The notes under the pieces: model-generated
What the model was told of the DNA's origin: nothing
The model's input: only the letters and a program-made list of their open reading frames with translations
Database searches by the model: none
From: Phyllobacterium sp. OV277
GTDB lineage: Bacteria > Pseudomonadota > Alphaproteobacteria > Rhizobiales > Rhizobiaceae
Assembly: GCF_900104355.1 (NCBI RefSeq)
Contig: NZ_FNIY01000003.1
Span: 372,001-436,000 of the forward strand
Length of the DNA stretch: 64,000 bases
Reading direction: 5' to 3'
Program-made: the position numbers and the translations under genes
Part shown: positions 1-64,000 of the stretch, piece by piece
Position numbering within the stretch: position 1 is the stretch's first letter
Layout of the letters: each line of letters opens with the position of its first letter

Positions 1-85
1 GCAGCAGCGATTTCTTTTCCTGCTCGGCCATATAGGCGCGGATTTCCTCGGCAGCGGAAGCCTTGATCGGGGCAACGTTGTTCAT
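1..85 (-). CDS. cysN: Sulfate adenylyltransferase subunit 1, 5' end only
   Basis: The first 28 codons run off the left edge, so the GTPase domain is not visible. The N-terminus reads [20 protein letters not shown], which fits the short tail before the GTPase core in rhizobial CysN or CysN/C fusions. The ATG shares its first base with the cysD stop codon (TGATG), so the two are translationally coupled, as expected for the two subunits of ATP sulfurylase. The identification rests mainly on this coupling to cysD; whether an APS kinase domain is fused cannot be seen. Confidence 0.8.
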   Translation of the reverse strand, partial: MNNVAPIKASAAEEIRAYMAEQEKKSLL

Positions 86-990
86 CAGAAATAGCCCTCG
101 CGCTTCTTCTTCTCCATTGATCCCGCTTCGTCCTTGTCGATGAGGCGCCCCTGCCGTTCGGATGTGCGGGCGATCAGCATTTCGCTGACAATCTCGGGCA
201 GCGTCACCGCATCGGATTCAATTGCACCGGTCAGAGGATAGCAGCCAAGCGTGCGAAAGCGAACGAGCTTTTCCTCAAGCGCTTCACCGGGTAATAGCTG
301 CATGCGCTCATCATCACGCATGATCAGCATGCCGTCGCGCTCCACCACCGGGCGCTTGGCCGCAAAATAAAGCGGAACAATCGGGATATTCTCCTGAAGG
401 ATGTACTGCCAGATATCGAGTTCGGTCCAGTTGGAAATGGGGAAAACGCGGATGGATTCGCCCTTGGCAACGCGCGTATTGTAGATCTTCCACATTTCCG
501 GCCGCTGGTTCTTCGGGTCCCAGGAGTGCTGGGCATTGCGGAAGGAGAAAATACGCTCCTTGGCGCGGGACTTTTCCTCGTCGCGCCGCGCACCGCCAAA
601 GGCTGCATCAAAGCCGTATTTGTCGAGCGCCTGGCGCAGGCCAACGGTCTTCATGATGTGGGTATGGGTGTTCGACCCGTGCACGAACGGGCTGATGCCC
701 TGTTCTATGCCTTCCTGATTGCTGTGAACCAGCAGATCAAAGCCGAGACGCTTTGCTTCTGAATCACGAAACGCGATCATCTCCTTGAATTTCCAGGTCG
801 TATCGACATGCAGGAATGGAAATGGCGGTTTGGCCGGATAGAAGGCCTTCATCGCCAGATGCAGCATGACGGAGGAATCCTTGCCGATGGAATACAGCAT
901 CACCGGCTTGGAAAATGTCGCGGCAACCTCGCGGAAAATATGGATTGCTTCGGCTTCAAGACGCTGAAGGTGCGTCAGGCTCTTGGTCAT
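85..990 (-). CDS. cysD: Sulfate adenylyltransferase subunit 2
   Basis: Catalytic subunit of cytosolic ATP sulfurylase, which makes adenylyl sulfate (APS) from ATP and sulfate in assimilation. The 301-residue protein has the PP-loop nucleotide-binding motif ([12 protein letters not shown], near residue 35), the [15 protein letters not shown] segment and the C-terminal [14 protein letters not shown] region typical of CysD, and normal length. The open frame extends 68 codons upstream, but the family begins at [12 protein letters not shown], so the start at 990 is chosen; its ribosome binding site is weak. It precedes cysN with a one-base overlap. No cysH or cysG lies directly upstream; the next gene is divergent. 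Confidence 0.96.
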
Positions 991-1475
991 GAAAATACTA
1001 TCCACTGCTTTTCGGGCCACTGTATTTCGAAAACCTCCGGGTTGCCCCGGTTTCCGCTTCGATTTCCAGATGTTCGCCGCAACAAATATCGATCCAATTT
1101 TTCGGCTTCTTACGACTTGCCGAACCGTGCGGCAACCATAGTGGACGGCCCCGCATGAAGAAAAGGATGGTTTCACAAGGCAAGGCAAATTCACGCCAAT
1201 TTATTGCTGCGAACGTCTGAAATATAAGAACATCATTCCAGCGAAGTTGAAAGCGAGAGTCTGACTTTTTCAAAAAAGCCGATCTGTGGAAAATTGATCC
1301 AGCAAAATTCACTCTCAGAACCGCCGATAAGAGATCATTTATATCAAGACGCCATCGGCAGCAGTCGTTTGGCCAAACATTACACATACATTACGATTGA
1401 CCGGAATGATCATCTCTCCTAGATGCTTGTGAAAATTAATGAATTTAAATTCACCAGAAGTTCCGGAATTGATTC
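991..1475. other. 485-base divergent intergenic region, cysD / glycosyltransferase
   Basis: No gene is supported here. The region must hold the cysD promoter (minus strand) and the promoter of the glycosyltransferase (plus strand). The part next to the glycosyltransferase is AT-rich. The cysD frame stays open for 68 codons into this region, but the translation is not conserved-looking. None of the A, B or C repeats found in other gaps of the window is present. I see no recognisable riboswitch. Confidence 0.5.
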
Positions 1476-2273
1476 ATGGACATTTGTACGTTTTGGTATG
1501 GGCCGCGCTTACGGGAAGTCGACAGGGTCTGTCTGGCATCCATGGCGATGACCGGACAGCGGGTGAAACTTTACGCGTTTGAAGAGATCGAGAACCTGCC
1601 GAAGGGTGTCGAGCTTCACGATGCCGCGACCATTCTGGATAAAAAGTATTTCCAGCGCATCGATCCGGATTTTCCCAATATCGAGAAAGCCAGCCGCGTC
1701 ATTGGCCAGTTCAGCGATCTATTCCGCGTCACCCTGATGAAGAAGCAGCAAGGTTTCTGGCTCGACACGGACATTTATCTGCTGAAGCAATTTCACCCTG
1801 ATACCGACAAGCCTTACCTCGCGCGCGAAAACTATTTCCGCCTTGGTGTATCAGCCATGTATCTGCCGCCGGATAATCCTGTCATCAGGGAGTTCGACGA
1901 ATATATGGAAGGAACGGTTATCGTTCCACCATGGCTCGGCTTCCGCCGCCGCGTCCTGCGCCCCGCATGGTTCCGCCTGACCGGGCAGAAGATCACGCCC
2001 GCAACCATCGGTATTACCGCCTTTGCCAATGATGGCATCTCGCGCATGGCCAAGCGCTACGGCTTCTTCAAGGACGCCGCGCCGAAGGAAAACTTCTACT
2101 ATTGGACCGCGCGCGACGCCCTGAAGATTTTTGATCCCGCCTATGGTCTGGAGCCCAGCCACCATCCTGATTTCATCGGGTTTCATATCCATAAAAAAGG
2201 CCCGACAAACCAGCCACCACTAGAAGGCAGTTTTTACCACTGGGCTGTTAATCGCGTTGCTGATTATCTGTAA
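1476..2273 (+). CDS. DXD-containing glycosyltransferase (GT32/capsule type)
   Basis: Predicted cytosolic sugar transferase of 265 residues. The segment GFWLDTDIYLLK (DTD at residues 97-99) is the metal-binding DXD motif of GT-A transferases of the Gly_transf_sug/GT32 kind, preceded by the usual SRVIGQFSDLFRVTLM helix. The C-terminal part (FIGFHIHKKGP) also fits the family. The donor and acceptor cannot be predicted. The gene stands alone between a long promoter region and an A repeat; it could add a sugar to surface polysaccharide, in keeping with the polysaccharide genes elsewhere in the window, but no operon links them. Confidence 0.75.
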   Translation: MDICTFWYGPRLREVDRVCLASMAMTGQRVKLYAFEEIENLPKGVELHDAATILDKKYFQRIDPDFPNIEKASRVIGQFSDLFRVTLMKKQQGFWLDTDIYLLKQFHPDTDKPYLARENYFRLGVSAMYLPPDNPVIREFDEYMEGTVIVPPWLGFRRRVLRPAWFRLTGQKITPATIGITAFANDGISRMAKRYGFFKDAAPKENFYYWTARDALKIFDPAYGLEPSHHPDFIGFHIHKKGPTNQPPLEGSFYHWAVNRVADYL

Positions 2274-2299
2274 GTTTTGATTTGCATTGGTTGTGATGG

Positions 2300-2468
2300 G
2301 GTTCGTGGTTCGTGGTTCGACAAGCTCACCATGAGGGACCTGGGTGGATGCAATGATAATCGCTGAGGTCATCGCCCGGTCATAGCTAAACTCATTGCCA
2401 AGATTGCAGAACTTGACTCCCTGCAATCCCCAATCTCCCTCATGGTGAGCCTGTCGAACCACGAACCA
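2300..2468. repeat. Palindromic repeat family A, copy 1
   Basis: Left arm reads GGTTCGACAAGCTCACCATG and the right arm is its inverted copy with one change (CATGGTGAGCCTGTCGAACC). The arms bracket about 100 bases with a conserved core (TTGCAGAACTTGACTCCCTG). It lies just downstream of the glycosyltransferase and upstream of the sugar operon promoter. Ten more copies occur in this window. Confidence 0.85.
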
Positions 2469-2504
2469 TTCCCATGCAGCCCAATAAAGCCGCGTTTTGA
2501 TCAA

Positions 2505-2518
2505 ATGAAACGTTTCAT
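2505..2518. promoter_or_regulatory. LacI-type operator, upstream copy
   Basis: Perfect palindrome ATGAAACGTTTCAT, the shape of a LacI/GalR-family operator (central CG, AAAC-GTTT arms). It abuts the -35 hexamer of the forward sugar operon. Identical cores occur at 2581-2596 and 14265-14278. The regulator encoded at 6266-7237 is the obvious candidate binder (inference). Confidence 0.85.
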
Positions 2519-2519
2519 C

Positions 2520-2552
2520 TTGACAAGATCGTGATCTTGGGGCTCCTATTAT
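2520..2552 (+). promoter_or_regulatory. Promoter of forward sugar ABC operon
   Basis: A consensus TTGACA at 2520-2525 is followed after about 18 bases by a TCCTAT/TATTAT region (2544-2552) that can serve as the -10. It lies between the two operators, so repressor bound at either or both would block polymerase. Confidence 0.6.
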
Positions 2553-2580
2553 CACGAGGCGTTTCTCAATTTATCCATTT

Positions 2581-2596
2581 GATGAAACGTTTCATC
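2581..2596. promoter_or_regulatory. LacI-type operator, downstream copy
   Basis: Perfect 16-base palindrome GATGAAACGTTTCATC, about 30 bases downstream of the putative -10, in the 5' leader. Its centre is 77 bases from that of the upstream operator, which puts both on about the same face of the helix and would allow looping if the repressor can bridge sites. Confidence 0.85.
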
Positions 2597-2655
2597 GCCC
2601 TGTTGGAGGACATGGCAAACAATTGAACGTCTTTTGTTATTCTGGGAGGAATACA

Positions 2656-3591
2656 ATGAAATTCGCACATCTTATTGCCGCCAGCATTCTGGTCGGCACG
2701 CTCGCCATGCCTGCCGCAAGCTTTGCTGCTGATAAGCCCGTTGTCGGGCTGGTCATGAAGTCGCTTGCCAATGAGTTCTTCAAGAACATGCTTGAGGGCG
2801 CCAAGGCACACGAAGCCAAGCGCGGTGATTATACGCTTAAAGCTGTTGGCATGCAGTCCGAGACCGATGTCGAGACGCAGATCAACGCGATCGAAAGTTT
2901 CATCACCCAGAAGGTTGATGCCATTGTTGTTGCACCCTCCGATTCCCGCGCTCTTGTTCCACCGATCAAGCGGGCGGTTGATGCCGGTATCACCGTCGTC
3001 AATTTTGACGTGGCGCTGGATGACAAGGCCAAGGAAGAAGCGGGCCTGAAGCTGGCTTTCGTCGGCCCTGACAACCGTGAAGGTGCCAAGATGGCCGGTG
3101 ATGCGCTGGCCAAGAAGCTGGGTGCCGGTGCGAAAGTCGTCATCATAGAAGGCAATCCCGGCGCTGATAATGCGGCCCAGCGCAAGCTTGGTTTCATGGA
3201 CTCCGTTGCTGCGGGCAAGCTTGATCTTCTGGACTCGCGCACCGCCCATTGGGAAACCGAAGAAGCCAACACCGTTTTCTCCAATATGCTGACCGCCCAT
3301 CCTGATATTCAGGGCGTGATGGCCGCCAATGACTCCATGGTGCTTGGTGTGGTCAAGGCCATTGAAGCGGCTGGTAAAACCGGCAAGATCGAAGTCGTTG
3401 GCTTCGACAATATCCCTGCCGTACAGCCGCTCCTGAAGGAAAAGAAGCTGCTGGCCACCGTTGACCAGTTCGGTCAGCAGATGGCCGCCAATGCCATCGA
3501 CAAGGCGCTGGGCGTAGTGGCTGGCGGCAAGCCGCTCGAAGGCTGGGTGAAGACCGAGATCAAGCTCGTCACCTCTGATGATGTGAAGTAA
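2656..3591 (+). CDS. Sugar ABC transporter, periplasmic binding protein (RbsB type)
   Basis: Periplasmic receptor of 311 residues for a CUT2-class sugar importer. The signal peptide runs MKFAHLIAAS...AASFA with likely cleavage after residue 24, followed by the Peripla_BP_4 fold (KSLANEFFKNMLEGAKAHE, VGFDNIPAVQPLLK). The start at 2656 is chosen because GGGAGGA stands six bases before it; an upstream in-frame ATG at 2623 lacks this. It is first gene of an operon with the ATPase, permease and LacI regulator. The sequence resembles ribose/allose-type receptors; the substrate is not determined. Confidence 0.92.
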   Translation: MKFAHLIAASILVGTLAMPAASFAADKPVVGLVMKSLANEFFKNMLEGAKAHEAKRGDYTLKAVGMQSETDVETQINAIESFITQKVDAIVVAPSDSRALVPPIKRAVDAGITVVNFDVALDDKAKEEAGLKLAFVGPDNREGAKMAGDALAKKLGAGAKVVIIEGNPGADNAAQRKLGFMDSVAAGKLDLLDSRTAHWETEEANTVFSNMLTAHPDIQGVMAANDSMVLGVVKAIEAAGKTGKIEVVGFDNIPAVQPLLKEKKLLATVDQFGQQMAANAIDKALGVVAGGKPLEGWVKTEIKLVTSDDVK

Positions 3592-3646
3592 CACGGTCAA
3601 ACAGCGGCTGTGCTCCTCTGCGCAGCCGCCAACCGGGTCAAAGATC

Positions 3647-5221
3647 ATGGAAAATGTGCAAATGGCAGGTGCGACGGCCCCGGCATTGGCGGATGCTGCC
3701 GTAAAACCGGTGCTTGCGCTCTCGGGCGTCAAAAAGCGCTTTGGCGGTGTTGTCGCGCTTGATGGCGTCAGCTTTTCGCTGCGCCCGGGCGAGGTCCATG
3801 CGCTTGTCGGCGAAAATGGCGCAGGCAAGTCCACGCTGATCAAGATCCTGTGCGGGATTATCCAGCGCGATGCCGGGACAATTACGCTCGATAGCGAGGC
3901 CTATGATCCGCATACACCCGGCGATGCCAAGAAGGCTGGTATTCAGGTGGTGCATCAGGAATTCAATCTCCTGCCCTATCTTTCCGTTGCCGAAAACATC
4001 TGCTTTGAAGACATGCCGCGCAAGGCATTCGGCATGGTGGATTTCCCGACGCTCTATGCCAGAGCACGCAAGGCGCTGGATGCCATCGGTCTTGGTGATG
4101 TCGATGTGCGCCGTCCGGTGGAATCGCTCGGCGTGGCCCATCGCCAGCTCGTCGAAATTGCCCGCGCCCTTATGGGCGAAAGCCGTATCCTCATTCTCGA
4201 CGAGCCGACAGCGACGCTGACCGCGCGTGAGACTGAACGGCTGTTTGAGATCATTGCTGCCCTCAAGGCCAAAGGCGTGGCGGTGGTGTTTGTCTCGCAC
4301 CACCTCAACGAGGTGTTTTCGATCTGCGACCGGGTGACGGTGCTGCGCAATGGCCAATCGGTCATGACGGCGGATATTGCATCAACCACCCCGGATCAGC
4401 TGGTTACCAATATGGTGGGACGCCAGCTGGCCGCGGCCATGGCCGCCGCGCGCGATCTGGATAAAACGGGCCGCATCGCCCTTTCCTTGCGCGGTTTGCG
4501 CCACCCCGCCTCGCCCCATGCGGAAGGTGTTTCCCTCGATCTGCGCTATGGCGAAATCCTTGGCATTGCCGGGCTGGTTGGCTCAGGCCGCACGGAACTG
4601 CTCCGCTCGATCTTCGCCGCTGATCTGCCCCTCTCCGGCACGCTGGAACGGGATGGAAAACCGCGCCGTTACCAGAACCCCAAGCAGGCAATCCGCGACG
4701 GTATCGGTTTTGTCACCGAAGACCGCAAGGAAGAAGGCCTGATCCTGGACATGGCGATATCTGCCAATGTGACATTGGCGAGCCTGCGCAAGGTTTCGCG
4801 CCTTGGCCTTCTCAACAAGCGCGCGGAGACCCTGTTGACCCAACAGCTCGGCGGCGAGATCAAGCTGAAATATGGCGGCGCCTCCGATGCGGTTTCCACC
4901 CTTTCCGGCGGCAACCAGCAAAAGGTGGTGCTGGCCAAATGGCTGGCGAACGATCCGAAAATCCTGCTGCTCGATGAGCCGACGCGCGGCGTTGATGTGG
5001 GTGCCAAGGCGGAAATCTACGCGCTGCTGCGCGGTCTTGCGGAAAAAGGGCTGGCGCTTCTCATCGTTTCGTCGGAACTGCCCGAACTCATCACGCTCAG
5101 CGACCGCATTCTCGTCATGTCAAAACACCGCATTGCCGGTGAAGTGGCACGCGCGGACTTTTCCGAAGAGCGCATTTTGAACTTTGCCTATAAGGACGAA
5201 CGCAACCATGGACACCACTGA
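3647..5221 (+). CDS. Sugar ABC transporter ATPase, two-domain (RbsA type)
   Basis: Inner-membrane associated ATPase of 524 residues with two nucleotide-binding domains, normal for CUT2 importers. Domain 1 has Walker A GENGAGKST (residues 55-63), Walker B ILILDEPTATLT and a degenerate signature (SLGVAHRQ). Domain 2 has a degenerate Walker A (GLVGSGRTE), a proper signature LSGGNQQK and Walker B ILLLDEPTRGVDVG. This asymmetry is usual in the family. It follows the binding-protein gene by 55 bases and overlaps the permease gene by 14 bases. Confidence 0.95.
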   Translation: MENVQMAGATAPALADAAVKPVLALSGVKKRFGGVVALDGVSFSLRPGEVHALVGENGAGKSTLIKILCGIIQRDAGTITLDSEAYDPHTPGDAKKAGIQVVHQEFNLLPYLSVAENICFEDMPRKAFGMVDFPTLYARARKALDAIGLGDVDVRRPVESLGVAHRQLVEIARALMGESRILILDEPTATLTARETERLFEIIAALKAKGVAVVFVSHHLNEVFSICDRVTVLRNGQSVMTADIASTTPDQLVTNMVGRQLAAAMAAARDLDKTGRIALSLRGLRHPASPHAEGVSLDLRYGEILGIAGLVGSGRTELLRSIFAADLPLSGTLERDGKPRRYQNPKQAIRDGIGFVTEDRKEEGLILDMAISANVTLASLRKVSRLGLLNKRAETLLTQQLGGEIKLKYGGASDAVSTLSGGNQQKVVLAKWLANDPKILLLDEPTRGVDVGAKAEIYALLRGLAEKGLALLIVSSELPELITLSDRILVMSKHRIAGEVARADFSEERILNFAYKDERNHGHH

Positions 5222-6209
5222 TTTGACCACGGCGCCTGCGGGCAGCAGAACCATCGCAACCACGACCAAAACAGTGCTGCGCGAGGCGGGTATCGGCATT
5301 GCGCTGATCGCGCTGATCATCGTGTTTTCCTTCACGCCGCATTTTCTGTCCTCCAGCAATGTCACCAATATCTTGACGCAGGTGACAATCAATCTGGTGC
5401 TTTCCATCGGCATGACCTTTGTCATTCTCATCGGCGGTATCGATCTTTCCGTCGGCTCGGTCCTGTCCTTCTGCGCTGTGGTGGCGGGCACAGTCATGAC
5501 ACTGCCGGGGCTTGATCCTGTCATGGCGGTGTTTCTGGCAACCATCAGCGCTATTCTGGCGGGCATCGGTTTCGGCCTGCTCAATGGGTTGATCAGCGCC
5601 TATTGGGCCATTCCGTCGTTCATCGTCACGCTTGGCACGCTCAATATCGCGCGCGGTGCGGCCTTGCAGGTCACCAATGCCTCCACGATCTATTCCTTTC
5701 CGGCAGCGTTCAACGCCTTCGGTTCGAAAACCTTTTACGGCATTCCGCTGCTGTTCCTGATTGCGCTGGTGCTGGTGGCGATTGGCTGGTTTGTCCTTGC
5801 CAAAACCGTGTTCGGCCGCGTGCTCTACGGCATTGGCAACAATGAGGAAGCGGCCCGCCTCGCCGGGCACAATGTGTTCTTCTACAAGGTCGCCGCCTTT
5901 ACCATTTGCGGCGTTCTCGTCGGTATCGGCGCGATCATCTACATGGCCCGCCTCAACATTGCGAGCCCGATCATCGGCATCGGCTTTGAGCTCAATGCGA
6001 TTGCCGCTGTCATCATTGGCGGTACGAGCTTGAGCGGCGGACGCGGCAGTATTGTCGGCACCCTGCTTGGTGCCTGTATCATCGGCGTGCTTGCCAATGG
6101 TCTTATTCTTTTGGGTCTGAGCGATTTCATGCGGCAGATGATCACCGGATTTGTGATTATCCTTGCAGTAATCCTTGACAAATATCGTGAAAGGCTGACG
6201 AAAGCATAA
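5208..6209 (+). CDS. Sugar ABC transporter permease (RbsC type)
   Basis: Inner-membrane permease of 333 residues with about nine or ten hydrophobic segments and the family motif GIDLSVGSVLSF near residue 85, plus AAVIIGGTSLSGGRGSIVGT near the C-terminus. The start at 5208 (MDTTDLTTAP) overlaps the ATPase gene by 14 bases; AAGGACG lies about ten bases before it. As the only permease gene of this operon it would form a homodimer. Confidence 0.93.
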   Translation: MDTTDLTTAPAGSRTIATTTKTVLREAGIGIALIALIIVFSFTPHFLSSSNVTNILTQVTINLVLSIGMTFVILIGGIDLSVGSVLSFCAVVAGTVMTLPGLDPVMAVFLATISAILAGIGFGLLNGLISAYWAIPSFIVTLGTLNIARGAALQVTNASTIYSFPAAFNAFGSKTFYGIPLLFLIALVLVAIGWFVLAKTVFGRVLYGIGNNEEAARLAGHNVFFYKVAAFTICGVLVGIGAIIYMARLNIASPIIGIGFELNAIAAVIIGGTSLSGGRGSIVGTLLGACIIGVLANGLILLGLSDFMRQMITGFVIILAVILDKYRERLTKA

Positions 6210-6265
6210 GGGGAAATGATGGTGTTAACCAAGGTTGGCATCCGCAACAGGTCAGGCATGGGAAG

Positions 6266-7237
6266 ATGGCAAACATCAAGGACGTAGCCGCAAAGGCCAA
6301 TGTTTCCGTAGGCACTGTCTCACGCGTACTGGCGAAGAACGAGACAGTCGGCAAAGAGCTGCGCGAACTGGTGGAAGCCACGATCCGCGAGTTGAACTTC
6401 CGGCCAAATGGCGTGGCGCGCGGTTTGCGCCGCAGCCGCACCGATATGATCGGCCTTGTCATCCCTGATATTACCAATCCGTTCTTCGCCGAACTGGCAA
6501 AACATGTGGAGGCAATTGCCTCGCGCGCGGGATTGTCAGTGCTTCTGTCGATCACCAATGATGATCCGAAGATCGAACGCGCGCAGATCGACAGTCTGCT
6601 CAAGAGCTATCCCACCGGTCTCATTGTTGTCCCCACACAATACGGCGCCTCCAAGGGCTGGAGCAGCGATGTGGCAACCGTGGCTGTCGACAGGCGTTGC
6701 GCGGGCTTTCCCCTGATCTCGGTTAATCACTACAGGGGTGCAGGTCTCGCGGCCGTGCATTTGATGTCGCTGGGCCATGAGCGCATTGCCTATATTGCCG
6801 GATCGGTCGACGCACCCGTTGCGGGTGAACGGCGTGCCGGTTTTCTCAACACGCTCGCCTCAGCAGGCGCGCGGTGCGAGGTTGTCGAGGGTCATTTCGA
6901 TTATGCTTCGGGCGAGACGCTGGGACGCCTGTTGCTCGACCGTCCCGCGCATGAACGCCCGACCGCTATTGCCACGGCCAGCGATCAGCAGGCCATCGGC
7001 CTGTTGCGCGCCGCCAGCGATCTTGAACTCAAGGTGCCGGATGATGTGTCAATCATCGGCTTCGATGATATTCCACTGGCCAGTCTGGTAACGCCGCGCC
7101 TGACCACGATCAGCCAGCCGGTGGAGCAAATCGCCGCGCGGGCAGTTGCCGCCACCACCGGCAGCGATGGTGTGCCTTTGCAGGACGAATTCTTCGAAGC
7201 AACGCTGGTGGTGCGTGGTTCGACAAAACAGCTTTGA
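6266..7237 (+). CDS. LacI-family transcriptional regulator of the sugar regulon
   Basis: Repressor of 323 residues: N-terminal helix-turn-helix and hinge (MANIKDVAAKANVSVGTVSR, then NGVARGLRRSRT) followed by a sugar-binding Peripla_BP domain (GLVIPDITNPFFAEL, IIGFDDIPLASLVTPRLTT). It is the last gene of the forward operon, 56 bases after the permease, so it should regulate itself. The hinge helix and the ATGAAACGTTTCAT palindromes at 2505, 2581 and 14265 match the known LacI recognition pattern. The last codons (VRGSTKQL and the stop) coincide with the end of an A repeat; the RGST is also a usual LacI-family tail, so function is probably intact. Confidence 0.93.
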   Translation: MANIKDVAAKANVSVGTVSRVLAKNETVGKELRELVEATIRELNFRPNGVARGLRRSRTDMIGLVIPDITNPFFAELAKHVEAIASRAGLSVLLSITNDDPKIERAQIDSLLKSYPTGLIVVPTQYGASKGWSSDVATVAVDRRCAGFPLISVNHYRGAGLAAVHLMSLGHERIAYIAGSVDAPVAGERRAGFLNTLASAGARCEVVEGHFDYASGETLGRLLLDRPAHERPTAIATASDQQAIGLLRAASDLELKVPDDVSIIGFDDIPLASLVTPRLTTISQPVEQIAARAVAATTGSDGVPLQDEFFEATLVVRGSTKQL

Positions 7238-7486
7238 GGGAGAGCGGTGGATGCAAGGCTAATCGTCAGCATTGCAGAATTTTGCCCCCTGCAACTCATC
7301 TAATCTGCTTAGCCGTGGGTCCTCGGGTCAAGCCCGAGGATGACGGAGAGATGGGAGCTTTAGGATGACGGAGATGGGGCGTGTAGAGAGCTAAATTCTG
7401 CAATCTCTGCGATTTGCATCTCGTATTGCAGCCCAGCCAAGCCCCTCATGGTGAGCGTCCTGAGCCTGTCGAAGGGCGAACCACGA
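7211..7486. repeat. Repeat A, copy 2, with a partial repeat C inside
   Basis: The left A arm (GTGCGTGGTTCGACA) begins inside the last codons of the lacI-type gene. The conserved A core (TTGCAGAATTTTG) follows. A half C element occupies about 7300-7350 (TGGGTCCTCGGGTCAAGCC, CGAGGATGACGG). The right A arm is a variant with an internal insertion (CTCATGGTGAGCGTCCTGAG, then CCTGTCGAA). It looks like an A element opened by a C element. Confidence 0.75.
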
Positions 7487-7513
7487 CTAACTTTTAATTC
7501 TCTGCCAAGCATT

Positions 7514-7673
7514 CACCCCCCTCTGCCTTGTCAGGCATCTCCCCCACAAGGGGGGAGATCACATTGACATCAGCGCCTTTGCACAACAGGAAGCGCTGCA
7601 AATTGTGCAAGATAGCATTGAAGGCTGATCTCCCCCCTTGTGGGGGAGATGTCCGACAGGACAGAGGGGGGTG
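7514..7673. repeat. Palindromic repeat family B, copy 1
   Basis: 160 bases starting CACCCCCCTCTGCC and ending GACAGAGGGGGGTG. Long inverted arms (CATCTCCCCCACAAGGGGGG and inverse) flank a conserved centre (CCTTTGCACAAC). Each arm is itself a small hairpin. It sits between the convergent sugar operons. Confidence 0.85.
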
Positions 7674-7806
7674 ATTGCATCCACCAACATTGCAGTTACG
7701 AAACACACTCCCCCATCACCAAACTGGCTTTCGCGTCTGGCTATTGATGAGGTGGGAAAGACGGGCGATCCATTCGGAAGAGCGAGGGCTGCAATATAAA
7801 AGCGCG

Positions 7807-7838
7807 AACAGGAGGCACCACTTACCCTCCTGCCTGTT
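7807..7838 (-). terminator. Possible terminator of the reverse sugar operon
   Basis: Imperfect hairpin (AACAGGAGG against CCTCCTGCCTGTT) just beyond the last gene of the minus-strand operon, followed on that strand by CGCGCTTTTATATT. The T-run is short and not adjacent. Confidence 0.4.
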
Positions 7839-7851
7839 ATAAACGCTGGTG

Positions 7852-8307
7852 TTAACCAGCCTCCGGCGCAATCACGCCCTTGGTCAGAATGAAGCAGCCG
7901 TAAAAGCGGCGCTCACCCGTGGCGATGACGCAATAGGCGTTTTTGGCGTGCTCATAAAAGGCCATGCGGTCGATGGAGACCATTGGCCAATGCTTGCCCT
8001 CGGCAGCATCGATTTCCACCTGCATTTCCTTCTGCACATCCGGAATCTCATCGGGGCTGCCGACGATTTCCATGCGGGCGGCAGCGTCATCAATAAACGT
8101 GTCGAGCGGCATGACCGAGAGGATGGCGCGCGCAGCGCGCGGCGCGCTCACATTGTCGATACGCAGCAAGCGGCCAAGGCGGGTTTGCCGGGCAATGGAA
8201 TCGCCGGGGAAGTTCGTATCGCAAATGACCAGACGGTCGCCGTGCCCCATGGATTTGAGCGCATAGAGCACATCGGCATTCAACAGCGGATCGAGATTTT
8301 TCAGCAC
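7852..8307 (-). CDS. FucU/RbsD-family sugar mutarotase
   Basis: Cytosolic enzyme of about 151 residues that would interconvert anomers of the imported sugar. The N-terminus LKNLDPLLNADVLYALKSMG, the GHGD motif with the family's catalytic-type His, and the C-terminal YGCFILTKGVI fit FucU/RbsD proteins. The open frame continues upstream through the ribokinase gene, but the family start corresponds to a GTG at 8307 with AAGGA about eight bases before it, 16 bases after the rbsK stop. Last gene of the reverse operon. Closer to FucU than RbsD by motif, but the kinase context suggests an aldose such as ribose. Confidence 0.88.
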   Translation of the reverse strand: MLKNLDPLLNADVLYALKSMGHGDRLVICDTNFPGDSIARQTRLGRLLRIDNVSAPRAARAILSVMPLDTFIDDAAARMEIVGSPDEIPDVQKEMQVEIDAAEGKHWPMVSIDRMAFYEHAKNAYCVIATGERRFYGCFILTKGVIAPEAG

Positions 8308-8323
8308 GGTTGTTTCCTTATTC

Positions 8324-9253
8324 TCAAGGTTTGTTCGCGGCCATGAAGGCTTCGAATTCTGCTGTCGTCGCATAGGCTTTCTGCGTGCCGGGCCGGGTGA
8401 TGGAATCAGCCGCATAGAGCGCCGCTTTTTTCAACGACGCCTCAAGCTCTCTGCTCTCGACATAGTAGCGGGCAAAGCTGCCGATGAAGGCATCGCCAGC
8501 ACCCGTTGTGTCCTTCGGCTTGACCTTGACAGGCTCGATCATGGTCGACTTGTCAGATGTAATCAGCCGTGCGCCGCGTGAGCCCAGCGTGACGATAACC
8601 GTACGGATGCCCCGCGAAATCAGCGAATGAGCAGCCTTTTCGATCTGGTCATCCGTTTCGGTTGGCATGCCGGTCAAAAGCGCCAGTTCGCTTTCATTGG
8701 GCACCACAAAGGTGACTTTCGCGACTTTCGAAGCATCGAGATCAGGAGCGGCAGGTGCGGGGTTGAGAATGGTTTCAATGCCGTGCTTTTCGGCGAAAGC
8801 GGCGGTGTAGTAAACTGTCTCCAGCGGCACTTCCAGCTGCATCAGGATCAGGTCGCAGGTCTTCAAATCCTCGGCTGCCGCATCGATATCCGATGGCTTC
8901 AGATCATTGTTAGCGCCCTTGATGATCAGGATGGAATTTTCGCCCGTCTCATCAACGAAGATTGGTGCAACACCGCTCGATTGCCCGGCGACCATGCCGA
9001 CATGGCTGATATCCACGCCGTTGCTTTTCAGGTTGTCGATGGTGCTCTGGCCGAACACGTCATCACCAACCTTGGTGACCATCATCACATCAGCGCCCAA
9101 TCGGGCAGCAGCCACGGCCTGATTGGCACCCTTGCCGCCGAACCCCATGGCGAATGCCGGTGCTTCCAGCGTTTCGCCGGGCGCTGGCATGCGGATGATC
9201 GATGTGACGAGATCGGTCATGTTGCTGCCAACGACTGCAATGCGACGGGCCAT
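8324..9253 (-). CDS. rbsK: Ribokinase
   Basis: PfkB-family sugar kinase of 309 residues, phosphorylating the imported pentose (ribose is the usual substrate). It shows the N-terminal GGKGANQAVAAARLGA substrate/nucleotide motif and the C-terminal DTTGAGDAFIGS anion hole with its catalytic Asp. Length and domain order are those of RbsK. It lies 72 bases downstream of the second permease gene and is followed by the mutarotase, so import, anomer conversion and phosphorylation are encoded together. Related kinases for other sugars cannot be excluded from motifs alone. Confidence 0.88.
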   Translation of the reverse strand: MARRIAVVGSNMTDLVTSIIRMPAPGETLEAPAFAMGFGGKGANQAVAAARLGADVMMVTKVGDDVFGQSTIDNLKSNGVDISHVGMVAGQSSGVAPIFVDETGENSILIIKGANNDLKPSDIDAAAEDLKTCDLILMQLEVPLETVYYTAAFAEKHGIETILNPAPAAPDLDASKVAKVTFVVPNESELALLTGMPTETDDQIEKAAHSLISRGIRTVIVTLGSRGARLITSDKSTMIEPVKVKPKDTTGAGDAFIGSFARYYVESRELEASLKKAALYAADSITRPGTQKAYATTAEFEAFMAANKP

Positions 9254-9325
9254 GCTATTTTCCTTGTCTTATTCGTAACGTTCGAAGCTGGTCTATATCA
9301 ATGATTTCGGGAAAGAAACATGCCC

Positions 9326-10321
9326 TCACCTGTCGCTGTTTCTGAAGGCATTGAGGGCAATGACCAAGAGCAGGAAGCCGCCCCAGATGAAATCAATGAG
9401 GTGATTGGAAAAGCGCAGGATCTGGAAACCCGAAGAGAGCAGCATCAGCGCGATCAGGGCGATGGAAACCCCAAGCACCCTGCCCTTGCCGCCAGCCGGA
9501 TTGGTGCCGCCGAGAACGGCAATCAGGATGGCTTGCAACAGGTAAGACGCGCCGTAATCGGATTTCGCCGCATTGGTCCGCCCCGACAGGATGACACCGG
9601 CGATAGCAGCCAGAAGCCCGGTCATCATGTAGGAATAGAAAATCATCCGGTCCTTGCGCAGACCGGCAAAGATCGCAGCGCGCGGATTGGTGCCGATGAG
9701 CATCAGATTAACGCCAAGCGTTGTGCGCGTCAGCAGGATTGCCACCGCCCCTGCAACCACAACAAACAGGATGAACGGCGTGGCGATGCCAAGGATTTTG
9801 CCATTGCCGATAAAGTTCCACGCATCGGGAAAGCCCACGATGGCCGGACCGCCTGTCAGCACCACGGCAAGGCCGGTGAAGATTTGTCCGGTGCCAAGGG
9901 TCGCCAGAATGGGCGTGATACGCAGTTTGGAGATGAGGAAGCCATTAAGCACCCCGGCGAGCAGGCCGATGCCCAGCGCCATCAGCACACCGATGCCGGT
10001 GTAAAGCAGAACCATGCCTGTGGACTGGCTTGTGCCGATAATGACCGAATGGAAAAACACGCCTGCCAGAATACCGGCGAGATTGGCGATACCGACAACG
10101 GAAAGGTCAATGCCGCCGGTCAGCATGGCGATCATCATGGCAATGGCGAGAATGCCAAGCTCGGGCATGATGTAGGTGATGGATTCAAAATTGTAATAGC
10201 GCAGGAACTTGTCCGGGTTGAGATAGGACATCAGCGCGAAGACAAGCACCGTGATGACGAGCAGTTGCAGGATATTGCGGTCCTGCCCGAGAATGCGTTT
10301 GGCGATTGAGCTGTTTTGCAT
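9326..10321 (-). CDS. Sugar ABC transporter permease, second of pair
   Basis: Inner-membrane CUT2-type permease of 331 residues with MLTGGIDLSVVGIANLAG and the C-terminal AVLGGTNPAGGKGRVLG motif. The start at 10321 (MQNSSIAKR) is taken instead of the longer frame because the upstream 19 codons overlap the preceding gene and look non-coding. It starts ten bases after the preceding permease stop. With that gene it should form a heterodimeric channel, unlike the single permease of the forward operon. Confidence 0.92.
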   Translation of the reverse strand: MQNSSIAKRILGQDRNILQLLVITVLVFALMSYLNPDKFLRYYNFESITYIMPELGILAIAMMIAMLTGGIDLSVVGIANLAGILAGVFFHSVIIGTSQSTGMVLLYTGIGVLMALGIGLLAGVLNGFLISKLRITPILATLGTGQIFTGLAVVLTGGPAIVGFPDAWNFIGNGKILGIATPFILFVVVAGAVAILLTRTTLGVNLMLIGTNPRAAIFAGLRKDRMIFYSYMMTGLLAAIAGVILSGRTNAAKSDYGASYLLQAILIAVLGGTNPAGGKGRVLGVSIALIALMLLSSGFQILRFSNHLIDFIWGGFLLLVIALNAFRNSDR

Positions 10322-10331
10322 GATGACGCCC

Positions 10332-11309
10332 TCAAACCAGTTTCTTGCGGTCGCGCCAGGCGGTAAGCGCTGTCGCAACGATAATGATCAGGCCAACGAC
10401 GACGCGTTGCCATGTGGTGTCGACCTTCATGATGATCAGGCTGTTCTTGACCATGACAAGCATGAAGACGCCAAGCAGCGTGCCGATGACACTGCCGCGC
10501 CCGCCGAAAATCGAGGCACCGCCCAGCACCACGGCGGCGATGACATCAAGCTCCAAACCGGCGAAATCGCGCGGGTTGGCAAGCCAGATCATCGAGCCAT
10601 GCAACAGGCCGGCAAAGCCCGCCAGCGCCCCGGCAAAACAATAGACGAAGAACAACGTGCGGCGGGTGTTAAAGCCGACACGGCTCGCCGCCTCCGGTGC
10701 GCCGCCGAGTGCAAAAATGCTGCGGCCAGCCATGGTGTAGGTCAGGAAAAGATGGGTGACGAGCGCAAGCCCGAGATAGATCAGGATCATCGCCGTCAGG
10801 CCGAAATTGGTGCCGGTGGCCGAGGTCAGGCTGACCAGATCGGTCTTGGCAAAGGCGATCAGTTGCTGGGGCATCTTGTCGATATTGATGACGCTGGTGC
10901 CAACCAGCCCGAGCAGCAAGCCGCGCACCACGCTGCCGGTGCCGAGCGTGACGATCAGCGGAATCATCCTGAAAGTATGGATGAAAAATGCATTGAACGC
11001 GCCAAGGAAAAGGCCAATCAGCGTTGCGGCAACAAAGGGCAGAAACACGCCTTCATAACCCGTATAGATCATCAGCTTGATGGTCAGATACATGGCGGCA
11101 GCGGCAAAGGCGGTGAACGAAACATCGATCCCGCCTGATATCATCACCACCAGAACACCAAGCGCCATGATGCCGATGATGACATTGCTCCGGAGCAGCC
11201 CGAACAGATTATCAAGCGACCAGAAGGCCGGATTGATCAATCCAATGATGATCATGGCGGCAAAAAGAATGCACGCGATGATGAATTCCGATCGACGAAA
11301 CAGAGTCAT
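10332..11309 (-). CDS. Sugar ABC transporter permease, first of pair
   Basis: Inner-membrane permease of 325 residues; motifs MISGGIDVSFTAFAAAA and VVLGGASIFGGRGSVIG place it with RbsC/LsrC-like permeases. Its ATG overlaps the stop of the ATPase gene by four bases (ATGA), a sign of translational coupling. Confidence 0.92.
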   Translation of the reverse strand: MTLFRRSEFIIACILFAAMIIIGLINPAFWSLDNLFGLLRSNVIIGIMALGVLVVMISGGIDVSFTAFAAAAMYLTIKLMIYTGYEGVFLPFVAATLIGLFLGAFNAFFIHTFRMIPLIVTLGTGSVVRGLLLGLVGTSVINIDKMPQQLIAFAKTDLVSLTSATGTNFGLTAMILIYLGLALVTHLFLTYTMAGRSIFALGGAPEAASRVGFNTRRTLFFVYCFAGALAGFAGLLHGSMIWLANPRDFAGLELDVIAAVVLGGASIFGGRGSVIGTLLGVFMLVMVKNSLIIMKVDTTWQRVVVGLIIIVATALTAWRDRKKLV

Positions 11310-12805
11310 TTCAAGGCCTTCAGGCGGTCGTTTAAAGCGTCTTCATTCAAAACATCAGGTCCGATTTCATCAACGAAACGGCCACGATGCATGACGATCA
11401 CGCGGTTGCAGTTCTGCACCAGCTCCGGCACGTCATCTGAAATCATCAGCACGGCAAGGCCGTTCTCGGTGGCAAGCTCGCGGATCTTGCGATGGATCTG
11501 CGCCTTGGAGCCAACGTCGACACCGACGGTCGGGCCGTTGAGGATGAGGATGCGCGCGCCGGTCAGAAGCCAGCGCGCCAGCACCACACGCTGCTGGTTG
11601 CCACCGGAGAGATGGTTGACGGGCGTATAGGGTCCGGGCGCGGCAATCTGCATGGCACCGAACATGGAGGTGGTTGCCTCAGCGGTCTTCTTGCGGTCGA
11701 TGAACAGGCCGCGCACAAATTTGTCGAAGGAGGTCGCCAGCATGTTGCGTTCGATCGACTGGGTGAGGAACAGACCTTCGGTCAGCCGGTCCTCGGGCAC
11801 ATAGGCAAGCCCGCTGGCAATGGCTTCCTGCACGGTCTTCGGATGAACGCCGTTGCCATCGATTTTGACGGTGCCGGTGAATTTGGGATTCATGCCGAAC
11901 AGTGCCAACGCCAGTTCCGTGCGGCCCGAACCAATGAGCCCGGAGAGGCCGACAATTTCGCCCGCATGCAGGGTCAGATTGATATCCTCAAGGCTGCCTG
12001 CAATGCTCAGATTGCGCACATCAAGACGCGGGAGGTTGTCGCCCTTGGGCTGCTCCCAGCGATAGGCCTGATCGGTCAGGTCATGCCCGGTCATGGCGCG
12101 GGTAATCGCCGGTTCGTCGAAATCGCTGATCGGACCTTCGGCAACTTTTTTGCCATTGCGCAGGACCGTCAGGCGTTCGCTGATCTCCAGCATCTCGCGC
12201 ATCTTGTGGCTGACGAAGAGCACGGCAATGCCCTGCGCCTGAATATCGCGCACAATGCTGAATAGCGCATCCACCTCATGACGGGTCAGCGCTGTTGTTG
12301 GCTCATCCATGATAATCAACCGCGCATCGGCCATGACAGCGCGGGCAATGGCGACGATCTGCTTGCCTGATGTGGGGAGCGTCTCGACATCGGCGTCAAG
12401 GTCCATGGTCACGCCAAGGCGGGCCAGCGCCTTTTCGGCAAGGGCGCGCACACGGCGCCAGTTGACGGCGCGCCTGCCCTCCAGAAGCAATGTGTTCAGC
12501 GCCAGATTCTCCGCAACGGTCAGATTTCCGAACAGGGAAAAATCCTGATAGATGACCTGAATGCCATGCTGCACCGACTGGGCTGGCGTCATGCCGGAGA
12601 CCGGCTTGCCATCGATCAGGATTTCACCATCGGTTGGCTGATACACGCCCGCCATGATCTTGATGATTGTCGATTTGCCCGAACCGTTTTCACCGGCCAG
12701 ACAGTGAATTTCACCCGGCTTGATCGACAGCGACACCGCATCCAGCGCCACAAGGCCGCCAAAGCGCTTGCCGATGTTTTTTAGTTCCAGAAGGTGTTCA
12801 CTCAT
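11306..12805 (-). CDS. Sugar ABC transporter ATPase with altered second Walker B
   Basis: Two-domain ATPase of 499 residues for the reverse operon importer. Domain 1: Walker A GENGSGKST, Walker B LIIMDEPTTALT, degenerate signature. Domain 2: degenerate Walker A (GLIGSGRTE), good signature LSGGNQQR, but Walker B reads ILILNGPTVGVDVG, so the usual Asp-Glu is Asn-Gly. Site 1 (Walker motifs of domain 1 with the signature of domain 2) stays complete; site 2 has lost every catalytic element. The start at 12805 has AAAAAGGAAAAC before it. A B repeat separates it from the binding-protein gene upstream. Confidence 0.93.
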   Translation of the reverse strand: MSEHLLELKNIGKRFGGLVALDAVSLSIKPGEIHCLAGENGSGKSTIIKIMAGVYQPTDGEILIDGKPVSGMTPAQSVQHGIQVIYQDFSLFGNLTVAENLALNTLLLEGRRAVNWRRVRALAEKALARLGVTMDLDADVETLPTSGKQIVAIARAVMADARLIIMDEPTTALTRHEVDALFSIVRDIQAQGIAVLFVSHKMREMLEISERLTVLRNGKKVAEGPISDFDEPAITRAMTGHDLTDQAYRWEQPKGDNLPRLDVRNLSIAGSLEDINLTLHAGEIVGLSGLIGSGRTELALALFGMNPKFTGTVKIDGNGVHPKTVQEAIASGLAYVPEDRLTEGLFLTQSIERNMLATSFDKFVRGLFIDRKKTAEATTSMFGAMQIAAPGPYTPVNHLSGGNQQRVVLARWLLTGARILILNGPTVGVDVGSKAQIHRKIRELATENGLAVLMISDDVPELVQNCNRVIVMHRGRFVDEIGPDVLNEDALNDRLKALK

Positions 12806-12829
12806 GTTTTCCTTTTTGCCCCTCTGTTT

Positions 12830-12985
12830 CACCCCCCCCTGTCGGACATCTCCCCCACAAGGGGGGAGATCAGCTGTCAGTGCGGCCTTTGCACAATCTG
12901 AAAAGTTTCCGGTTGTGGGAAAGCGTTACTGTCAATGTGATCTCCCCCCTTGTGGGGGAGATGTCCGACAGGACAGAGGGGGGTG
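12830..12985. repeat. Repeat B, copy 2, inside an operon
   Basis: Occupies nearly the whole gap between the binding-protein gene (ends 12993) and the ATPase gene (starts 12805), both on the minus strand. The CATCTCCCCCACAAGGGGGG arm and its inverse are intact; one outer end has lost about six bases (CACCCCCCCCTGTCGG). In RNA it would fold into a long hairpin between the first and second cistron. Confidence 0.87.
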
Positions 12986-12992
12986 AAATACC

Positions 12993-14036
12993 TTAGAAGT
13001 TGTAATCGCCCATATTGGCTGAGGTCACGCCGACCCAGCCTGCGCCATAGAGCAGGTTTGGCTTGGAGGCATCGGGAACGAGCAGGCTGTTATAGCCGGG
13101 CAGTCCCAGATCAAGACCGGCCTTGATCTCGCCGGTCTTCTTTTCCAGCGCCATCACAGCCAATTCGTTCATGGCATAACCTGCTACTGCGGGGTCCCAG
13201 AACTGGATGTACTGGATATCGCCATTCTTCAGGTACTGACCGGCAACGGACACAAGACCCGTGCCTGCAAAGAATACCTTGCCCTTCAGACCACCTTCAG
13301 CGATCAGACGGCCAGCACCAGCTGATGTCGGCATCGGTGCGCCGAGAATGCCTTTGACGTCAGGATAGGTCGTCATGGCTTCCTTCAGCTTGGTATAGTC
13401 CTGATTGGCATCGTCATAGGTTTCCAGACGTTCGGTTGCCAGCGACATTTCGGGGAAATTCTTCTTCTGGTATTCGATGGCACCATCGATCCAGTCCATC
13501 TGCGACTTTGAGGTCAGGCTGCCGACGGTGGCGAGGTATTTGCCCTTGCCGCCCATGTCCTTGGCCAGAACTTCCATCAGCTTGGCGCCGTAAGCCTTGT
13601 TGTCGAAGGCTTCGAGTTCATAATCGACATTGACGATGTTGGAAGCTTCATGGGCGATGACCACGATACCGCGATCCCGCGCCTTTTTCAGAACTGGCTC
13701 AACCGCTTCCACCGAGAACGGCACGATGCAGATGGCATCAACGCCCTGCGCGATGAGATTTTCAACGATCTGCACCTGTGCGGCGGCATCCGCCTGGCTT
13801 GGGCCGACCATCCATACATCTGCACCGGTTTCAGACTTGAACTGTTCAACGCCGGTGCGCATGCGGTCAAACCAGGCGATGCCATCCACCTTCACCACAG
13901 TGGCAATAGTGTATTTCTTGCCGCTGGCAGAGGTGACGTATTCCTTCTTCACCTTGGATGTATCGACGGCGCTGTCAGCCATAGCAGGTGCGGCCAATGC
14001 CGCGATAATGGCGAGTGATGCGAGCAGTTTCTTCAC
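12993..14036 (-). CDS. Sugar ABC transporter, periplasmic binding protein (LsrB/RhaS-like)
   Basis: Periplasmic receptor of 347 residues, first gene of the reverse operon. Signal peptide MKKLLASLAIIAALAAPAMA with cleavage after residue 20, then a Peripla_BP_4 domain (WMVGPSQADAAAQVQIVENL, GAPMPTSAGAGRLIAEGGL). It is of the subgroup often labelled autoinducer-2 or rhamnose binding; no LsrK or other AI-2 genes are nearby and a ribokinase is, so a pentose or deoxy-sugar is more likely (inference). It is longer than and clearly different from the receptor at 2656. Confidence 0.9.
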   Translation of the reverse strand: MKKLLASLAIIAALAAPAMADSAVDTSKVKKEYVTSASGKKYTIATVVKVDGIAWFDRMRTGVEQFKSETGADVWMVGPSQADAAAQVQIVENLIAQGVDAICIVPFSVEAVEPVLKKARDRGIVVIAHEASNIVNVDYELEAFDNKAYGAKLMEVLAKDMGGKGKYLATVGSLTSKSQMDWIDGAIEYQKKNFPEMSLATERLETYDDANQDYTKLKEAMTTYPDVKGILGAPMPTSAGAGRLIAEGGLKGKVFFAGTGLVSVAGQYLKNGDIQYIQFWDPAVAGYAMNELAVMALEKKTGEIKAGLDLGLPGYNSLLVPDASKPNLLYGAGWVGVTSANMGDYNF

Positions 14037-14264
14037 AGGTTAATCCTCCCTTGGTTTTGCCCAGTCATTTTCCGGATTGTGCGCCAGGCGCCAGCCCTGA
14101 AATTCTTCTCAAATTGCGGAAAAAGCGGTTGGCGCGACGATGTGCATCAAAATCGGCTTGCCCATGATGGATGCCGTTATCTGACGCCAAAACCTGACCA
14201 ATCCATTTGCTCGCCGGTTCTCCCAAACCGCTGCAAAAGTGCTTCTCCCTGCGATTCATGCTCG

Positions 14265-14278
14265 ATGAAACGTTTCAT
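14265..14278. promoter_or_regulatory. LacI-type operator of the reverse sugar operon
   Basis: ATGAAACGTTTCAT again, identical to the core at 2505 and 2581, placed just downstream of the putative -10 of the minus-strand operon. It ties the two convergent operons into one regulon. Confidence 0.85.
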
Positions 14279-14280
14279 TT

Positions 14281-14309
14281 AACATTTCGGATCATATGGG
14301 ACTTGTCAA
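14281..14309 (-). promoter_or_regulatory. Promoter of the reverse sugar ABC operon
   Basis: On the minus strand TTGACA (14309-14304) is followed after 17-19 bases by AATGTTAA as a weak -10. The operator covers the start region. The leader to the first ATG is then about 230 bases, with nothing else recognisable. The remaining bases up to 14478 hold the start region of the divergent SDR gene. Confidence 0.5.
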
Positions 14310-14478
14310 TACGCATCGACGTGTATTGAACAAATGTTTACCGGAATATTGATTTGTCGCTAAATTTTGCCGGGTGATCGGCAAAAAACTATCGGTAGCC
14401 ATGCGAATATTGTCAGGCGCATTGATCCGCGAGGATACCTCTTGGTATGAGTGAATTTCAGAAATGAGGTTTCATACG

Positions 14479-15417
14479 ATGGTAAAGGGCAAGGTGCTCG
14501 TAACAGGCGCTTCCGGGTTCATAGGACAGGAGCTTGTGCCTTACCTCAAGGCCGCCGGTTATCAGGTGACCGCCGCGTCGCGGGCGGCGGGCAATCGGAC
14601 GACACAACCTGTCGATGTGGTACACCTGCCCTCGCCCGACGCACCAAACGAAGCGTTCGAACAGGTTCTTGCCGGTTATCATCATGTGGTGCATCTGGCG
14701 GCAATTGCCCATACGCACCTGCCCGATGCCGCAAAGCTTTATCACGATGTCAATTGCCTGCTTGCGGCCAAACTGGCGCGCGCGGCTGATAAAACCCTAT
14801 CAGGGAAGTTCGTGTTCCTGTCTTCGATCCGGGCACAGTCAGGCCCAACGCAAGACGGGATCATCACCGAACTGTCGCCTCCACAGCCAACGGATGATTA
14901 TGGCCGGGCAAAGCTTGCCGCCGAGGCTGAGATAGCCAAGGCTTTGCCACAGCGCAATTTCACGATCCTGCGTCCGGTTCTCGTCTATGGCCCCGGTGTG
15001 AAAGGCAATATGGCTGCACTGATCAAACTGGCGGCGCTGAAAATTCCGCTGCCGCTTAAATCGTTGATTGGCCAGCGCTCAGTGCTTGACCGCTCCGCCC
15101 TTTGCCGCGCCATTCTGCACAGCCTGCAAAGCACGAATACTAATGGCGGTATCTATATCGTCGCGGACAGGGAACCGATGACAGCGGCGGGGATTGTCAG
15201 CGCGATCCGGCGCGGTATGGGACGGGATGCAGGGCTGTTCACCCTGCCCGCGCCGCTTCTGCATCTCGCCGCGTTGATAACCGGCCAGAACCAGCGCTGG
15301 CGGACACTCAACGGTAATCTTGTGGCGAATGCTGCATTGCTGGAATCAACCGGCTGGGAGCCAACCGATGATTCCGCTTTGCGGATTCAGCAATCGGTTT
15401 TGTCGAAAGCAATGTAA
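14479..15417 (+). CDS. SDR-family sugar-nucleotide 4-reductase/epimerase (WbpV/WreQ-like)
   Basis: Extended short-chain dehydrogenase of 312 residues. NAD(P)-binding GASGFIGQEL is at residues 10-19, and there is a catalytic Ser plus DDYGRAKLAAE (Tyr-x-x-x-Lys). Start at 14479 is chosen because GAGG lies nine bases upstream; the frame opens five codons earlier. Next to a WbpL/WecA-type transferase and a WbpM-type dehydratase it is best read as the 4-keto reductase that finishes UDP-N-acetylquinovosamine, by analogy with WbpV of Pseudomonas O-antigen clusters (inference). It could instead be a 4-epimerase. Confidence 0.72.
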   Translation: MVKGKVLVTGASGFIGQELVPYLKAAGYQVTAASRAAGNRTTQPVDVVHLPSPDAPNEAFEQVLAGYHHVVHLAAIAHTHLPDAAKLYHDVNCLLAAKLARAADKTLSGKFVFLSSIRAQSGPTQDGIITELSPPQPTDDYGRAKLAAEAEIAKALPQRNFTILRPVLVYGPGVKGNMAALIKLAALKIPLPLKSLIGQRSVLDRSALCRAILHSLQSTNTNGGIYIVADREPMTAAGIVSAIRRGMGRDAGLFTLPAPLLHLAALITGQNQRWRTLNGNLVANAALLESTGWEPTDDSALRIQQSVLSKAM

Positions 15418-15478
15418 CCGAACAGGGCCATGTTCGGTATATATCAACAGAATCAATAATTTAGATAATTTAATGTGG

Positions 15479-15553
15479 TGGCTGGGGCGCCTGGATTCGA
15501 ACCAGGGGATGGCGGTACCAAAAACCGCTGCCTTACCACTTGGCTACGCCCCA
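15479..15553 (-). tRNA. tRNA-Gln (anticodon TTG)
   Basis: Read on the minus strand: acceptor TGGGGCG...CGCCCCA with encoded GCCA end, anticodon arm GCGGT-TTTTGGT-ACCGC with anticodon TTG, and T-arm CCTGGTTCGAATCCAGG. 75 bases including CCA. It lies between the SDR gene and the sugar-phosphate transferase gene; tRNA genes are common insertion targets, but I see no integrase or repeated 3' end. Confidence 0.96.
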
Positions 15554-15727
15554 AAATGCTGTTGTCAGTGTGTTCCACCGCATGACAGCGCGGCCTTATA
15601 ACCTCTGGTTCCGGCTTGCGCAACGTGAATGATTGGCCAGTTTGTCGCTCTTCACAATTGTTTCGGCATTATTTTCATGACAAGGGTGGATCATTCGACA
15701 GCTTTGTAAATTGAGGACGACATTTTC

Positions 15728-16729
15728 TTGCCTCTCATTCTCTCCCTTGTCCTTGCCGCAGCGGTTGCCAGCGCCGTGCTTCTCGGCATTCTCTTCAAAT
15801 TGTTGCCGAAACATTTCCTCGCCGCAGGAATCAATGAGCGCTCCAACCATACGCAGCCCGCACGCCAGCTTGGCGGCCTTGCCATTGTGCCCGTGGTTTT
15901 GGTGCTGCTTTGGGTATTTGGCGCGCAGATTGGTCTCGACCAGCGCTTTCTCATGACCGCATCCATCGGCGCGCTCATCCTCTGGATCACGGGTATGCTT
16001 GATGACCGCCGTCACCTACCGGAGAGCATCAGGATCGCCACACAGCTGATTGCCTCCTGCCTTTGCATTTATGGCCTCGGCCCTGATTTTCGCCTCCTGC
16101 CAGATTTCCTGCCTGAGATCATCGAGAAAGGCCTGCTCGTTCTCGCGCTCGTCTACTTCATCAATCTGACCAACTTCATGGATGGGCTCGACATGATGAT
16201 GGTTTCGGGGATGGGTATTCCCCTCGCCTTTCTGGCGGGGTTTGCAGCTTTCGGACTGGCTGGCATGGCATCGGGAAGCATAGCGGCGGCCATCGCCGGA
16301 GGACTTCTCGGCTTTGCGCTGTTCAACCGGCCCAAGGCTACGGTTTTTCTGGGCGATTCCGGTAGTTTGCCGCTCGGGCTTCTCTGCGGCCTCGCCTTCT
16401 TCATGGTCGCCCGCGACATGCGCATTGCAACCGGGTTCATTCTACCCCTGTTCTTCATTGCTGACGCCACGACAACGCTGATCAAGCGGCTTCTGGAAGG
16501 CGATAACATTTTCGCTGCCCATTCCAAACATGCCTATCAGGTGGCCAAACGATCCGGCTGGTCCGTCTGGCAGGTGGTCCTGACCGTAGCCGCCCTGAAT
16601 GTCGTTCTCGGCATCTGCGCGCTTGCGGCGGGTTCGACCAATATTCCGGTTCGGCTGATCGGCATCGCGGTTGCAGTTGTTAGCGTCACAGCTGTGCTGT
16701 TGCGCTTTCGCAAACAGAAATCCAGATAA
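15728..16729 (+). CDS. Undecaprenyl-phosphate sugar-1-phosphate transferase (WecA/WbpL/WbkF type)
   Basis: Integral membrane GT4 enzyme of 333 residues with about ten hydrophobic segments, starting a lipid-linked glycan by moving a HexNAc-1-phosphate onto undecaprenyl phosphate. Family motifs: GMLDDRRHLP, NLTNFMDGLDMM, ATVFLGDSGSLPLG and the HSKHAYQ loop. The start is a TTG at 15728 with GAGGA ten bases upstream; no ATG fits. Its neighbours (SDR 4-reductase, 4,6-dehydratase) suggest the transferred sugar is quinovosamine or a related 6-deoxy-HexNAc (inference). Its stop touches that of the convergent GT2 gene. Confidence 0.88.
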   Translation: MPLILSLVLAAAVASAVLLGILFKLLPKHFLAAGINERSNHTQPARQLGGLAIVPVVLVLLWVFGAQIGLDQRFLMTASIGALILWITGMLDDRRHLPESIRIATQLIASCLCIYGLGPDFRLLPDFLPEIIEKGLLVLALVYFINLTNFMDGLDMMMVSGMGIPLAFLAGFAAFGLAGMASGSIAAAIAGGLLGFALFNRPKATVFLGDSGSLPLGLLCGLAFFMVARDMRIATGFILPLFFIADATTTLIKRLLEGDNIFAAHSKHAYQVAKRSGWSVWQVVLTVAALNVVLGICALAAGSTNIPVRLIGIAVAVVSVTAVLLRFRKQKSR

Positions 16730-17653
16730 TCAGAGGCGGCGGAAAATCGCTGCAAGATAAAGCCCGATCTGGCCGAGTATCGTCTGTCTGTGAACACCCG
16801 ACTGATGCAGGGCGAGAATACGGCGGATGAAATTATCGGATCGGACCTTCCAGTAGAGATCGCAGATGGCTTGAGCCTCGGAACTCAACAGATCCCGGTT
16901 GCGCACCAGTCCCTGAATATTCATATCCGCCTGATCGGCAAAACGGTCTGCCAACAATGAGCGTGCTGCCGCAAGTTGTCCCTGCCAACCCTTGCCATGA
17001 TCAGGTTGACGATCGCGCACCAGCGGTTGCGGATCAAAATGCACCACGCCACCTGCGCCAGATACAATCAGATAAAGCCACCAGTCATGACTGGAGAATG
17101 GCGTCGTCAGGCAGGACTGGGCGAGAAGATCATGCGCCATGCGGTTGAAGAGCATTGTATTGGCGGTGGCGATATTCTGGACAAGCGCATTGCGAAAATC
17201 CGCAGGATGCGCATAGAGCGGCGATGAGCCGACAATCGCGCCATTCCGCGCTATTTTGAGCGTTCGCGAGCAAAAGACCGACGGAACGGCAAAAGCATTG
17301 TGCTCGATCCAGCGAATGGAGTTTGCAAGCTTTTCCGGCTCCCAGATATCATCCTGATCGGCAAAGGCATAATATTCCGCCTGAATGGCCGGGTTGGTAA
17401 TCAGCGACCGGATGTTCTCGGCTCGGCCATCGCCGGGGCCGGATAAGAGGGTTACACGCCCCTTCGTCCAGCGCTTTGCCCATTGCTGCAGGATTGCCCG
17501 CGTTGCATCCGTCGATCTATCATCGGACACCCATAGATCGATATCCGGATAGGTTTGCGCGGCGATCGAAGCCAGTTGCTCATCGAGAAATGCTGCGCCG
17601 TTGAATGTTCCCAGGAGGACAGCCACTGTCCCTGATGATGGTGCCCTTTTCAA
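16730..17653 (-). CDS. Family 2 glycosyltransferase
   Basis: Cytosolic GT2 transferase of 307 residues: N-terminal VAVLLGTFNGAAFLDEQLAS, VSDDRSTDAT, and the DQDD metal-binding motif in YYAFADQDDIW (near residue 97). It resembles rhamnosyltransferase-like enzymes of O-antigen loci. The only start after the upstream stop is a TTG at 17653 with a weak ribosome site; GTG nine codons later is an alternative. It is 88 bases downstream of the 4,6-dehydratase gene on the same strand. Confidence 0.82.
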   Translation of the reverse strand: MKRAPSSGTVAVLLGTFNGAAFLDEQLASIAAQTYPDIDLWVSDDRSTDATRAILQQWAKRWTKGRVTLLSGPGDGRAENIRSLITNPAIQAEYYAFADQDDIWEPEKLANSIRWIEHNAFAVPSVFCSRTLKIARNGAIVGSSPLYAHPADFRNALVQNIATANTMLFNRMAHDLLAQSCLTTPFSSHDWWLYLIVSGAGGVVHFDPQPLVRDRQPDHGKGWQGQLAAARSLLADRFADQADMNIQGLVRNRDLLSSEAQAICDLYWKVRSDNFIRRILALHQSGVHRQTILGQIGLYLAAIFRRL

Positions 17654-17741
17654 CAGCCCGCAATCCCGCTTGATGTTTTCCGTCGGTCAATCAGTGCCGT
17701 TGTTTCTGCACGTGAATATGGCCAAGATTGAGGTCGGTGCC

Positions 17742-19610
17742 TTAACTCGTCGCCTTGTCGAAAAGCAGAACCCGCACTCCATCGGGGTCCTGCTTTGCGA
17801 TCAGTTTGCGCAATTCGGCTACGGCTGCCGGCAAATGATCGACGGGTGCAACACGCCGTTTCGCCCGCAAGATCTTGGAATGGCTCGTTTCGGAAACACC
17901 TGTCGGATCATAGAAAAGCTCTTCGTGCAGCTTCTCCCCGTCCCGAATCCCAATCGTTACCACTTCGATATCGCCATCGGGGTTCTGGTCATCCTTCACC
18001 GAAAGCCCGGCGAGCAGGATCATGTTTTCGGCCAGATCGCGGATGCGCACCGCTTCACCCATTTCCAGAAGCAGGATATCGCCGCCTTCGGAAAGGGCAC
18101 CGGCCTGAATAATCAGTTCGGCCGCTTCGCGCACGGACATGAAATAGCGGGTCATCTCGTCATGGGTAACGGTAAGCGGACCGCCATGGGCGATCTGCTC
18201 ACGAAACAGAGGCACAACGGAACCGCTGGACCCGATCACATTGCCGAAGCGCACGCAGGTGAAAATCTGACCTGTACCGTGCTTCTTTGCCTCGTCGCCG
18301 TGATAGCGCACGATCAGTTCGGCCCAGCGCTTGGTTGCGCCCATAATGTTGGATGGCCGCACCGCCTTGTCGGACGAGATGAGGACGAAATTGCGCACCC
18401 CCGCCTCGCGGGCAACCGCTGCCAGCACATCGGTGCCGATGACGTTGTTGCGCGCACCTTCAACGACGTTCTCTTCGACCAGGGGAACGTGTTTATAGGC
18501 AGCGCAATGATAGACGTTTTCGACCTTGTGCTGTTCAAGCACCACCTTGAGCAAGGGGCCATCGCTGATCGAGCCAAGGACGGGCACCAGAACGCAATCG
18601 CTGATATCCGAAAGCTCCCGCTGAAGCTGATACATGCTGTGTTCGTTCACATCGAAAAGCACAAGCTTTGCCGGGGCCAGCTTGACGATGGTCCGGCAGA
18701 GTTCCGAGCCGATTGATCCACCCGCGCCTGTCACCAGAACAACGCGGTTTTCAACTGTCTTGTCGAGCAAATCAGGATCGGCGGGCACAGGCGAGCGACC
18801 GAGAAGATCGTCAATATCAATATCACGCAGATTGCTGACGATGTATTTTCCGGCGGTCAGATCGGAAATAGCAGGCAGAATGCGCACCTTGACATTGAGA
18901 ACCTTGAGCTTGCCGATCAGCAAACGGCGCTGGCTACCGCTCAGGGATGACGTCGTCACAATCATTTCGTTGATGCCAAAATTATCAATCAACGCCTCGA
19001 TCTGGGAGGTAGGATAGACACGAATGCCAAGGATATCCATGCCCTGCAGGCTGCGATCATCATCAATAAAGCCCGCAACAAAAACTTCGTTCTGCGCTTT
19101 GAGCGCATTGGCCAATTGCCGTCCGGCATCGCCCGCACCGAAGATAAGGCACTGACGGGACAGTAGTTTTTCACGAAGCGGGCTCCACAGGAGCCATTTC
19201 GCGGCAAAACGGCTGCCGCAGATCAGAACGACGCTGAGAACCCAATAAAGAAACGGAACAGCGCGGGGCACGCCTTCTGCGCCGGTCATTTGCGTGAGAA
19301 ACGCCACGACCACCCAGATGATGACCGAAAAAGTCACGGCCTGAATCATTGTCCATATGGCTTTGTCAGGCAGATAGCGGATGACAGCCCGATAAAGGCC
19401 AAAGCGGATGAACACCGGAGACGCGATCAGCGGCGCGGCAATCATCAGCATCGCCTGCTCGGTATTGGGCATGAAAAGGGTATTGAATCTCAGCACATAG
19501 CTGAACCAGGCCGCAAACGTCAGCACCACCATGTCAAAGCTGACAAGGAGCACCTGTTTATAACGACGCGGCATCATCGAGATGCTTTGCCGAAAATTTT
19601 CCAATTTCAT
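17742..19610 (-). CDS. Membrane UDP-sugar 4,6-dehydratase (WbpM/CapD/WbkD type)
   Basis: Protein of 622 residues: four transmembrane segments in the first 125 residues, a CoA-binding-like Rossmann domain (LIFGAGDAGRQLANAL), then the catalytic SDR domain with GAGGSIGSE and LISSDKAVRPSNIMGATKR, the Ser-Asp-Lys form that replaces the usual Tyr in this family. Such enzymes convert UDP-GlcNAc to the 4-keto-6-deoxy sugar that leads to QuiNAc or FucNAc in O-antigen. GAGGA precedes the ATG at 19610. Length is typical of the large membrane form. Confidence 0.92.
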   Translation of the reverse strand: MKLENFRQSISMMPRRYKQVLLVSFDMVVLTFAAWFSYVLRFNTLFMPNTEQAMLMIAAPLIASPVFIRFGLYRAVIRYLPDKAIWTMIQAVTFSVIIWVVVAFLTQMTGAEGVPRAVPFLYWVLSVVLICGSRFAAKWLLWSPLREKLLSRQCLIFGAGDAGRQLANALKAQNEVFVAGFIDDDRSLQGMDILGIRVYPTSQIEALIDNFGINEMIVTTSSLSGSQRRLLIGKLKVLNVKVRILPAISDLTAGKYIVSNLRDIDIDDLLGRSPVPADPDLLDKTVENRVVLVTGAGGSIGSELCRTIVKLAPAKLVLFDVNEHSMYQLQRELSDISDCVLVPVLGSISDGPLLKVVLEQHKVENVYHCAAYKHVPLVEENVVEGARNNVIGTDVLAAVAREAGVRNFVLISSDKAVRPSNIMGATKRWAELIVRYHGDEAKKHGTGQIFTCVRFGNVIGSSGSVVPLFREQIAHGGPLTVTHDEMTRYFMSVREAAELIIQAGALSEGGDILLLEMGEAVRIRDLAENMILLAGLSVKDDQNPDGDIEVVTIGIRDGEKLHEELFYDPTGVSETSHSKILRAKRRVAPVDHLPAAVAELRKLIAKQDPDGVRVLLFDKATS

Positions 19611-19863
19611 TGATCCTCGGTGCTTACGGAATGCCTGGGTAATATGAGAAACTGCGATTTTTCTTAAAGTCCAATTTGAGGCATTTGTGAGATTGCGCTG
19701 CTCATCCTTAGAACCCTAATTGTGTTGGAGACCAGTAACATAGGGTTACACAAATGCAATGATCGTCTGATGATTAGTAAACTACTTTCTTTTCCGCTAC
19801 TTTATCCAACACAGTCTGGCAGCATTTATCCTTGGTTTTTCCCAAACAACGGAACAACAAGCC

Positions 19864-21036
19864 ATGGAACAGACGTCAAACCTCAAGCTTCCCTACATTG
19901 CCCCATCCCAGGCGCAAAAGCATGTCACCCACAATGAAGCTATCAGGGCTTTGGACGCTCTGGTGCAGCTTTCGGTTATCGGCAGATCACAGAAAGAGCC
20001 TCCGGCAAGCGCCAAGGAGGGCGAGCGGTATATTGTTTCGTCCGGTGCCATAGGGGCATGGAATGGCAAGGACGGGCAAATCGCGGCGTGGCAGGACGGT
20101 GCATGGGCTTTCTTTCAACCTGTGGACGGTTGGCATGCATGGATTGCCGCGGAGAACTGCCTTGCCGTTTTCAGTCAGGGACGTTGGGCTGATATCAAAA
20201 CGGGGACAAATCCGGTCGAGCTTGTCGGCATCAACACGCGCGCGGATGATACAAACCGCCTCAGTGTAAAAAGTGCTGCCTCGCTGTTTGACCATGCGGG
20301 TGAAGGGCACCAGCTGAAAATCAACAAGGCGGGCGATCAGAAACTCGCCTCGATTCTGTTTCAGTCCGGTTATGAAGGTCGAGCCGAAATCGGTACGATC
20401 TGGAACAGGGATTTCTCCATTAAGGTCAGCGCAGATAACAAACAATGGCGTGAGGTCATGATTGCCGATGGCAAGACGGGGACGGTTCAGTTTCCCGGCG
20501 GCGTGGTCCGCAGCCATACGGGCAGAAAACTTTCCGGCCTGATCTTTTTATCCGGTAGCGGCAATGCCGTTCTTGAGCCGGTCGCAGCCACTGCGGCTTG
20601 CGCATCGGTTTCTGGTGATCTTCTCTCGCTCAAAACCAAGGTGGCTTCGACACTCTTTGCTTCCACAATGCGCGGCACGGCGATGGTCCGCCTCTGGAAC
20701 ATCAGCAAATCCCCGGCACAACCCGCATGGGTGAAATGGGACACAGGTACTGACCAACTGCAGGTGAGCAACCCTGATCATATCAGGCAGTGGGTTGCTG
20801 GCGATAACCTTCAGACAGCTGATCCGGCTAACCAGACGATTGCTGTCGATATCTCGCCGCTTATGTACAGCCAGTTGGGTAATGTATTTGTGCAGGATGG
20901 TGTGGTGCTTAATGGTGGTACTGCCGGGGGGATGACACTCGCATGTTCGATTGCATCGCCGGTATCATCAAGCAATCTCATCTGCTTCAAAGGTGATGAG
21001 CGCGGGCGATATAATTTGATTGGTGTGTATGGGTGA
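19864..21036 (+). CDS. DUF2793 domain protein, function unknown
   Basis: 390 residues. The N-terminal segment LKLPYIAPSQAQKHVTHNEA, continuing through ALVQLSVI (residues 7-39), is the hallmark of DUF2793, a domain often met in alphaproteobacterial prophage tail regions and in isolated chromosomal genes. The rest is rich in beta-type sequence (GVVRSHTGRKLSG and many short W/G motifs) without signal peptide or membrane segment. No phage genes are near; it is divergent from the WbpM-type gene and ends 17 bases before an A repeat. It may be a secreted or surface fibre-like protein, but nothing in the sequence proves it. Confidence 0.75.
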   Translation: MEQTSNLKLPYIAPSQAQKHVTHNEAIRALDALVQLSVIGRSQKEPPASAKEGERYIVSSGAIGAWNGKDGQIAAWQDGAWAFFQPVDGWHAWIAAENCLAVFSQGRWADIKTGTNPVELVGINTRADDTNRLSVKSAASLFDHAGEGHQLKINKAGDQKLASILFQSGYEGRAEIGTIWNRDFSIKVSADNKQWREVMIADGKTGTVQFPGGVVRSHTGRKLSGLIFLSGSGNAVLEPVAATAACASVSGDLLSLKTKVASTLFASTMRGTAMVRLWNISKSPAQPAWVKWDTGTDQLQVSNPDHIRQWVAGDNLQTADPANQTIAVDISPLMYSQLGNVFVQDGVVLNGGTAGGMTLACSIASPVSSSNLICFKGDERGRYNLIGVYG

Positions 21037-21053
21037 TGTTGTGTGGTTGACGG

Positions 21054-21194
21054 TGTGGTTCGTGGTTCGACAAGCTCACCATGAGGGAGAGTGGAGTGTG
21101 CAGGGAGTCAAGTTCTGCAACTTTGGTGATTAGCGTTACATCCACCCCTCTCCCTCATGGTGAGCTTGTCGAACCACACACCACGAACCACACT
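21054..21194. repeat. Repeat A, copy 3
   Basis: Arms GGTTCGACAAGCTCACCATG and CATGGTGAGCTTGTCGAACC with the core AGTCAAGTTCTGCAACTTTG. Lies between the 3' ends of the convergent DUF2793 and uraH genes. Confidence 0.88.
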
Positions 21195-21218
21195 CATGCA
21201 AAGTGAACTCAGGAAACC

Positions 21219-21575
21219 TCAACTCCCGCGATAGGTGGAATAAGACCAAGGCGTCACCAGCAGCGGCACATGATAATTCGCCTCCACATCGGAAATGGCA
21301 AAGCGGATGGGTACGACATCCAGAAATGCCGGTTCCGCAAGCTCCACACCTTTTGCCTTGAAATATTCCCCGGCAAAGAAGCTGATTTCATAGCGTCCAA
21401 CCGCCATCTCATCTGATGACAGCAACAGTTCATCGGTGCGGCCATCACCATTGGTGACCACTGCCTTCAGCAAATGCCTCACCTCATCCGCATCAATGCG
21501 ATGCAGGGTCAGCTTCATGCCGGATGCAGGGCGTCCCTGCGATGTATCAAGCACATGTGTAGACAATTTTCCCAT
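21219..21575 (-). CDS. uraH: 5-hydroxyisourate hydrolase
   Basis: Transthyretin-like enzyme of 118 residues that opens 5-hydroxyisourate to OHCU in uric acid breakdown. N-terminal [14 protein letters not shown] carries the first catalytic His and the protein ends in YRGS, the diagnostic C-terminal tetrapeptide. The start MGKLSTH at 21575 is preferred to the longer frame because ten bases separate it from uraD and the family starts here. Last gene of the xdhA-xdhB-uraD-uraH series. Confidence 0.95.
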
Positions 21576-21585
21576 GATTTGCCTC

Positions 21586-22089
21586 TCACGCAATCAGATC
21601 ATCGAGCCGGAAACGGGCAATCAGGGCAATCTGCCGCAAAGCTTCTGTTACTTCTTCCCCGGCATTGTTCTGCAACCGCGTCCTGAACGCCGCCAGAATG
21701 GAATGTTTGTCATGGCCGCGCACCGCGAGAATGAAAGGAAAGCCGAACCGCCCCTGATAGCCATCATTCAGCCGATGAAACTCGTTGAATTCCGCGTCCG
21801 TCAGACGGTCGAGCCCCGCGCCCTTCTGTTCGCTGGTTGAATGCGTGGTCAAACTACCCTGCCGCGCAGCCTTACCCGCCAGATCAGGATGAGCGCGGAT
21901 AAGGCCAAGTTGTGCCACTTGTCCCGCCTTGTCCACCGCACCGACCATAGCTGCGTGCAGGAGTTCGACGCTGGCGAAGGGCCGCAGCGGCACCACTGCT
22001 TCCGGCACCCAAGGCGAATGCTCAAAAATACCGCCCAGCGCTGTGACAAAAGTTTCCGGATCGGCGTTGTTCAGTTCATCGAGAGTCAT
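21586..22089 (-). CDS. uraD: OHCU decarboxylase
   Basis: 2-oxo-4-hydroxy-4-carboxy-5-ureidoimidazoline decarboxylase, 167 residues, yielding S-allantoin. The catalytic His lies in [13 protein letters not shown]; the C-terminal [20 protein letters not shown] block followed by ILAVRG is typical. The gene overlaps the end of xdhB by 14 bases and is followed by uraH, so OHCU production and removal are coupled. Confidence 0.95.
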
Positions 22090-24433
22090 CGAGACCTTTC
22101 TTCAAGCGTTGTTTCAGGGCGTTCACAGAACGCAGCACATTCTCAGGCGTGGCGGGCGCATCAAGTTGCGGCGCAGCGCCGCCCTTGGCCAGCGAGGCGA
22201 TTGCATCGCGAATGGCAAGCCACACGGAAACCCCGAGCATCAGCGGCGGCTCGCCGATGGCCTTGGAGCGGAACACCGTTTCTTCGCGATTGGGCGCATT
22301 TTCAAGAATACGCACGTTGAACTCAGGTGGCACATCGCGCGAACCCGGAATCTTATAGGTGGACGGGCCGACCGTGCGCAGCCTGCCTGTCTTGTCCCAC
22401 CAGAGTTCTTCGCAGGTGAGCCAGCCCATACCCTGCACAAAGGCGCCCTCGATCTGGCCAAGATCGATAGCCGGGTTCAACGGTGAGCCGACATCCTGCA
22501 GAATATCGGCGCGCAGGCAGCGCGATTCGCCTGTCAGCGTATCAACGGCAACTTCCGCCACCGCCGCACCATAGGTGAAATAGAAGAACGGCCGCCCCTT
22601 CATCGTCTTGCCGTCCCAATGGATTTTCGGGGTGGCGTAATGCCCGGCTTCAGACAATTGCACGCGCTTAAGCCATGACATTTTGGCGAGTTCGCCGAAT
22701 GACACGGACTCATTGTCCGCGTGAACGCGGCCCTCGCGATAGGTGATGACTTGCTCTTCCACGCCGAAATGCTCGGCGGCGACCGTGGTCATGCGCGCCT
22801 TGATCGCCGTGGCTGCCTTGAAGGCTGCCATGCCATTCAGATCAGAACCTGTCGACGCCGCCGTTGCGCTGGTGTTCGGCACCTTGCCCGTCGCGGTGGA
22901 GGAAATGCGCACCATATCCAGCTCGACCTGAAACACCTCGGCCACGACCTGCGCCACCTTGACGAACAGGCCCTGCCCCATTTCCGTGCCGCCATGGTTG
23001 AGGAAAATCGAGCCGTCGAGATAGACATGCACCAGCGCACCGGCCTGATTAAGCGAGGTCAGGTTAAAGGAAATACCGAATTTCACCGGCATCATCGCCA
23101 GACCCCGGCGAATGACGGGATTGGTCGCATTATGCGCATCGATTTCAGCGCGGCGCTGCTGCCAGTCCGATGAAGCGAGCACGGCTTCGGTTACTTCAAT
23201 CAGTCGGTTGTCTTCCACCGGCTGGCCATAGGGTGTTACCTCCCCGGTCGCATCGCCGTAATAATTGATGGCGCGCACGGTGTTGGGATCAAGTTTCAAT
23301 TCCTGCGCGATGGTATCGATGATGTTCTCGATGGTCAGGATGCCCTGCGGCCCGCCGAAGCCACGAAACGCCGTGTTGGACACCGTATTGGTCTTGCAGG
23401 CATGGCCGATAAAACGCGCATGGGGAATATGATAGGCATTGTCCGTATGGGTCAGGGTACGGGTGATGACTGGCCCCGTCAGATCAGGCAGATTTCCGGC
23501 GCGAGCGAGATATTCCACGTCGAGGCCCAAAATTCTGCCACGGGAATCAACGCCCACCTTCCAATTGGCGACGTAATCGTGCCGCTTGCCCGTACCCGCC
23601 ATGTCATCGCGGCGTTTCAGCCGCATTTTGCAGGGTTTTCCCGTTTTGGCTGCAACGAGTGCGGCAGCACCGGCAATGATCGTCGCCTGACTTTCCTTAC
23701 CGCCAAAACCGCCACCCATGCGCCGCACCTGACATTCCACCGCATTGGCATGCAATCCAAGAATGAGCGCCACATGGTGCTGCACCTCGGTCGGATGCTG
23801 GGTCGAGGAATGCACCAGCATCTCGCCGTTTTCACCTGGTATGGCATAGGCAATCTGGGTTTCCAGATAGAAATGATCCTGCCCGCCCATATGCAGCGTG
23901 CCCGACAGGATATGCGGTGCGCTGGCCAGTGCCGTCTCAACATCGCCATCAACCACTTCCTGCGGCGGCAGCACATAGCTCTTGCGCCGATGCGCTTCTT
24001 CTATGTCCAGCACCGGCTCAAGCGGCTCAATATCCACCTTCACCTGCTTGGCGGCGCGATAGGCGGTTTCGAAATCGCAGGCCGCCACAACGGCGATCAC
24101 CCGGCCTTCGTGGTCAACAATATCCTCGGCGAAGAGGGTTTCGCCTTCAAGGATCGGGCCTACCTCATTATGCCCCGGCACATCCTTGGCCCACCAGACC
24201 CCGGCAACACCTGCCATGGCAAGCGCCTGTGTTGGATCAATGGATTTGAGCCGCCCATGGGCGACGGGCGAGAGTACGAAAGCCGCATGCAATGTGCCGG
24301 GCATTTCGGGCATATCGTCGATGTAATTCGCCGCACCCGCCACATGGCGCGCAGCAGAATCATGGGCGATGCCTTTGCCTACGATGGTCCGCTGGACGGT
24401 GTGGGGGATGACTTGGGGAGTGGCTTGGGTCAC
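22076..24433 (-). CDS. xdhB: Xanthine dehydrogenase, molybdopterin-binding subunit
   Basis: Large subunit of 785 residues oxidising hypoxanthine and xanthine to urate. Visible motifs: HVAGAANYIDDMPE at the N-terminus, RRMGGGFGGKES, AFRGFGGPQG, GGTEMGQGLFVKVAQ and the C-terminal SKAIGEPPLMLG with the catalytic Glu. The start is a GTG at 24433, 26 residues before the first conserved motif, as in the family. The only ribosome-binding-like sequence before it (GAGGGGGG) is the end of a B repeat. Normal length, no sign of decay. Confidence 0.96.
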   Translation of the reverse strand: MTQATPQVIPHTVQRTIVGKGIAHDSAARHVAGAANYIDDMPEMPGTLHAAFVLSPVAHGRLKSIDPTQALAMAGVAGVWWAKDVPGHNEVGPILEGETLFAEDIVDHEGRVIAVVAACDFETAYRAAKQVKVDIEPLEPVLDIEEAHRRKSYVLPPQEVVDGDVETALASAPHILSGTLHMGGQDHFYLETQIAYAIPGENGEMLVHSSTQHPTEVQHHVALILGLHANAVECQVRRMGGGFGGKESQATIIAGAAALVAAKTGKPCKMRLKRRDDMAGTGKRHDYVANWKVGVDSRGRILGLDVEYLARAGNLPDLTGPVITRTLTHTDNAYHIPHARFIGHACKTNTVSNTAFRGFGGPQGILTIENIIDTIAQELKLDPNTVRAINYYGDATGEVTPYGQPVEDNRLIEVTEAVLASSDWQQRRAEIDAHNATNPVIRRGLAMMPVKFGISFNLTSLNQAGALVHVYLDGSIFLNHGGTEMGQGLFVKVAQVVAEVFQVELDMVRISSTATGKVPNTSATAASTGSDLNGMAAFKAATAIKARMTTVAAEHFGVEEQVITYREGRVHADNESVSFGELAKMSWLKRVQLSEAGHYATPKIHWDGKTMKGRPFFYFTYGAAVAEVAVDTLTGESRCLRADILQDVGSPLNPAIDLGQIEGAFVQGMGWLTCEELWWDKTGRLRTVGPSTYKIPGSRDVPPEFNVRILENAPNREETVFRSKAIGEPPLMLGVSVWLAIRDAIASLAKGGAAPQLDAPATPENVLRSVNALKQRLKKGLDDSR

Positions 24434-24437
24434 GCTT

Positions 24438-24598
24438 CACCCCCCTCTGCCCTGTCGGGCATCTCCCCCACAAGGGGGGAGATCACATTGACATGAATGC
24501 TTTCCCATAACCGGAGCAGTTTCAGGTTGTGCAAAGACCGTATTGAAGACTGATCTCCCCCCTTGTGGGGGAGATGTCCGACAGGACAGAGGGGGGTG
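24438..24598. repeat. Repeat B, copy 3, between xdhA and xdhB
   Basis: 161 bases filling nearly all of the 181-base gap between two cistrons of one operon. Ends CACCCCCCTCTGCC and GACAGAGGGGGGTG. On the coding (minus) strand the element ends GAGGGGGGTG only four bases before the GTG of xdhB, so it appears to provide the Shine-Dalgarno sequence. Confidence 0.9.
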
Positions 24599-24614
24599 AT
24601 ACCCAGATATCCCA

Positions 24615-26045
24615 TCATAACGCCATCACCTCGACAGTTTCACCTGATACATCCCGCCAGAAGCGCTCAACCAGATTGCCAGCCACCTGCAGCCGATACT
24701 CAGCCGTCCCGCGCCAGTCGCTCAGCGGTTTGAACGCAGCGGTAACTGCCGCCGCACAGGCTTCAACCGCCTTCGCATCGAACTCTGTCCCAACAAGCGC
24801 CCGCTCGGCTTCCACAGCCCGGCGCGGTATTGCCGCCATACCACCAAAGGCAATGCGCGCATTGCGCACCTGTCCATCCTCACGGGTGATGGAAAACGCC
24901 GCGCAAACGGTTGAGATGTCCTGATCGTAGCGTTTCGAAATCTTGTAAACGCGGAATTCCTGTCCCGGTTTTGGCTTGGGGATAGACACCGATGCAATCA
25001 CCTCGTCCGCGCGCAGTTCCGTCTTGCGATAATCGAGGAAGAAATCCTCGAGCGCCATGAACCTTCGACCATTCAGCGAAGCCAGTTCCACATCCGCGCC
25101 GAGGGCAATCAATGCGGGCGGACCATCGCCAATCGGACTCGCAGTACCGATATTGCCGCCGATGGTTCCCATGGAGCGAATCTGGGTGGAGCCAAAACGG
25201 CGAATGAGCGTGGCAAAGGACGGATAGGAACCGGCAACGCGCGCCAGCACCTCTTCCCATGTCACAGCAGCGCCAAAGCTCAGATGATTGTCGGATTCGC
25301 CAATGGCACGCAGTTCGCGCACATGCGCCAGCGAGATTACCTCGTCCCAATCGGAATGATAGTCGGCCAGCGCGACACCAAGATCAGTACCGCCGCCCAG
25401 AAGCAGGGCATCGGGCTTCTCCTTGCGCAACTGTAGAAGTTCCACCAGCGTTTGCGGCTGATGGAACGTCGACCCTTCAGCAGATATGGCGGCTTGCGGC
25501 TCTATCTCCGTGAATGCTGTAACCAGCGGACCGGCAATACCAGCCCCACCCGCGCTCGCAACCTTGCGCGCGGCCTCGACAATGGGCCGGTAGCCGGTGC
25601 AGCGGCAAAGATTACCCGCTAGTGCATCATGAATATCGTGGTCGTCAGGCGTGGCATTGTTGGCGGCAAGACCCGTCAGCGAAATGACAATGCCGGGCGT
25701 ACAGAAACCGCATTGCGACGAGCCATTCTCGGCCATCGCCGCCTGAACCGGATGCAGGACCTCGGTTTTCAGGCCCTCAACCGTCACCAGCGAACGACCA
25801 TCAATCTGGCCCATGGCCAGAATGCAGCTATTGGCGGCGTGGTATTGCACCGAATCACCATGGGGATCGCCAATAAGCACCGAACAGGCCCCGCAATCGC
25901 CCTCCGCACAGCCTTCCTTGGTTCCCGTCAGGCGCGGCGCGCTGCGCAGCCAGTCAAGCACTGTCATATCCGGCCGGACAGAGGCTTCCTGTTTTTGACC
26001 ATTGAGAAAAAATCTAATCATATGAGACATGACATGCAGCTTCAT
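24615..26045 (-). CDS. xdhA: Xanthine dehydrogenase, iron-sulfur/FAD subunit
   Basis: Small subunit of about 476 residues. Two [2Fe-2S] sites: CAEGDCGACSV and the helical CGFCTPGIVISL with CRCTGYRPI; the FAD-binding part follows (LLGGGTDLGVAL, GTIGGNIGTASPIGDGPP). It passes electrons from the molybdenum site of XdhB to NAD. The start is unsure: ATG codons at 26045, 26030 and 26021 all precede IRFFLNGQ and none has a clear ribosome site. First gene of the xdhA-xdhB-uraD-uraH set; the maturation factor gene xdhC is not in view. Confidence 0.94.
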   Translation of the reverse strand: MKLHVMSHMIRFFLNGQKQEASVRPDMTVLDWLRSAPRLTGTKEGCAEGDCGACSVLIGDPHGDSVQYHAANSCILAMGQIDGRSLVTVEGLKTEVLHPVQAAMAENGSSQCGFCTPGIVISLTGLAANNATPDDHDIHDALAGNLCRCTGYRPIVEAARKVASAGGAGIAGPLVTAFTEIEPQAAISAEGSTFHQPQTLVELLQLRKEKPDALLLGGGTDLGVALADYHSDWDEVISLAHVRELRAIGESDNHLSFGAAVTWEEVLARVAGSYPSFATLIRRFGSTQIRSMGTIGGNIGTASPIGDGPPALIALGADVELASLNGRRFMALEDFFLDYRKTELRADEVIASVSIPKPKPGQEFRVYKISKRYDQDISTVCAAFSITREDGQVRNARIAFGGMAAIPRRAVEAERALVGTEFDAKAVEACAAAVTAAFKPLSDWRGTAEYRLQVAGNLVERFWRDVSGETVEVMAL

Positions 26046-26118
26046 CCGGCAACGTTAAACCGTCAAGGGGCATACAACAGGGATGGCTGGTTGGTTCTTG
26101 CTTCTCTCACGCGGATTT

Positions 26119-26248
26119 GTGCGTGGTTCGACAAGCTCACCATGAGGGAGAGAGGTGCGTGCAGGGAGTCAAGTTCTGCGACGTTGAAGATTATCGTTGC
26201 ATCCACCCCTCTGCCTCATGGTGAGCTTGTCGAACCACGAACCACGCA
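26119..26248. repeat. Repeat A, copy 4
   Basis: Compact copy of 130 bases, with GTGCGTGGTTCGACAAGCTC at one end and GAGCTTGTCGAACCACG at the other, between allA and xdhA. It lies in what should be the xdhA promoter or read-through region. Confidence 0.88.
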
Positions 26249-26272
26249 CACCACACACAATATTGATGCAGA

Positions 26273-26773
26273 TCAGACTGACTCAACCCGATACACCACA
26301 TCCGCGAAGAAATACTCTTCCAGATTATCCCCCGCCCCACCGCGATCCACCACGAGAAAGTCTGACGTATCGTCAAGCGAAATCAGCGGGTGGTGCCAGA
26401 CATTGCGGCCATAATTGACGCCCTGATTCCCTCCCGCGAGAAACGCGACCGGAGCGCCGGGGCGGCCTGCATCATCCTTAGCCACGACAAGCAGAAACGG
26501 CTTGTTTTGCAGCGGATAGAATGCCTGACTGCCCAGCGGATGGCGTTCGAGCATCACGATATCGATGGGCGGCGCGAATGCCTGCCCGCGAAAAATATTG
26601 ATGAGAACCCGCGCATCTTCGCCCGTTACATCCACATGGGCGAGATCGTGAAAGCGCTGTGTTGTGCCATTGTTGATGAGGCGCATCTCCGCGCCATCCG
26701 TTTCAATCACATCGCCAAAGGGTTTGAATGCCGCGCGGGTCAGCGGCTGCACGACAAGCGGAATGACGGTCAT
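26273..26773 (-). CDS. allA: Ureidoglycolate lyase
   Basis: Cupin-fold enzyme of 166 residues releasing urea and glyoxylate from ureidoglycolate. Family motifs: [25 protein letters not shown] and [14 protein letters not shown]. Its ATG overlaps the puuE stop by four bases, so allantoin ring opening and the final lyase step are coupled. Allantoicase or an allantoate amidohydrolase, needed between them, is not encoded here. Confidence 0.94.
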
Positions 26774-27687
26774 GCGGGATTATCCGGATGGTGATGTTCA
26801 TGCCAATGGCGCGCAATATCGATGCGCCGCGTCACCCACGCGCCCGCATGCCCCTGCACATAATCAAGAAACCGCTCCAGCGCTGCCGCGCGTCCCGGAC
26901 GTCCGACAAGGCGGCAATGCAGGCCAATGGACATCATCTTTGCCGCGCCCTCCTGCCCTTCGCGATAGAGCACATCGAACGTGTCCTTGAGATAGGTGAA
27001 AAACTGGTCGCCCGTGTTGAAACCCTGCGGCGTGGCAAAGCGCATATCATTGGCGTCGAGCGTATAGGGTACGATCAGGTGCGGCCCCTTTGGCCCCTTG
27101 ACCCAATAGGGCAGCTCGTCCGCATAGCTATCGGCAGAATAGACGAACCCGCCCTCTTCCATGACGATCTTCAGCGTATTGTCCGACGGCTTGCCCTGAT
27201 AGATACCGAGCGGGCGCGAGCCGGTGATTTGCGTGTGCAGCCGGACAGCTTCGAGAATGTGCTGGCGTTCGATCTCCTCGGGGAAATCCTTGTATTCCAG
27301 CCAGCGCAAGCCGTGGCTGGCGATTTCCCAATCGGCTTCCTTCATCGCAGCAACCGCTTCGGGGTTGCGCGCCATGGCCAGCGTCACACCGTAAACCGTG
27401 ACTGGCAGGTTCCGGCGGGTGAAAATACGCCACAACCGCCAGAAACCGGCGCGGGAGCCATATTCATAAATGGATTCCATATTGAGATTGCGCTGGCCGG
27501 GCCATGCCGCGGCGCCAACAATCTCCGAGAGCAGGTTTTCCGATGCCGGATCATTGTCGAGAATGCAGCTCTCACCGCCCTCCTCGTAATTGATCACGAA
27601 CTGCACGGCGATCCGGGCATTGCCGGGCCATTTTGGGTCGGGTGTATCGCGGCCAAAGCCGATGAGATCGCGGGGATAGTCTGACAA
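26770..27687 (-). CDS. puuE: Allantoinase, polysaccharide-deacetylase fold
   Basis: PuuE-type metal-independent allantoinase of 305 residues, hydrolysing allantoin to allantoate. The sequence [11 protein letters not shown], then [20 protein letters not shown] and HGLRWLEY are characteristic. The open frame runs 31 codons further up through a B repeat (CCTTTGCACA-type sequence read as protein), which cannot be real; the TTG at 27687, with GGAGAGG six bases before it, gives the normal N-terminus. Forms a pair with allA. Confidence 0.92.
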
Positions 27688-27724
27688 GGAAGGCCTCTCC
27701 ACAATGTGGCAGGATATGGTGCAG

Positions 27725-27886
27725 CACCCCCCTCTGCCCTGTCGGGCATCTCCCCCACAAGGGGGGAGATCAGCCTTCAATTCCGTCTTTGCACAATCTG
27801 AAACTGTTTCTGTGGTGCAAAGGCGTTTATGCCAATGTGATCTCTCCCCTTGTGGGGGAGATGCCCGACAGGGCAGAGGGGGGTGC
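27725..27886. repeat. Repeat B, copy 4
   Basis: Full copy between bioY and puuE, both on the minus strand, ending 38 bases before the puuE start. Both flanks read CCCTGTCGGGCATC or its inverse, a compensated change relative to the CCTGTCGGACATC of other copies, which keeps the stem paired. Confidence 0.88.
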
Positions 27887-27903
27887 CAGACAATACAATA
27901 AAA

Positions 27904-28491
27904 TCAGCGGCGCTTGAGCAGCGAACCGACGGCTGGAACGATAGCGGCGGCCAGAGCAACCTTCAGGATATCGGCAACGATGAACGGGCCAACACCAAAG
28001 GCAAAAGCCTTTTCGAAGCCGAGCAGGTAGGCCAACCAGAGGAAGCCGAGGCTCAGGATGATGGCTTCACCGGCGAGCATGGCAAGGCCCATAACAACAG
28101 GGTTGCGGGCAAAACCCTTATCAGCGGCACGGCCAACAACCCAGGCTGCGGCGAGATAGGAGATCAGATAACCACCTGTGGTGCTGACCATATAGGCAAG
28201 GCCAATGCCCTTTTCCGGCGTTCCGGTGAACACAGGCATGCCGAGCGCGCCCTCAAGCAGATAAAGCGCCATGGTGGCAACTGCGAGACGTGAGCCAAAA
28301 GCTGCGGAAATGGCGAAGACTGCAAAGGTCTGCATCGTCACATTGACGAAAACCATGTCGACCTTGGTCTTGGCGGCAAGGGTCATCAGCGCCGTGCCGA
28401 CGAGGGCAAGCGAGACGTACCAGACGGCTTTGGCAAGCTGGCCTTCCGGCTGAAATGTTTCGGCAAGGGAACGGGTCTGGGCAGTTGTCAT
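27904..28491 (-). CDS. bioY: BioY-family biotin transporter substrate component
   Basis: Membrane S-component of 195 residues with about six hydrophobic helices; binds biotin, alone or with the EcfAT module. Motifs include VNVTMQTFAVFAISAAFGSR, ALYLLEGALGMPVFTG and GGYLISYLAAAWVVG. GGAGGATAGAAA precedes the ATG. No bioMN genes are adjacent and no BioR palindrome was seen in the short divergent gap upstream. Confidence 0.92.
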   Translation of the reverse strand: MTTAQTRSLAETFQPEGQLAKAVWYVSLALVGTALMTLAAKTKVDMVFVNVTMQTFAVFAISAAFGSRLAVATMALYLLEGALGMPVFTGTPEKGIGLAYMVSTTGGYLISYLAAAWVVGRAADKGFARNPVVMGLAMLAGEAIILSLGFLWLAYLLGFEKAFAFGVGPFIVADILKVALAAAIVPAVGSLLKRR

Positions 28492-28595
28492 TTTCTATCC
28501 TCCGGATCGGCTTTCACCACGCGTTGAAAAGGGTATATTGGGGATGACGCCGCTTCGCAATACATCTGAAGTCCCATAAAGGCCTGCATAACCCC

Positions 28596-29501
28596 ATGTC
28601 CCTCGTTTTCGACAGTTCTTTTGCGCCGCATTATGGCGAGGCGGTTGAGATTGCGCCTGATATCAAGCGTATCACGGTCAATAATCCGAGCCCCTTCACC
28701 TTTTATGGCACCAATAGCTATCTGATCGGCCGCAATACGCTGGCACTGATTGATCCCGGTCCGATTGACGACGCGCATCATGCCACCCTGCTGCGGGCGA
28801 TTGGCGGACGTCCCGTCAGCCATATTTTCGTCAGCCATACGCACCGGGATCATTCGCCGCTCGCCACGATCCTGAAAGATGAACTCGGCGCAAAGCTGGT
28901 AGCCGAAGGGCCCCACCGCCCTGCCCGTCCTCTTTATACCGGCGAGGTCAATCTGCTCGATGCCAGCGGTGATTATGATTTTGTGCCTGACATCGTGGCT
29001 GCGGATAATTCGGTCATTGAGGGTGATGGATGGGCCTTGCAAACCATTCATACACCCGGCCACACGGCAAACCATGTGGTTTTCGGGCTGGTGGGAACGG
29101 ATATTCTGTTTTCTGCCGACCATGTAATGGCTTGGGCCACGTCAATCGTCGCGCCGCCCGATGGTTCGATGTCTGATTATATGGCTTCGCTCGACCGGCT
29201 GCTGGAGCGGCACGACCGGGTTTATCTGCCCGGTCATGGCGGTGCCGTGACCAAACCAAAAACGTTTGTGCGCGGCCTGAAAGCCCATCGCAAGATGCGC
29301 GAGCGCGCGGTTCTGGAGCGGATCAAACAGGGCGACCGCACCATTGCCGCCATGGTCAAGGTGATCTACCGGGAAACCGATCCGCGTCTGCACGGCGCTG
29401 CCGGGCTTTCGGTGCTCGCCCATCTTGAAGACCTTGTGGCGCGCGGCAAGGTGCACACGGAAGGCAACCCGTCCATCGATGGTGTCTACTGGGCGGGCTG
29501 A
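28596..29501 (+). CDS. Metallo-beta-lactamase-fold hydrolase (LACTB2-like)
   Basis: 301 residues. Zinc motif HTHRDHSP (residues 82-89), downstream HTPGHTANH and SADHVMAW and PGHGG supply the remaining ligands. The last 70 residues form a winged-helix-like tail (HRKMRERAVLERIKQGDRT), as in LACTB2/endoribonuclease-like members. The substrate is unknown; RNA or a thioester are both known for relatives. It starts 104 bases from the divergent bioY. Its end overlaps the convergent DUF1499 gene by 16 bases. Confidence 0.85.
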   Translation: MSLVFDSSFAPHYGEAVEIAPDIKRITVNNPSPFTFYGTNSYLIGRNTLALIDPGPIDDAHHATLLRAIGGRPVSHIFVSHTHRDHSPLATILKDELGAKLVAEGPHRPARPLYTGEVNLLDASGDYDFVPDIVAADNSVIEGDGWALQTIHTPGHTANHVVFGLVGTDILFSADHVMAWATSIVAPPDGSMSDYMASLDRLLERHDRVYLPGHGGAVTKPKTFVRGLKAHRKMRERAVLERIKQGDRTIAAMVKVIYRETDPRLHGAAGLSVLAHLEDLVARGKVHTEGNPSIDGVYWAG

Positions 29502-30286
29502 GTGGTATCTTCTTCGGGCTGAGCGCTTTGGATCTGCGTGTCGAGCGCCGTCATGAACTGCATGATACGGTCGGCATTCTCACCGAGGTCGTGAATGCCG
29601 TAGCGTGAAACGGAGCGCATATCGACATAGGTGGTCTCGCCTTCATCGCTCAAACGGATCACCACATCGCTGGTGAAGCCGAGCAGCCAGGTTCGCGCCA
29701 CGATTTCAACCAGAATTTCCTCATCGTCGCCGGGCACACCCTTTTGTTCGGTGATGGTCCAGCCATCATCGGCAATAACCGACACCACGGCATCCAGAAT
29801 GCGATCCGGCGACCCCTCATAACGGCGACCTGTCACACCGGGGTAGGCACTGGCCTGCAATGCGCGGCTATGCGGATCATTAATCAGTGGGTTCATCTGA
29901 TCCGTCCTCTGACCGGAAAGGGCAAACAAAGCAGGCGGGTCGGTCAGATCGGTGGAAACATCATAAATCGCTGGCAAGGTCATCGCCTGATAGACCGTCG
30001 TGATGAAGGGGCCAAGCACGATGAGTGCGATCACTGCGCCCCAAAAAGCCGACGGACCACCCCGATCACCACGCCGCCACAGGCTGGTGAAACCCTTGAT
30101 GCTCAGAAGAAGTGCCAGAAGCGCCAGCCCGGCAACAATGGCGAGCAGCCAGAGAAACTCCGGCGTCTCAATCCGCTCAAACCGGTGTCCGAGCGCCGAC
30201 AGGACAAACAGGATTGCCGACAGGAACGCGATCCGCACCGACCATTTGGCGGAAATCGATTGGCGGCGTCGAATGTGGTGTCGCAT
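29486..30286 (-). CDS. DUF1499 membrane protein
   Basis: 266 residues with three predicted transmembrane segments in the first 115 (IAFLSAILFVLSALG, LLAIVAGLALLALLL, AVIALIVLGPFITTVY) and a C-terminal DUF1499 domain (YPGVTGRRYEGSPDRILDAV, RTWLLGFTSDVVIRL). Function of the domain is not known. It runs convergently into the preceding hydrolase gene; no partner gene is evident. Confidence 0.85.
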   Translation of the reverse strand: MRHHIRRRQSISAKWSVRIAFLSAILFVLSALGHRFERIETPEFLWLLAIVAGLALLALLLSIKGFTSLWRRGDRGGPSAFWGAVIALIVLGPFITTVYQAMTLPAIYDVSTDLTDPPALFALSGQRTDQMNPLINDPHSRALQASAYPGVTGRRYEGSPDRILDAVVSVIADDGWTITEQKGVPGDDEEILVEIVARTWLLGFTSDVVIRLSDEGETTYVDMRSVSRYGIHDLGENADRIMQFMTALDTQIQSAQPEEDTTQPAQ

Positions 30287-30390
30287 GGAGTCCTGGCATT
30301 GCTGGTCAGTGGCTGGTGCAAACAGCTAATCGCAAATTCGCCATGAGACAAGCCTGCCGAGCCGGGTACAATTGATAAGCTGCAAGGTAT

Positions 30391-30549
30391 GCGTGGTTCG
30401 TGGTTCGTGGTTCGACAGGCTCACCATGAGGGAGAGTGTGGATGCAACGATAATCGTCAACGTTGCAGAACTTGGCTCCCTGCGCACTCCGCTCTCCCTT
30501 ATGGTGAGCTTGTCGAACCCTCATGGTGAGCTTGTCGAACCACGAACCC
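30391..30549. repeat. Repeat A, copy 5, with a doubled right arm
   Basis: Left arm TGGTTCGTGGTTCGACAGGC; core TTGCAGAACTTGGCTCCCTG; then two tandem right arms (ATGGTGAGCTTGTCGAACCC followed by TCATGGTGAGCTTGTCGAAC). The rest of the 400-base gap between the DUF1499 gene and the next reading frame shows nothing else. Confidence 0.85.
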
Positions 30550-30688
30550 ATCGAACCATCTCAACCGTTTACACTTTATGAGTAGATCGGCTGTCACATA
30601 GCTGACATCATCACTCTTGTGATTCAGGGCAGGAAACAGAAGGCGGGTAACAAATCGCTTTTACAACCAAATGACGAGGCCGAACAAA

Positions 30689-31030
30689 ATGCCTGAGGCT
30701 GGCAAAGCGGTTTCGCTTGAAGTTGTCGAAATTGAACTGGCGCTTGGCGCACAGGATATGGTTGCCGACGGGTTCGAAGGTGCATTGCAGAAGGCTGCGG
30801 CGCTGGTGAGCGGCGAAGTGCTTTTCAATATCCGGGCACCTGAGGACGGCGACCAGCAGCGCATTGCCGCCATTTCCGTATCCGACGGTGCTGTCGACCA
30901 GATCGTCTATGTCATGCTCGGCAATGATGGCACCAGCCTGACGGTTTCAGCCGAGGATGACGAAAACACGCTGCTCACCCGGCTTGGCAAGGATTATGCC
31001 GCCGTGATGAAGGGCCTGCGCCCGGAATAA
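30689..31030 (+). CDS. Small hypothetical protein
   Basis: 113 residues, acidic, no signal peptide or membrane segment. Start MPEAGKAVSLEV at 30689 is preferred because GAGG lies nine bases before it; an ATG six codons earlier has no ribosome site. Codon use is like that of the neighbours and the frame is clean, so it is probably a real gene. I do not recognise a family. It lies 91 bases upstream of the aminotransferase on the same strand and may be co-transcribed. Confidence 0.65.
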   Translation: MPEAGKAVSLEVVEIELALGAQDMVADGFEGALQKAAALVSGEVLFNIRAPEDGDQQRIAAISVSDGAVDQIVYVMLGNDGTSLTVSAEDDENTLLTRLGKDYAAVMKGLRPE

Positions 31031-31121
31031 TCGCGCATTTTGCGTTTTCTTTTCAAGGTGCTTTGCTCTTTGCCTGCTCTGTGTCTAAGCTCGCGCCATC
31101 CCTCACAGATGGAGTTAAAAA

Positions 31122-32516
31122 ATGGCGAGCAGCCGCCCCCTTTCGAATGTCCAGCAGCGCGATATCGATTCGATCCTGCATCCCTATACGCCTCTTCACA
31201 AGCTTCAGGAGCAGGGACCGCTGGTGATGGGCCACGGCAAGGGTGTCTATATCTATGACACGCAGGGCAAGGAATATATCGAGGGCATGTCGGGCCTGTG
31301 GTGCGCCGGTCTTGGCTTTGGCGACGAGGAAATGATCGAGGCGGCAACCGAGCAACTGCGTACCCTGCCCTATTATCACCTCTTCGGTGGCAAGGGCATG
31401 GAGCCCGCTATTGAGCTTGCCGAAAAGCTCAAGGAAATCGCGCCGGTTCCGATTTCCAAGGTTTTTTACACCTCGTCGGGTTCGGAAGCCAATGACACGC
31501 AGGTCAAGCTCGCCTGGTACTACAATAATGCGCTGGGTCGCCCGAACAAGAAAAAGATCATCTCACGCGTCAAAGCCTATCATGGTGTGACCATCATGGC
31601 GGCATCGCTGACTGGTCTGCCTTATAATCACAAGGGCTGGGACCTGCCTGTCGCGGGCATCCTGCACACGGATTGCCCGCATTATTACCGGTTCGGTCAG
31701 GAAGGCGAAAGCGAAGCGGAGTTTGTCTCCCGCCTTGCCGATTCGCTGCGTGATATGATCGAGCGCGAAGGTCCTGAAACGATTGCCGCATTCATCGCCG
31801 AGCCTGTCATGGGTGCGGGCGGTGTGCTGGTGCCGCCCTCGGGCTATTTCGCCGCCATCGAGCCGATCCTGCGCGAGCACGATATCATGATCATTTCCGA
31901 TGAGGTCATCAACGGCTTTGGCCGTACCGGCCATTGGTGGGGCAGTCAGGCCGTGGGCATGACACCAACAACCATTTCGGCGGCCAAACAGCTGACCTCG
32001 GCCTATGCGCCACTCGGTGCCGTGCTGGTTCCTGAAGACGTCTATCAGGCCTATGTGGATCACAGCGCCCAGATTGGCACATTCGGCCATGGCTTCACCT
32101 ATGGCGGCCATCCGCTTGGTTGTGCGCTTGGCGTCAAGGCCATCGAGATTTATCAGCGCCGCAACATTGTCGATTATGTGCGCGGCCTGACACCAACCTT
32201 TGAAGCGCGGCTGAAAAAGGTCATCGACCATCCACTGGTCGGCGAAGTGCGCAATTCCGGCCTGATGGGTGCTGTGGAGCTGGTGGCTGACAAAGCGACC
32301 AAGCGCTCATTCGATCCGACACATGGCGTCGGCGCGCAGCTTGCGCGTTTCCTCGAAGGGCACGGCGCGGTACTGCGGGCCATCGGCGATTCCATCGCCT
32401 TCTGCCCGCCCATGATCATCACGGAAGCGGAACTCAACGAACTCTTCAACCGCTTCGAACTGGCTTTGGCCGATACGGAAGAGCACGTTTCGAAAAACAA
32501 TCTGCGCGCGGTTTAA
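31122..32516 (+). CDS. Class III omega-aminotransferase (pyruvate-type)
   Basis: PLP enzyme of 464 residues of the omega-amino acid:pyruvate / beta-alanine group. YTSSGSEANDTQVKLAWYY (phosphate site), IISDEVINGFGRTG (Asp holding the pyridine nitrogen) and TISAAKQLTSAYAPLGAV with the Schiff-base Lys are all present. GGAG stands before the ATG. Amine donor is unknown; relatives use beta-alanine, putrescine or aromatic amines. Followed by a strong bidirectional terminator. Confidence 0.92.
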   Translation: MASSRPLSNVQQRDIDSILHPYTPLHKLQEQGPLVMGHGKGVYIYDTQGKEYIEGMSGLWCAGLGFGDEEMIEAATEQLRTLPYYHLFGGKGMEPAIELAEKLKEIAPVPISKVFYTSSGSEANDTQVKLAWYYNNALGRPNKKKIISRVKAYHGVTIMAASLTGLPYNHKGWDLPVAGILHTDCPHYYRFGQEGESEAEFVSRLADSLRDMIEREGPETIAAFIAEPVMGAGGVLVPPSGYFAAIEPILREHDIMIISDEVINGFGRTGHWWGSQAVGMTPTTISAAKQLTSAYAPLGAVLVPEDVYQAYVDHSAQIGTFGHGFTYGGHPLGCALGVKAIEIYQRRNIVDYVRGLTPTFEARLKKVIDHPLVGEVRNSGLMGAVELVADKATKRSFDPTHGVGAQLARFLEGHGAVLRAIGDSIAFCPPMIITEAELNELFNRFELALADTEEHVSKNNLRAV

Positions 32517-32535
32517 GGCAATGACTTAAAAAATT

Positions 32536-32567
32536 CGGGGCGGTTTTCACCGCCCCGGATTGTTTTT
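32536..32567. terminator. Bidirectional terminator
   Basis: Stem CGGGGCGGT/ACCGCCCCG with a four-base loop, followed by GATTGTTTTT on the plus strand and by AATTTTTT on the minus strand. Serves the convergent aminotransferase and phytase-like genes. Confidence 0.9.
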
Positions 32568-33924
32568 AGCGCGCCTTCAGAAAGTCACCGACTTCAAGGA
32601 TCACGAATTCATTGTCGTCAGCTTTGTCGACAGCGCGCCCAGCGGAGAATGGCAAATTGTTGTCATTGCCAACGATGATGTGGGTAGCATCGACCACATC
32701 GACATTTTCGATGGTGACGAACGGCATATCATAAAAGCCTTCGCCGCCGCCCTGACGCTTCTTCTTGTCAGGATCAGCAATGTTCAGAAGGTCGATATAG
32801 CCAATCTTGCGCACGGCAGCGCCGACATTCTGATCGGTCATTTCGATCTTGTAGATGCGCTTGACCTTGGATGGCACGTCAAAGCAATCGGGCTTTGGTG
32901 TCTTTGGGTCAGCACAGGCCTTGGCGGCAGTGCCCGCGCCATTGTCGCGCTCGATCACCAGCGCCGTCGTATCGTCAATCATGTTGAAGTCGCCGATTGC
33001 CTCGCCGCCCTGTGCCAACGGATAAAGCCAGCTGCGGCCGGTCCAGTTCTTTGACGCGATATCGAACTCGATGACGCGCAAGGCTGGCTGACCATCGACC
33101 TTTTCAACGACGCCATCATCGCCAAACAGCGGGCCTTCGAGCAGACCGTAAAGCTTCTTGCCGTCTTTCGATTGGGCCAGACCTTCAAAACCGCCGGAGC
33201 GTTTGAGATTGAAGGCAGGGTTTTTCAGCGTCGGGTTGGCTGGCAGCGTGATCGCAGGATTGTCAGGCGAGCGGACAGCGCGGTCACCAACCTTGGTTGC
33301 AATGACGTCGGTGACTTTACCATCACGCGTTACCTTGACGAGATAGGGACCAAATTCTTCACCAATCCAGAAACCATCGGCAACAGGCTGGATCGATTCA
33401 ATATCGAGGTCACTACCGGTCAGATACCGGGTGTCGCTGCCTTCCATGACAATCGGGAACGGTACTTTCTTGTCCGGATCACGCAGGAAGATGGTTTCCT
33501 TGCGCTCGACAGTGCCTTTATCCCAGTCGAATGCCAGATGATGCAACATCAGCATGGCATCGGGGGAATTGAACTTGGTGCCGAAACCATTATCGGATAG
33601 CGACCAGTAGGTGCCATCGCCGACAGCCTTGATGCCGGAAAAGCCTTGAACTGCCTGACCGTCGAATGGCAGGCTGAGGCCAGTCAACCGCACACCATCC
33701 TTGCCCGGAACAGTGCCCAGACCTTCCGCACGCTTGCGGTCCGCCGTGGTGAATTTGGCCGCAGTCTTTAAATGTTCAGGGGCATTTTCAGGCGCTTTGA
33801 TAATCGTATTGGCGGGCAGAATGGCGTGAGAAACGAGTTTCGCCTTGAATTCCTGATCGGCAGCAAGGGCTGAGGCCGGAACGAGAACGGAAGCGCAGAG
33901 CAGAGCGGCAAGCATTGGTCGCAT
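32566..33924 (-). CDS. Secreted phytase-like esterase family protein
   Basis: 452 residues. Signal peptide MRPMLAALLCASVLVPASALA, then a beta-propeller-like phytase-like domain (GFSGIKAVGDGTYWSLSDNG, GFWIGEEFGPYLVKV, GGFEGLAQSKDGKKLYGLLE). Proteins of this domain are annotated as esterase-like phytase family and are periplasmic or secreted; the substrate is unproven. The frame stays open 87 codons further upstream through A and C repeats, giving a false N-terminus that starts MGPRVKPEDD; the start at 33924 is the one that gives a signal peptide. Confidence 0.88.
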   Translation of the reverse strand: MRPMLAALLCASVLVPASALAADQEFKAKLVSHAILPANTIIKAPENAPEHLKTAAKFTTADRKRAEGLGTVPGKDGVRLTGLSLPFDGQAVQGFSGIKAVGDGTYWSLSDNGFGTKFNSPDAMLMLHHLAFDWDKGTVERKETIFLRDPDKKVPFPIVMEGSDTRYLTGSDLDIESIQPVADGFWIGEEFGPYLVKVTRDGKVTDVIATKVGDRAVRSPDNPAITLPANPTLKNPAFNLKRSGGFEGLAQSKDGKKLYGLLEGPLFGDDGVVEKVDGQPALRVIEFDIASKNWTGRSWLYPLAQGGEAIGDFNMIDDTTALVIERDNGAGTAAKACADPKTPKPDCFDVPSKVKRIYKIEMTDQNVGAAVRKIGYIDLLNIADPDKKKRQGGGEGFYDMPFVTIENVDVVDATHIIVGNDNNLPFSAGRAVDKADDNEFVILEVGDFLKAR

Positions 33925-34047
33925 GGGATCACCAGAGGGTTCGAGTTCGTGGGTCGAGCCTGAAGGATTAGGTGCCGTGCATCTCTGCCGTTTGACTGTT
34001 GTGTGAAGTTTTGATGACGTCAGACTAAAGTTGAACGCAAAATCAGT

Positions 34048-34353
34048 GTGCGTGGTTCGTGGTTCGATAAAACAACCATGAGGGGGCTGCAAAGATAATC
34101 GGAAACAGAGCTGATCACCCACGCTGCAGAACCTGATTCCCCGTACCCCCCCACCGTCATCCTCGGGCTTGACCCGAGGACCCACAACTTAAAAGCACTG
34201 TATATCCGGATTCATCTGATCTCCTTAGCCATGGGTCCTCGGGTCAAGCCCGAGGATGACGGTGGGGTGGGTGACGGAGAGCCACGTTCTGCAACGTGGG
34301 TGATCAGCTCTGTTTCCGATATCTTTGCAGCCCCCTCATGGTTGTTTTGGCGA
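34048..34353. repeat. Repeat A, copy 6, giant nested palindrome
   Basis: About 300 bases. The A arms here carry AACAACCATGAGGGGGCTGC and its inverse, and the inner sequence (ATCGGAAACAGAGCTGATCA) is also inverted on the other side, unlike in other A copies. A full C element (34153-34263) sits in the middle. The result is two palindromes one inside the other. It fills the gap between the phytase-like gene and the GNAT gene. Confidence 0.85.
34153..34263. repeat. Palindromic repeat family C, full copy
   Basis: Ends ACCGTCATCCTCGGGCTTG and its inverse; each half has its own stem (CCTCGGGTCAAGCCCGAGG). The centre reads TATATCCGGATTCATCTGAT. Inserted inside repeat A copy 6. Confidence 0.88.
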
Positions 34354-34424
34354 ATAACGCATACTGGTTTTGCAATCCATCTTGGCAGTATCCTGCTCCG
34401 AATCTAAGACTTGGGAGACCAAAA

Positions 34425-34883
34425 TTGACCGACATCCTCATCCGTAAAGCCACAAGGACCGATCTGGCAGCGATTATCGCATTGCTGGCAGATGATCCGC
34501 TGGGCAAGCAGCGTGAGGTCATCTCTGATCCTGTCGATGCCCGCTATCTCGCGGCCTTTGCAGCCATCGACAATGATCCAAACCAGTTGCTGATTGTTGC
34601 GGATGAAAATAACGATGTTGTCGGCTGTGCGCAGGTCACTTTCATTCCCGGCCTGTCGCGCACCGGTATGTGGCGCGGGCAGATCGAAAGCGTGCGGATT
34701 GCCGAAACCCACCGGCGCGGCGGTCTTGGGCGGCGACTGTTCGAATGGGCAATTGAAGCCTGCCGGGAGCGCGGTTGCGGGCTGGTGCAGTTGACCACCG
34801 ACAAGACCCGGCCCGATGCGGCGCGGTTCTATGAAGCGCTGGGATTTGTTGCCAGCCACGAAGGCATGAAGCTTTCCCTATAG
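34425..34883 (+). CDS. GNAT-family N-acetyltransferase
   Basis: 152 residues. Acetyl-CoA-binding signature RIAETHRRGGLGRRLFEWAI, with the C-terminal ARFYEALGFVASHEGMKLSL. Start is a TTG at 34425 with GGGAG eight bases upstream, giving MTDILIRKAT; the frame is open further up only because it reads through the A repeat. Substrate unknown. Confidence 0.88.
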   Translation: MTDILIRKATRTDLAAIIALLADDPLGKQREVISDPVDARYLAAFAAIDNDPNQLLIVADENNDVVGCAQVTFIPGLSRTGMWRGQIESVRIAETHRRGGLGRRLFEWAIEACRERGCGLVQLTTDKTRPDAARFYEALGFVASHEGMKLSL

Positions 34884-34894
34884 GGCGAACCTTG

Positions 34895-36043
34895 TCAGGA
34901 CATGGTCAATGGCGGACCGATATAACGGGCACGCGGGCGGATCAGCTGGTTCATTGATTGCTGTTCGAAAATATGGGCGATCCAGCCGACAGACCGGGCA
35001 ATGGCGAAGAGTATGACCGGCGCTGACGGGGGCAAGTCAAAAGTGTCGGTCATGGCCGCAAGGGCGAAATCAATATTGGGGTATTCGCCCGTCAACATCT
35101 GCGTCGTCTCACCAATCTCCTGATAAACATCCCCCGGCTTGAACTGAGCCAGCAACGCCTTGGCGCGCAGATCACCATTTGGATAGAGCGGATGCCCGAA
35201 TGCGGGGATGGCCCGGCCCTGTGCCAGCAAATCCCTGATTGCAAAACCTGCACCACTGGTCTGCGCCGCCCGGGCCAGCGCCTGTACGCTGAGATAGGCT
35301 TCCCCATGCAAAGGTCCGGTCAGCGTGGCGAGACCGGCGAGCATGCTTGCGGCCAGCGGGGCTCCGGTGGAAGCAGCGACCCGCGCGGCAAAGGTCGATG
35401 CATTGAGTTCATGATCGGCAAGCAGAACCAGCGCCCGCCGGATGCAATCCTCCGCCTTCGGTGCCTTCCAGACACGGGCGAGACGCGTGTGAACGTGGCT
35501 TGCATGAGCCCTGTCAGCGCCCAGCATAGCGGAAACGACTTCGCCGAAGATCGTGGTTGCTTCGACCACGAGTACAGCGCGGGAGCGGCCATAGGCAGGC
35601 AGATCCGTTGCGGCGCGGCGTGCCAGCGTGATCAGGGCGGCTTCGAGTGGTTGCTCTGGCGTCGGCACGGTCTCGGCACGAGGAGCCAGCGAAATGCGCT
35701 CTGCCTCCCACAGCAAGGCGGCGACCTGCTCCAGCATCGATGTTGCCGCCAGTTCCGCGGCATCCTTGCCGCGATACCATAAACGGCCATCAACAATGGT
35801 GGAGACGCTTGATGGCAGGACCGGATCGCCCCAGCCGATTGCCTCGGCCGCTACGTTGGCGACCGTGCGCCGACCTGCCTTGCGTCCGGCAAGGCGCTTC
35901 ACGTCCTCACTTTTGTAAAGGCTGCGGCGTGGGTCCTGTGGATCAGGTTTTGCCTGAATCCGCCCCCGGCTGACATTGGCATAAAGGGTTTGCGGCTGAA
36001 CCCCGAGAGCAGCCAATGCCTGTGATGCCGTCAACCAAGCCAT
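34895..36043 (-). CDS. Helix-turn-helix / citrate synthase-like fusion protein
   Basis: 382 residues. Residues 1-55 (MAWLTASQALAALGVQPQTL, then YKSEDVKRLAGRK) form a MerR/excisionase-type winged helix-turn-helix. The rest is a citrate synthase fold: HELNASTFAARV, LTGPLHGEA (substrate His), AFGHPLYPNGDLRAKAL (second His, but Pro-Leu where Arg-Val/Ile is usual) and YPNIDFALAAM (catalytic-type Asp kept), with a C-terminal IRPRARYIGP. It faces a paralogue without the DNA-binding domain across an 87-base gap with palindromes. Likely a regulator that senses an acyl-CoA or oxaloacetate, or a bifunctional enzyme (inference). GenBank-type labels would call it citrate synthase family. Confidence 0.88.
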   Translation of the reverse strand: MAWLTASQALAALGVQPQTLYANVSRGRIQAKPDPQDPRRSLYKSEDVKRLAGRKAGRRTVANVAAEAIGWGDPVLPSSVSTIVDGRLWYRGKDAAELAATSMLEQVAALLWEAERISLAPRAETVPTPEQPLEAALITLARRAATDLPAYGRSRAVLVVEATTIFGEVVSAMLGADRAHASHVHTRLARVWKAPKAEDCIRRALVLLADHELNASTFAARVAASTGAPLAASMLAGLATLTGPLHGEAYLSVQALARAAQTSGAGFAIRDLLAQGRAIPAFGHPLYPNGDLRAKALLAQFKPGDVYQEIGETTQMLTGEYPNIDFALAAMTDTFDLPPSAPVILFAIARSVGWIAHIFEQQSMNQLIRPRARYIGPPLTMS

Positions 36044-36061
36044 GTGATCTCACATTGATTA

Positions 36062-36084
36062 TTTACGTCAAGATTGACGTCAAT
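36062..36084. promoter_or_regulatory. Probable operator between divergent citrate synthase-like genes
   Basis: Perfect palindrome ATTGACGTCAAT at 36073-36084 next to a near copy TTTACGTCAA at 36062-36071, 12 bases apart centre to centre. It lies about 20-40 bases upstream of the helix-turn-helix fusion gene and 47-69 upstream of the paralogue. Binding by the fusion protein is an inference from position. Confidence 0.65.
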
Positions 36085-36130
36085 CATAGCGCACACCATC
36101 TTGCCATGGAAACGAAAACTGGAGTTTGCC

Positions 36131-37222
36131 ATGAAAAACGGTCTTGATGATGTTGTCGCCACGGAAACCATGCTGTCGGATGTTGATGGTATCGGGGGCA
36201 TATTGATCATTCGCGGCCAATCGCTGGACGCGTTGGCCGGCGTCGTGACCTATGAGGAATTGCTGGCGCTGCTTTTGTCGGATGCCTTCGATGAAAAGCT
36301 TGATGCTGATGGTTTGCGCCAGCAGATTGGCCTCGCCCGGCAGGAAGTTTTCCGCACAGTGCCTGACGCTGCAATGCCTTTGCTGAAATTGCCCGTTACC
36401 GATGCTGTGCGCGCCCTGACCGCCCAGTTTGCCGACGGTGATGATCTTGCCACAGCCTTGCGCCTGATCGCGGCGCCTGCCGTGTTTACACCTGCGGTCA
36501 TCAGGCTGAAAAATGGTCAAGCACCGGTTGCCCCTGATAGCTCGCTCACCCATGCCGCCGACATATTGCACATGTTGCATGGCCGTAGCGTATCGCCGCA
36601 GGAGGCCGCTGCTCTCGACACCTATCTGGTGACTGTCAGCGACCACGGCATGAACGCCTCGACCTTTGCCGCCCGCGTTGTCGCATCCACCCATGCGGGG
36701 CTGGTTTCCTCAGTGCTTGCCGCATTCGGAGCGCTCAAAGGTCCGCTGCATGGCGGCGCACCGGGGCCGGTTCTCGACATGCTGGATGCCATCGGCACGC
36801 CTGATAATGCCGAAAGCTGGCTGGAAAAGGCACTGGATGATGGCGAGCGGCTGATGGGTTTTGGCCACCGCATTTACCGGGTGCGCGACCCTAGGGCCGA
36901 TGCATTGATGCAGGCACTGCGGCGGCTGGCCGGAACGGGCAATTACGGTGCGGGCCGCTTCAAGCTGGCTGAAAGCGTCGAGGCTGCGGCCTTACGTATT
37001 CTCGCGCGGCGCAAACCGGACCGGCCGCTCAAGACGAATGTCGAGTTTTATACGGCACTACTGCTGGAAACACTTGGCTTTCCCAGAGAAAGTTTCACCA
37101 GCGTCTTTGCCATGGGCCGGGTCGGCGGCTGGATTGCCCATGCGCGCGAGCAAACCCAGCATGGCCGGTTGATCCGCCCGCAATCGCTCTATGTTGGACC
37201 ACGCCCGATCAAGGCGGCCTGA
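36131..37222 (+). CDS. Citrate synthase-like protein (2-methylcitrate synthase family)
   Basis: 363 residues without the DNA-binding domain. DHGMNASTFAARVVAST, LKGPLHGGAPG (substrate His), MGFGHRIYRVRDPRADAL (second His and Arg) are normal, but the catalytic Asp position reads TNVEFYTALLLE, that is Glu instead of Asp. GGAG stands ten bases before the ATG at 36131. Divergent from the fusion gene. Could make citrate, 2-methylcitrate or another acyl-CoA/oxo-acid condensation product; activity needs testing. Its C-terminal IRPQSLYVGP matches the tail of its neighbour. Confidence 0.88.
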   Translation: MKNGLDDVVATETMLSDVDGIGGILIIRGQSLDALAGVVTYEELLALLLSDAFDEKLDADGLRQQIGLARQEVFRTVPDAAMPLLKLPVTDAVRALTAQFADGDDLATALRLIAAPAVFTPAVIRLKNGQAPVAPDSSLTHAADILHMLHGRSVSPQEAAALDTYLVTVSDHGMNASTFAARVVASTHAGLVSSVLAAFGALKGPLHGGAPGPVLDMLDAIGTPDNAESWLEKALDDGERLMGFGHRIYRVRDPRADALMQALRRLAGTGNYGAGRFKLAESVEAAALRILARRKPDRPLKTNVEFYTALLLETLGFPRESFTSVFAMGRVGGWIAHAREQTQHGRLIRPQSLYVGPRPIKAA

Positions 37223-37239
37223 CCTGTTTCCAAGCAAAA

Positions 37240-37277
37240 TGATGGTGGGAACTGCCTGAGATGGCGACCCACCATCA
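37240..37277 (+). terminator. Hairpin after citrate synthase-like gene
   Basis: Perfect ten-base stem TGATGGTGGG/CCCACCATCA with an inner GCC/GGC stem, 18 bases after the stop. No T-run follows, so it may protect RNA or be Rho-associated rather than a classical terminator. Confidence 0.45.
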
Positions 37278-37442
37278 CATGTTCGTGTGAGCATAGCGAA
37301 AACCCAGTAAATGCTGGGAATTGCCCCGATAATGTCCCCTCCTGCAACGGTATTTTGGCACCCGCGAAAGCGGTTTTGGTGCTATTCTGTCTGTGGACTC
37401 AAGTGCACCATCTTTGGACATTCAAAAGGAGCAACTGGGATC

Positions 37443-37859
37443 ATGACAAAGCTTCTCAATCGCGTATCCCTCGCACTCGCCGTAACACTTTTCACCACTC
37501 CCTATGCGATAGCCGGACCGCTTAATACCATGGACGACGTCGGCAAGGCGTTGCAGGCGTGCTGGACGGCACCGCAGGGCGCACAAAAATCAACCGTGAC
37601 ACTGCGTTTCAGCTTCAAGCGCGATGGCTCGCTGATCGGCCCGCCGACAACGGCTGCGATTGATTTTCCGGGCAAAGACGCAACGGCCCGCAAATCATTC
37701 ATCGATGCGGCAATCTCCGCCGTCAAGGATTGTACGCCGCTGACCTTCTCGTCGGATCTCGCCCAGGGCATAGGCGGACAGGTTTTCACCATGCAGTTCG
37801 CCTCTCCTGATGCCTGCGGCGGTGATTGCAACCGCGAAGCAAGCGTGCGGCCGAACTGA
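37443..37859 (+). CDS. Exported protein with TonB/TolA C-terminal-like domain
   Basis: 138 residues. Signal peptide MTKLLNRVSLALAVTLFTTP...AIA, then a short domain (ALQACWTAPQGAQKSTVTLR, FKRDGSLIGPP, FTMQF) with the Trp-x-x-Pro...sequence and Gly turn of TonB/TolA C-terminal domains. No membrane anchor or proline-rich linker, so it is a free periplasmic version. Two Cys near the C-terminus (DACGGDCNRE) might form a disulfide. AAGGAGC lies 12 bases upstream of the ATG. Role unknown. Confidence 0.7.
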   Translation: MTKLLNRVSLALAVTLFTTPYAIAGPLNTMDDVGKALQACWTAPQGAQKSTVTLRFSFKRDGSLIGPPTTAAIDFPGKDATARKSFIDAAISAVKDCTPLTFSSDLAQGIGGQVFTMQFASPDACGGDCNREASVRPN

Positions 37860-37878
37860 TACTTGGCACAGACGCGAA

Positions 37879-37903
37879 AAAGGCGGCTGGATGAGCCGCC
37901 TTT
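37879..37903. terminator. Bidirectional terminator
   Basis: Stem AAAGGCGGCT/AGCCGCCTTT with a five-base loop between two convergent genes. The A/T pairs at the stem base give a short T-tract on each strand. Confidence 0.8.
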
Positions 37904-37930
37904 GCCGATAGTGTACGCTATGAACGTATG

Positions 37931-38926
37931 TTACTGCCGATGCAGTTCGACGCGGCGGTTCTTCGCCCGTCCATCTTCATTGTCATTCGATGCAACCGGC
38001 GACTGCAAGCCTTCACCGCTTGCCTTGAGGCGGCTCTGCGAAACACCATAGGTATTGACCAGATCCGCAACAACCGCGTCAGCCCGTGCCTTGGACAGCT
38101 GCATGTTGAAATCCGCACCACCGATATTGTCGGTGTAGCCGACCACGGAGAGCTTTTCGTCAGTCTTGTCCTTGAGGAACTTACCGATTTCATCAAGGCT
38201 CGGGCGTGATTCCGGCTTGATTGATGCCTTGTTGAAATCAAAGTGAATGCCGTAAAGCAGCACCTTGCCCGAGGTATCGAGCGCCTTGGTGATCTCCGAC
38301 GCGGTTACCAGAACCATCTGGTCCTTCAGTTCGCCAACCTGAAGACTGTCGAGACGCACGTAGACCTGACCTTTGACCACTTCGAACTGAGGCACATAGC
38401 CATCTTCAAATTCGATAACGTAGAGTGCGATATAGGTTTTAACGCCGCCCTCTTCCTTCACGGCAGTCACGTAGCGCGCCTCATCGGCGCTGTAACCCCA
38501 AAGCTGGCCACCGGGACCCTGGGATTCAAAGAAGCGGTCCAGATTATAGGCTTCTTCCTTCTTCGCCTGAAACAATATCTTGTAACCTGCCGATTGCAGA
38601 TCGTTCAGATAATTGCGGAATACTTCGGCTGACGAAGGTCCCGCAGGAACGGAATAGACATTCTGCGTCAGGCGGCCTTCCAGTGCTTCCTTGCTGGCAA
38701 AATCTGACTTGTCGGAGTCATCTTCGTTCTTGATCCACTTGCCAGTCGGCAAAGTATATTCTGCAAAGTTTTTATGATCGCAAAGCTCGATCGACGAACC
38801 CTCGAACCGCTTGATGCCCGGAAAATCCTTGCAACCTTCCTTATCGGCGGCAAAGGCATGGGATGAGATGGATAGCGCCATCAATGCGATGGCCCCGAAG
38901 ACTCCACCTAAGAGTTTCGATGTCAT
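37931..38926 (-). CDS. OmpA-family outer-membrane/peptidoglycan-associated protein
   Basis: 331 residues. Signal peptide to about residue 27 (ALMALSISSHAFA), a long N-terminal region of unknown fold (FRNYLNDLQSAGYKILFQAK, a DUF4892-like motif) and a C-terminal OmpA domain (LLYGIHFDFNKASIKPESRP, LSVVGYTDNIGG, SKARADAVVADL, KNRRVELHRQ) that binds peptidoglycan. GGAGATATTC precedes the ATG at 38926. Likely periplasmic, linking envelope layers. Confidence 0.88.
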   Translation of the reverse strand: MTSKLLGGVFGAIALMALSISSHAFAADKEGCKDFPGIKRFEGSSIELCDHKNFAEYTLPTGKWIKNEDDSDKSDFASKEALEGRLTQNVYSVPAGPSSAEVFRNYLNDLQSAGYKILFQAKKEEAYNLDRFFESQGPGGQLWGYSADEARYVTAVKEEGGVKTYIALYVIEFEDGYVPQFEVVKGQVYVRLDSLQVGELKDQMVLVTASEITKALDTSGKVLLYGIHFDFNKASIKPESRPSLDEIGKFLKDKTDEKLSVVGYTDNIGGADFNMQLSKARADAVVADLVNTYGVSQSRLKASGEGLQSPVASNDNEDGRAKNRRVELHRQ

Positions 38927-39083
38927 GAATATCTCCAAAATACGTGGCGACACGGCACCACCGCCCAAAAATCTGAGGTCGATCAATGCAATTCGTCTCC
39001 GGTTAAAGTCTCAACCGATGGCGCGTATCAAGCAAAAGTTGGAGGTAGTAGATACTGGCATATGACGGTATATCCGAGCGAAA

Positions 39084-39104
39084 GCGGCCCGCCTTTGGGG
39101 CCGC
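39084..39104 (-). terminator. Terminator after gnd
   Basis: Stem GCGGCCC/GGGCCGC just beyond the gnd stop, followed on the minus strand by TTTCG. GC-rich with a short T-run. Confidence 0.6.
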
Positions 39105-39123
39105 CCGCACGGTGCTTTAAACA

Positions 39124-40146
39124 CTAACCCTTGGGTGCAGGCTTTTCCACGTGTCCGCCGAATTCGCTGCGCATGGCCGAAAGCACCTTATTGGCAAAAT
39201 CGGCATTGCCGCGCGAACTGAAGCGCTCCTGCAATGCGGCGCTAAGAACCGGGGTCGGAACCGCCTCGTCAATGGCTGCAATGGCGGTCCAGCGCCCTTC
39301 GCCTGAATCCGAAACACGGCCCTGAAAATTCGACAGGGTTGGATCATCGTGCAAGGCGTCAGCAGTCAGATCGAGCAGCCACGAGCTGATCACGCTGCCC
39401 CGCCGCCAGACTTCGGCAATCTGCGGCAGATCAAAACTGTACTGATAATGTTCGGGGTGGAGCAGCGGCGTGGTTTCCGCGTCAACCTCGTGTTTGCGCA
39501 GACCGATATCCGCATTGCGCAGGATATTGAGACCTTCCGCATAGGCGGCCATCAGCCCATATTCGATGCCGTTATGCACCATCTTGACGAAATGCCCGGC
39601 ACCATTGGCGCCGCAATGAAGATAGCCGAACTCGGACGTGCTTTTGCCGGGCGTAGCCACAACCGGAGCAGCGGGATCATTGCCACCCGGTGCCAGCGAG
39701 GCAAAAACCGGTGACAGATGTTCGACAATATCCTTTTCGCCGCCGATCATCAGGCAATAGCCGCGCTCAAGCCCGAAAATGCCGCCACTGGTGCCCACAT
39801 CAACATAATGCAGGCCCCTGGTTTTCAGCTCACCTGCCCGGCGGATATCGTCATGATAATAGGAATTACCGCCATCAATGATGATGTCGTCCTTGTCGAG
39901 CAGCGGCACGAGCTTGGCAATCACGCTGTCAACAACGGCAGCGGGCAGCATCAGCCAGATGGCGCGCGGTTTGGCCAGCAGCGAGACAAACTCTTCAAGC
40001 ACAATTGTTCCGGTGGCGCCCTGCTTTTGCAGATCCGCCATGCTTTCGGCGCGGGTATCGTGGACGACGAGAGCGTGGCCGCGCTTCATCAGGCGCTGCG
40101 CCATATTGGCGCCCATGCGCCCTAACCCAATCATGCCAAGCTGCAT
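39124..40146 (-). CDS. gnd: 6-phosphogluconate dehydrogenase, decarboxylating (short form)
   Basis: 340 residues of the short, often NAD-preferring 6PGDH type. N-terminal Rossmann motif GLGRMGANMAQRL, DGGNSYYHDD, VGTSGGIFGLERGYCLMIGG and the catalytic HCGANGAGHFVKMVHNGIEY block. AAGGAG is seven bases before the ATG at 40146; the frame continues upstream without family similarity. Produces ribulose 5-phosphate from gluconate catabolism or the pentose pathway. No zwf, edd or gntK nearby. Confidence 0.92.
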   Translation of the reverse strand: MQLGMIGLGRMGANMAQRLMKRGHALVVHDTRAESMADLQKQGATGTIVLEEFVSLLAKPRAIWLMLPAAVVDSVIAKLVPLLDKDDIIIDGGNSYYHDDIRRAGELKTRGLHYVDVGTSGGIFGLERGYCLMIGGEKDIVEHLSPVFASLAPGGNDPAAPVVATPGKSTSEFGYLHCGANGAGHFVKMVHNGIEYGLMAAYAEGLNILRNADIGLRKHEVDAETTPLLHPEHYQYSFDLPQIAEVWRRGSVISSWLLDLTADALHDDPTLSNFQGRVSDSGEGRWTAIAAIDEAVPTPVLSAALQERFSSRGNADFANKVLSAMRSEFGGHVEKPAPKG

Positions 40147-40392
40147 TTCATTCTCCTTGGAGTGTTTGCAATCCATCGCGGGAACCCGCAGGCTCCTCGT
40201 CATCCGCAAGTTAGGCAGAGCGGGCCGCAGACACAAGCAAGCGATGCGTCATAAGGGCGTGATTATGCAGCCTCGGCATTGGCCGACCAGGCGAAATCGT
40301 TGATAAGCATGAGAAAATCGCGATATTGCCAATAAATTCCTGTATAGGTTTGGCAAGATGAATTGATACCTCAGCCAGACGAAGGAGGACCG

Positions 40393-41505
40393 ATGATATC
40401 CGGATGGATCAGACTAATCGTAGCTTGGGCAACCGTGGGTGCCTTTCTTGTCTTCGGATATGGCTGGATGGCCGATCTAAGCTCGGTGATGAAAGCTTCA
40501 CTTCTGTTTGTCTGGTTGTTCGGTGTCATCATCTGGTCCGCCTTTGGCGTGGTGCATGAGGCAGAGGAACTGGCGGAATTGCTGGGCGAGCCGCTCGGGA
40601 CACTGGTTCTGACACTCTCCATCGTCATCATCGAAGTGGTGCTGATCAGTGCTGTCATGCTGAGTTCCGATGCGCCGACGCTCGGGCGCGATACGATGTT
40701 TGCGGTGCTGATGATCGTTCTCAACGGCGTGGTCGGGCTGGGTTTGCTGATTGGCGGGCTGCGCCATGGCCAGCAGGGTTATAACCTGCAAGGTGCGGCT
40801 TCCTATCTCATCGTCATCATTCCGCTGACGGTCATTCCGCTAATCCTGCCGAACTTCACGACCTCAACCAGCAATGGCTCACTGACCGTGGTCCAATCGG
40901 TATTCTTCTCGATTTTCACCATTGCGCTTTATGTGATCTTCCTCGTCTTGCAGACCGGACGGCATCGCAGCTTCTTCGTCTATCCCAAGGGTGATGAAGT
41001 GCTACCGGCAACGGCACCCGAAGTGGAAGCGCCACACGCAAAGCCTGCGGCGGGATCGATAGGGCGCCACACATTGCTGCTTATCCTGAACATTCTGCCA
41101 ATTGTGCTGCTATCAAAGAGCCTTGCTTCACTGCTCGATCACGGCATTGAAAGCTTTGGCGCGCCAACGGCCCTTGGCGGTCTGCTGATTGCCGCTATCG
41201 TCTTCACGCCGGAAGCCATTACGGCCCTGCGCGCGGTTTCAAGCAACGAGCTGCAACGCGCCGTCAACCTGTGCCTCGGCGCGGCAACCTCGACCGTCGG
41301 CCTCACGGTGCCTGCGGTGCTCGCCATCAGCCTGTTCACTGGACAAACGGCAATTCTCGGTCTGTCGTCCACCGAGATGACCCTGCTTGCGGTGACGCTG
41401 ATCCTGAGCACGCTGACCTTTTCCGGTCTGCGCACAACGGTGCTTGAGGGCGCGGTGCATCTGATGATTTTCTTTGTTTATCTCGTGCTGATCTTCAGCC
41501 CTTGA
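40393..41505 (+). CDS. chaA: Calcium/proton antiporter (ChaA/CAX family)
   Basis: Inner-membrane exchanger of 370 residues with about eleven hydrophobic segments in two repeats. The two alpha-repeat motifs are visible: HEAEELAELLGEPLGTLVLT followed by IEVVLIS, and AIVFTPEAITALRAVSSNEL followed by NLCLGAATSTVGLTVPAVL, with the acidic cation-binding residues. AAGGAGG lies five bases before the ATG. Also reported to move Na+ and K+ in relatives. Single gene, followed by a repeat cluster. Confidence 0.92.
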   Translation: MISGWIRLIVAWATVGAFLVFGYGWMADLSSVMKASLLFVWLFGVIIWSAFGVVHEAEELAELLGEPLGTLVLTLSIVIIEVVLISAVMLSSDAPTLGRDTMFAVLMIVLNGVVGLGLLIGGLRHGQQGYNLQGAASYLIVIIPLTVIPLILPNFTTSTSNGSLTVVQSVFFSIFTIALYVIFLVLQTGRHRSFFVYPKGDEVLPATAPEVEAPHAKPAAGSIGRHTLLLILNILPIVLLSKSLASLLDHGIESFGAPTALGGLLIAAIVFTPEAITALRAVSSNELQRAVNLCLGAATSTVGLTVPAVLAISLFTGQTAILGLSSTEMTLLAVTLILSTLTFSGLRTTVLEGAVHLMIFFVYLVLIFSP

Positions 41506-41544
41506 TCTGAGCACGATCAAAATTGTTGCGGGGTTATGGTGCAG

Positions 41545-41693
41545 GTGCGTGGTTCGTGGTTCGACAAGCTCACCATGAGGGAGAGGGGTGATGAAGGGAG
41601 CAAGTTCTGCAACTTTCACGATCCGCAATCTCTGCGATTAGCGTTGCATCCTCACTCTCCCTCATGGTGAGCTTGTCGAACCACGAACCACGC
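41545..41693. repeat. Repeat A, copy 7
   Basis: Arms GTGCGTGGTTCGTGGTTCGA and GTCGAACCACGAACCACG. First member of an A-B-A cluster in the 626-base gap between chaA and the deacetylase gene. Confidence 0.88.
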
Positions 41694-41708
41694 AGCAGTG
41701 GCGGCATT

Positions 41709-41869
41709 CACCCCCCTCTGTCCTGTCGGACATCTCCCCCACAAGGGGGGAGATCAGCTGTCAGTACTGCCTTTGCACAATCTGCAACTTTTCCTGTTGT
41801 GGGAAAGCGTTCATATCAATGTGATCTCCCCCCTTGTGGGGGAGATGTCCGACAGGACAGAGGGGGGTG
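41709..41869. repeat. Repeat B, copy 5
   Basis: 161 bases with intact ends CACCCCCCTCTGTCC and GGACAGAGGGGGGTG and the inner CCTTTGCACAATCTGCAACT. Sits 15 bases after the preceding A copy. Confidence 0.9.
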
Positions 41870-41892
41870 AAACTTGGCAAAACCCTTCACGC

Positions 41893-42070
41893 CTGGTTCG
41901 CCCTTCGACAGGCTCAGGAGGCTCACCATGAGGGGGAGTGATGATGCAAGGCTAATCGCAGAGATTGCGGATCACGAAGTTTACGGATCACGAAGGTTGC
42001 AGAACTGGCTCCCTTCATCACCCCTCTCCCTCATGGTGAGCTTGTCGAACCACGCACCACGAACCTGCAC
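41893..42070. repeat. Repeat A, copy 8, variant arm
   Basis: Left arm has the longer form CCTTCGACAGGCTCAGGAGG followed by CTCACCATG; right arm is standard. The 61 bases from here to the deacetylase stop hold nothing recognisable. Confidence 0.8.
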
Positions 42071-42131
42071 CATACCCCCGCAACAACAAACATCGTCACC
42101 AGCAGTTTACACCCAAATCAGCTGTAATTGC

Positions 42132-42881
42132 TCAAACCCCTGAATGAACAGGCTGGGCAGACACCGTCACATCCTGAAGGCGCACGAAGCGGAAGCCTTT
42201 TTTCTGTAAGGCGAGCACGCCCTTGGCAACACCTTCTCCGGCCACACGGCTGGGCTGGTTGATGTGGGCGATGATGACGTCACCATCTTTGGCGGCGGAA
42301 ATGCGCTTTTCCACCTGCCCCGCCATCAGCGAAGCGCCCATATCGGCATTGAGCGAGTAACCAGCAACGCGGTAGCCCATGTCGTGGATGATCCGCATGC
42401 CGTTTTCGCTGTAACGGGCCGTCGCGTCGCGATACCAGACCGGCTTGGCGACCGACGCTGTCAACATAGCATCGACACCGCCCTGAATCTCACTGCGGAT
42501 ACCCGCCTCGGTGCCGGCCGTTTTCAGCCCGAACATGGTCGGCTGGTTGTCGATAGCGGGGACATGGTTCAGCCCATGGTTTTCAAGCTCGAACAGATCA
42601 GGGTGCGCCTTCATGACGGCCAGCGCTTCGGCATTGCGCCGCATCCAGCGGGCGGTGACGAAGATGGTTGCCGGAATATGGTTTTCAACCAGCGTATTCA
42701 AGATGCGCAGGTCCGTCTGGCCCGAACAGGCGTCGAGCGTCAAAGCCACCTGTGGAGAGACCGCACCGCCCTTGGCGATGTAGAGTTTTGGCTCGACGAA
42801 AGACGCCTGATCCTTGGCCGTTGCGATACCCGCAGGGGCGATCAGAAGAAGAGCAGCGATGATTGCAGAAGCTGAGCGCAC
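42132..42881 (-). CDS. Exported polysaccharide deacetylase-family protein
   Basis: About 249 residues. Signal peptide (SASAIIAALLLIAPAGIATA), then a NodB-like fold: VALTLDACSG with the motif-1 Asp (the usual DDG is DAC, as in a subgroup), ELENHGLNHVPA (the HxxxH zinc motif) and YRDATARYSENG (motif 3), PSRVAGEGVAKGVLAL at the end. Start is uncertain: GTG 42881 gives a clean signal peptide, TTG 42893 and TTG 42935 are also in frame, none with a clear ribosome site. Substrate unknown. It follows ppdK by 90 bases on the same strand. Confidence 0.8.
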   Translation of the reverse strand: MRSASAIIAALLLIAPAGIATAKDQASFVEPKLYIAKGGAVSPQVALTLDACSGQTDLRILNTLVENHIPATIFVTARWMRRNAEALAVMKAHPDLFELENHGLNHVPAIDNQPTMFGLKTAGTEAGIRSEIQGGVDAMLTASVAKPVWYRDATARYSENGMRIIHDMGYRVAGYSLNADMGASLMAGQVEKRISAAKDGDVIIAHINQPSRVAGEGVAKGVLALQKKGFRFVRLQDVTVSAQPVHSGV

Positions 42882-42971
42882 GATATTGACCAATAATGAG
42901 GATTTCGCGCAGCTACACGCGCAGATCGCGTCCAAAATGCGGCATTGGCCCTGTGAACAGGGCCAATAACA

Positions 42972-45635
42972 CTACTTTTTCTTCGCCGAAGCCTGCGCCG
43001 CCGCCAGACGGGCAATCGGCACACGGAACGGCGAGCAGGACACATAGTCGAGACCCGTCTCTTCACAGAAGTGAATCGAAGCCGGATCGCCGCCATGTTC
43101 GCCGCAAATGCCAAGTTTGATATCCGGGCGCGTTGCCCTGCCCTTTTCCACGCCAATGCGCACCAGTTCGCCAACGCCATCCACATCGATGGAGACAAAC
43201 GGGTCCTGCTCGATAATGCCCTTCATCTGATAGGTCATCAGATAGGATGAGGCATCGTCGCGCGAGATACCGAAGGTTGTCTGCGTCAGGTCATTGGTGC
43301 CGAAGGAGAAGAACTCAGCCACTTCGGCAATGGAATGGGCACGGACAGCGGCACGCGGCAGCTCGATCATCGTACCGACGAGGTAGTTGATCTTGATATC
43401 CGCTTCCTTCATCACATCGGCGGCAACCGCATCAATGCGTGCCTTGACGAAATCAAGTTCAGCGCGAAGGCCAACCAGCGGCACCATGATTTCAGGCTCG
43501 ATAGGCGCACCGGTGGCTTCGGCAGCCTGTATGGCCGCTTCAAAGATCGCCCTTGCCTGCATCTCGGCAATTTCCGGATAGGAAATAGCAAGGCGGCAAC
43601 CACGATGCCCGAGCATCGGGTTGAACTCATGCAGGCTGTCAGTCCGCTCCCGCAGTTTTTGCGGGCTTATTTTCATGACAGCCGCAACGTCAGCAATTTC
43701 CTCATCCGTCTTGGGAAGGAATTCGTGCAGCGGCGGGTCGAGCAGTCGAATTGTGACGGGAAGGCCGTTCATGATTTCAAAGAGTTCCTTGAAATCAGCA
43801 CGCTGCATCGGCAGCAGCTTGTCGAGCGCCGCACGGCGGCCCTTTTCGTTGTCGGCCAGGATCATCTCGCGCATGGCAAGAATGCGGTCGCCGTCAAAGA
43901 ACATGTGTTCGGTGCGGCAAAGGCCGATGCCCTCGGCACCAAACGACCGCGCCATGCGCGCATCGGTCGGCGTGTCGGCATTGGCGCGCACTTTCATGCG
44001 GCGTGTGCGGTCGGCCCATTCCATGATTTTGGCAAAGTCGCCTGAAAACTCAGGCTGCAGCATGGGCACGGCGCCCTTGAGCACCTGTCCGATACCGCCA
44101 TCAATGGTGATGATATCGCCCTTTTTCAGGAGCACACCGGCGGCGAGCAGCGTTTCATTGCGATAGTCGACGCGAAGCGAACCCGCACCGGAAACACAGG
44201 GCTTGCCCATGCCGCGCGCCACAACGGCCGCATGGCTGGTCATGCCGCCACGCGTGGTCAGGATAGCCTCGGCGGCGTGCATGCCGTGAATGTCTTCCGG
44301 GCTGGTTTCAATGCGCACGAGAATGGCCTTGCGGCCCTCGGATTTCAGCTGTTCGGCATCCTCGGACGAGAACACGATCTCACCCGTTGCCGCACCCGGC
44401 GATGCCGGAAGGCCGCTGCCGATGACATTGCGCTTGGCTGATGGGTCGATTGTCGGGTGCAAAAGTTGATCCAGCGACGCCGGATCAATACGCAGCACCG
44501 CCTCAGCCTGACTGATCAGGCCTTCATTGGCCATTTCAACCGCGATTTTCAGCGCTGCCTTGGCGGTGCGCTTGCCGGAGCGCGTCTGCAACATCCACAG
44601 CTTGCCGTTCTCGATGGTAAATTCGAGATCCTGCATGTCGGTGTAGTGCTTTTCCAGCCGGTCCGACACGGCGCAGAATTCGGCGAAAGCAGCCGGCATC
44701 AGCTTTTCCAGTGAAGGCTTGTCGGAACCAGCTGCAATGCGCGCATCTTCGGTAATGTTTTGCGGCGTTCTGATGCCCGCAACCACATCTTCGCCCTGCG
44801 CATTGACCAGAAACTCGCCATAGAGCTTCTTTTCGCCGGTGGACGGATTGCGCGTGAAGGCAACGCCGGTTGCCGAGCGCTCGCCCATATTGCCGAACAC
44901 CATGGCTTGAACACTGACCGCCGTGCCCCAGCTTTCCGGGATATTGTGCAGGCGGCGATAGGTGATCGCGCGGGCATTCATCCAGCTGGAAAATACCGCG
45001 CCGATGGCACCCCACAGCTGCTTTTCCGGGTCCTGCGGGAATGGCTCTTCCAGCTCTTCCTCGATTTTGGCCTTGTAAAGGTCGATAACGCCCTTCCAGT
45101 CATCGGCTGTAAGCGCGGTATCGATCTCGACGCCGAGATTGGCCTTGGTATCCTCAAGGATTTCCTCAAAGACAGAATGGTCAAGCCCCATGACCACATC
45201 GGAATACATCTGGATGAAACGGCGATAGCTGTCATAGGCAAAACGCGGATCACCGGATTCGCGGGCGATGGCTTCTACCGTCTCGTCATTGAGGCCGAGA
45301 TTGAGCACCGTATCCATCATGCCGGGCATTGACGCGCGCGAGCCGGAGCGCACCGAAACAAGCAAAGGTTTTGACTTGTCGCCGAAATCGCGGCCCGTCA
45401 CCTTGGCAATATGGCCAAGTGCTTTTTTGACATCAGCTTCAAGCGTATCGGGATAGCGGCGGCCATTGGCATAAAACCAGCTGCACACTTCCGAAGTGAT
45501 GGTAAACCCCGGCGGGACCGGCAGCCCGAGCGCGCACATCTCCGCGAGATTGGCACCTTTGCCACCCAGAAGATTGCGATCACCGGCGGAGCCTTCCGCC
45601 TTGCCGTCACCGAATGTGTAGACCCACTTCACCAT
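42972..45635 (-). CDS. ppdK: Pyruvate, phosphate dikinase
   Basis: 887 residues, normal for the bacterial enzyme interconverting pyruvate, ATP and phosphate with PEP, AMP and pyrophosphate in the cytosol. N-terminal ATP-grasp (FGDGKAEGSAGDRNLLGGKG), phospho-His domain GGMTSHAAVVARGMGKPCVS, and C-terminal PEP-binding barrel (GTNDLTQTTFG, LGICGEHGGDP with the catalytic Cys). GGAGG lies before the ATG at 45635. Gluconeogenic enzyme in related bacteria. No regulatory protein gene (DUF299) is adjacent. Confidence 0.96.
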   Translation of the reverse strand: MVKWVYTFGDGKAEGSAGDRNLLGGKGANLAEMCALGLPVPPGFTITSEVCSWFYANGRRYPDTLEADVKKALGHIAKVTGRDFGDKSKPLLVSVRSGSRASMPGMMDTVLNLGLNDETVEAIARESGDPRFAYDSYRRFIQMYSDVVMGLDHSVFEEILEDTKANLGVEIDTALTADDWKGVIDLYKAKIEEELEEPFPQDPEKQLWGAIGAVFSSWMNARAITYRRLHNIPESWGTAVSVQAMVFGNMGERSATGVAFTRNPSTGEKKLYGEFLVNAQGEDVVAGIRTPQNITEDARIAAGSDKPSLEKLMPAAFAEFCAVSDRLEKHYTDMQDLEFTIENGKLWMLQTRSGKRTAKAALKIAVEMANEGLISQAEAVLRIDPASLDQLLHPTIDPSAKRNVIGSGLPASPGAATGEIVFSSEDAEQLKSEGRKAILVRIETSPEDIHGMHAAEAILTTRGGMTSHAAVVARGMGKPCVSGAGSLRVDYRNETLLAAGVLLKKGDIITIDGGIGQVLKGAVPMLQPEFSGDFAKIMEWADRTRRMKVRANADTPTDARMARSFGAEGIGLCRTEHMFFDGDRILAMREMILADNEKGRRAALDKLLPMQRADFKELFEIMNGLPVTIRLLDPPLHEFLPKTDEEIADVAAVMKISPQKLRERTDSLHEFNPMLGHRGCRLAISYPEIAEMQARAIFEAAIQAAEATGAPIEPEIMVPLVGLRAELDFVKARIDAVAADVMKEADIKINYLVGTMIELPRAAVRAHSIAEVAEFFSFGTNDLTQTTFGISRDDASSYLMTYQMKGIIEQDPFVSIDVDGVGELVRIGVEKGRATRPDIKLGICGEHGGDPASIHFCEETGLDYVSCSPFRVPIARLAAAQASAKKK

Positions 45636-45710
45636 TGCAGCCTCCCTGCCGCCGTCCATGTGCCGCAAAGCACTGATGAAGGTCTATTCGATAGAAAAGG
45701 CAAGCACCAT

Positions 45711-45734
45711 CGAAAAATGCTGCATCGCAGCATT
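45711..45734 (-). terminator. Hairpin between smc and ppdK
   Basis: Perfect eight-base stem AATGCTGC/GCAGCATT with a three-base loop; on the minus strand it is followed by TTTTCG. It could end transcripts from the smc side or be a control site in the ppdK leader. Confidence 0.45.
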
Positions 45735-45830
45735 CAAATCGATTAGCAGGGTAAATCCGCGTTAATCTTTGAAATCCTTCGTCATTTCAAGCTTGAAACG
45801 GTTAGCCTGCAACCTTGGCTTGCTTCGCGG

Positions 45831-45948
45831 GTGGTTCGTGGTTCGTGTTTCGACAGGCTCACCATGAGGGAGAGTGAGGATGCAACGCTAATCACCAACG
45901 TTGCAGAACTTGGCTCCCTGCAACCTATCCCTCTCCGTCTGCCAAGTT
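45831..45948. repeat. Repeat A, copy 9, right arm missing
   Basis: Left arm GTTTCGACAGGCTCACCATG and core TTGCAGAACTTGGCTCCCTG are present; the right arm is absent and a B element follows directly (after CTCTCCGTCTGCCAAGTTT). Confidence 0.78.
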
Positions 45949-45949
45949 T

Positions 45950-46110
45950 CACCCCCCTCTGTCCTGTCGGACATCTCCCCCACAAGGGGGGAGATCAGCC
46001 TTCACTACTGCCTTTGCACAATCTGCAACGGTTCCTGTTGTGGGAAAGCATTCATGCCAATGTGATCTCCCCCCTTGTGGGGGAGATGTCCGACAGGACA
46101 GAGGGGGGTG
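45950..46110. repeat. Repeat B, copy 6
   Basis: Full copy with ends CACCCCCCTCTGTCC and GGACAGAGGGGGGTG, abutting the truncated A copy on its left and followed 21 bases later by an intact A copy. Confidence 0.9.
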
Positions 46111-46131
46111 AGTGCCGCCGGTGCATGATTT

Positions 46132-46270
46132 GTGGTTCGTGGTTCGACAAGCTCACCATGAGGGAGAGAGATGGGCTGCAGGGAGTCAGGTTCTGCGATC
46201 TTTGTGATTATCGTTGCATCTCCAATCTCCCTCATGGTGAGCTTGTCGAACCACGGACCACGAACCACCC
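46132..46270. repeat. Repeat A, copy 10
   Basis: Standard copy with arms GTGGTTCGACAAGCTCACC and GGTGAGCTTGTCGAACCAC; ends 35 bases from the smc stop codon. Confidence 0.88.
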
Positions 46271-46304
46271 TCATGCAAGAGCATTCCACGGAACTGCGAA
46301 TAGC

Positions 46305-49300
46305 TTAACTCGCCTCGCGCAGTTGCTCGGCGGTCTGGAGATCGACCGATACCAGCTGGCTGACACCCTGCTCGGCCATGGTGACACCAAAGAGGCGGTT
46401 CATGCGGGCCATGGTGATGGGGTTGTGGGTGATCACGACGAAACGCGTTTCGGTCGACGCGGCCATCTCGTCCATCAGATTACAGAAGCGCTCGACATTG
46501 TGGTCATCGAGCGGTGCGTCCACCTCATCGAGCACGCAGATGGGTGCCGGATTGGTCAGGAACACCGCAAAGATCAGTGCCATGGCCGTCAGTGCCTGCT
46601 CGCCGCCAGAGAGCAACGTCATGGTCTGTGGCTTCTTGCCGGGCGGGCGGGCGAGAATTTCGAGACCGGCTTCCAGCGGATCTTCCGATTCGATCAGTTG
46701 CAGCTCTGCCGTACCACCACCGAAAAGGTGGGTGAAGAGCCGCTGGAACTGGGCATTCACCACTTCGAACGCCGCAAGCAGCCGCTCGCGGCCTTCACGA
46801 TTAAGGCTCTGGATCGCCTGACGCAGTTTTTTGACCGCCTCGATAATGTCTTCGCGTTCGCTGACAATCGCCTCAAGCCGCGCTGACAATTCTTCCTGTT
46901 CTTCCTCGGCGCGCAGGTTGACGGCACCAAGGCGCTCGCGCTCGATCTTGAGCCGCTCCAGATTGCGATCCGTCGCATCGACATCGGGCAGCGGATCATT
47001 GGGACCAAGGCCGGTCAGCTTCATTGCTTCGTGCGGGGCGCAGTTCAGCGCCTCGGCAATACGGGTTTCGGCGTCCTGCCGGCGTTCCTGCGCAGCGGCA
47101 AGGCGCTCTTCCGACCGCGCTCTGCCCTCGCGCGCCGTGGCGAGCGACTGGATGGCATCGGTGGCGGCGCGGTCAAGTTCCTGCTGGCGTGCCTCGGCAA
47201 TAGCAAGCCGGTCACCGGCTTCCTTGCGCAAAGCTTCGGCTTGCGACAATTGCGATAGCAGCGCCCGGTTGCGTTCGGCAATTTCGTCAGGCGCATCGAC
47301 CAGATCGGCAAATTCTTCTTCGGCTTCCTGACGGCGCTCGGTCAGGGATTCAATCTGACGATCGGCATTTTGCGCACGATCATTCCAGCTTTTGCGCTCA
47401 AAGCCGATGGATTCAAGCCGCCGCATGCGGTTCTCGGCTTCGCGGCGCAGACCTTCATGCGCAGCGCGCGCCTCGGCAAGAGTTGCGCGATCCGTCATGA
47501 CCTCGGTGGTGAGATGCGCAAGCCGGATATTGACTTCTTCAAGATCCGGCGCGCGGGCCAAACGATCCTCGGCTGCAAGGAATTGCTCCTGCGTTTCGGC
47601 CAAGGTCTCGGCAAGGCGTGATTTGCCTTCATCCAATGCGGCGCGGCGGCTGGAAAGCTGCCCGGCAGCGCGTTCAGCAGCGGCCAGTGCCTCGCGCGCA
47701 TCGCTGACACCACGCTGCATGGCGCGCCAATGGTCACGGGCGGTGCGTTCATTTTCGACCGACTGGCGCACGGCGGCTTCCGCTACGGCAATGGCGGCTT
47801 CGGCTTCACGCAAATGCTTTGTTGCCTCGACCACTTCGATATCAAGTTCGGCAAGGCGGTTTTTCTGGGCCAGACGCTGAGCGGCAGGTGTCGGCGCATC
47901 GGCGCTGGCCGTATAGCCATCCCAGCGCCAGAGGGCACCTGAACGGCTGACGAGCCGCTGTCCTGTTTTCAAGGATGTTTGCAGCCGTGCGCCATCAGCC
48001 TCATCGACGATACCGATCTGGGCAAGACGGCGGGCCAGTTGGAGGGGTGCCTTGACGACGCTGGCAAGCGATTTGAGACCTGATGGCAAGGCGGGATCAT
48101 CGCCAGCCCCATCCACGTCGCCCCAGAACACCGGGGCGCTGCGATCAACAGGCGCGTCCAGATCTTCACCCAGCGCCGCACCGAGGGCGATTTCAAAACC
48201 CTTTTCTACCTTGACCGCCTCCACGACAGCGGGAAACAGATCGGAACCGCCGATATTGATCATTTTTGCCAAAGTCCGGGCTTCGGTCTCAATCCGGTTC
48301 AAATCGCTGCGGGCATCCTGCAAGGGCTGGCGCAACTGCGCTTCATTGCGGCGCGCCGTTTCAACGGCAGCTTCAGCGGCCAGCGCACCTTCTTCAGCGT
48401 GCTCAAGTGTAGCTTCGGCCGTTTCAACCAGCGCCTGCTTCTCGATGGGGTCAGCAAGGGCGGCGATCTGCGCCGTAATCCCGGCGAGATCACGCTCCAC
48501 ATCGCCCATCTGGCGGATGAGACGCTCACGGCGCTCGGCACTTTCGCGCAGATTACGCTCAACCTGTGCCCGTTCTGCGGTCGCCTCGGCGCGTTCGGCC
48601 GTTACCTTGGCAAGTGCTGCTTCACTTTCCTTCAGCTTGGCGTCGGCCCGTTCAAAATCAGCGCGGGTTTCCAGCTCATGTTCGCCCGCATTGGCATTGT
48701 CTTCATTCAGCGCGCGCTCTTCGGCATCAAGGCGGGCGATAATATCCGCATTATCGCGCACCATCTGTTCTTCGCGGGCAATATCCGACGTGAGCTGGGC
48801 AAGGCGCTTTTCCAGTTCCGATTGACGGGCGCGGATGCGCTGGGCTTCTTCATCGATCTGCGAGCGGGCAATGGTCAAGCGCTGCAATGCCGCTGCGGCC
48901 TTGGCTTCCGCCTCACGCAGATCAGGCAGTTTGTGTGCGCCGATGGCCTGTTCCTTGGCCGCATTCATCTGAACCTGTGCAAAATCACCGACACCCGATG
49001 TGGCCGCTGATAGAGCCGATTGCGCCTCGGCTTCCTGATTTTTGGCAACAGCCCATTTCAGATGCAGAAGAATAGCTTCTGAACGGCGAATATCCGCCGA
49101 CAGGCTCTTGAAACGGTTGGCCTGACGCGATTGCCGCTTCAAGCTCTCAATCTGGGTTTCAAGCTCGCCAACGACATCTTCCAGCCGTTCCAGATTTTGC
49201 TCGGCGGCCCGCAGACGCAGTTCCGCCTCATGGCGGCGGGTATGCAGACCCGAAATGCCTGCGGCCTCTTCCAGAAGCGCACGGCGTGCCTGCGGCTTGG

Positions 49301-49763
49301 CCTGAATGAGTTCACCGATGCGGCCCTGCCCGACCATAGAAGGCGAACGAGCGCCTGTTGACTGGTCAGCAAACAGCAGTTGCACATCCTTGGCGCGGGC
49401 GTCCTTGCCATTGATGCGATAGACCGAACCAGCCTCGCGCTCGATACGGCGCGAGACCTGCAATTCATCGGCATCGTTGAAGCTTGCCGGGGCGCTGCGG
49501 TCGTGATTGTCGAGAAAAAGCGTGACTTCAGCCGTATTGCGCGATGGGCGCGTGCCGGAGCCGGAGAAAATGACGTCATCCATGCCGGATGCGCGCATAT
49601 TCTTGTAGGAGTTTTCGCCCATCACCCAGCGCAGGGCTTCCACCAGATTGGACTTGCCGCAGCCATTGGGGCCGACAACGCCGGTCAACCCGCCTTCAAT
49701 GACGAATTCGGCGGGCTCGACAAAGGATTTGAAACCGAGAAGGCGGAGTTTTGTGAAGCGCAT
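46305..49763 (-). CDS. smc: Chromosome segregation SMC protein
   Basis: 1152 residues. N-terminal head FKSFVEPAEFVIEGGLTGVV with Walker A GPNGCGKSN, long coiled coils (rich in Ala, Glu, Arg) on both sides of a hinge near residues 520-640, and a C-terminal head with signature LLSGGEQALTAMAL and Walker B ICVLDEVDAPLDD. Start MRFTKLRLLGF at 49763; six upstream codons are not family-like. Forms a condensin ring with ScpA/ScpB, encoded elsewhere. Length and all ATPase motifs are normal. 72 bases downstream of the dsbA-like gene on the same strand. Confidence 0.97.
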   Translation of the reverse strand: MRFTKLRLLGFKSFVEPAEFVIEGGLTGVVGPNGCGKSNLVEALRWVMGENSYKNMRASGMDDVIFSGSGTRPSRNTAEVTLFLDNHDRSAPASFNDADELQVSRRIEREAGSVYRINGKDARAKDVQLLFADQSTGARSPSMVGQGRIGELIQAKPQARRALLEEAAGISGLHTRRHEAELRLRAAEQNLERLEDVVGELETQIESLKRQSRQANRFKSLSADIRRSEAILLHLKWAVAKNQEAEAQSALSAATSGVGDFAQVQMNAAKEQAIGAHKLPDLREAEAKAAAALQRLTIARSQIDEEAQRIRARQSELEKRLAQLTSDIAREEQMVRDNADIIARLDAEERALNEDNANAGEHELETRADFERADAKLKESEAALAKVTAERAEATAERAQVERNLRESAERRERLIRQMGDVERDLAGITAQIAALADPIEKQALVETAEATLEHAEEGALAAEAAVETARRNEAQLRQPLQDARSDLNRIETEARTLAKMINIGGSDLFPAVVEAVKVEKGFEIALGAALGEDLDAPVDRSAPVFWGDVDGAGDDPALPSGLKSLASVVKAPLQLARRLAQIGIVDEADGARLQTSLKTGQRLVSRSGALWRWDGYTASADAPTPAAQRLAQKNRLAELDIEVVEATKHLREAEAAIAVAEAAVRQSVENERTARDHWRAMQRGVSDAREALAAAERAAGQLSSRRAALDEGKSRLAETLAETQEQFLAAEDRLARAPDLEEVNIRLAHLTTEVMTDRATLAEARAAHEGLRREAENRMRRLESIGFERKSWNDRAQNADRQIESLTERRQEAEEEFADLVDAPDEIAERNRALLSQLSQAEALRKEAGDRLAIAEARQQELDRAATDAIQSLATAREGRARSEERLAAAQERRQDAETRIAEALNCAPHEAMKLTGLGPNDPLPDVDATDRNLERLKIERERLGAVNLRAEEEQEELSARLEAIVSEREDIIEAVKKLRQAIQSLNREGRERLLAAFEVVNAQFQRLFTHLFGGGTAELQLIESEDPLEAGLEILARPPGKKPQTMTLLSGGEQALTAMALIFAVFLTNPAPICVLDEVDAPLDDHNVERFCNLMDEMAASTETRFVVITHNPITMARMNRLFGVTMAEQGVSQLVSVDLQTAEQLREAS

Positions 49764-49835
49764 CAGACGGCCCTTCCCCAAAACGCCATAGGGACGGACG
49801 CAGTAAGGCGTCCGCCAGATTTCAACAGGCAGCTA

Positions 49836-50549
49836 TCAGAGTAGACCGTCGATAATCGCTGACATTTCGTCAACCGATAGGGCTCCTGCATACTTCGTGC
49901 CGTTGATGAAGAATGTCGGCGTGGCATTCACGCCGAAATCCTTGGCTCCGCGGTCACGCGATGCATTCACATCATCCAGAAGTTTTTGGTTCGTCAAGCA
50001 AGCGTTGAACGACTCCTGTGTAAAACCGGCCAATTTGGAGATTTGCAGCAAAGGTTCTACCGCATTTGCCGATGCAGCCCACTGTTCCTGCTGTTTGAAC
50101 AGCACATCAACCAGCGGGTAATAACGATCTTCAGGGGCGCAGCGGGCGAGCATGAAGGCAGCGGCAGCGCGCGGATCGAACGGGAATTCGCGCAGGATGA
50201 GTTTTGCCTTGCCCGTATCGATGTACTTTTCCTTGATGGTCGGCAGCGTCGCAACGGTGAAGTGCGCGCAATGCGGGCAGGTCATCGATGCATATTCAAT
50301 GATGGTGACAGGCGCTTCGGCCTTGCCCAGCACGATATCCTTCAACGGGCCCTGCTCCAGAAGCTTGGCCGGATCGATCTTGCCGGCAGCCTCAGGGATT
50401 TTCACATCGGATGGTACAGGTGTCGAAGCGGCAGCAGCGGGCTTTGCCGCATCTTCTGACCATGCAGGATTGCCCGCAGTTGCAGCGAGCGCCGCCGTCG
50501 ATACGGCCGCGAGGGTCAGAATGTTTCGGCGTGTCAGCATTTCGGTCAT
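49836..50549 (-). CDS. DsbA-family thiol:disulfide oxidoreductase
   Basis: 237 residues, exported. A twin-arginine-like signal (TRRNILTLAAVSTAALAATA) is followed by an Ala/Pro-rich linker and a DsbA/thioredoxin domain with active site TCPHC (Cys 91 and 94) and the cis-Pro ATPTFFING. Such genes precede smc in many Hyphomicrobiales. Probably folds periplasmic proteins. Start MTEMLTRR at 50549; an ATG three codons later is possible. Confidence 0.9.
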   Translation of the reverse strand: MTEMLTRRNILTLAAVSTAALAATAGNPAWSEDAAKPAAAASTPVPSDVKIPEAAGKIDPAKLLEQGPLKDIVLGKAEAPVTIIEYASMTCPHCAHFTVATLPTIKEKYIDTGKAKLILREFPFDPRAAAAFMLARCAPEDRYYPLVDVLFKQQEQWAASANAVEPLLQISKLAGFTQESFNACLTNQKLLDDVNASRDRGAKDFGVNATPTFFINGTKYAGALSVDEMSAIIDGLL

Positions 50550-50748
50550 AAGGATCACCTGTCTCCGGTGTTGATTATGCGTTGATTGACTCAATAGAGC
50601 CCCATGGCAGTTTCTTTAAGGCAGAGCTTGCATTCTGTCTTTGAATTTTTCGTGATCTGAACGGGAATAAAATCAAGTCAATGGGATAACAGGGTGGGTT
50701 GTTGGTATTTGGTGGTTTGAGTGTTGATGGGCTGACGAAGCTGTGGGG

Positions 50749-50848
50749 TGTGGTTCGTGGTTCGACAAGCTCACCATGAGGGAGAGTGTGGATGTAACGC
50801 TAATCACCTACGTTGCAGAACTGGACTCCCTGCAACCCACCCATGCCT
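50749..50848. repeat. Repeat A, copy 11, right arm replaced
   Basis: Left arm GTGGTTCGACAAGCTCACC and core TTGCAGAACTGGACTCCCTG, then a C element begins where the right arm should be. A trace of the core (AAGGGAGCCAATCTGC) follows the C element. Confidence 0.75.
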
Positions 50849-50954
50849 GTCATCCTCGGGCTTGACCCGAGGACCCATAATTTAAAATGTTGAATATCCG
50901 GATTTACCTGATCTTTTTAGCAGTGGGTCCTCGGGTCAAGCCCGAGGATGACGG
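50849..50954. repeat. Repeat C, full copy
   Basis: TGTCATCCTCGGGCTTGACC to its inverse GAGGATGACGG, with the centre ATATCCGGATTTACCTGATC. Inserted at the core of A copy 11 in the 467-base gap between the dsbA-like and dciA-like genes. Confidence 0.85.
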
Positions 50955-51016
50955 AGATGGATCATGAAAGGGAGCCAATCTGCGCGACCTTTATGCTGCA
51001 ACCGCCGCACTCGAAC

Positions 51017-51517
51017 CTAACGCTTGATCTTTTCCGCGTGGATGCTCTGGCCGAGGCGTTCCAGTGCCTCACGCAAGCTGTCATCCTCGATGGCTTCCAC
51101 CACGCGGCTGATCTTGCCCTTGGTGGCGGCATCAACAGGCGGCAGTGCGCGCCGCTTCGGTGCGGGCAGAGTGATTGCCTTCTGCTCGATCTTGATACGG
51201 CCGACGGCGGCAAATCCCAAAAAAGCATTGACCCGGCTGATGATTTCCCCGGTTTCGTGCTGAATACGCATGGCTGTAAAGCCCTGACAGGCGATAACCA
51301 GCGTTGCGGGCTGGAATGGGTCGTCTTCATGCGCGCGGCGCGGCCATAGCAATTTCAGTGGACGCGACTGATCGCCGAGAGCCGGACCAACCACCTCTTC
51401 CCACGCCTGAACGAGTTCAATCGTGATACCGGCGCGCTTGCGCAGGACAGGGTCGAGAATGCCCGATGCGGGATCCGCCAAAGGCCGGAATCCTCTTTGC
51501 TTGCGGTCATTGCTCAT
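51017..51517 (-). CDS. DUF721/DciA-like protein
   Basis: 166 residues. The N-terminal RKQRGFRPLADPASGILDPV and LVQAWEEVVGPALGDQSRPL match the DUF721 domain found in DciA, the replicative helicase operator of most bacteria. A Lys/Arg-rich C-terminal half (KRRALPPVDAATKGKISRVV) is longer than in short DUF721 proteins. In alphaproteobacteria the gene typically sits beside mutY and the dsbA-like/smc pair, as here except for two inserted polysaccharide genes. Role in helicase loading is inferred from the family. Confidence 0.85.
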   Translation of the reverse strand: MSNDRKQRGFRPLADPASGILDPVLRKRAGITIELVQAWEEVVGPALGDQSRPLKLLWPRRAHEDDPFQPATLVIACQGFTAMRIQHETGEIISRVNAFLGFAAVGRIKIEQKAITLPAPKRRALPPVDAATKGKISRVVEAIEDDSLREALERLGQSIHAEKIKR

Positions 51518-51550
51518 CGTACCAAATGCCTTGCATCAGGAAGGGAAGTG

Positions 51551-52525
51551 TCAGCGGCCATTATAGCCGCGAAACCACTCAACAAACAAAGGAATACCCT
51601 CTTCCAGCGTCGTCTTCGGGCAAAAGCCCAGATCGCGCGTAGCAAGATCGATGTCGGCAAACGTGCGCTCGACATCGGCTGGCGGCATTGGTTCAAACTT
51701 TTTGATGGCTTCCCGGCCAACAGCCTGTTCGATGATTTCGATAAAGCGCAGCAAAGCGACCGGATTGTTGTTGCCGAGATTATAAACAGGCGCGGTCTCA
51801 TTAGGATTGGTCAGGATGCGGTTGATCGCACCCAGCACACCGCTGACAATATCGTCGATGAAGGTGAAATCACGCGCCATCTTGCCGTGATTATAGACCT
51901 TGATCGGCTCGCCCTTCGAAATGGCATCGGTAAAGAGCCATGGGGCCATATCAGGGCGGCCATAGGGGCCGTAGACGGTGAAGAACCGCAAGCCAGTGGA
52001 CGCGACCTTGTGCACATGGGCATAGGAATAGGCCAGCAATTCCGCCGATCGTTTTGTTGCCGCATAGACGGAAACCGGGTTGTTGACCGGATCGCTTTCG
52101 GAAAATGGCACTTTGGTATTGGCACCATAGACCGATGATGAACTGGCATAGACAACAGGCGGGTGTTTTGGCATGACGCGCGCCTGTTCGAAAACCGTCA
52201 CCTGACCATGCACATTGGCGTCGACATAGGCGGCAGGATTTTCAACCGAGTAACGGACACCGGCCTGAGCCGCGAGATGCACGATGACATCCGCATCCAT
52301 GTCCCGGGCAATGGCGGCGCGCAATTCTTCAGGTTTGGCGATATTGGCCCTGATAAAACGGATACCGGGCAAGCCCTCAAGCGCTGACAGGCGCGTTTCC
52401 TTGAGAGCGACCTGATAGTAATCATTGAGATTGTCGATGGCGACGACCTCGAAACCTTCACTGGCCAGCCGTCTTGCCACATGAAAGCCGATAAAGCCTG
52501 CCGCTCCGGTAACAATCGCTTTCAT
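51551..52525 (-). CDS. UDP-glucuronate 4-epimerase-like SDR
   Basis: Extended SDR of 324 residues: NAD motif GAAGFIGFHVARRL, VHLAAQAGVRYSVENPAAYV, SSSSVYG and YAATKRSAE (catalytic Tyr and Lys). The first and second blocks are those of UDP-GlcA 4-epimerases (LspL/GalE-like), giving UDP-galacturonate for surface glycans. It is 31 bases downstream of the O-antigen polymerase gene and 33 bases upstream of the dciA-like gene on the same strand, so all may share a transcript. Confidence 0.85.
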   Translation of the reverse strand: MKAIVTGAAGFIGFHVARRLASEGFEVVAIDNLNDYYQVALKETRLSALEGLPGIRFIRANIAKPEELRAAIARDMDADVIVHLAAQAGVRYSVENPAAYVDANVHGQVTVFEQARVMPKHPPVVYASSSSVYGANTKVPFSESDPVNNPVSVYAATKRSAELLAYSYAHVHKVASTGLRFFTVYGPYGRPDMAPWLFTDAISKGEPIKVYNHGKMARDFTFIDDIVSGVLGAINRILTNPNETAPVYNLGNNNPVALLRFIEIIEQAVGREAIKKFEPMPPADVERTFADIDLATRDLGFCPKTTLEEGIPLFVEWFRGYNGR

Positions 52526-52556
52526 TTCAATACTTTATCCCAAACACCCATTATTA

Positions 52557-53867
52557 TTATGCAGCCAGAGCGGCCTTGTCATCTTCGGCGCGGTCTGCGA
52601 TTTCCCGCATCGACAGATAGGGTATCGTGCCGGAAACCGAAGAAATGAGAAGCGTCATATAGATGAAAACCGCATCGGTGGCATCATGACCGAACATGAT
52701 GCCGAACATGCCTGTTATCACATAACTGGTAACGAGCAGCAGCGAAAGCGCCATCATCAGATCACGGCCCGGTCCGGGTTCTTTCAGCCTTGCCGCAACA
52801 ATAGGCGCAGACAGCAGAAGCAGCAGCGCCAGAATACCCAATACACCACCGTCAACAGCAGCATTCAGAAACCCATTATGGACATGGGTGAATGTCATAT
52901 ATTTCTCAATGGGCAATTCCAGAGCCTCATTGACAGACTGCATGCGATTTTGCGGACCCTGCCCGATGAGAGGTGAAGCAAAGAATGCCTTCTCGGCACC
53001 GCTCCACAGCTGAATCCGCGCGCCCAGCGAACTCATATTATCAGGCTTTTCGTCAAGTTGGACGATATCGATCTGCAAGGCACGATAACGGTCAAGGATT
53101 TTGGGTATCGCAGCCAGGGCCACCACGACAAGCAAAAGTACAATCAAAACTTTTACCGTTCTGTTGATCGTCGGCAATGTCTGACCGCGCAGATACCAAA
53201 ACAGAATGGCGCAATGAACGGGAATCACCAGCCATGCGGACCGGGTTCCGGAGAGAAACGCGCAAATTATACCGCAGGTGAAACCGGCAATTGCAATTAT
53301 GCGTTCGGTCCTGCTTTCTGAATGGACATTGAGCAGTGAAATACTGCCGAAAAGAACCGTGAAAAGTCCGAACACAGCGGCATTGCCTGCACCGCCTGCT
53401 GCCCGGCTCTCAATAAACAGCACCTGAATAATGCTGTAGATCAGAGCCCCAATCATCCCGATGCCTGCGCCTGTAACAAAGAACGGTACGAGGCGCCCCT
53501 GCAAACTCACTCTGAGACGAGGGATAAGTGCCCATACCGCCAGAAACGGGATCATTTTCAGGAGATATTCGCCGCCCTTTGCCAGATTGGGGCTGAGAAC
53601 AACGGTGAGAGCCGTGACCAGGACATAGGTGGTGAAAATCCACGCAATGACGCGATCCTGCCGTGTCATCTGATACGGATAGCGCTTCAGGCTCAGTGAA
53701 ATGATCGCCCAGAGGAACGCGCACACCAGCGTCACCGATGTTCCGCTGACCAGCAAACCCGGGAAAAGCGCAAACAGAAACGTGAATATACGATTGTTCC
53801 GGTCGATACCGATCAAACGCCCTTTGGTGGGAAGCAGCAGGGCGTTGGTCAACTGAGCTGGAAACAT
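52557..53867 (-). CDS. O-antigen polymerase/ligase family membrane protein (Wzy/WaaL)
   Basis: 436 residues with about eleven to twelve hydrophobic segments and one large periplasmic loop. The Wzy_C region carries LSGTRSAWLVIPV and, in the loop, FTHVHNGFLNAAVDGGVLGI, the HxHNxFL motif of WaaL/Wzy proteins. It would polymerise or ligate lipid-linked polysaccharide at the periplasmic face. Divergent from mutY. Which of the two roles it has cannot be told from sequence. Confidence 0.85.
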   Translation of the reverse strand: MFPAQLTNALLLPTKGRLIGIDRNNRIFTFLFALFPGLLVSGTSVTLVCAFLWAIISLSLKRYPYQMTRQDRVIAWIFTTYVLVTALTVVLSPNLAKGGEYLLKMIPFLAVWALIPRLRVSLQGRLVPFFVTGAGIGMIGALIYSIIQVLFIESRAAGGAGNAAVFGLFTVLFGSISLLNVHSESRTERIIAIAGFTCGIICAFLSGTRSAWLVIPVHCAILFWYLRGQTLPTINRTVKVLIVLLLVVVALAAIPKILDRYRALQIDIVQLDEKPDNMSSLGARIQLWSGAEKAFFASPLIGQGPQNRMQSVNEALELPIEKYMTFTHVHNGFLNAAVDGGVLGILALLLLLSAPIVAARLKEPGPGRDLMMALSLLLVTSYVITGMFGIMFGHDATDAVFIYMTLLISSVSGTIPYLSMREIADRAEDDKAALAA

Positions 53868-53954
53868 TTATGAATCCGAATATTCTTGAATTTGCGATCG
53901 CAACCGTTTCATAAGAAATGTCACACCACTTCCCTGTAAAGCAGTTTTGGATTG

Positions 53955-55034
53955 ATGCAACCTATAACCACTAAACTGCTACTATGGTATAATTCCCACC
54001 ATCGAATTTTACCCTGGCGCATAACGCCTGATGAACACAAGTCAGGAATTGTGGCAGATCCTTACCGAATCTGGCTGTCGGAAATCATGCTTCAACAGAC
54101 AACCGTTGAGGCAGTAAAGCCCTATTTCCTGACCTTTATAGGCAAATGGCCAAGCGTTATGCACCTCGCGGCGGCCACTCAGGATGATGTCATGCGGGCA
54201 TGGGCCGGGCTTGGTTATTATTCCCGCGCCCGCAACCTGAAGAAGTGCGCCGATATTATCGCGGCCGATTTCGACGGGCGTTTTCCTGATGATTTTATAA
54301 AGCTTAAATCATTGCCGGGAATTGGCGATTATACGGCGGCGGCCATTGCATCCATCGCCTTTGACAGGCCGATTGCGGTTGTTGATGGCAATGTCGAGCG
54401 CGTCATTACACGGCTTCATGCTTTGGCCACGCCGCTGCCCGCGGCAAAACCCGAGATCCGGCGCCTGATGCAATTGCTGACCCCAGACAAACGTCCGGGT
54501 GATTTTGCCCAGGCGATGATGGATCTTGGTGCGACGATTTGCACACCCAAGCGCCCGGCCTGCGTGATTTGTCCGCTCAATGACAATTGCGAGGCGCTTA
54601 AAACCACCGACCCAGAATTTTTCCCGGTAAAGGCACCCAAAAAGGACAAGCCAGTTCGTCTTGGCGCGGCATTCGTGGCGATTTCGACCGAGGGTGAAGT
54701 CTATCTGCGCGGACGGGCACAAACGGGATTGCTCGGCGGTATGGCTGAAGTACCGACAACAGAATGGACATCACGGATCGACGGCGAAACCGGCGTCGAA
54801 GCTGCGCCGTTCAACGCAAAGTGGCTGCCCAGCGGTTCAATTACCCATATTTTCACGCATTTTGAACTGCGGCTGACGATCTACCGGGCGGAGAATATTC
54901 AAAAACAGGCCAGCAATGACGGCTGGTGGATACGCATTGAAAATCTGAACGGCGAGGCATTGCCGACGGTCATGAAAAAGGCCATTGCTGCCGCGATACC
55001 GGATGCATTCGAGAAGAGAAGGAAAGAGGCATGA
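53955..55034 (+). CDS. mutY: A/G-specific adenine glycosylase
   Basis: 359 residues, removing adenine mispaired with 8-oxoguanine. IWLSEIMLQQTTVEAV holds the catalytic Glu, LPGIGDYTAAAIASIAF is the helix-hairpin-helix, VVDGNVERV has the catalytic Asp, and CTPKRPACVICPLNDNC gives the four Cys of the [4Fe-4S] cluster. A C-terminal Nudix-like domain (LRGRAQTGLLGGMAEVPTTE) recognises 8-oxoG. ATG at 53955 follows an in-frame TTG. Overlaps the HAD gene by four bases. Confidence 0.96.
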   Translation: MQPITTKLLLWYNSHHRILPWRITPDEHKSGIVADPYRIWLSEIMLQQTTVEAVKPYFLTFIGKWPSVMHLAAATQDDVMRAWAGLGYYSRARNLKKCADIIAADFDGRFPDDFIKLKSLPGIGDYTAAAIASIAFDRPIAVVDGNVERVITRLHALATPLPAAKPEIRRLMQLLTPDKRPGDFAQAMMDLGATICTPKRPACVICPLNDNCEALKTTDPEFFPVKAPKKDKPVRLGAAFVAISTEGEVYLRGRAQTGLLGGMAEVPTTEWTSRIDGETGVEAAPFNAKWLPSGSITHIFTHFELRLTIYRAENIQKQASNDGWWIRIENLNGEALPTVMKKAIAAAIPDAFEKRRKEA

Positions 55035-55642
55035 CACCCGTCAAACACATCGTTTTCGACATCGGACAGGTTCTTATTCACTACGATCCCGATGTTGCTT
55101 TTCGCAGTGTCATCCCTGATGAGACCGAGCGTAAATGGTTTTTTGAAAACATCTGCACCCATGAATGGAATCTTGAACAGGATCGTGGCCGCAAATGGGC
55201 CGATGCCGAAGCGCTGTTGATTGCCGATTTTCCTGATCGGGAACATCACATTCGTGCTTTCCGGCAGAACTGGCACCAGATGATCACCGGTTCAATTGAT
55301 GATAGCGTCGTGATTATGCGCAAGCTGATCGCCGACGGGCATGATGTGACCATGCTGACGAATTTTGCATCCGATACGCTGCGGGAAGCTTGGCAGCGCT
55401 TCCCCTTCCTGACCGAAAGCCGCGGTGTGACCATTTCCGGCGATATCGGCCTGATCAAGCCTGACAAGGCGATCTACGACCACCATGTTGCAACGTTTGG
55501 TGTTGACCCTGCTGCAACACTCTTCATTGACGACAGTGCAAAGAATGTCGCTGGCGCACAGGCAGCCGGCTGGCAGTCGGTGCAGTTCATCAATCCGCAG
55601 ACGCTGCGCGCAGACCTTCATCATCTCGGCATTCGTGTCTGA
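55031..55642 (+). CDS. HAD-superfamily hydrolase
   Basis: 203 residues of the YihX/epoxide-hydrolase-N-terminal-like HAD group. Motif 1 HIVFDIGQVLIHYD with nucleophile Asp10 (Gly instead of the second Asp, as in YihX-like proteins), motif 2 MLTNF, motif 3 LIKPDKAIYDH, motif 4 LFIDDSAKNV. Starts inside the mutY stop (ATGA), so it is co-translated with mutY. Small phosphorylated substrate unknown. Confidence 0.88.
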   Translation: MTPVKHIVFDIGQVLIHYDPDVAFRSVIPDETERKWFFENICTHEWNLEQDRGRKWADAEALLIADFPDREHHIRAFRQNWHQMITGSIDDSVVIMRKLIADGHDVTMLTNFASDTLREAWQRFPFLTESRGVTISGDIGLIKPDKAIYDHHVATFGVDPAATLFIDDSAKNVAGAQAAGWQSVQFINPQTLRADLHHLGIRV

Positions 55643-55652
55643 ACCAGAACGA

Positions 55653-55686
55653 CGAAACGCCCAAGGCAGCAACCTTGGGCGTTTCG
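55653..55686. terminator. Bidirectional terminator between HAD gene and ccrM
   Basis: Perfect 14-base stem CGAAACGCCCAAGG/CCTTGGGCGTTTCG with a six-base loop between convergent genes. Confidence 0.85.
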
Positions 55687-55729
55687 AGATCAGAGCGGCA
55701 CTGGAGGTCTCGTCCGATCGGATTAAGGG

Positions 55730-56902
<1,173 letters not shown>

Positions 56903-56921
56903 TTATGGTTACCGAGCAGGG

Positions 56922-56936
56922 TAAACATCGCGTTAA
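56922..56936 (-). promoter_or_regulatory. Possible CtrA binding site upstream of ccrM
   Basis: On the minus strand TTAA-N7-TTTA, one mismatch from the CtrA consensus TTAA-N7-TTAA, 59-73 bases upstream of the ccrM start. CtrA control of ccrM is established in Caulobacter and reported for relatives; here it is inferred from the motif only. Confidence 0.5.
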
Positions 56937-57082
56937 AGCCAATCGATATCTCCGGCGATATCTCTGACCGGTGCGCTTTTCTTTGACGCCCCGGCAATAA
57001 GAGTGTAGTCGATGCCGGTAATCCCCCAAGCTTGACCCAAAGCTGCTCAATGCAGCTATTTTTCACGAACAGGTATGACGGA

Positions 57083-57769
57083 ATGGAACCCCAGCTGATT
57101 ATTTTCGACTGCGATGGCGTGCTCGTTGATTCAGAGATACTCGCCGCTGAAGTCGAATCGAAACTGTTGACAGAGTCGGGTTATCCGATCGAACCGGAGG
57201 CCATTGCCGAACGCTTCGCCGGACTGACCTGGACCGACATTCTCATTCAGGTGGAAAAAGAATCCGGCGTGCCGATCTCCGCCTCGCTTATTGAAGAATC
57301 CGCGCGCCAGATGGATCACAAACTGCGCAACGAGCTCAATGTCATCGATGGTATCGAACAGGTCGTTGCCGCTCTGAAATATCCCAAATGCATAGCGTCG
57401 AACTCGACCAGCGCTGCATTGAAGATGATGCTGGAGCAGAGCACGCTCTATGACCTTTTCGCCCCGAACATTTTCTCGGCACGCGAAGTGGGAAGCCAGA
57501 AGCCAAAGCCTGCCCCTGACGTTTTCCTGTTTGCGGCAAAACATTTCAATGTCGAACCCGCCCGCTGCATCGTGATCGAGGATTCATCGCACGGCGTCCA
57601 TGCGGCAGCAACAGCTGGAATGCGTGTTATCGGCTTTACCGGCGGTGCCCACACTTATCCGGGTCATGCGGACAAGCTGACCGATGCCGGTGCTGAAACC
57701 GTCATCAGCCGCCACCGCGACCTGCCCGCCGTTCTCGAAGCAATGGCTGTCTGGTCCGAGGCTGTTTGA
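57083..57769 (+). CDS. HAD phosphatase, beta-phosphoglucomutase-like
   Basis: 228 residues. Motif 1 IIFDCDGVLVDSE (Asp9, Asp11), motif 2 CIASNSTSAAL, motif 3 SQKPKPAPDVFLFA, motif 4 CIVIEDSSHGVHAA; residues 20-90 form the helical cap. It resembles YieH/GmhB-like and phosphoglycolate-type phosphatases. Start MEPQLIIF at 57083. Divergent from ccrM; ends before a terminator. Confidence 0.9.
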   Translation: MEPQLIIFDCDGVLVDSEILAAEVESKLLTESGYPIEPEAIAERFAGLTWTDILIQVEKESGVPISASLIEESARQMDHKLRNELNVIDGIEQVVAALKYPKCIASNSTSAALKMMLEQSTLYDLFAPNIFSAREVGSQKPKPAPDVFLFAAKHFNVEPARCIVIEDSSHGVHAAATAGMRVIGFTGGAHTYPGHADKLTDAGAETVISRHRDLPAVLEAMAVWSEAV

Positions 57770-57817
57770 ACTGGTGTGCAACCGGCGCCGCTCAAAGCGA
57801 TGCCCCTAGCAAAGAAA

Positions 57818-57845
57818 AGGGCGGCCAATCGGCCGCCTTGTTGTT
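57818..57845. terminator. Bidirectional terminator
   Basis: Stem GGGCGGCC/GGCCGCCT with an AATC loop, followed by TGTTGTTATTT on the plus strand. Lies between the convergent HAD and lipoprotein genes and overlaps the stop of the latter. Confidence 0.8.
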
Positions 57846-58437
57846 ATTTCTTCTTTTTGGTCTTCGTCTTTGCCTGCGTATCATCCGGACCTTCATCAAA
57901 TCCGATGAAAATCTGAACATCCTTGGCTGATGGTGCCGGGAAGCTGACATTGGGATCGTTGAAAATGAACTGTGACGCAGCTGACGTGTCGGTTGCCGAA
58001 ATCGGCTGCTTGTACAGTTTGGAATAGAGCACGTTCGAGCCCTGCATCACCGCAACACGGATCGGCATGGTCAGCGTACCGGCACTGAACTTCGGACCTG
58101 GAACCACTTTGCCTGAGATCGCGACATTCATGGTCAGCGTACCTTCACCGCGCTTGCAGGACCGGCTCTGATCGCCAATCGAAGCCTGATAGATCAGGTT
58201 TTCTGGAGCTTTGGGTGCCTTGCCGTAATTATTGAAGATAGCTGTACCTTCACGGATCGTCACCCCAGGGCAATAGGCGGTCAGCTCGGTTGCCGTGATA
58301 CGGGCCTGGGCTTCCGCTACTGCCGGGTCCTTTGATGGATCTTTTTCACCGGTTGTGCTGCAGCCTGCAAGACCTACAGCGAAAATCATGCCGCAAAGTT
58401 GATAGAAGGGCAGAGATTTATGTGTTTCTGACTTCAT
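57844..58437 (-). CDS. Putative lipoprotein
   Basis: 197 residues. Lipobox LAGC with Cys26 after a hydrophobic stretch, so it is probably lipid-anchored in the periplasm. The body has a beta-rich domain (RGEGTLTMNVAISGKVVPGP, FNDPNVSFPAPSAKDVQIFI) and the C-terminus ends in a Lys-rich tail (KTKTKKKK). The start at 58437 has AAGGAAAG upstream; the frame continues 28 codons higher without a signal peptide. I do not recognise a named family; similar proteins are annotated as hypothetical in rhizobial genomes. Confidence 0.78.
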   Translation of the reverse strand: MKSETHKSLPFYQLCGMIFAVGLAGCSTTGEKDPSKDPAVAEAQARITATELTAYCPGVTIREGTAIFNNYGKAPKAPENLIYQASIGDQSRSCKRGEGTLTMNVAISGKVVPGPKFSAGTLTMPIRVAVMQGSNVLYSKLYKQPISATDTSAASQFIFNDPNVSFPAPSAKDVQIFIGFDEGPDDTQAKTKTKKKK

Positions 58438-58564
58438 GAACTGAACTTTCCTTGACGAACGAACCTGTTCTATACCAACGGTAAGGTAAGAATACGACGG
58501 TGCTTTCCAGCTTTCTGCCACAGGAGTTGGCTGGCTCGCAAGCGCGGTACAAAAGGCGAATGAT

Positions 58565-59962
58565 ATGAAATATGCAAGTACTCGTGGAGAAGCGCCTGTT
58601 TTGGGCTTTTCCGACGCCCTTCTGGCTGGTCTGGCGCGTGATGGTGGTCTTTATCTGCCTCAGGAGTTTCCACAGTTTTCCGCAGATGAGATTCGCGCGC
58701 TGCGCGGCAAAAGCTATGAAGACGTCGCCATCCGTGTTCTGACCCCATTTATTGCGGGTGATATTGATCAGGCTGATTTCGAACGCATGGTGCATGAAGC
58801 CTATGCCACTTTCCGCCACAGCGCTGTCTGCCCATTGGTCCAGACCGATCACAATGAATTCGTGCTTGAACTCTTCCATGGCCCGACCCTTGCCTTCAAG
58901 GATGTGGCGATGCAGCTTCTCGCCCGGTTGATGGATTATATTCTCACCAAACGCGACCAGCGCGCGACGATTGTCGGTGCCACATCTGGCGATACCGGCG
59001 GCGCTGCCATTGAAGCCTTCGCCAACCGCGACCGCACCGATATTTTTATTCTGTTTCCGCACAATCGCGTTTCGCCGGTACAGCAACGCCAGATGACGAC
59101 TTCCGCCGCGTCAAATGTGCATGCGCTGGCCATCGAAGGCAATTTTGACGATTGCCAGTCACTGGTCAAAGGCATGTTCAATGATCTGAATTTCCGTGAT
59201 GCGCTGTCACTGTCCGGTGTGAATTCGATCAACTGGGCGCGCATCATGCCGCAGATCGTCTATTACTTTACGGCAGCGGTTTCCCTCGGCAGCCCTGATC
59301 GTCCGGTGTCATTCACGGTTCCCACGGGCAATTTCGGCGATATTTTTGCTGGCTACGTTGCCAAGCGCATGGGTCTTCCCATCGACCGGCTGGTGATTGC
59401 CACCAACGATAATGACATTTTGACCCGGACACTGGAAACGGGAAGATACGAAACACGCGGTGTGATGCACACGACCTCTCCATCCATGGACATTCAGGTC
59501 TCCTCCAATTTTGAGCGTCTGCTGTTTGAAGCCCATGACCGGGATGCCGAGGCGCTGCGCCGCCTGATGAGTGGGCTGACGCAATCGGGAAGTTTCACCA
59601 TTGCGGACGCGCCTTTGAACAAAATCCGCGCCGAGTTCGACGCGGGACGCTCGACGAAGGCTGAAACGGCAGTGGCAATCAAGGATGTTCTCGATCAATC
59701 GGGCTATCTGCTTGATCCGCATTCGGCGATCGGTATCAAAGTCGCGCGTGAAAAGGTTCAATCTGGAACACCAAGTGTCGTTCTTGCGACCGCTCATCCG
59801 GCCAAATTTCCTGATGCTGTTGAGGCTGCAAGTGGCATCCATCCGGCGCTTCCGCTTTGGCTTGGCGACCTCATGCAGCGAAAAGAACACTATACGGTAC
59901 TTCCCAACGACCTTAAAAATGTGGAAGAGTATGTAAGCCGTCATTCAAGAGCGGCGAAGTAA
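58565..59962 (+). CDS. thrC: Threonine synthase
   Basis: PLP enzyme of 465 residues converting O-phosphohomoserine to threonine. N-terminal YASTRGEAPVLGFSDALLAG, the PLP Lys112 in FHGPTLAFKDVAMQ, GATSGDTGGAA (phosphate loop) and TVPTGNFGDIFAGYVAK all match. Followed by the M16 peptidase gene after ten bases, a gene order seen in other Hyphomicrobiales. Confidence 0.96.
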   Translation: MKYASTRGEAPVLGFSDALLAGLARDGGLYLPQEFPQFSADEIRALRGKSYEDVAIRVLTPFIAGDIDQADFERMVHEAYATFRHSAVCPLVQTDHNEFVLELFHGPTLAFKDVAMQLLARLMDYILTKRDQRATIVGATSGDTGGAAIEAFANRDRTDIFILFPHNRVSPVQQRQMTTSAASNVHALAIEGNFDDCQSLVKGMFNDLNFRDALSLSGVNSINWARIMPQIVYYFTAAVSLGSPDRPVSFTVPTGNFGDIFAGYVAKRMGLPIDRLVIATNDNDILTRTLETGRYETRGVMHTTSPSMDIQVSSNFERLLFEAHDRDAEALRRLMSGLTQSGSFTIADAPLNKIRAEFDAGRSTKAETAVAIKDVLDQSGYLLDPHSAIGIKVAREKVQSGTPSVVLATAHPAKFPDAVEAASGIHPALPLWLGDLMQRKEHYTVLPNDLKNVEEYVSRHSRAAK

Positions 59963-59972
59963 GGAGCATTGC

Positions 59973-61268
59973 ATGGGCGTTGAAATCAGTCGCCTCTCCA
60001 ACGGTCTGACGATTGCGACAGAGACGATGCCGCATGTGGAGAGTGTAGCCCTTGGCATCTGGGTCAAGGCAGGATCACGTAACGAGGCGAGCAATCAGCA
60101 CGGTATTGCCCATCTTCTCGAACATATGGCTTTCAAAGGCACGGAAAACCGCTCTGCCTGGAAAATAGCCGCCGATATTGAAGATGTGGGCGGCGAGATC
60201 AATGCCGCTACAAGTGTTGAAACAACATCCTTCTATGCCCGCGTTCTGCGCGATGACATGCCGCTGGCGATTGATATTCTTGCCGACATTCTCAACAGTT
60301 CCAAATTTGACGAGGAAGAACTGGAACGCGAGAAAAACGTCATCATGCAGGAAATCGGTGCGGCGCATGACACGCCCGATGACGTTGTCTTCGATCGGTT
60401 CACCGAAACCGCGTTCAAGAATCAGACCATTGGCCGGACCATTCTCGGCACACCGGAAACCGTCCAGTCCTTTTCCTCTGCCAATCTGCGAACCTATATG
60501 GATGACCAGTACAGCGCCGAGCGCATGGTCGTTGTCGCTGCAGGCGGCGTCAAACATGATGATTTCGTCCGCGAAGTCGAAAGCCGTCTTGGCTCCTTCC
60601 GGGCAAAGACAACAGCGCCTGAACCGGATGTCGCGCATTATGTTGGCGGCGATTTCCGCGAACAGCGCGAGTTGATGGACGCTCAGGTCGTTCTCGGCTT
60701 TGAAGGCCGCGCCTATCATGTGCGCGATTTCTACGCCTCACAACTTCTCGCCATGATCCTTGGCGGCGGCATGTCATCGCGGCTGTTTCAGGAAGTGCGC
60801 GAAAAGCGCGGGCTTTGCTATTCGGTCTATGCCTTCCATTGGGGCTTCTCGGATACCGGCGTATTCGGCATCCATGCCGCTACGGGCCGCAATCACCTGA
60901 AGAAGCTGGTGCCTGTTATCATCAATGAACTGCATGAAGCCGCCCGCAATATCGGACAGGACGAGCTCAACCGCGCGCGGGCGCAATATCGTGCCAGCCT
61001 CCTGATGTCACATGAGAGCGCCGCAAGCCGCGCTGGCCAGATTGCCCGCCAATTGCTGCTTTACGGTCATGCTGTTTCGACCGAGCAGCTGGTGGAGCGC
61101 TTGTCCAAGATCACGACGGAACGTCTGACCGATCTTGCCGGACGGCTTTTCATCGACTCATCGCCGACCTTGGCTGCGGTTGGTCCCATCGCACCTTTGA
61201 TGAAATATCAGGATATTCGTCAGGGGTTGGCACCGATAACGCCGAGCCAGCGAAAAATAGCGGTCTAA
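59973..61268 (+). CDS. M16-family zinc peptidase (processing-peptidase-like)
   Basis: 431 residues. Zinc motif HLLEH (residues 47-51) in HGIAHLLEHMAFKGT, with the third ligand Glu in EREKNVIMQEIGA. The Gly-rich GGGMSSRLFQEVREKRGLCY segment is in the second half. Length and both halves match the single-chain bacterial homologues of mitochondrial processing peptidase. AAGGAGC precedes the ATG. No signal peptide, so probably cytosolic. Substrate unknown. Confidence 0.93.
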   Translation: MGVEISRLSNGLTIATETMPHVESVALGIWVKAGSRNEASNQHGIAHLLEHMAFKGTENRSAWKIAADIEDVGGEINAATSVETTSFYARVLRDDMPLAIDILADILNSSKFDEEELEREKNVIMQEIGAAHDTPDDVVFDRFTETAFKNQTIGRTILGTPETVQSFSSANLRTYMDDQYSAERMVVVAAGGVKHDDFVREVESRLGSFRAKTTAPEPDVAHYVGGDFREQRELMDAQVVLGFEGRAYHVRDFYASQLLAMILGGGMSSRLFQEVREKRGLCYSVYAFHWGFSDTGVFGIHAATGRNHLKKLVPVIINELHEAARNIGQDELNRARAQYRASLLMSHESAASRAGQIARQLLLYGHAVSTEQLVERLSKITTERLTDLAGRLFIDSSPTLAAVGPIAPLMKYQDIRQGLAPITPSQRKIAV

Positions 61269-61281
61269 CGGCTCAAGCGCC

Positions 61282-61863
61282 ATGATCGCCCTGCCCTTCC
61301 TGAAAAGCGCTTCGCTCTCACTGCAGGGCGAAAGGCTTTATCTGCGAGCCCCGCAGGTTTCCGACTATCGGGCGTGGGCCCATCTGCGCGCCCAGAGCCG
61401 GGATTTTCTGACGCCTTGGGAGCCGCTCTGGGCCGATGATGATCTGGAGCGCAGTTCATTCCGGCACCGGATTCGCCATTATGACGAGGAAGCAGCGGCA
61501 GGAACGGCGCATCCGTTTTTTCTTTTCCACAATTCTGATTCACGTCTTCTGGGCGGCATCACGCTTGGAAATATCCGTCGCGGGGTCGGCCAGAACGGTA
61601 TGATTGGCTACTGGACAGGCGCGCCCTATGCCGGACAGGGCTATATGGGCGAGGCTCTAAGCCTGCTGATATCCCATGCTTTTACTAAAGTACGGTTGCA
61701 CCGGCTGGAAGCGGCCTGTATTCCAAGCAATGAAAGATCGATCCGCCTTCTCGAAAAAGCCGGATTTCAGAGGGAAGGACTGCTACGCTCCTACCTCAAA
61801 ATAAATGGTATGTGGCAAGACCATCTGCTCTTCTCGCTCTTAGAAGACGATGTGCGACGCTAA
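61282..61863 (+). CDS. RimJ/RimL-type GNAT N-acetyltransferase
   Basis: 193 residues. Motif A GYWTGAPYAGQGYMGEALSL and motif B IPSNERSIRLLEKAGFQREG are those of ribosomal-protein N-terminal acetyltransferases. It is 13 bases after the M16 gene and 16 bases before the GGDEF gene, so thrC, peptidase, acetyltransferase and GGDEF protein may form one transcript. Target protein unknown. Confidence 0.9.
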   Translation: MIALPFLKSASLSLQGERLYLRAPQVSDYRAWAHLRAQSRDFLTPWEPLWADDDLERSSFRHRIRHYDEEAAAGTAHPFFLFHNSDSRLLGGITLGNIRRGVGQNGMIGYWTGAPYAGQGYMGEALSLLISHAFTKVRLHRLEAACIPSNERSIRLLEKAGFQREGLLRSYLKINGMWQDHLLFSLLEDDVRR

Positions 61864-61879
61864 AATAAAGGTTACATTC

Positions 61880-64000
61880 GTGGCATCATTGACCGGACTC
61901 ATGCTGAAAGGCTTATCGAGGATTTTTGTCCTCATCTTTTTGATGACGTCCATGCTGTCAGCCGCCAACGCGTTTGAAACCATCAAGATCACCAAGGAAA
62001 GCACTGCTCTCGATCTCTCCAAGGCCGTGGAGATTTACCGGAATCAGGGCGAGACCTTCCAGATTTCCACTGCACCGGGCACGGATGGTATTGTCCGCCG
62101 TATCGAAGTGCAGGCCAATGACAGTCGCTCAACAGGCGATTGGGCGGCGTTCTCGCTGGCCAATCCCACTGACGAGCAGATCGACCGTCTGATCGTCGCG
62201 CCGCATTTTCGTCTGGTCGGATCGGGTTTCATCTGGCCGGACCTCGGTTCGACACGCATCACCTCGATTACCCCCAGCGAGGGCTTTGCCCTTGACCGGC
62301 AGGCCAGTGAAGATGCTGATATCTTTCTCGTCACGCTCAATCCCGGTTCTGTCATTACCTTTGTCGCTGAACTTGCTTCCCCCAACCTGCCGCAGGTCTA
62401 TGTGTGGGAGCCGAACGCTTACAAGGATACGGTCAATTCCTATACGCTTTATCGCGGTATCCTGCTCGGCATTGCCGGTCTTCTCGCGCTGTTCCTGACT
62501 ATCCTCTTTGTGGTCAAGGGAACCTCACTTTTCCCCGCAACGGCCGCCATGGCATGGGCAGTTCTTGCCTATATCTGCGTGGATTTCGGTTTCTGGAACA
62601 AGCTGATCGAAATAACACCCGGCAATGAGCAGATGTGGCGAGCGGGCACCGAAGTGGCGCTGGCGGCGACACTGGTGATCTTTCTGTTCACCTATCTCAA
62701 TCTCAACCGATGGCATGACAATTTCAGCTATGGCGCTCTGACGTGGATTTTAGGTCTTGGTATCCTTTCCGGCGTGGCAATTTTTGATCCGCCCATTGCT
62801 TCGGGTATCGCGCGTTTCTCGTTTGCGCTGACCATCATTGCCGGCATTGTGCTGATCGGCTTCTTTTCGTTCCGAAGTTATGACCGGGCAATCATGCTCA
62901 TACCGACATGGCTGCTTCTGCTTGTCTGGATGATGGGAAGCTGGCTGACCGTATCGGGCATTCTCGCCAATGATATTGTCCAGCCTGCGCTGGGCGGCGG
63001 TCTGGTGCTGATCGTCCTGCTCATTGGTTTCACGGTCATGCAGCACGCCTTTTCCGGCGGCGCTTTGCAGCAGGGTCTTTTCTCCGATGTGGAGCGGCAG
63101 GCGCTGGCCATTATCGGCTCGGGCGATATCGTCTGGGACTGGGATGTGCCGCGCGACCGCGTTGTCACCACCCCTGATCTCACCAATTTCCTCGGCGCTT
63201 CGGCAAGCTCGCTGCATGGGGCTGTGCGCAACTGGCTGCCGACCTTGCATGCGGATGATCGCGACCGCTTCCGCACCACGCTCGACGTCATTCTTGAGAA
63301 CCGCCGCGGCCGCATTTCGCAGACATTCCGCCTGCGCGCCAATGATGGTCATTATTACTGGTACACGCTGAAAGCCCGGCCTGTTATCGGTTCGGATGGT
63401 GAAATTGTCCGCTGTGTCGGCACGCTTATCGATGTGACCGAACAGAAAAAAGCGGAAGAACGCCTGCTGCACGATGCGGTGCATGACAATCTGACCGGCT
63501 TGCCAAACCGCGAGCTGTTTCTTGATCGCCTCGGTTCTGTCATCACCATGGCGCAGACCGAAAGCAAGATTCGCCCGACTGTCTTCATCATCGACATTGA
63601 TCGCTTCAAGCAGGTGAATGACGGGCTTGGCATGTCGGCGGGTGATACGTTCCTCTTGACCGTATCGCGCCGTCTGCACCGCCTGTTGCGCCCGCAGGAC
63701 ACGCTGAGCCGCCTTTCCGCCGACCAGTTCGGCCTCATTCTGGTCTCGGAAGTTGAACCGGCACGCATTGCCGCCTTTGCCGAGGCGGTCAAAACTGCGA
63801 TCCGCGCGCCGATTGCCTTTGCCAAACGTGAGATTGTGCTGACCGCTTCGCTTGGCCTGATCACCTGGACATCAGGCAGTTCCGCCTCACCTGAGGATCT
63901 GGTGAAAGATGCCGAACTTGCCATGTTCCAGGCAAAGCGCTTTGGCGGCGACCGGATCGAACCATTCCGTCCGGCATTCCGCGCTGTTGGCAGTGATAAA
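61880..64000 (+). CDS. Membrane PAS-GGDEF protein (probably GGDEF-EAL), 3' end missing
   Basis: 707 codons to the window edge without a stop. GTG start at 61880 with AAGG eight bases upstream. Order: signal peptide (residues 1-30), periplasmic domain to about 188, some seven to eight transmembrane segments to about 395, PAS domain (407-525, ending VGTLIDVTEQKKAEERL), then a GGDEF domain (VHDNLTGLPNRELFLDRLGS, DIDRFKQVNDGLG). The active-site motif reads RLSADQFG instead of RGGDEFG (about residues 612-616), so it is probably not a cyclase. An EAL domain is expected downstream, as in the paired GGDEF-EAL sensors of Brucella; not visible. Confidence 0.9.
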   Translation, partial: MASLTGLMLKGLSRIFVLIFLMTSMLSAANAFETIKITKESTALDLSKAVEIYRNQGETFQISTAPGTDGIVRRIEVQANDSRSTGDWAAFSLANPTDEQIDRLIVAPHFRLVGSGFIWPDLGSTRITSITPSEGFALDRQASEDADIFLVTLNPGSVITFVAELASPNLPQVYVWEPNAYKDTVNSYTLYRGILLGIAGLLALFLTILFVVKGTSLFPATAAMAWAVLAYICVDFGFWNKLIEITPGNEQMWRAGTEVALAATLVIFLFTYLNLNRWHDNFSYGALTWILGLGILSGVAIFDPPIASGIARFSFALTIIAGIVLIGFFSFRSYDRAIMLIPTWLLLLVWMMGSWLTVSGILANDIVQPALGGGLVLIVLLIGFTVMQHAFSGGALQQGLFSDVERQALAIIGSGDIVWDWDVPRDRVVTTPDLTNFLGASASSLHGAVRNWLPTLHADDRDRFRTTLDVILENRRGRISQTFRLRANDGHYYWYTLKARPVIGSDGEIVRCVGTLIDVTEQKKAEERLLHDAVHDNLTGLPNRELFLDRLGSVITMAQTESKIRPTVFIIDIDRFKQVNDGLGMSAGDTFLLTVSRRLHRLLRPQDTLSRLSADQFGLILVSEVEPARIAAFAEAVKTAIRAPIAFAKREIVLTASLGLITWTSGSSASPEDLVKDAELAMFQAKRFGGDRIEPFRPAFRAVGSDK

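Follow-up and report, generated by a model that had tools for sequence, protein, structure and literature searches.

Several described regulators and enzymes border on the arrangement considered here, in which a helix-turn-helix (HTH) is joined to a citrate synthase fold. The GabR/MocR regulators combine a winged HTH with an aminotransferase fold. The fusion protein of the present locus would likewise reuse an enzyme fold as a one-component ligand sensor, whereas its HTH class and its enzyme fold are different ones. In MerR regulators, a long dimerisation helix follows the DNA-binding domain, and the operator sits in a promoter spacer of 19–20 bases. Citrate synthases of the Mycobacterium tuberculosis CitA and PRK12350 kind differ from the fusion in having no HTH attached, as judged from the aligned chains; the enzyme that neighbors the fusion keeps the basic residue of the coenzyme A (CoA) site.

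Caulobacter crescentus possesses two extra citrate synthases, CitB and CitC (CCNA_03757 and CCNA_03758; eLife 2020, PMC7083601). According to the complementation passages of that paper, CitB complements Escherichia coli gltA and CitC does not. Its passages on the two proteins treat both as citrate synthases and assign CitC no gene-regulatory role, and the term helix-turn-helix has 0 occurrences in the paper. The genes are numbered consecutively, and relatives such as C. segnis (L092) carry a divergent pair of fusion and partner together with the operator described below. The C. segnis partner is 37.7% identical to Bacillus subtilis CitA, which fits the 37% printed for CitB in PMC7083601. Judged from these relatives rather than from the sequence of strain NA1000, Caulobacter CitC is probably an HTH–citrate synthase fusion.

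Among the matches listed for the open-licence PMC literature, none describes an HTH–citrate synthase regulator. Suvorova et al. reportedly studied propionate regulation in proteobacteria by comparative genomics in 2012 (J Bacteriol), and a predicted regulator named PrpQ is said to come perhaps from that work. Their study may include the fusion family and may have predicted part of the present findings.

The divergent pair and its DNA-binding domain

Within the window, the whole 64-kb stretch of DNA that was analysed, the fusion gene on the minus strand and a stand-alone citrate synthase gene on the plus strand diverge from a gap of 87 bases (36044–36130; Table 1), exactly where the preliminary description had placed them. 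The start at 36074 that a mechanical open-reading-frame call gives the partner is unlikely, and the ATG at 36131 is preferred. The partner scores 325 bits against PF00285 and 450 bits against PRK12350 (NF009005; cut-off 332). A third citrate synthase gene, on contig 18, is the strongest PF00285 match of the genome and probably encodes the housekeeping enzyme.

Table 1. Features of the divergent gene pair and its intergenic gap (positions in the window).
Feature	Position	Strand	Basis or remark
HTH–citrate synthase fusion, proposed one-component regulator	34895..36043	-	382 aa; orthologues, AlphaFold2 model pLDDT 91.9
Winged helix-turn-helix domain, residues ~1–58	35870..36043	-	Model, HTH_17/MerR_1 matches, invariant residues
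Citrate-synthase-fold domain, residues 59–382, proposed citrate-type acid sensor	34898..35869	-	
Operator core TCAATCTTGACGTAAATAATCAA, three half-sites	36055..36077	-	Pattern in 84/90 homologous promoters; single genome copy
Fourth half-site (TTGA on minus), completes the palindrome first described	36080..36083	-	TTGACGTCAA in 35/84 sites
Putative -35 box TTGACG of partner gene, overlaps operator	36074..36079	+	
Putative -10 box CATCTT of partner gene, 17-base spacer	36097..36102	+	
Likely ribosome-binding site TGGAG of partner	36120..36124	+	Sequence
Stand-alone citrate synthase, PRK12350 subfamily, 363 aa from ATG 36131	36131..37222	+	

Relatives of the fusion come from two sources. A pattern scan of species genomes gave at least 596 stretches, 588 of them coding for a relative, and the best 80 of the 588 were retained; ten more come from a sample of 59 genomes. 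The resulting set of 90 fusions spans alpha-, beta-, and gammaproteobacteria. Because the scan used two peptide patterns, part of the conservation seen within HELNAS[TA]F and within the HTH helix reflects selection.

The N-terminus had been read as an HTH of the MerR/excisionase type, joined to a citrate synthase fold, and comparative genomics supports this as the probable assignment. HTH_17 scores 16.5 bits on the whole window protein and 20.4 bits on the domain alone, below the cut-off of 27. Homologous domains match HTH_17 in 39 of 41 cases, MerR_1 in 21, and MerR in 19 at E<=0.01, with a best HTH_17 E value of 4e-11. The AlphaFold2 model has helices at residues 6–13 and 17–25, strands at 31–34 and 37–44, and a further helix at 45–56, an order that fits a MerR-type winged HTH even though the window protein itself lies under the HTH_17 cut-off. 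Residues S25, R26, R39, and Y43 are invariant in all 90 fusions. When the HTH profile was compared with solved structures, the best match was a non-regulator at E 0.26 and no relative emerged, a null result that is not counted against the HTH.

The probable likeness to the MerR family lies in the type of HTH, its wing, and the MerR_1 matches. The differences lie outside that domain. In the model, the long coiled-coil helix is missing, and just a helix at residues 61–70 stands between the HTH and the citrate synthase fold. The operator covers the likely -35 box and extends upstream of it, in a promoter with a 17-base spacer, instead of lying inside a spacer of 19–20 bases; classical MerR action within a long promoter spacer was rejected on account of this length.

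The operator and the facing promoters

In the gap, the preliminary description noted a 12-base palindrome with a near copy. Both are present, as ATTGACGTCAAT at 36073–36084 and ATTTACGTCAA at 36061–36071. The view of the gap as a control site is supported, now through a conserved operator, whereas the palindrome itself does not survive as that operator: it occurs in just 29 of 84 sites and is absent from gene pairs such as L011–L013 that nevertheless keep the operator. It is a lineage-specific fragment, formed where the array carries a fourth half-site as well.

The conserved site, TCAA-N2-TTGA-N9-TCAA, lies upstream of 84 of the 90 fusions, and its second gap measures 9 bases in every one. 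Its consensus is gTCAATCTTGATnAnnnaATCAAtaT; the base counts depend on the letters that the pattern fixes, but the extra conserved bases do not. No further copies occur in the 587,082 bases of the same 90 loci, and the 5.33-Mb genome of the window holds one copy, in the gap, with no second. For the 64-kb window, one occurrence compares with 0.02 expected for a pattern chosen after the relatives had been viewed. The exact operator is missing at six loci, of which two are one base off (L088 and L107) and four have no site (L068, L077, L087, and L089).

Toward the partner gene, the first half-site of the operator is also the start of the putative -35 box. At the 68 loci with a citrate synthase partner, this box reads TTGACG in 50, and a weakly conserved box, ~gATCTt, follows 17 bases on. 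Loci facing 2-methylcitrate (prp) genes have TTGATC, 17 bases, and CANNNT in 8 of 8, while those facing a CoA-transferase keep the -35-like box without a clear -10 box at 17-base spacing. The promoters facing the fusion look sigma-70-like. At its other end, the operator in the window stops 11 bases short of the fusion start codon. Given that the operator covers the likely partner -35 box and lies beside the start codon of the fusion, a bound protein could block both genes. Comparative genomics makes it probable that the fusion controls both the divergent gene and itself, as the preliminary description had it.

The reading that these observations favor, with a probability of roughly 0.7, is that the fusion is a one-component regulator that acts on the TCAA/TTGA operator, would repress the divergent enzyme gene as well as itself, and probably senses a citrate-type acid. 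Its winged HTH would bind the 23-base TCAA-N2-TTGA-N9-TCAA site in the gap, an assignment suggested by the conservation of the site across species. The bound protein would then cover the -35 box, blocking the divergent enzyme promoter and the gene of the fusion itself, although it may instead activate the enzyme gene. Under such an activating scheme, the fusion would recruit RNA polymerase to the enzyme gene from its place over and upstream of the -35 box and repress only itself. Many divergent activators bind at such positions, and the operator does lie over and upstream of the enzyme -35 box and near the start of the fusion. Nevertheless, the enzyme promoters already possess a good -35 box (TTGACG in 50/68) at the normal spacing of 17 bases, which argues for blocking. 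Repression is judged more likely than activation of the partner, and the activating scheme as a whole is unlikely without being negligible.

The citrate synthase domain and its likely ligand

The remainder of the fusion protein matches citrate synthase profiles. PF00285 gives 182 bits (cut-off 27) and is, with HTH_17, the sole Pfam match, and the 21 NCBIfam matches are all citrate synthases or citryl-CoA lyases. Alignment of the model with VIA-align on the top-ranked chains of Foldseek places the citrate synthase fold mainly at residues 59–382. The catalytic His-His-Asp triad and the carboxylate-binding Arg residues are retained in 89–90 of 90 fusions. Pocket residues H246, D325, R293, R350, and R369 are found in all 90, and H284 and H211 in 89. 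The active site of the partner is likewise kept in 68 of 68. In all 68 partner enzymes, Glu replaces the catalytic Asp (window motif NVEFY), as it does in B. subtilis CitA, and the fusions have Asp in 90 of 90.

The CoA site is altered. In 84 of 90 fusions, Pro replaces the basic residue after the GFGH motif, a CoA contact as in pig R324, whereas 68 of 68 partners have Arg or Lys there, and the segment that follows has 32 residues in 82 of 90 fusions versus 46–54 in the 68 partners. Acyl-CoA, one of the ligands put forward for the enzyme-like domain in the preliminary description, is disfavored by the proline and the shortened segment; citrate and oxaloacetate, also named there, remain as candidates. 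With the carboxylate pocket kept and the usual CoA site lost, the domain probably senses citrate, 2-methylcitrate, or oxaloacetate. In the favored scheme, it would close on one of these acids, and DNA binding would be altered as a result.

A profile search of the window's genome found no prpB over the cut-off and two relatives below it, so 2-methylcitrate is no obvious effector there. Citrate itself is probably what the pair handles in that genome.

Because the catalytic triad is kept, the fusion may have enzymatic activity. The fusion could be a trigger enzyme, for which PutA, an enzyme that also binds DNA in its role with proline, serves as the model; it would then have kept its activity, as a (methyl)citrate synthase or in handling citryl-CoA, while also binding DNA, and would read flux through its own catalysis. 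The completeness of the triad and Arg ligands in 89–90 of 90 fusions is in keeping with such a role. It is made improbable by the loss of the basic CoA-site residue in 84 of 90, by the shortened segment behind it, and by the complementation results given in PMC7083601, where CitC, probably the Caulobacter orthologue, fails to replace E. coli gltA while CitB succeeds.

Distribution, partner exchange, and the 2-methylcitrate loci

The fusion is present in 10 of 59 genomes (own included), among them 5 of 20 from the same genus, so its distribution is patchy. The operator follows this pattern: the site with one added T occurs in 9 of the 10 genomes that have a fusion versus 5 of the 49 that do not (Fisher p=1.4e-6, kinship ignored). 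The tenth fusion genome (G039) has the operator without the added T. One genome (G031) has two further copies of the site away from its fusion, and the sites in the five fusion-free genomes resemble chance occurrences. In 200 genomes spread evenly over Pseudomonadota, the HTH domain is found in 24, with the exact operator at 19 of the 24 fusion loci, no site at four (L134, L139, L140, and L151), and a variant of 8 bases in place of 9 at one (L150). This sample overlaps the first (own genome; the L134 neighbor protein is that of L087) and is therefore a second, not an independent, sample.

Among the seven differing proteins from loci without a site, the VSRG motif within the HTH is altered in L077, L089, and L151 and intact in L068, L087, L139, and L140; L134 resembles L087. 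Given the four intact motifs, loss of the site is not simply a consequence of loss of the HTH. Some fusions lie beside a gene that by eye is cation-efflux-like (L068, L087, L100, L134, L140, and perhaps L139; the named ones are Caulobacterales). The operator is absent from these loci except L100, so a local target may no longer exist for the regulator there. A distant relative with ~32% identity and the 8-base operator variant (L150/L173, G077) faces what appears by eye to be a gene for a TctC-like tricarboxylate-binding receptor, which would fit a citrate-type ligand. In another genome (G272, L171), the fusion and its citrate synthase partner are both split frames and the operator is exact; the module may be decaying, or the splits may be errors of sequencing. 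Of the 40 matches listed for plasmid relatives, 18 have an annotated feature, in each case named as one or another citrate synthase, which leaves the regulatory half unnoticed.

The gene opposite the fusion is exchangeable. A divergent partner citrate synthase is found at 68 of the 90 fusions, with ~54–100% identity to the partner in the window (best segment), and a divergent class III CoA-transferase at 13 (9 by Pfam, all PF02515, and the rest by BLAST). At one locus (L077), the CoA-transferase is on the strand of the fusion, six loci have other neighbors, and contig ends cut two. The two partner types occur together at none of the 90 loci. Partner type switched at least five times on a quick tree and at least three times when well-supported branches alone are counted. 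Neighbors at L068, L087, L088, L089, L100, L107, L134, L139, L140, L150, and L151, and the aconitase at L146, were named by eye. The CoA-transferases that face the fusion (L014, L041, L052, L055, L059, L082, L093, L103, L108, L109, L112, L113, and L114) have ~460 residues, with a PF02515 match that begins at residue 204–236 in the nine Pfam-tested. The reaction of these enzymes could point to the effector of the fusion.

At three further loci, from the 200-genome sample, the fusion faces genes of the 2-methylcitrate cycle. In L147 and L148, these are prpB (methylisocitrate lyase equivalog, over cut-off) followed by prpC, identified by an equivalog over cut-off in L147 and by a BLAST match in the genome of L148; in L146, the gene is an AcnD-like aconitase (by eye). 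Among 61 genomes of the order to which these belong, ten have a fusion match at E<=1e-40 (eight intact, one split frame, and one half match). All eight intact fusions, three of which are the loci that prompted the order-wide search, face prp genes (7 prpB-prpC, 1 AcnD-like), and each has the exact operator. One of these loci (L165, in G284) has a separation of ~1.4 kb between prpB and prpC.

The same 61 genomes contain prpB over the cut-off in 53 and PrpR in four. All four PrpR genes are divergent beside prpB, none of the four genomes has a fusion match, and three of them share the genus code g116 with a fusion-bearing genome (G148). G284 speaks against strict exclusion, with a fusion at the prp locus and, elsewhere, a full-length PrpR-like protein just below the cut-off (447.9 bits; cut-off 499.2). 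About 40 of the 53 genomes with prpB lack both fusion and PrpR at these thresholds. On the simplest reading, the fusion and PrpR have taken each other's place at these loci. The fusion resembles PrpR (TIGR02329) by its position, which is divergent beside prpB in seven of eight cases (AcnD-like aconitase in the other); the window locus has no prp genes. It is not a member of the PrpR family, however, being unrelated and free of a sigma-54 activator domain, with promoters that look sigma-70-like. For the PrpR of Corynebacterium glutamicum, which belongs to a different family, of the MtPrpR type, 2-methylcitrate is suggested as coactivator in the relevant passage of PMC6765138.

This exchange of partners bears on who owns the site. 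Since it was defined through conservation and not through binding, it might belong to another regulator, with the fusion merely one target. This is very unlikely, because the window's own genome has a single site, the site tracks the presence of the fusion (9/10 versus 5/49 genomes), and site and fusion persist through changes of partner and flanks. Least likely is a mixed citrate synthase formed by fusion and partner, with the HTH as a leftover: the paralogues are adjacent and a citrate synthase active site is shared across the dimer, yet the operator persists where CoA-transferases or prp genes take the place of the partner, and several HTH residues are invariant.

The targets of the proposed repressor would be the second citrate synthase in the genome of the window and, elsewhere, the class III CoA-transferase or the genes of the 2-methylcitrate cycle, where it would replace PrpR. 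The chances are about even that the fusions represent a widespread, undescribed family of transcription factors, in which an HTH was added to a citrate synthase and the CoA site was then lost to leave a tricarboxylate sensor. Such a family would control acyl entry into (methyl)citrate and would have displaced PrpR in some bacteria, and CitC would be a regulator rather than a dead enzyme. The locus provides a specific case, amenable to testing, in which the fold of a tricarboxylic-acid-cycle enzyme may have become a DNA-binding sensor, with an operator sequence and a ligand class supplied for the proposed regulator. It offers a function for the unexplained extra ‘citrate synthase’ that Caulobacter shares with rhizobia, and it points to a new regulator of propionate use. 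Altogether, the findings suggest that an enzyme of central metabolism was turned into a sensor that controls the genes feeding carbon into citrate-type compounds.
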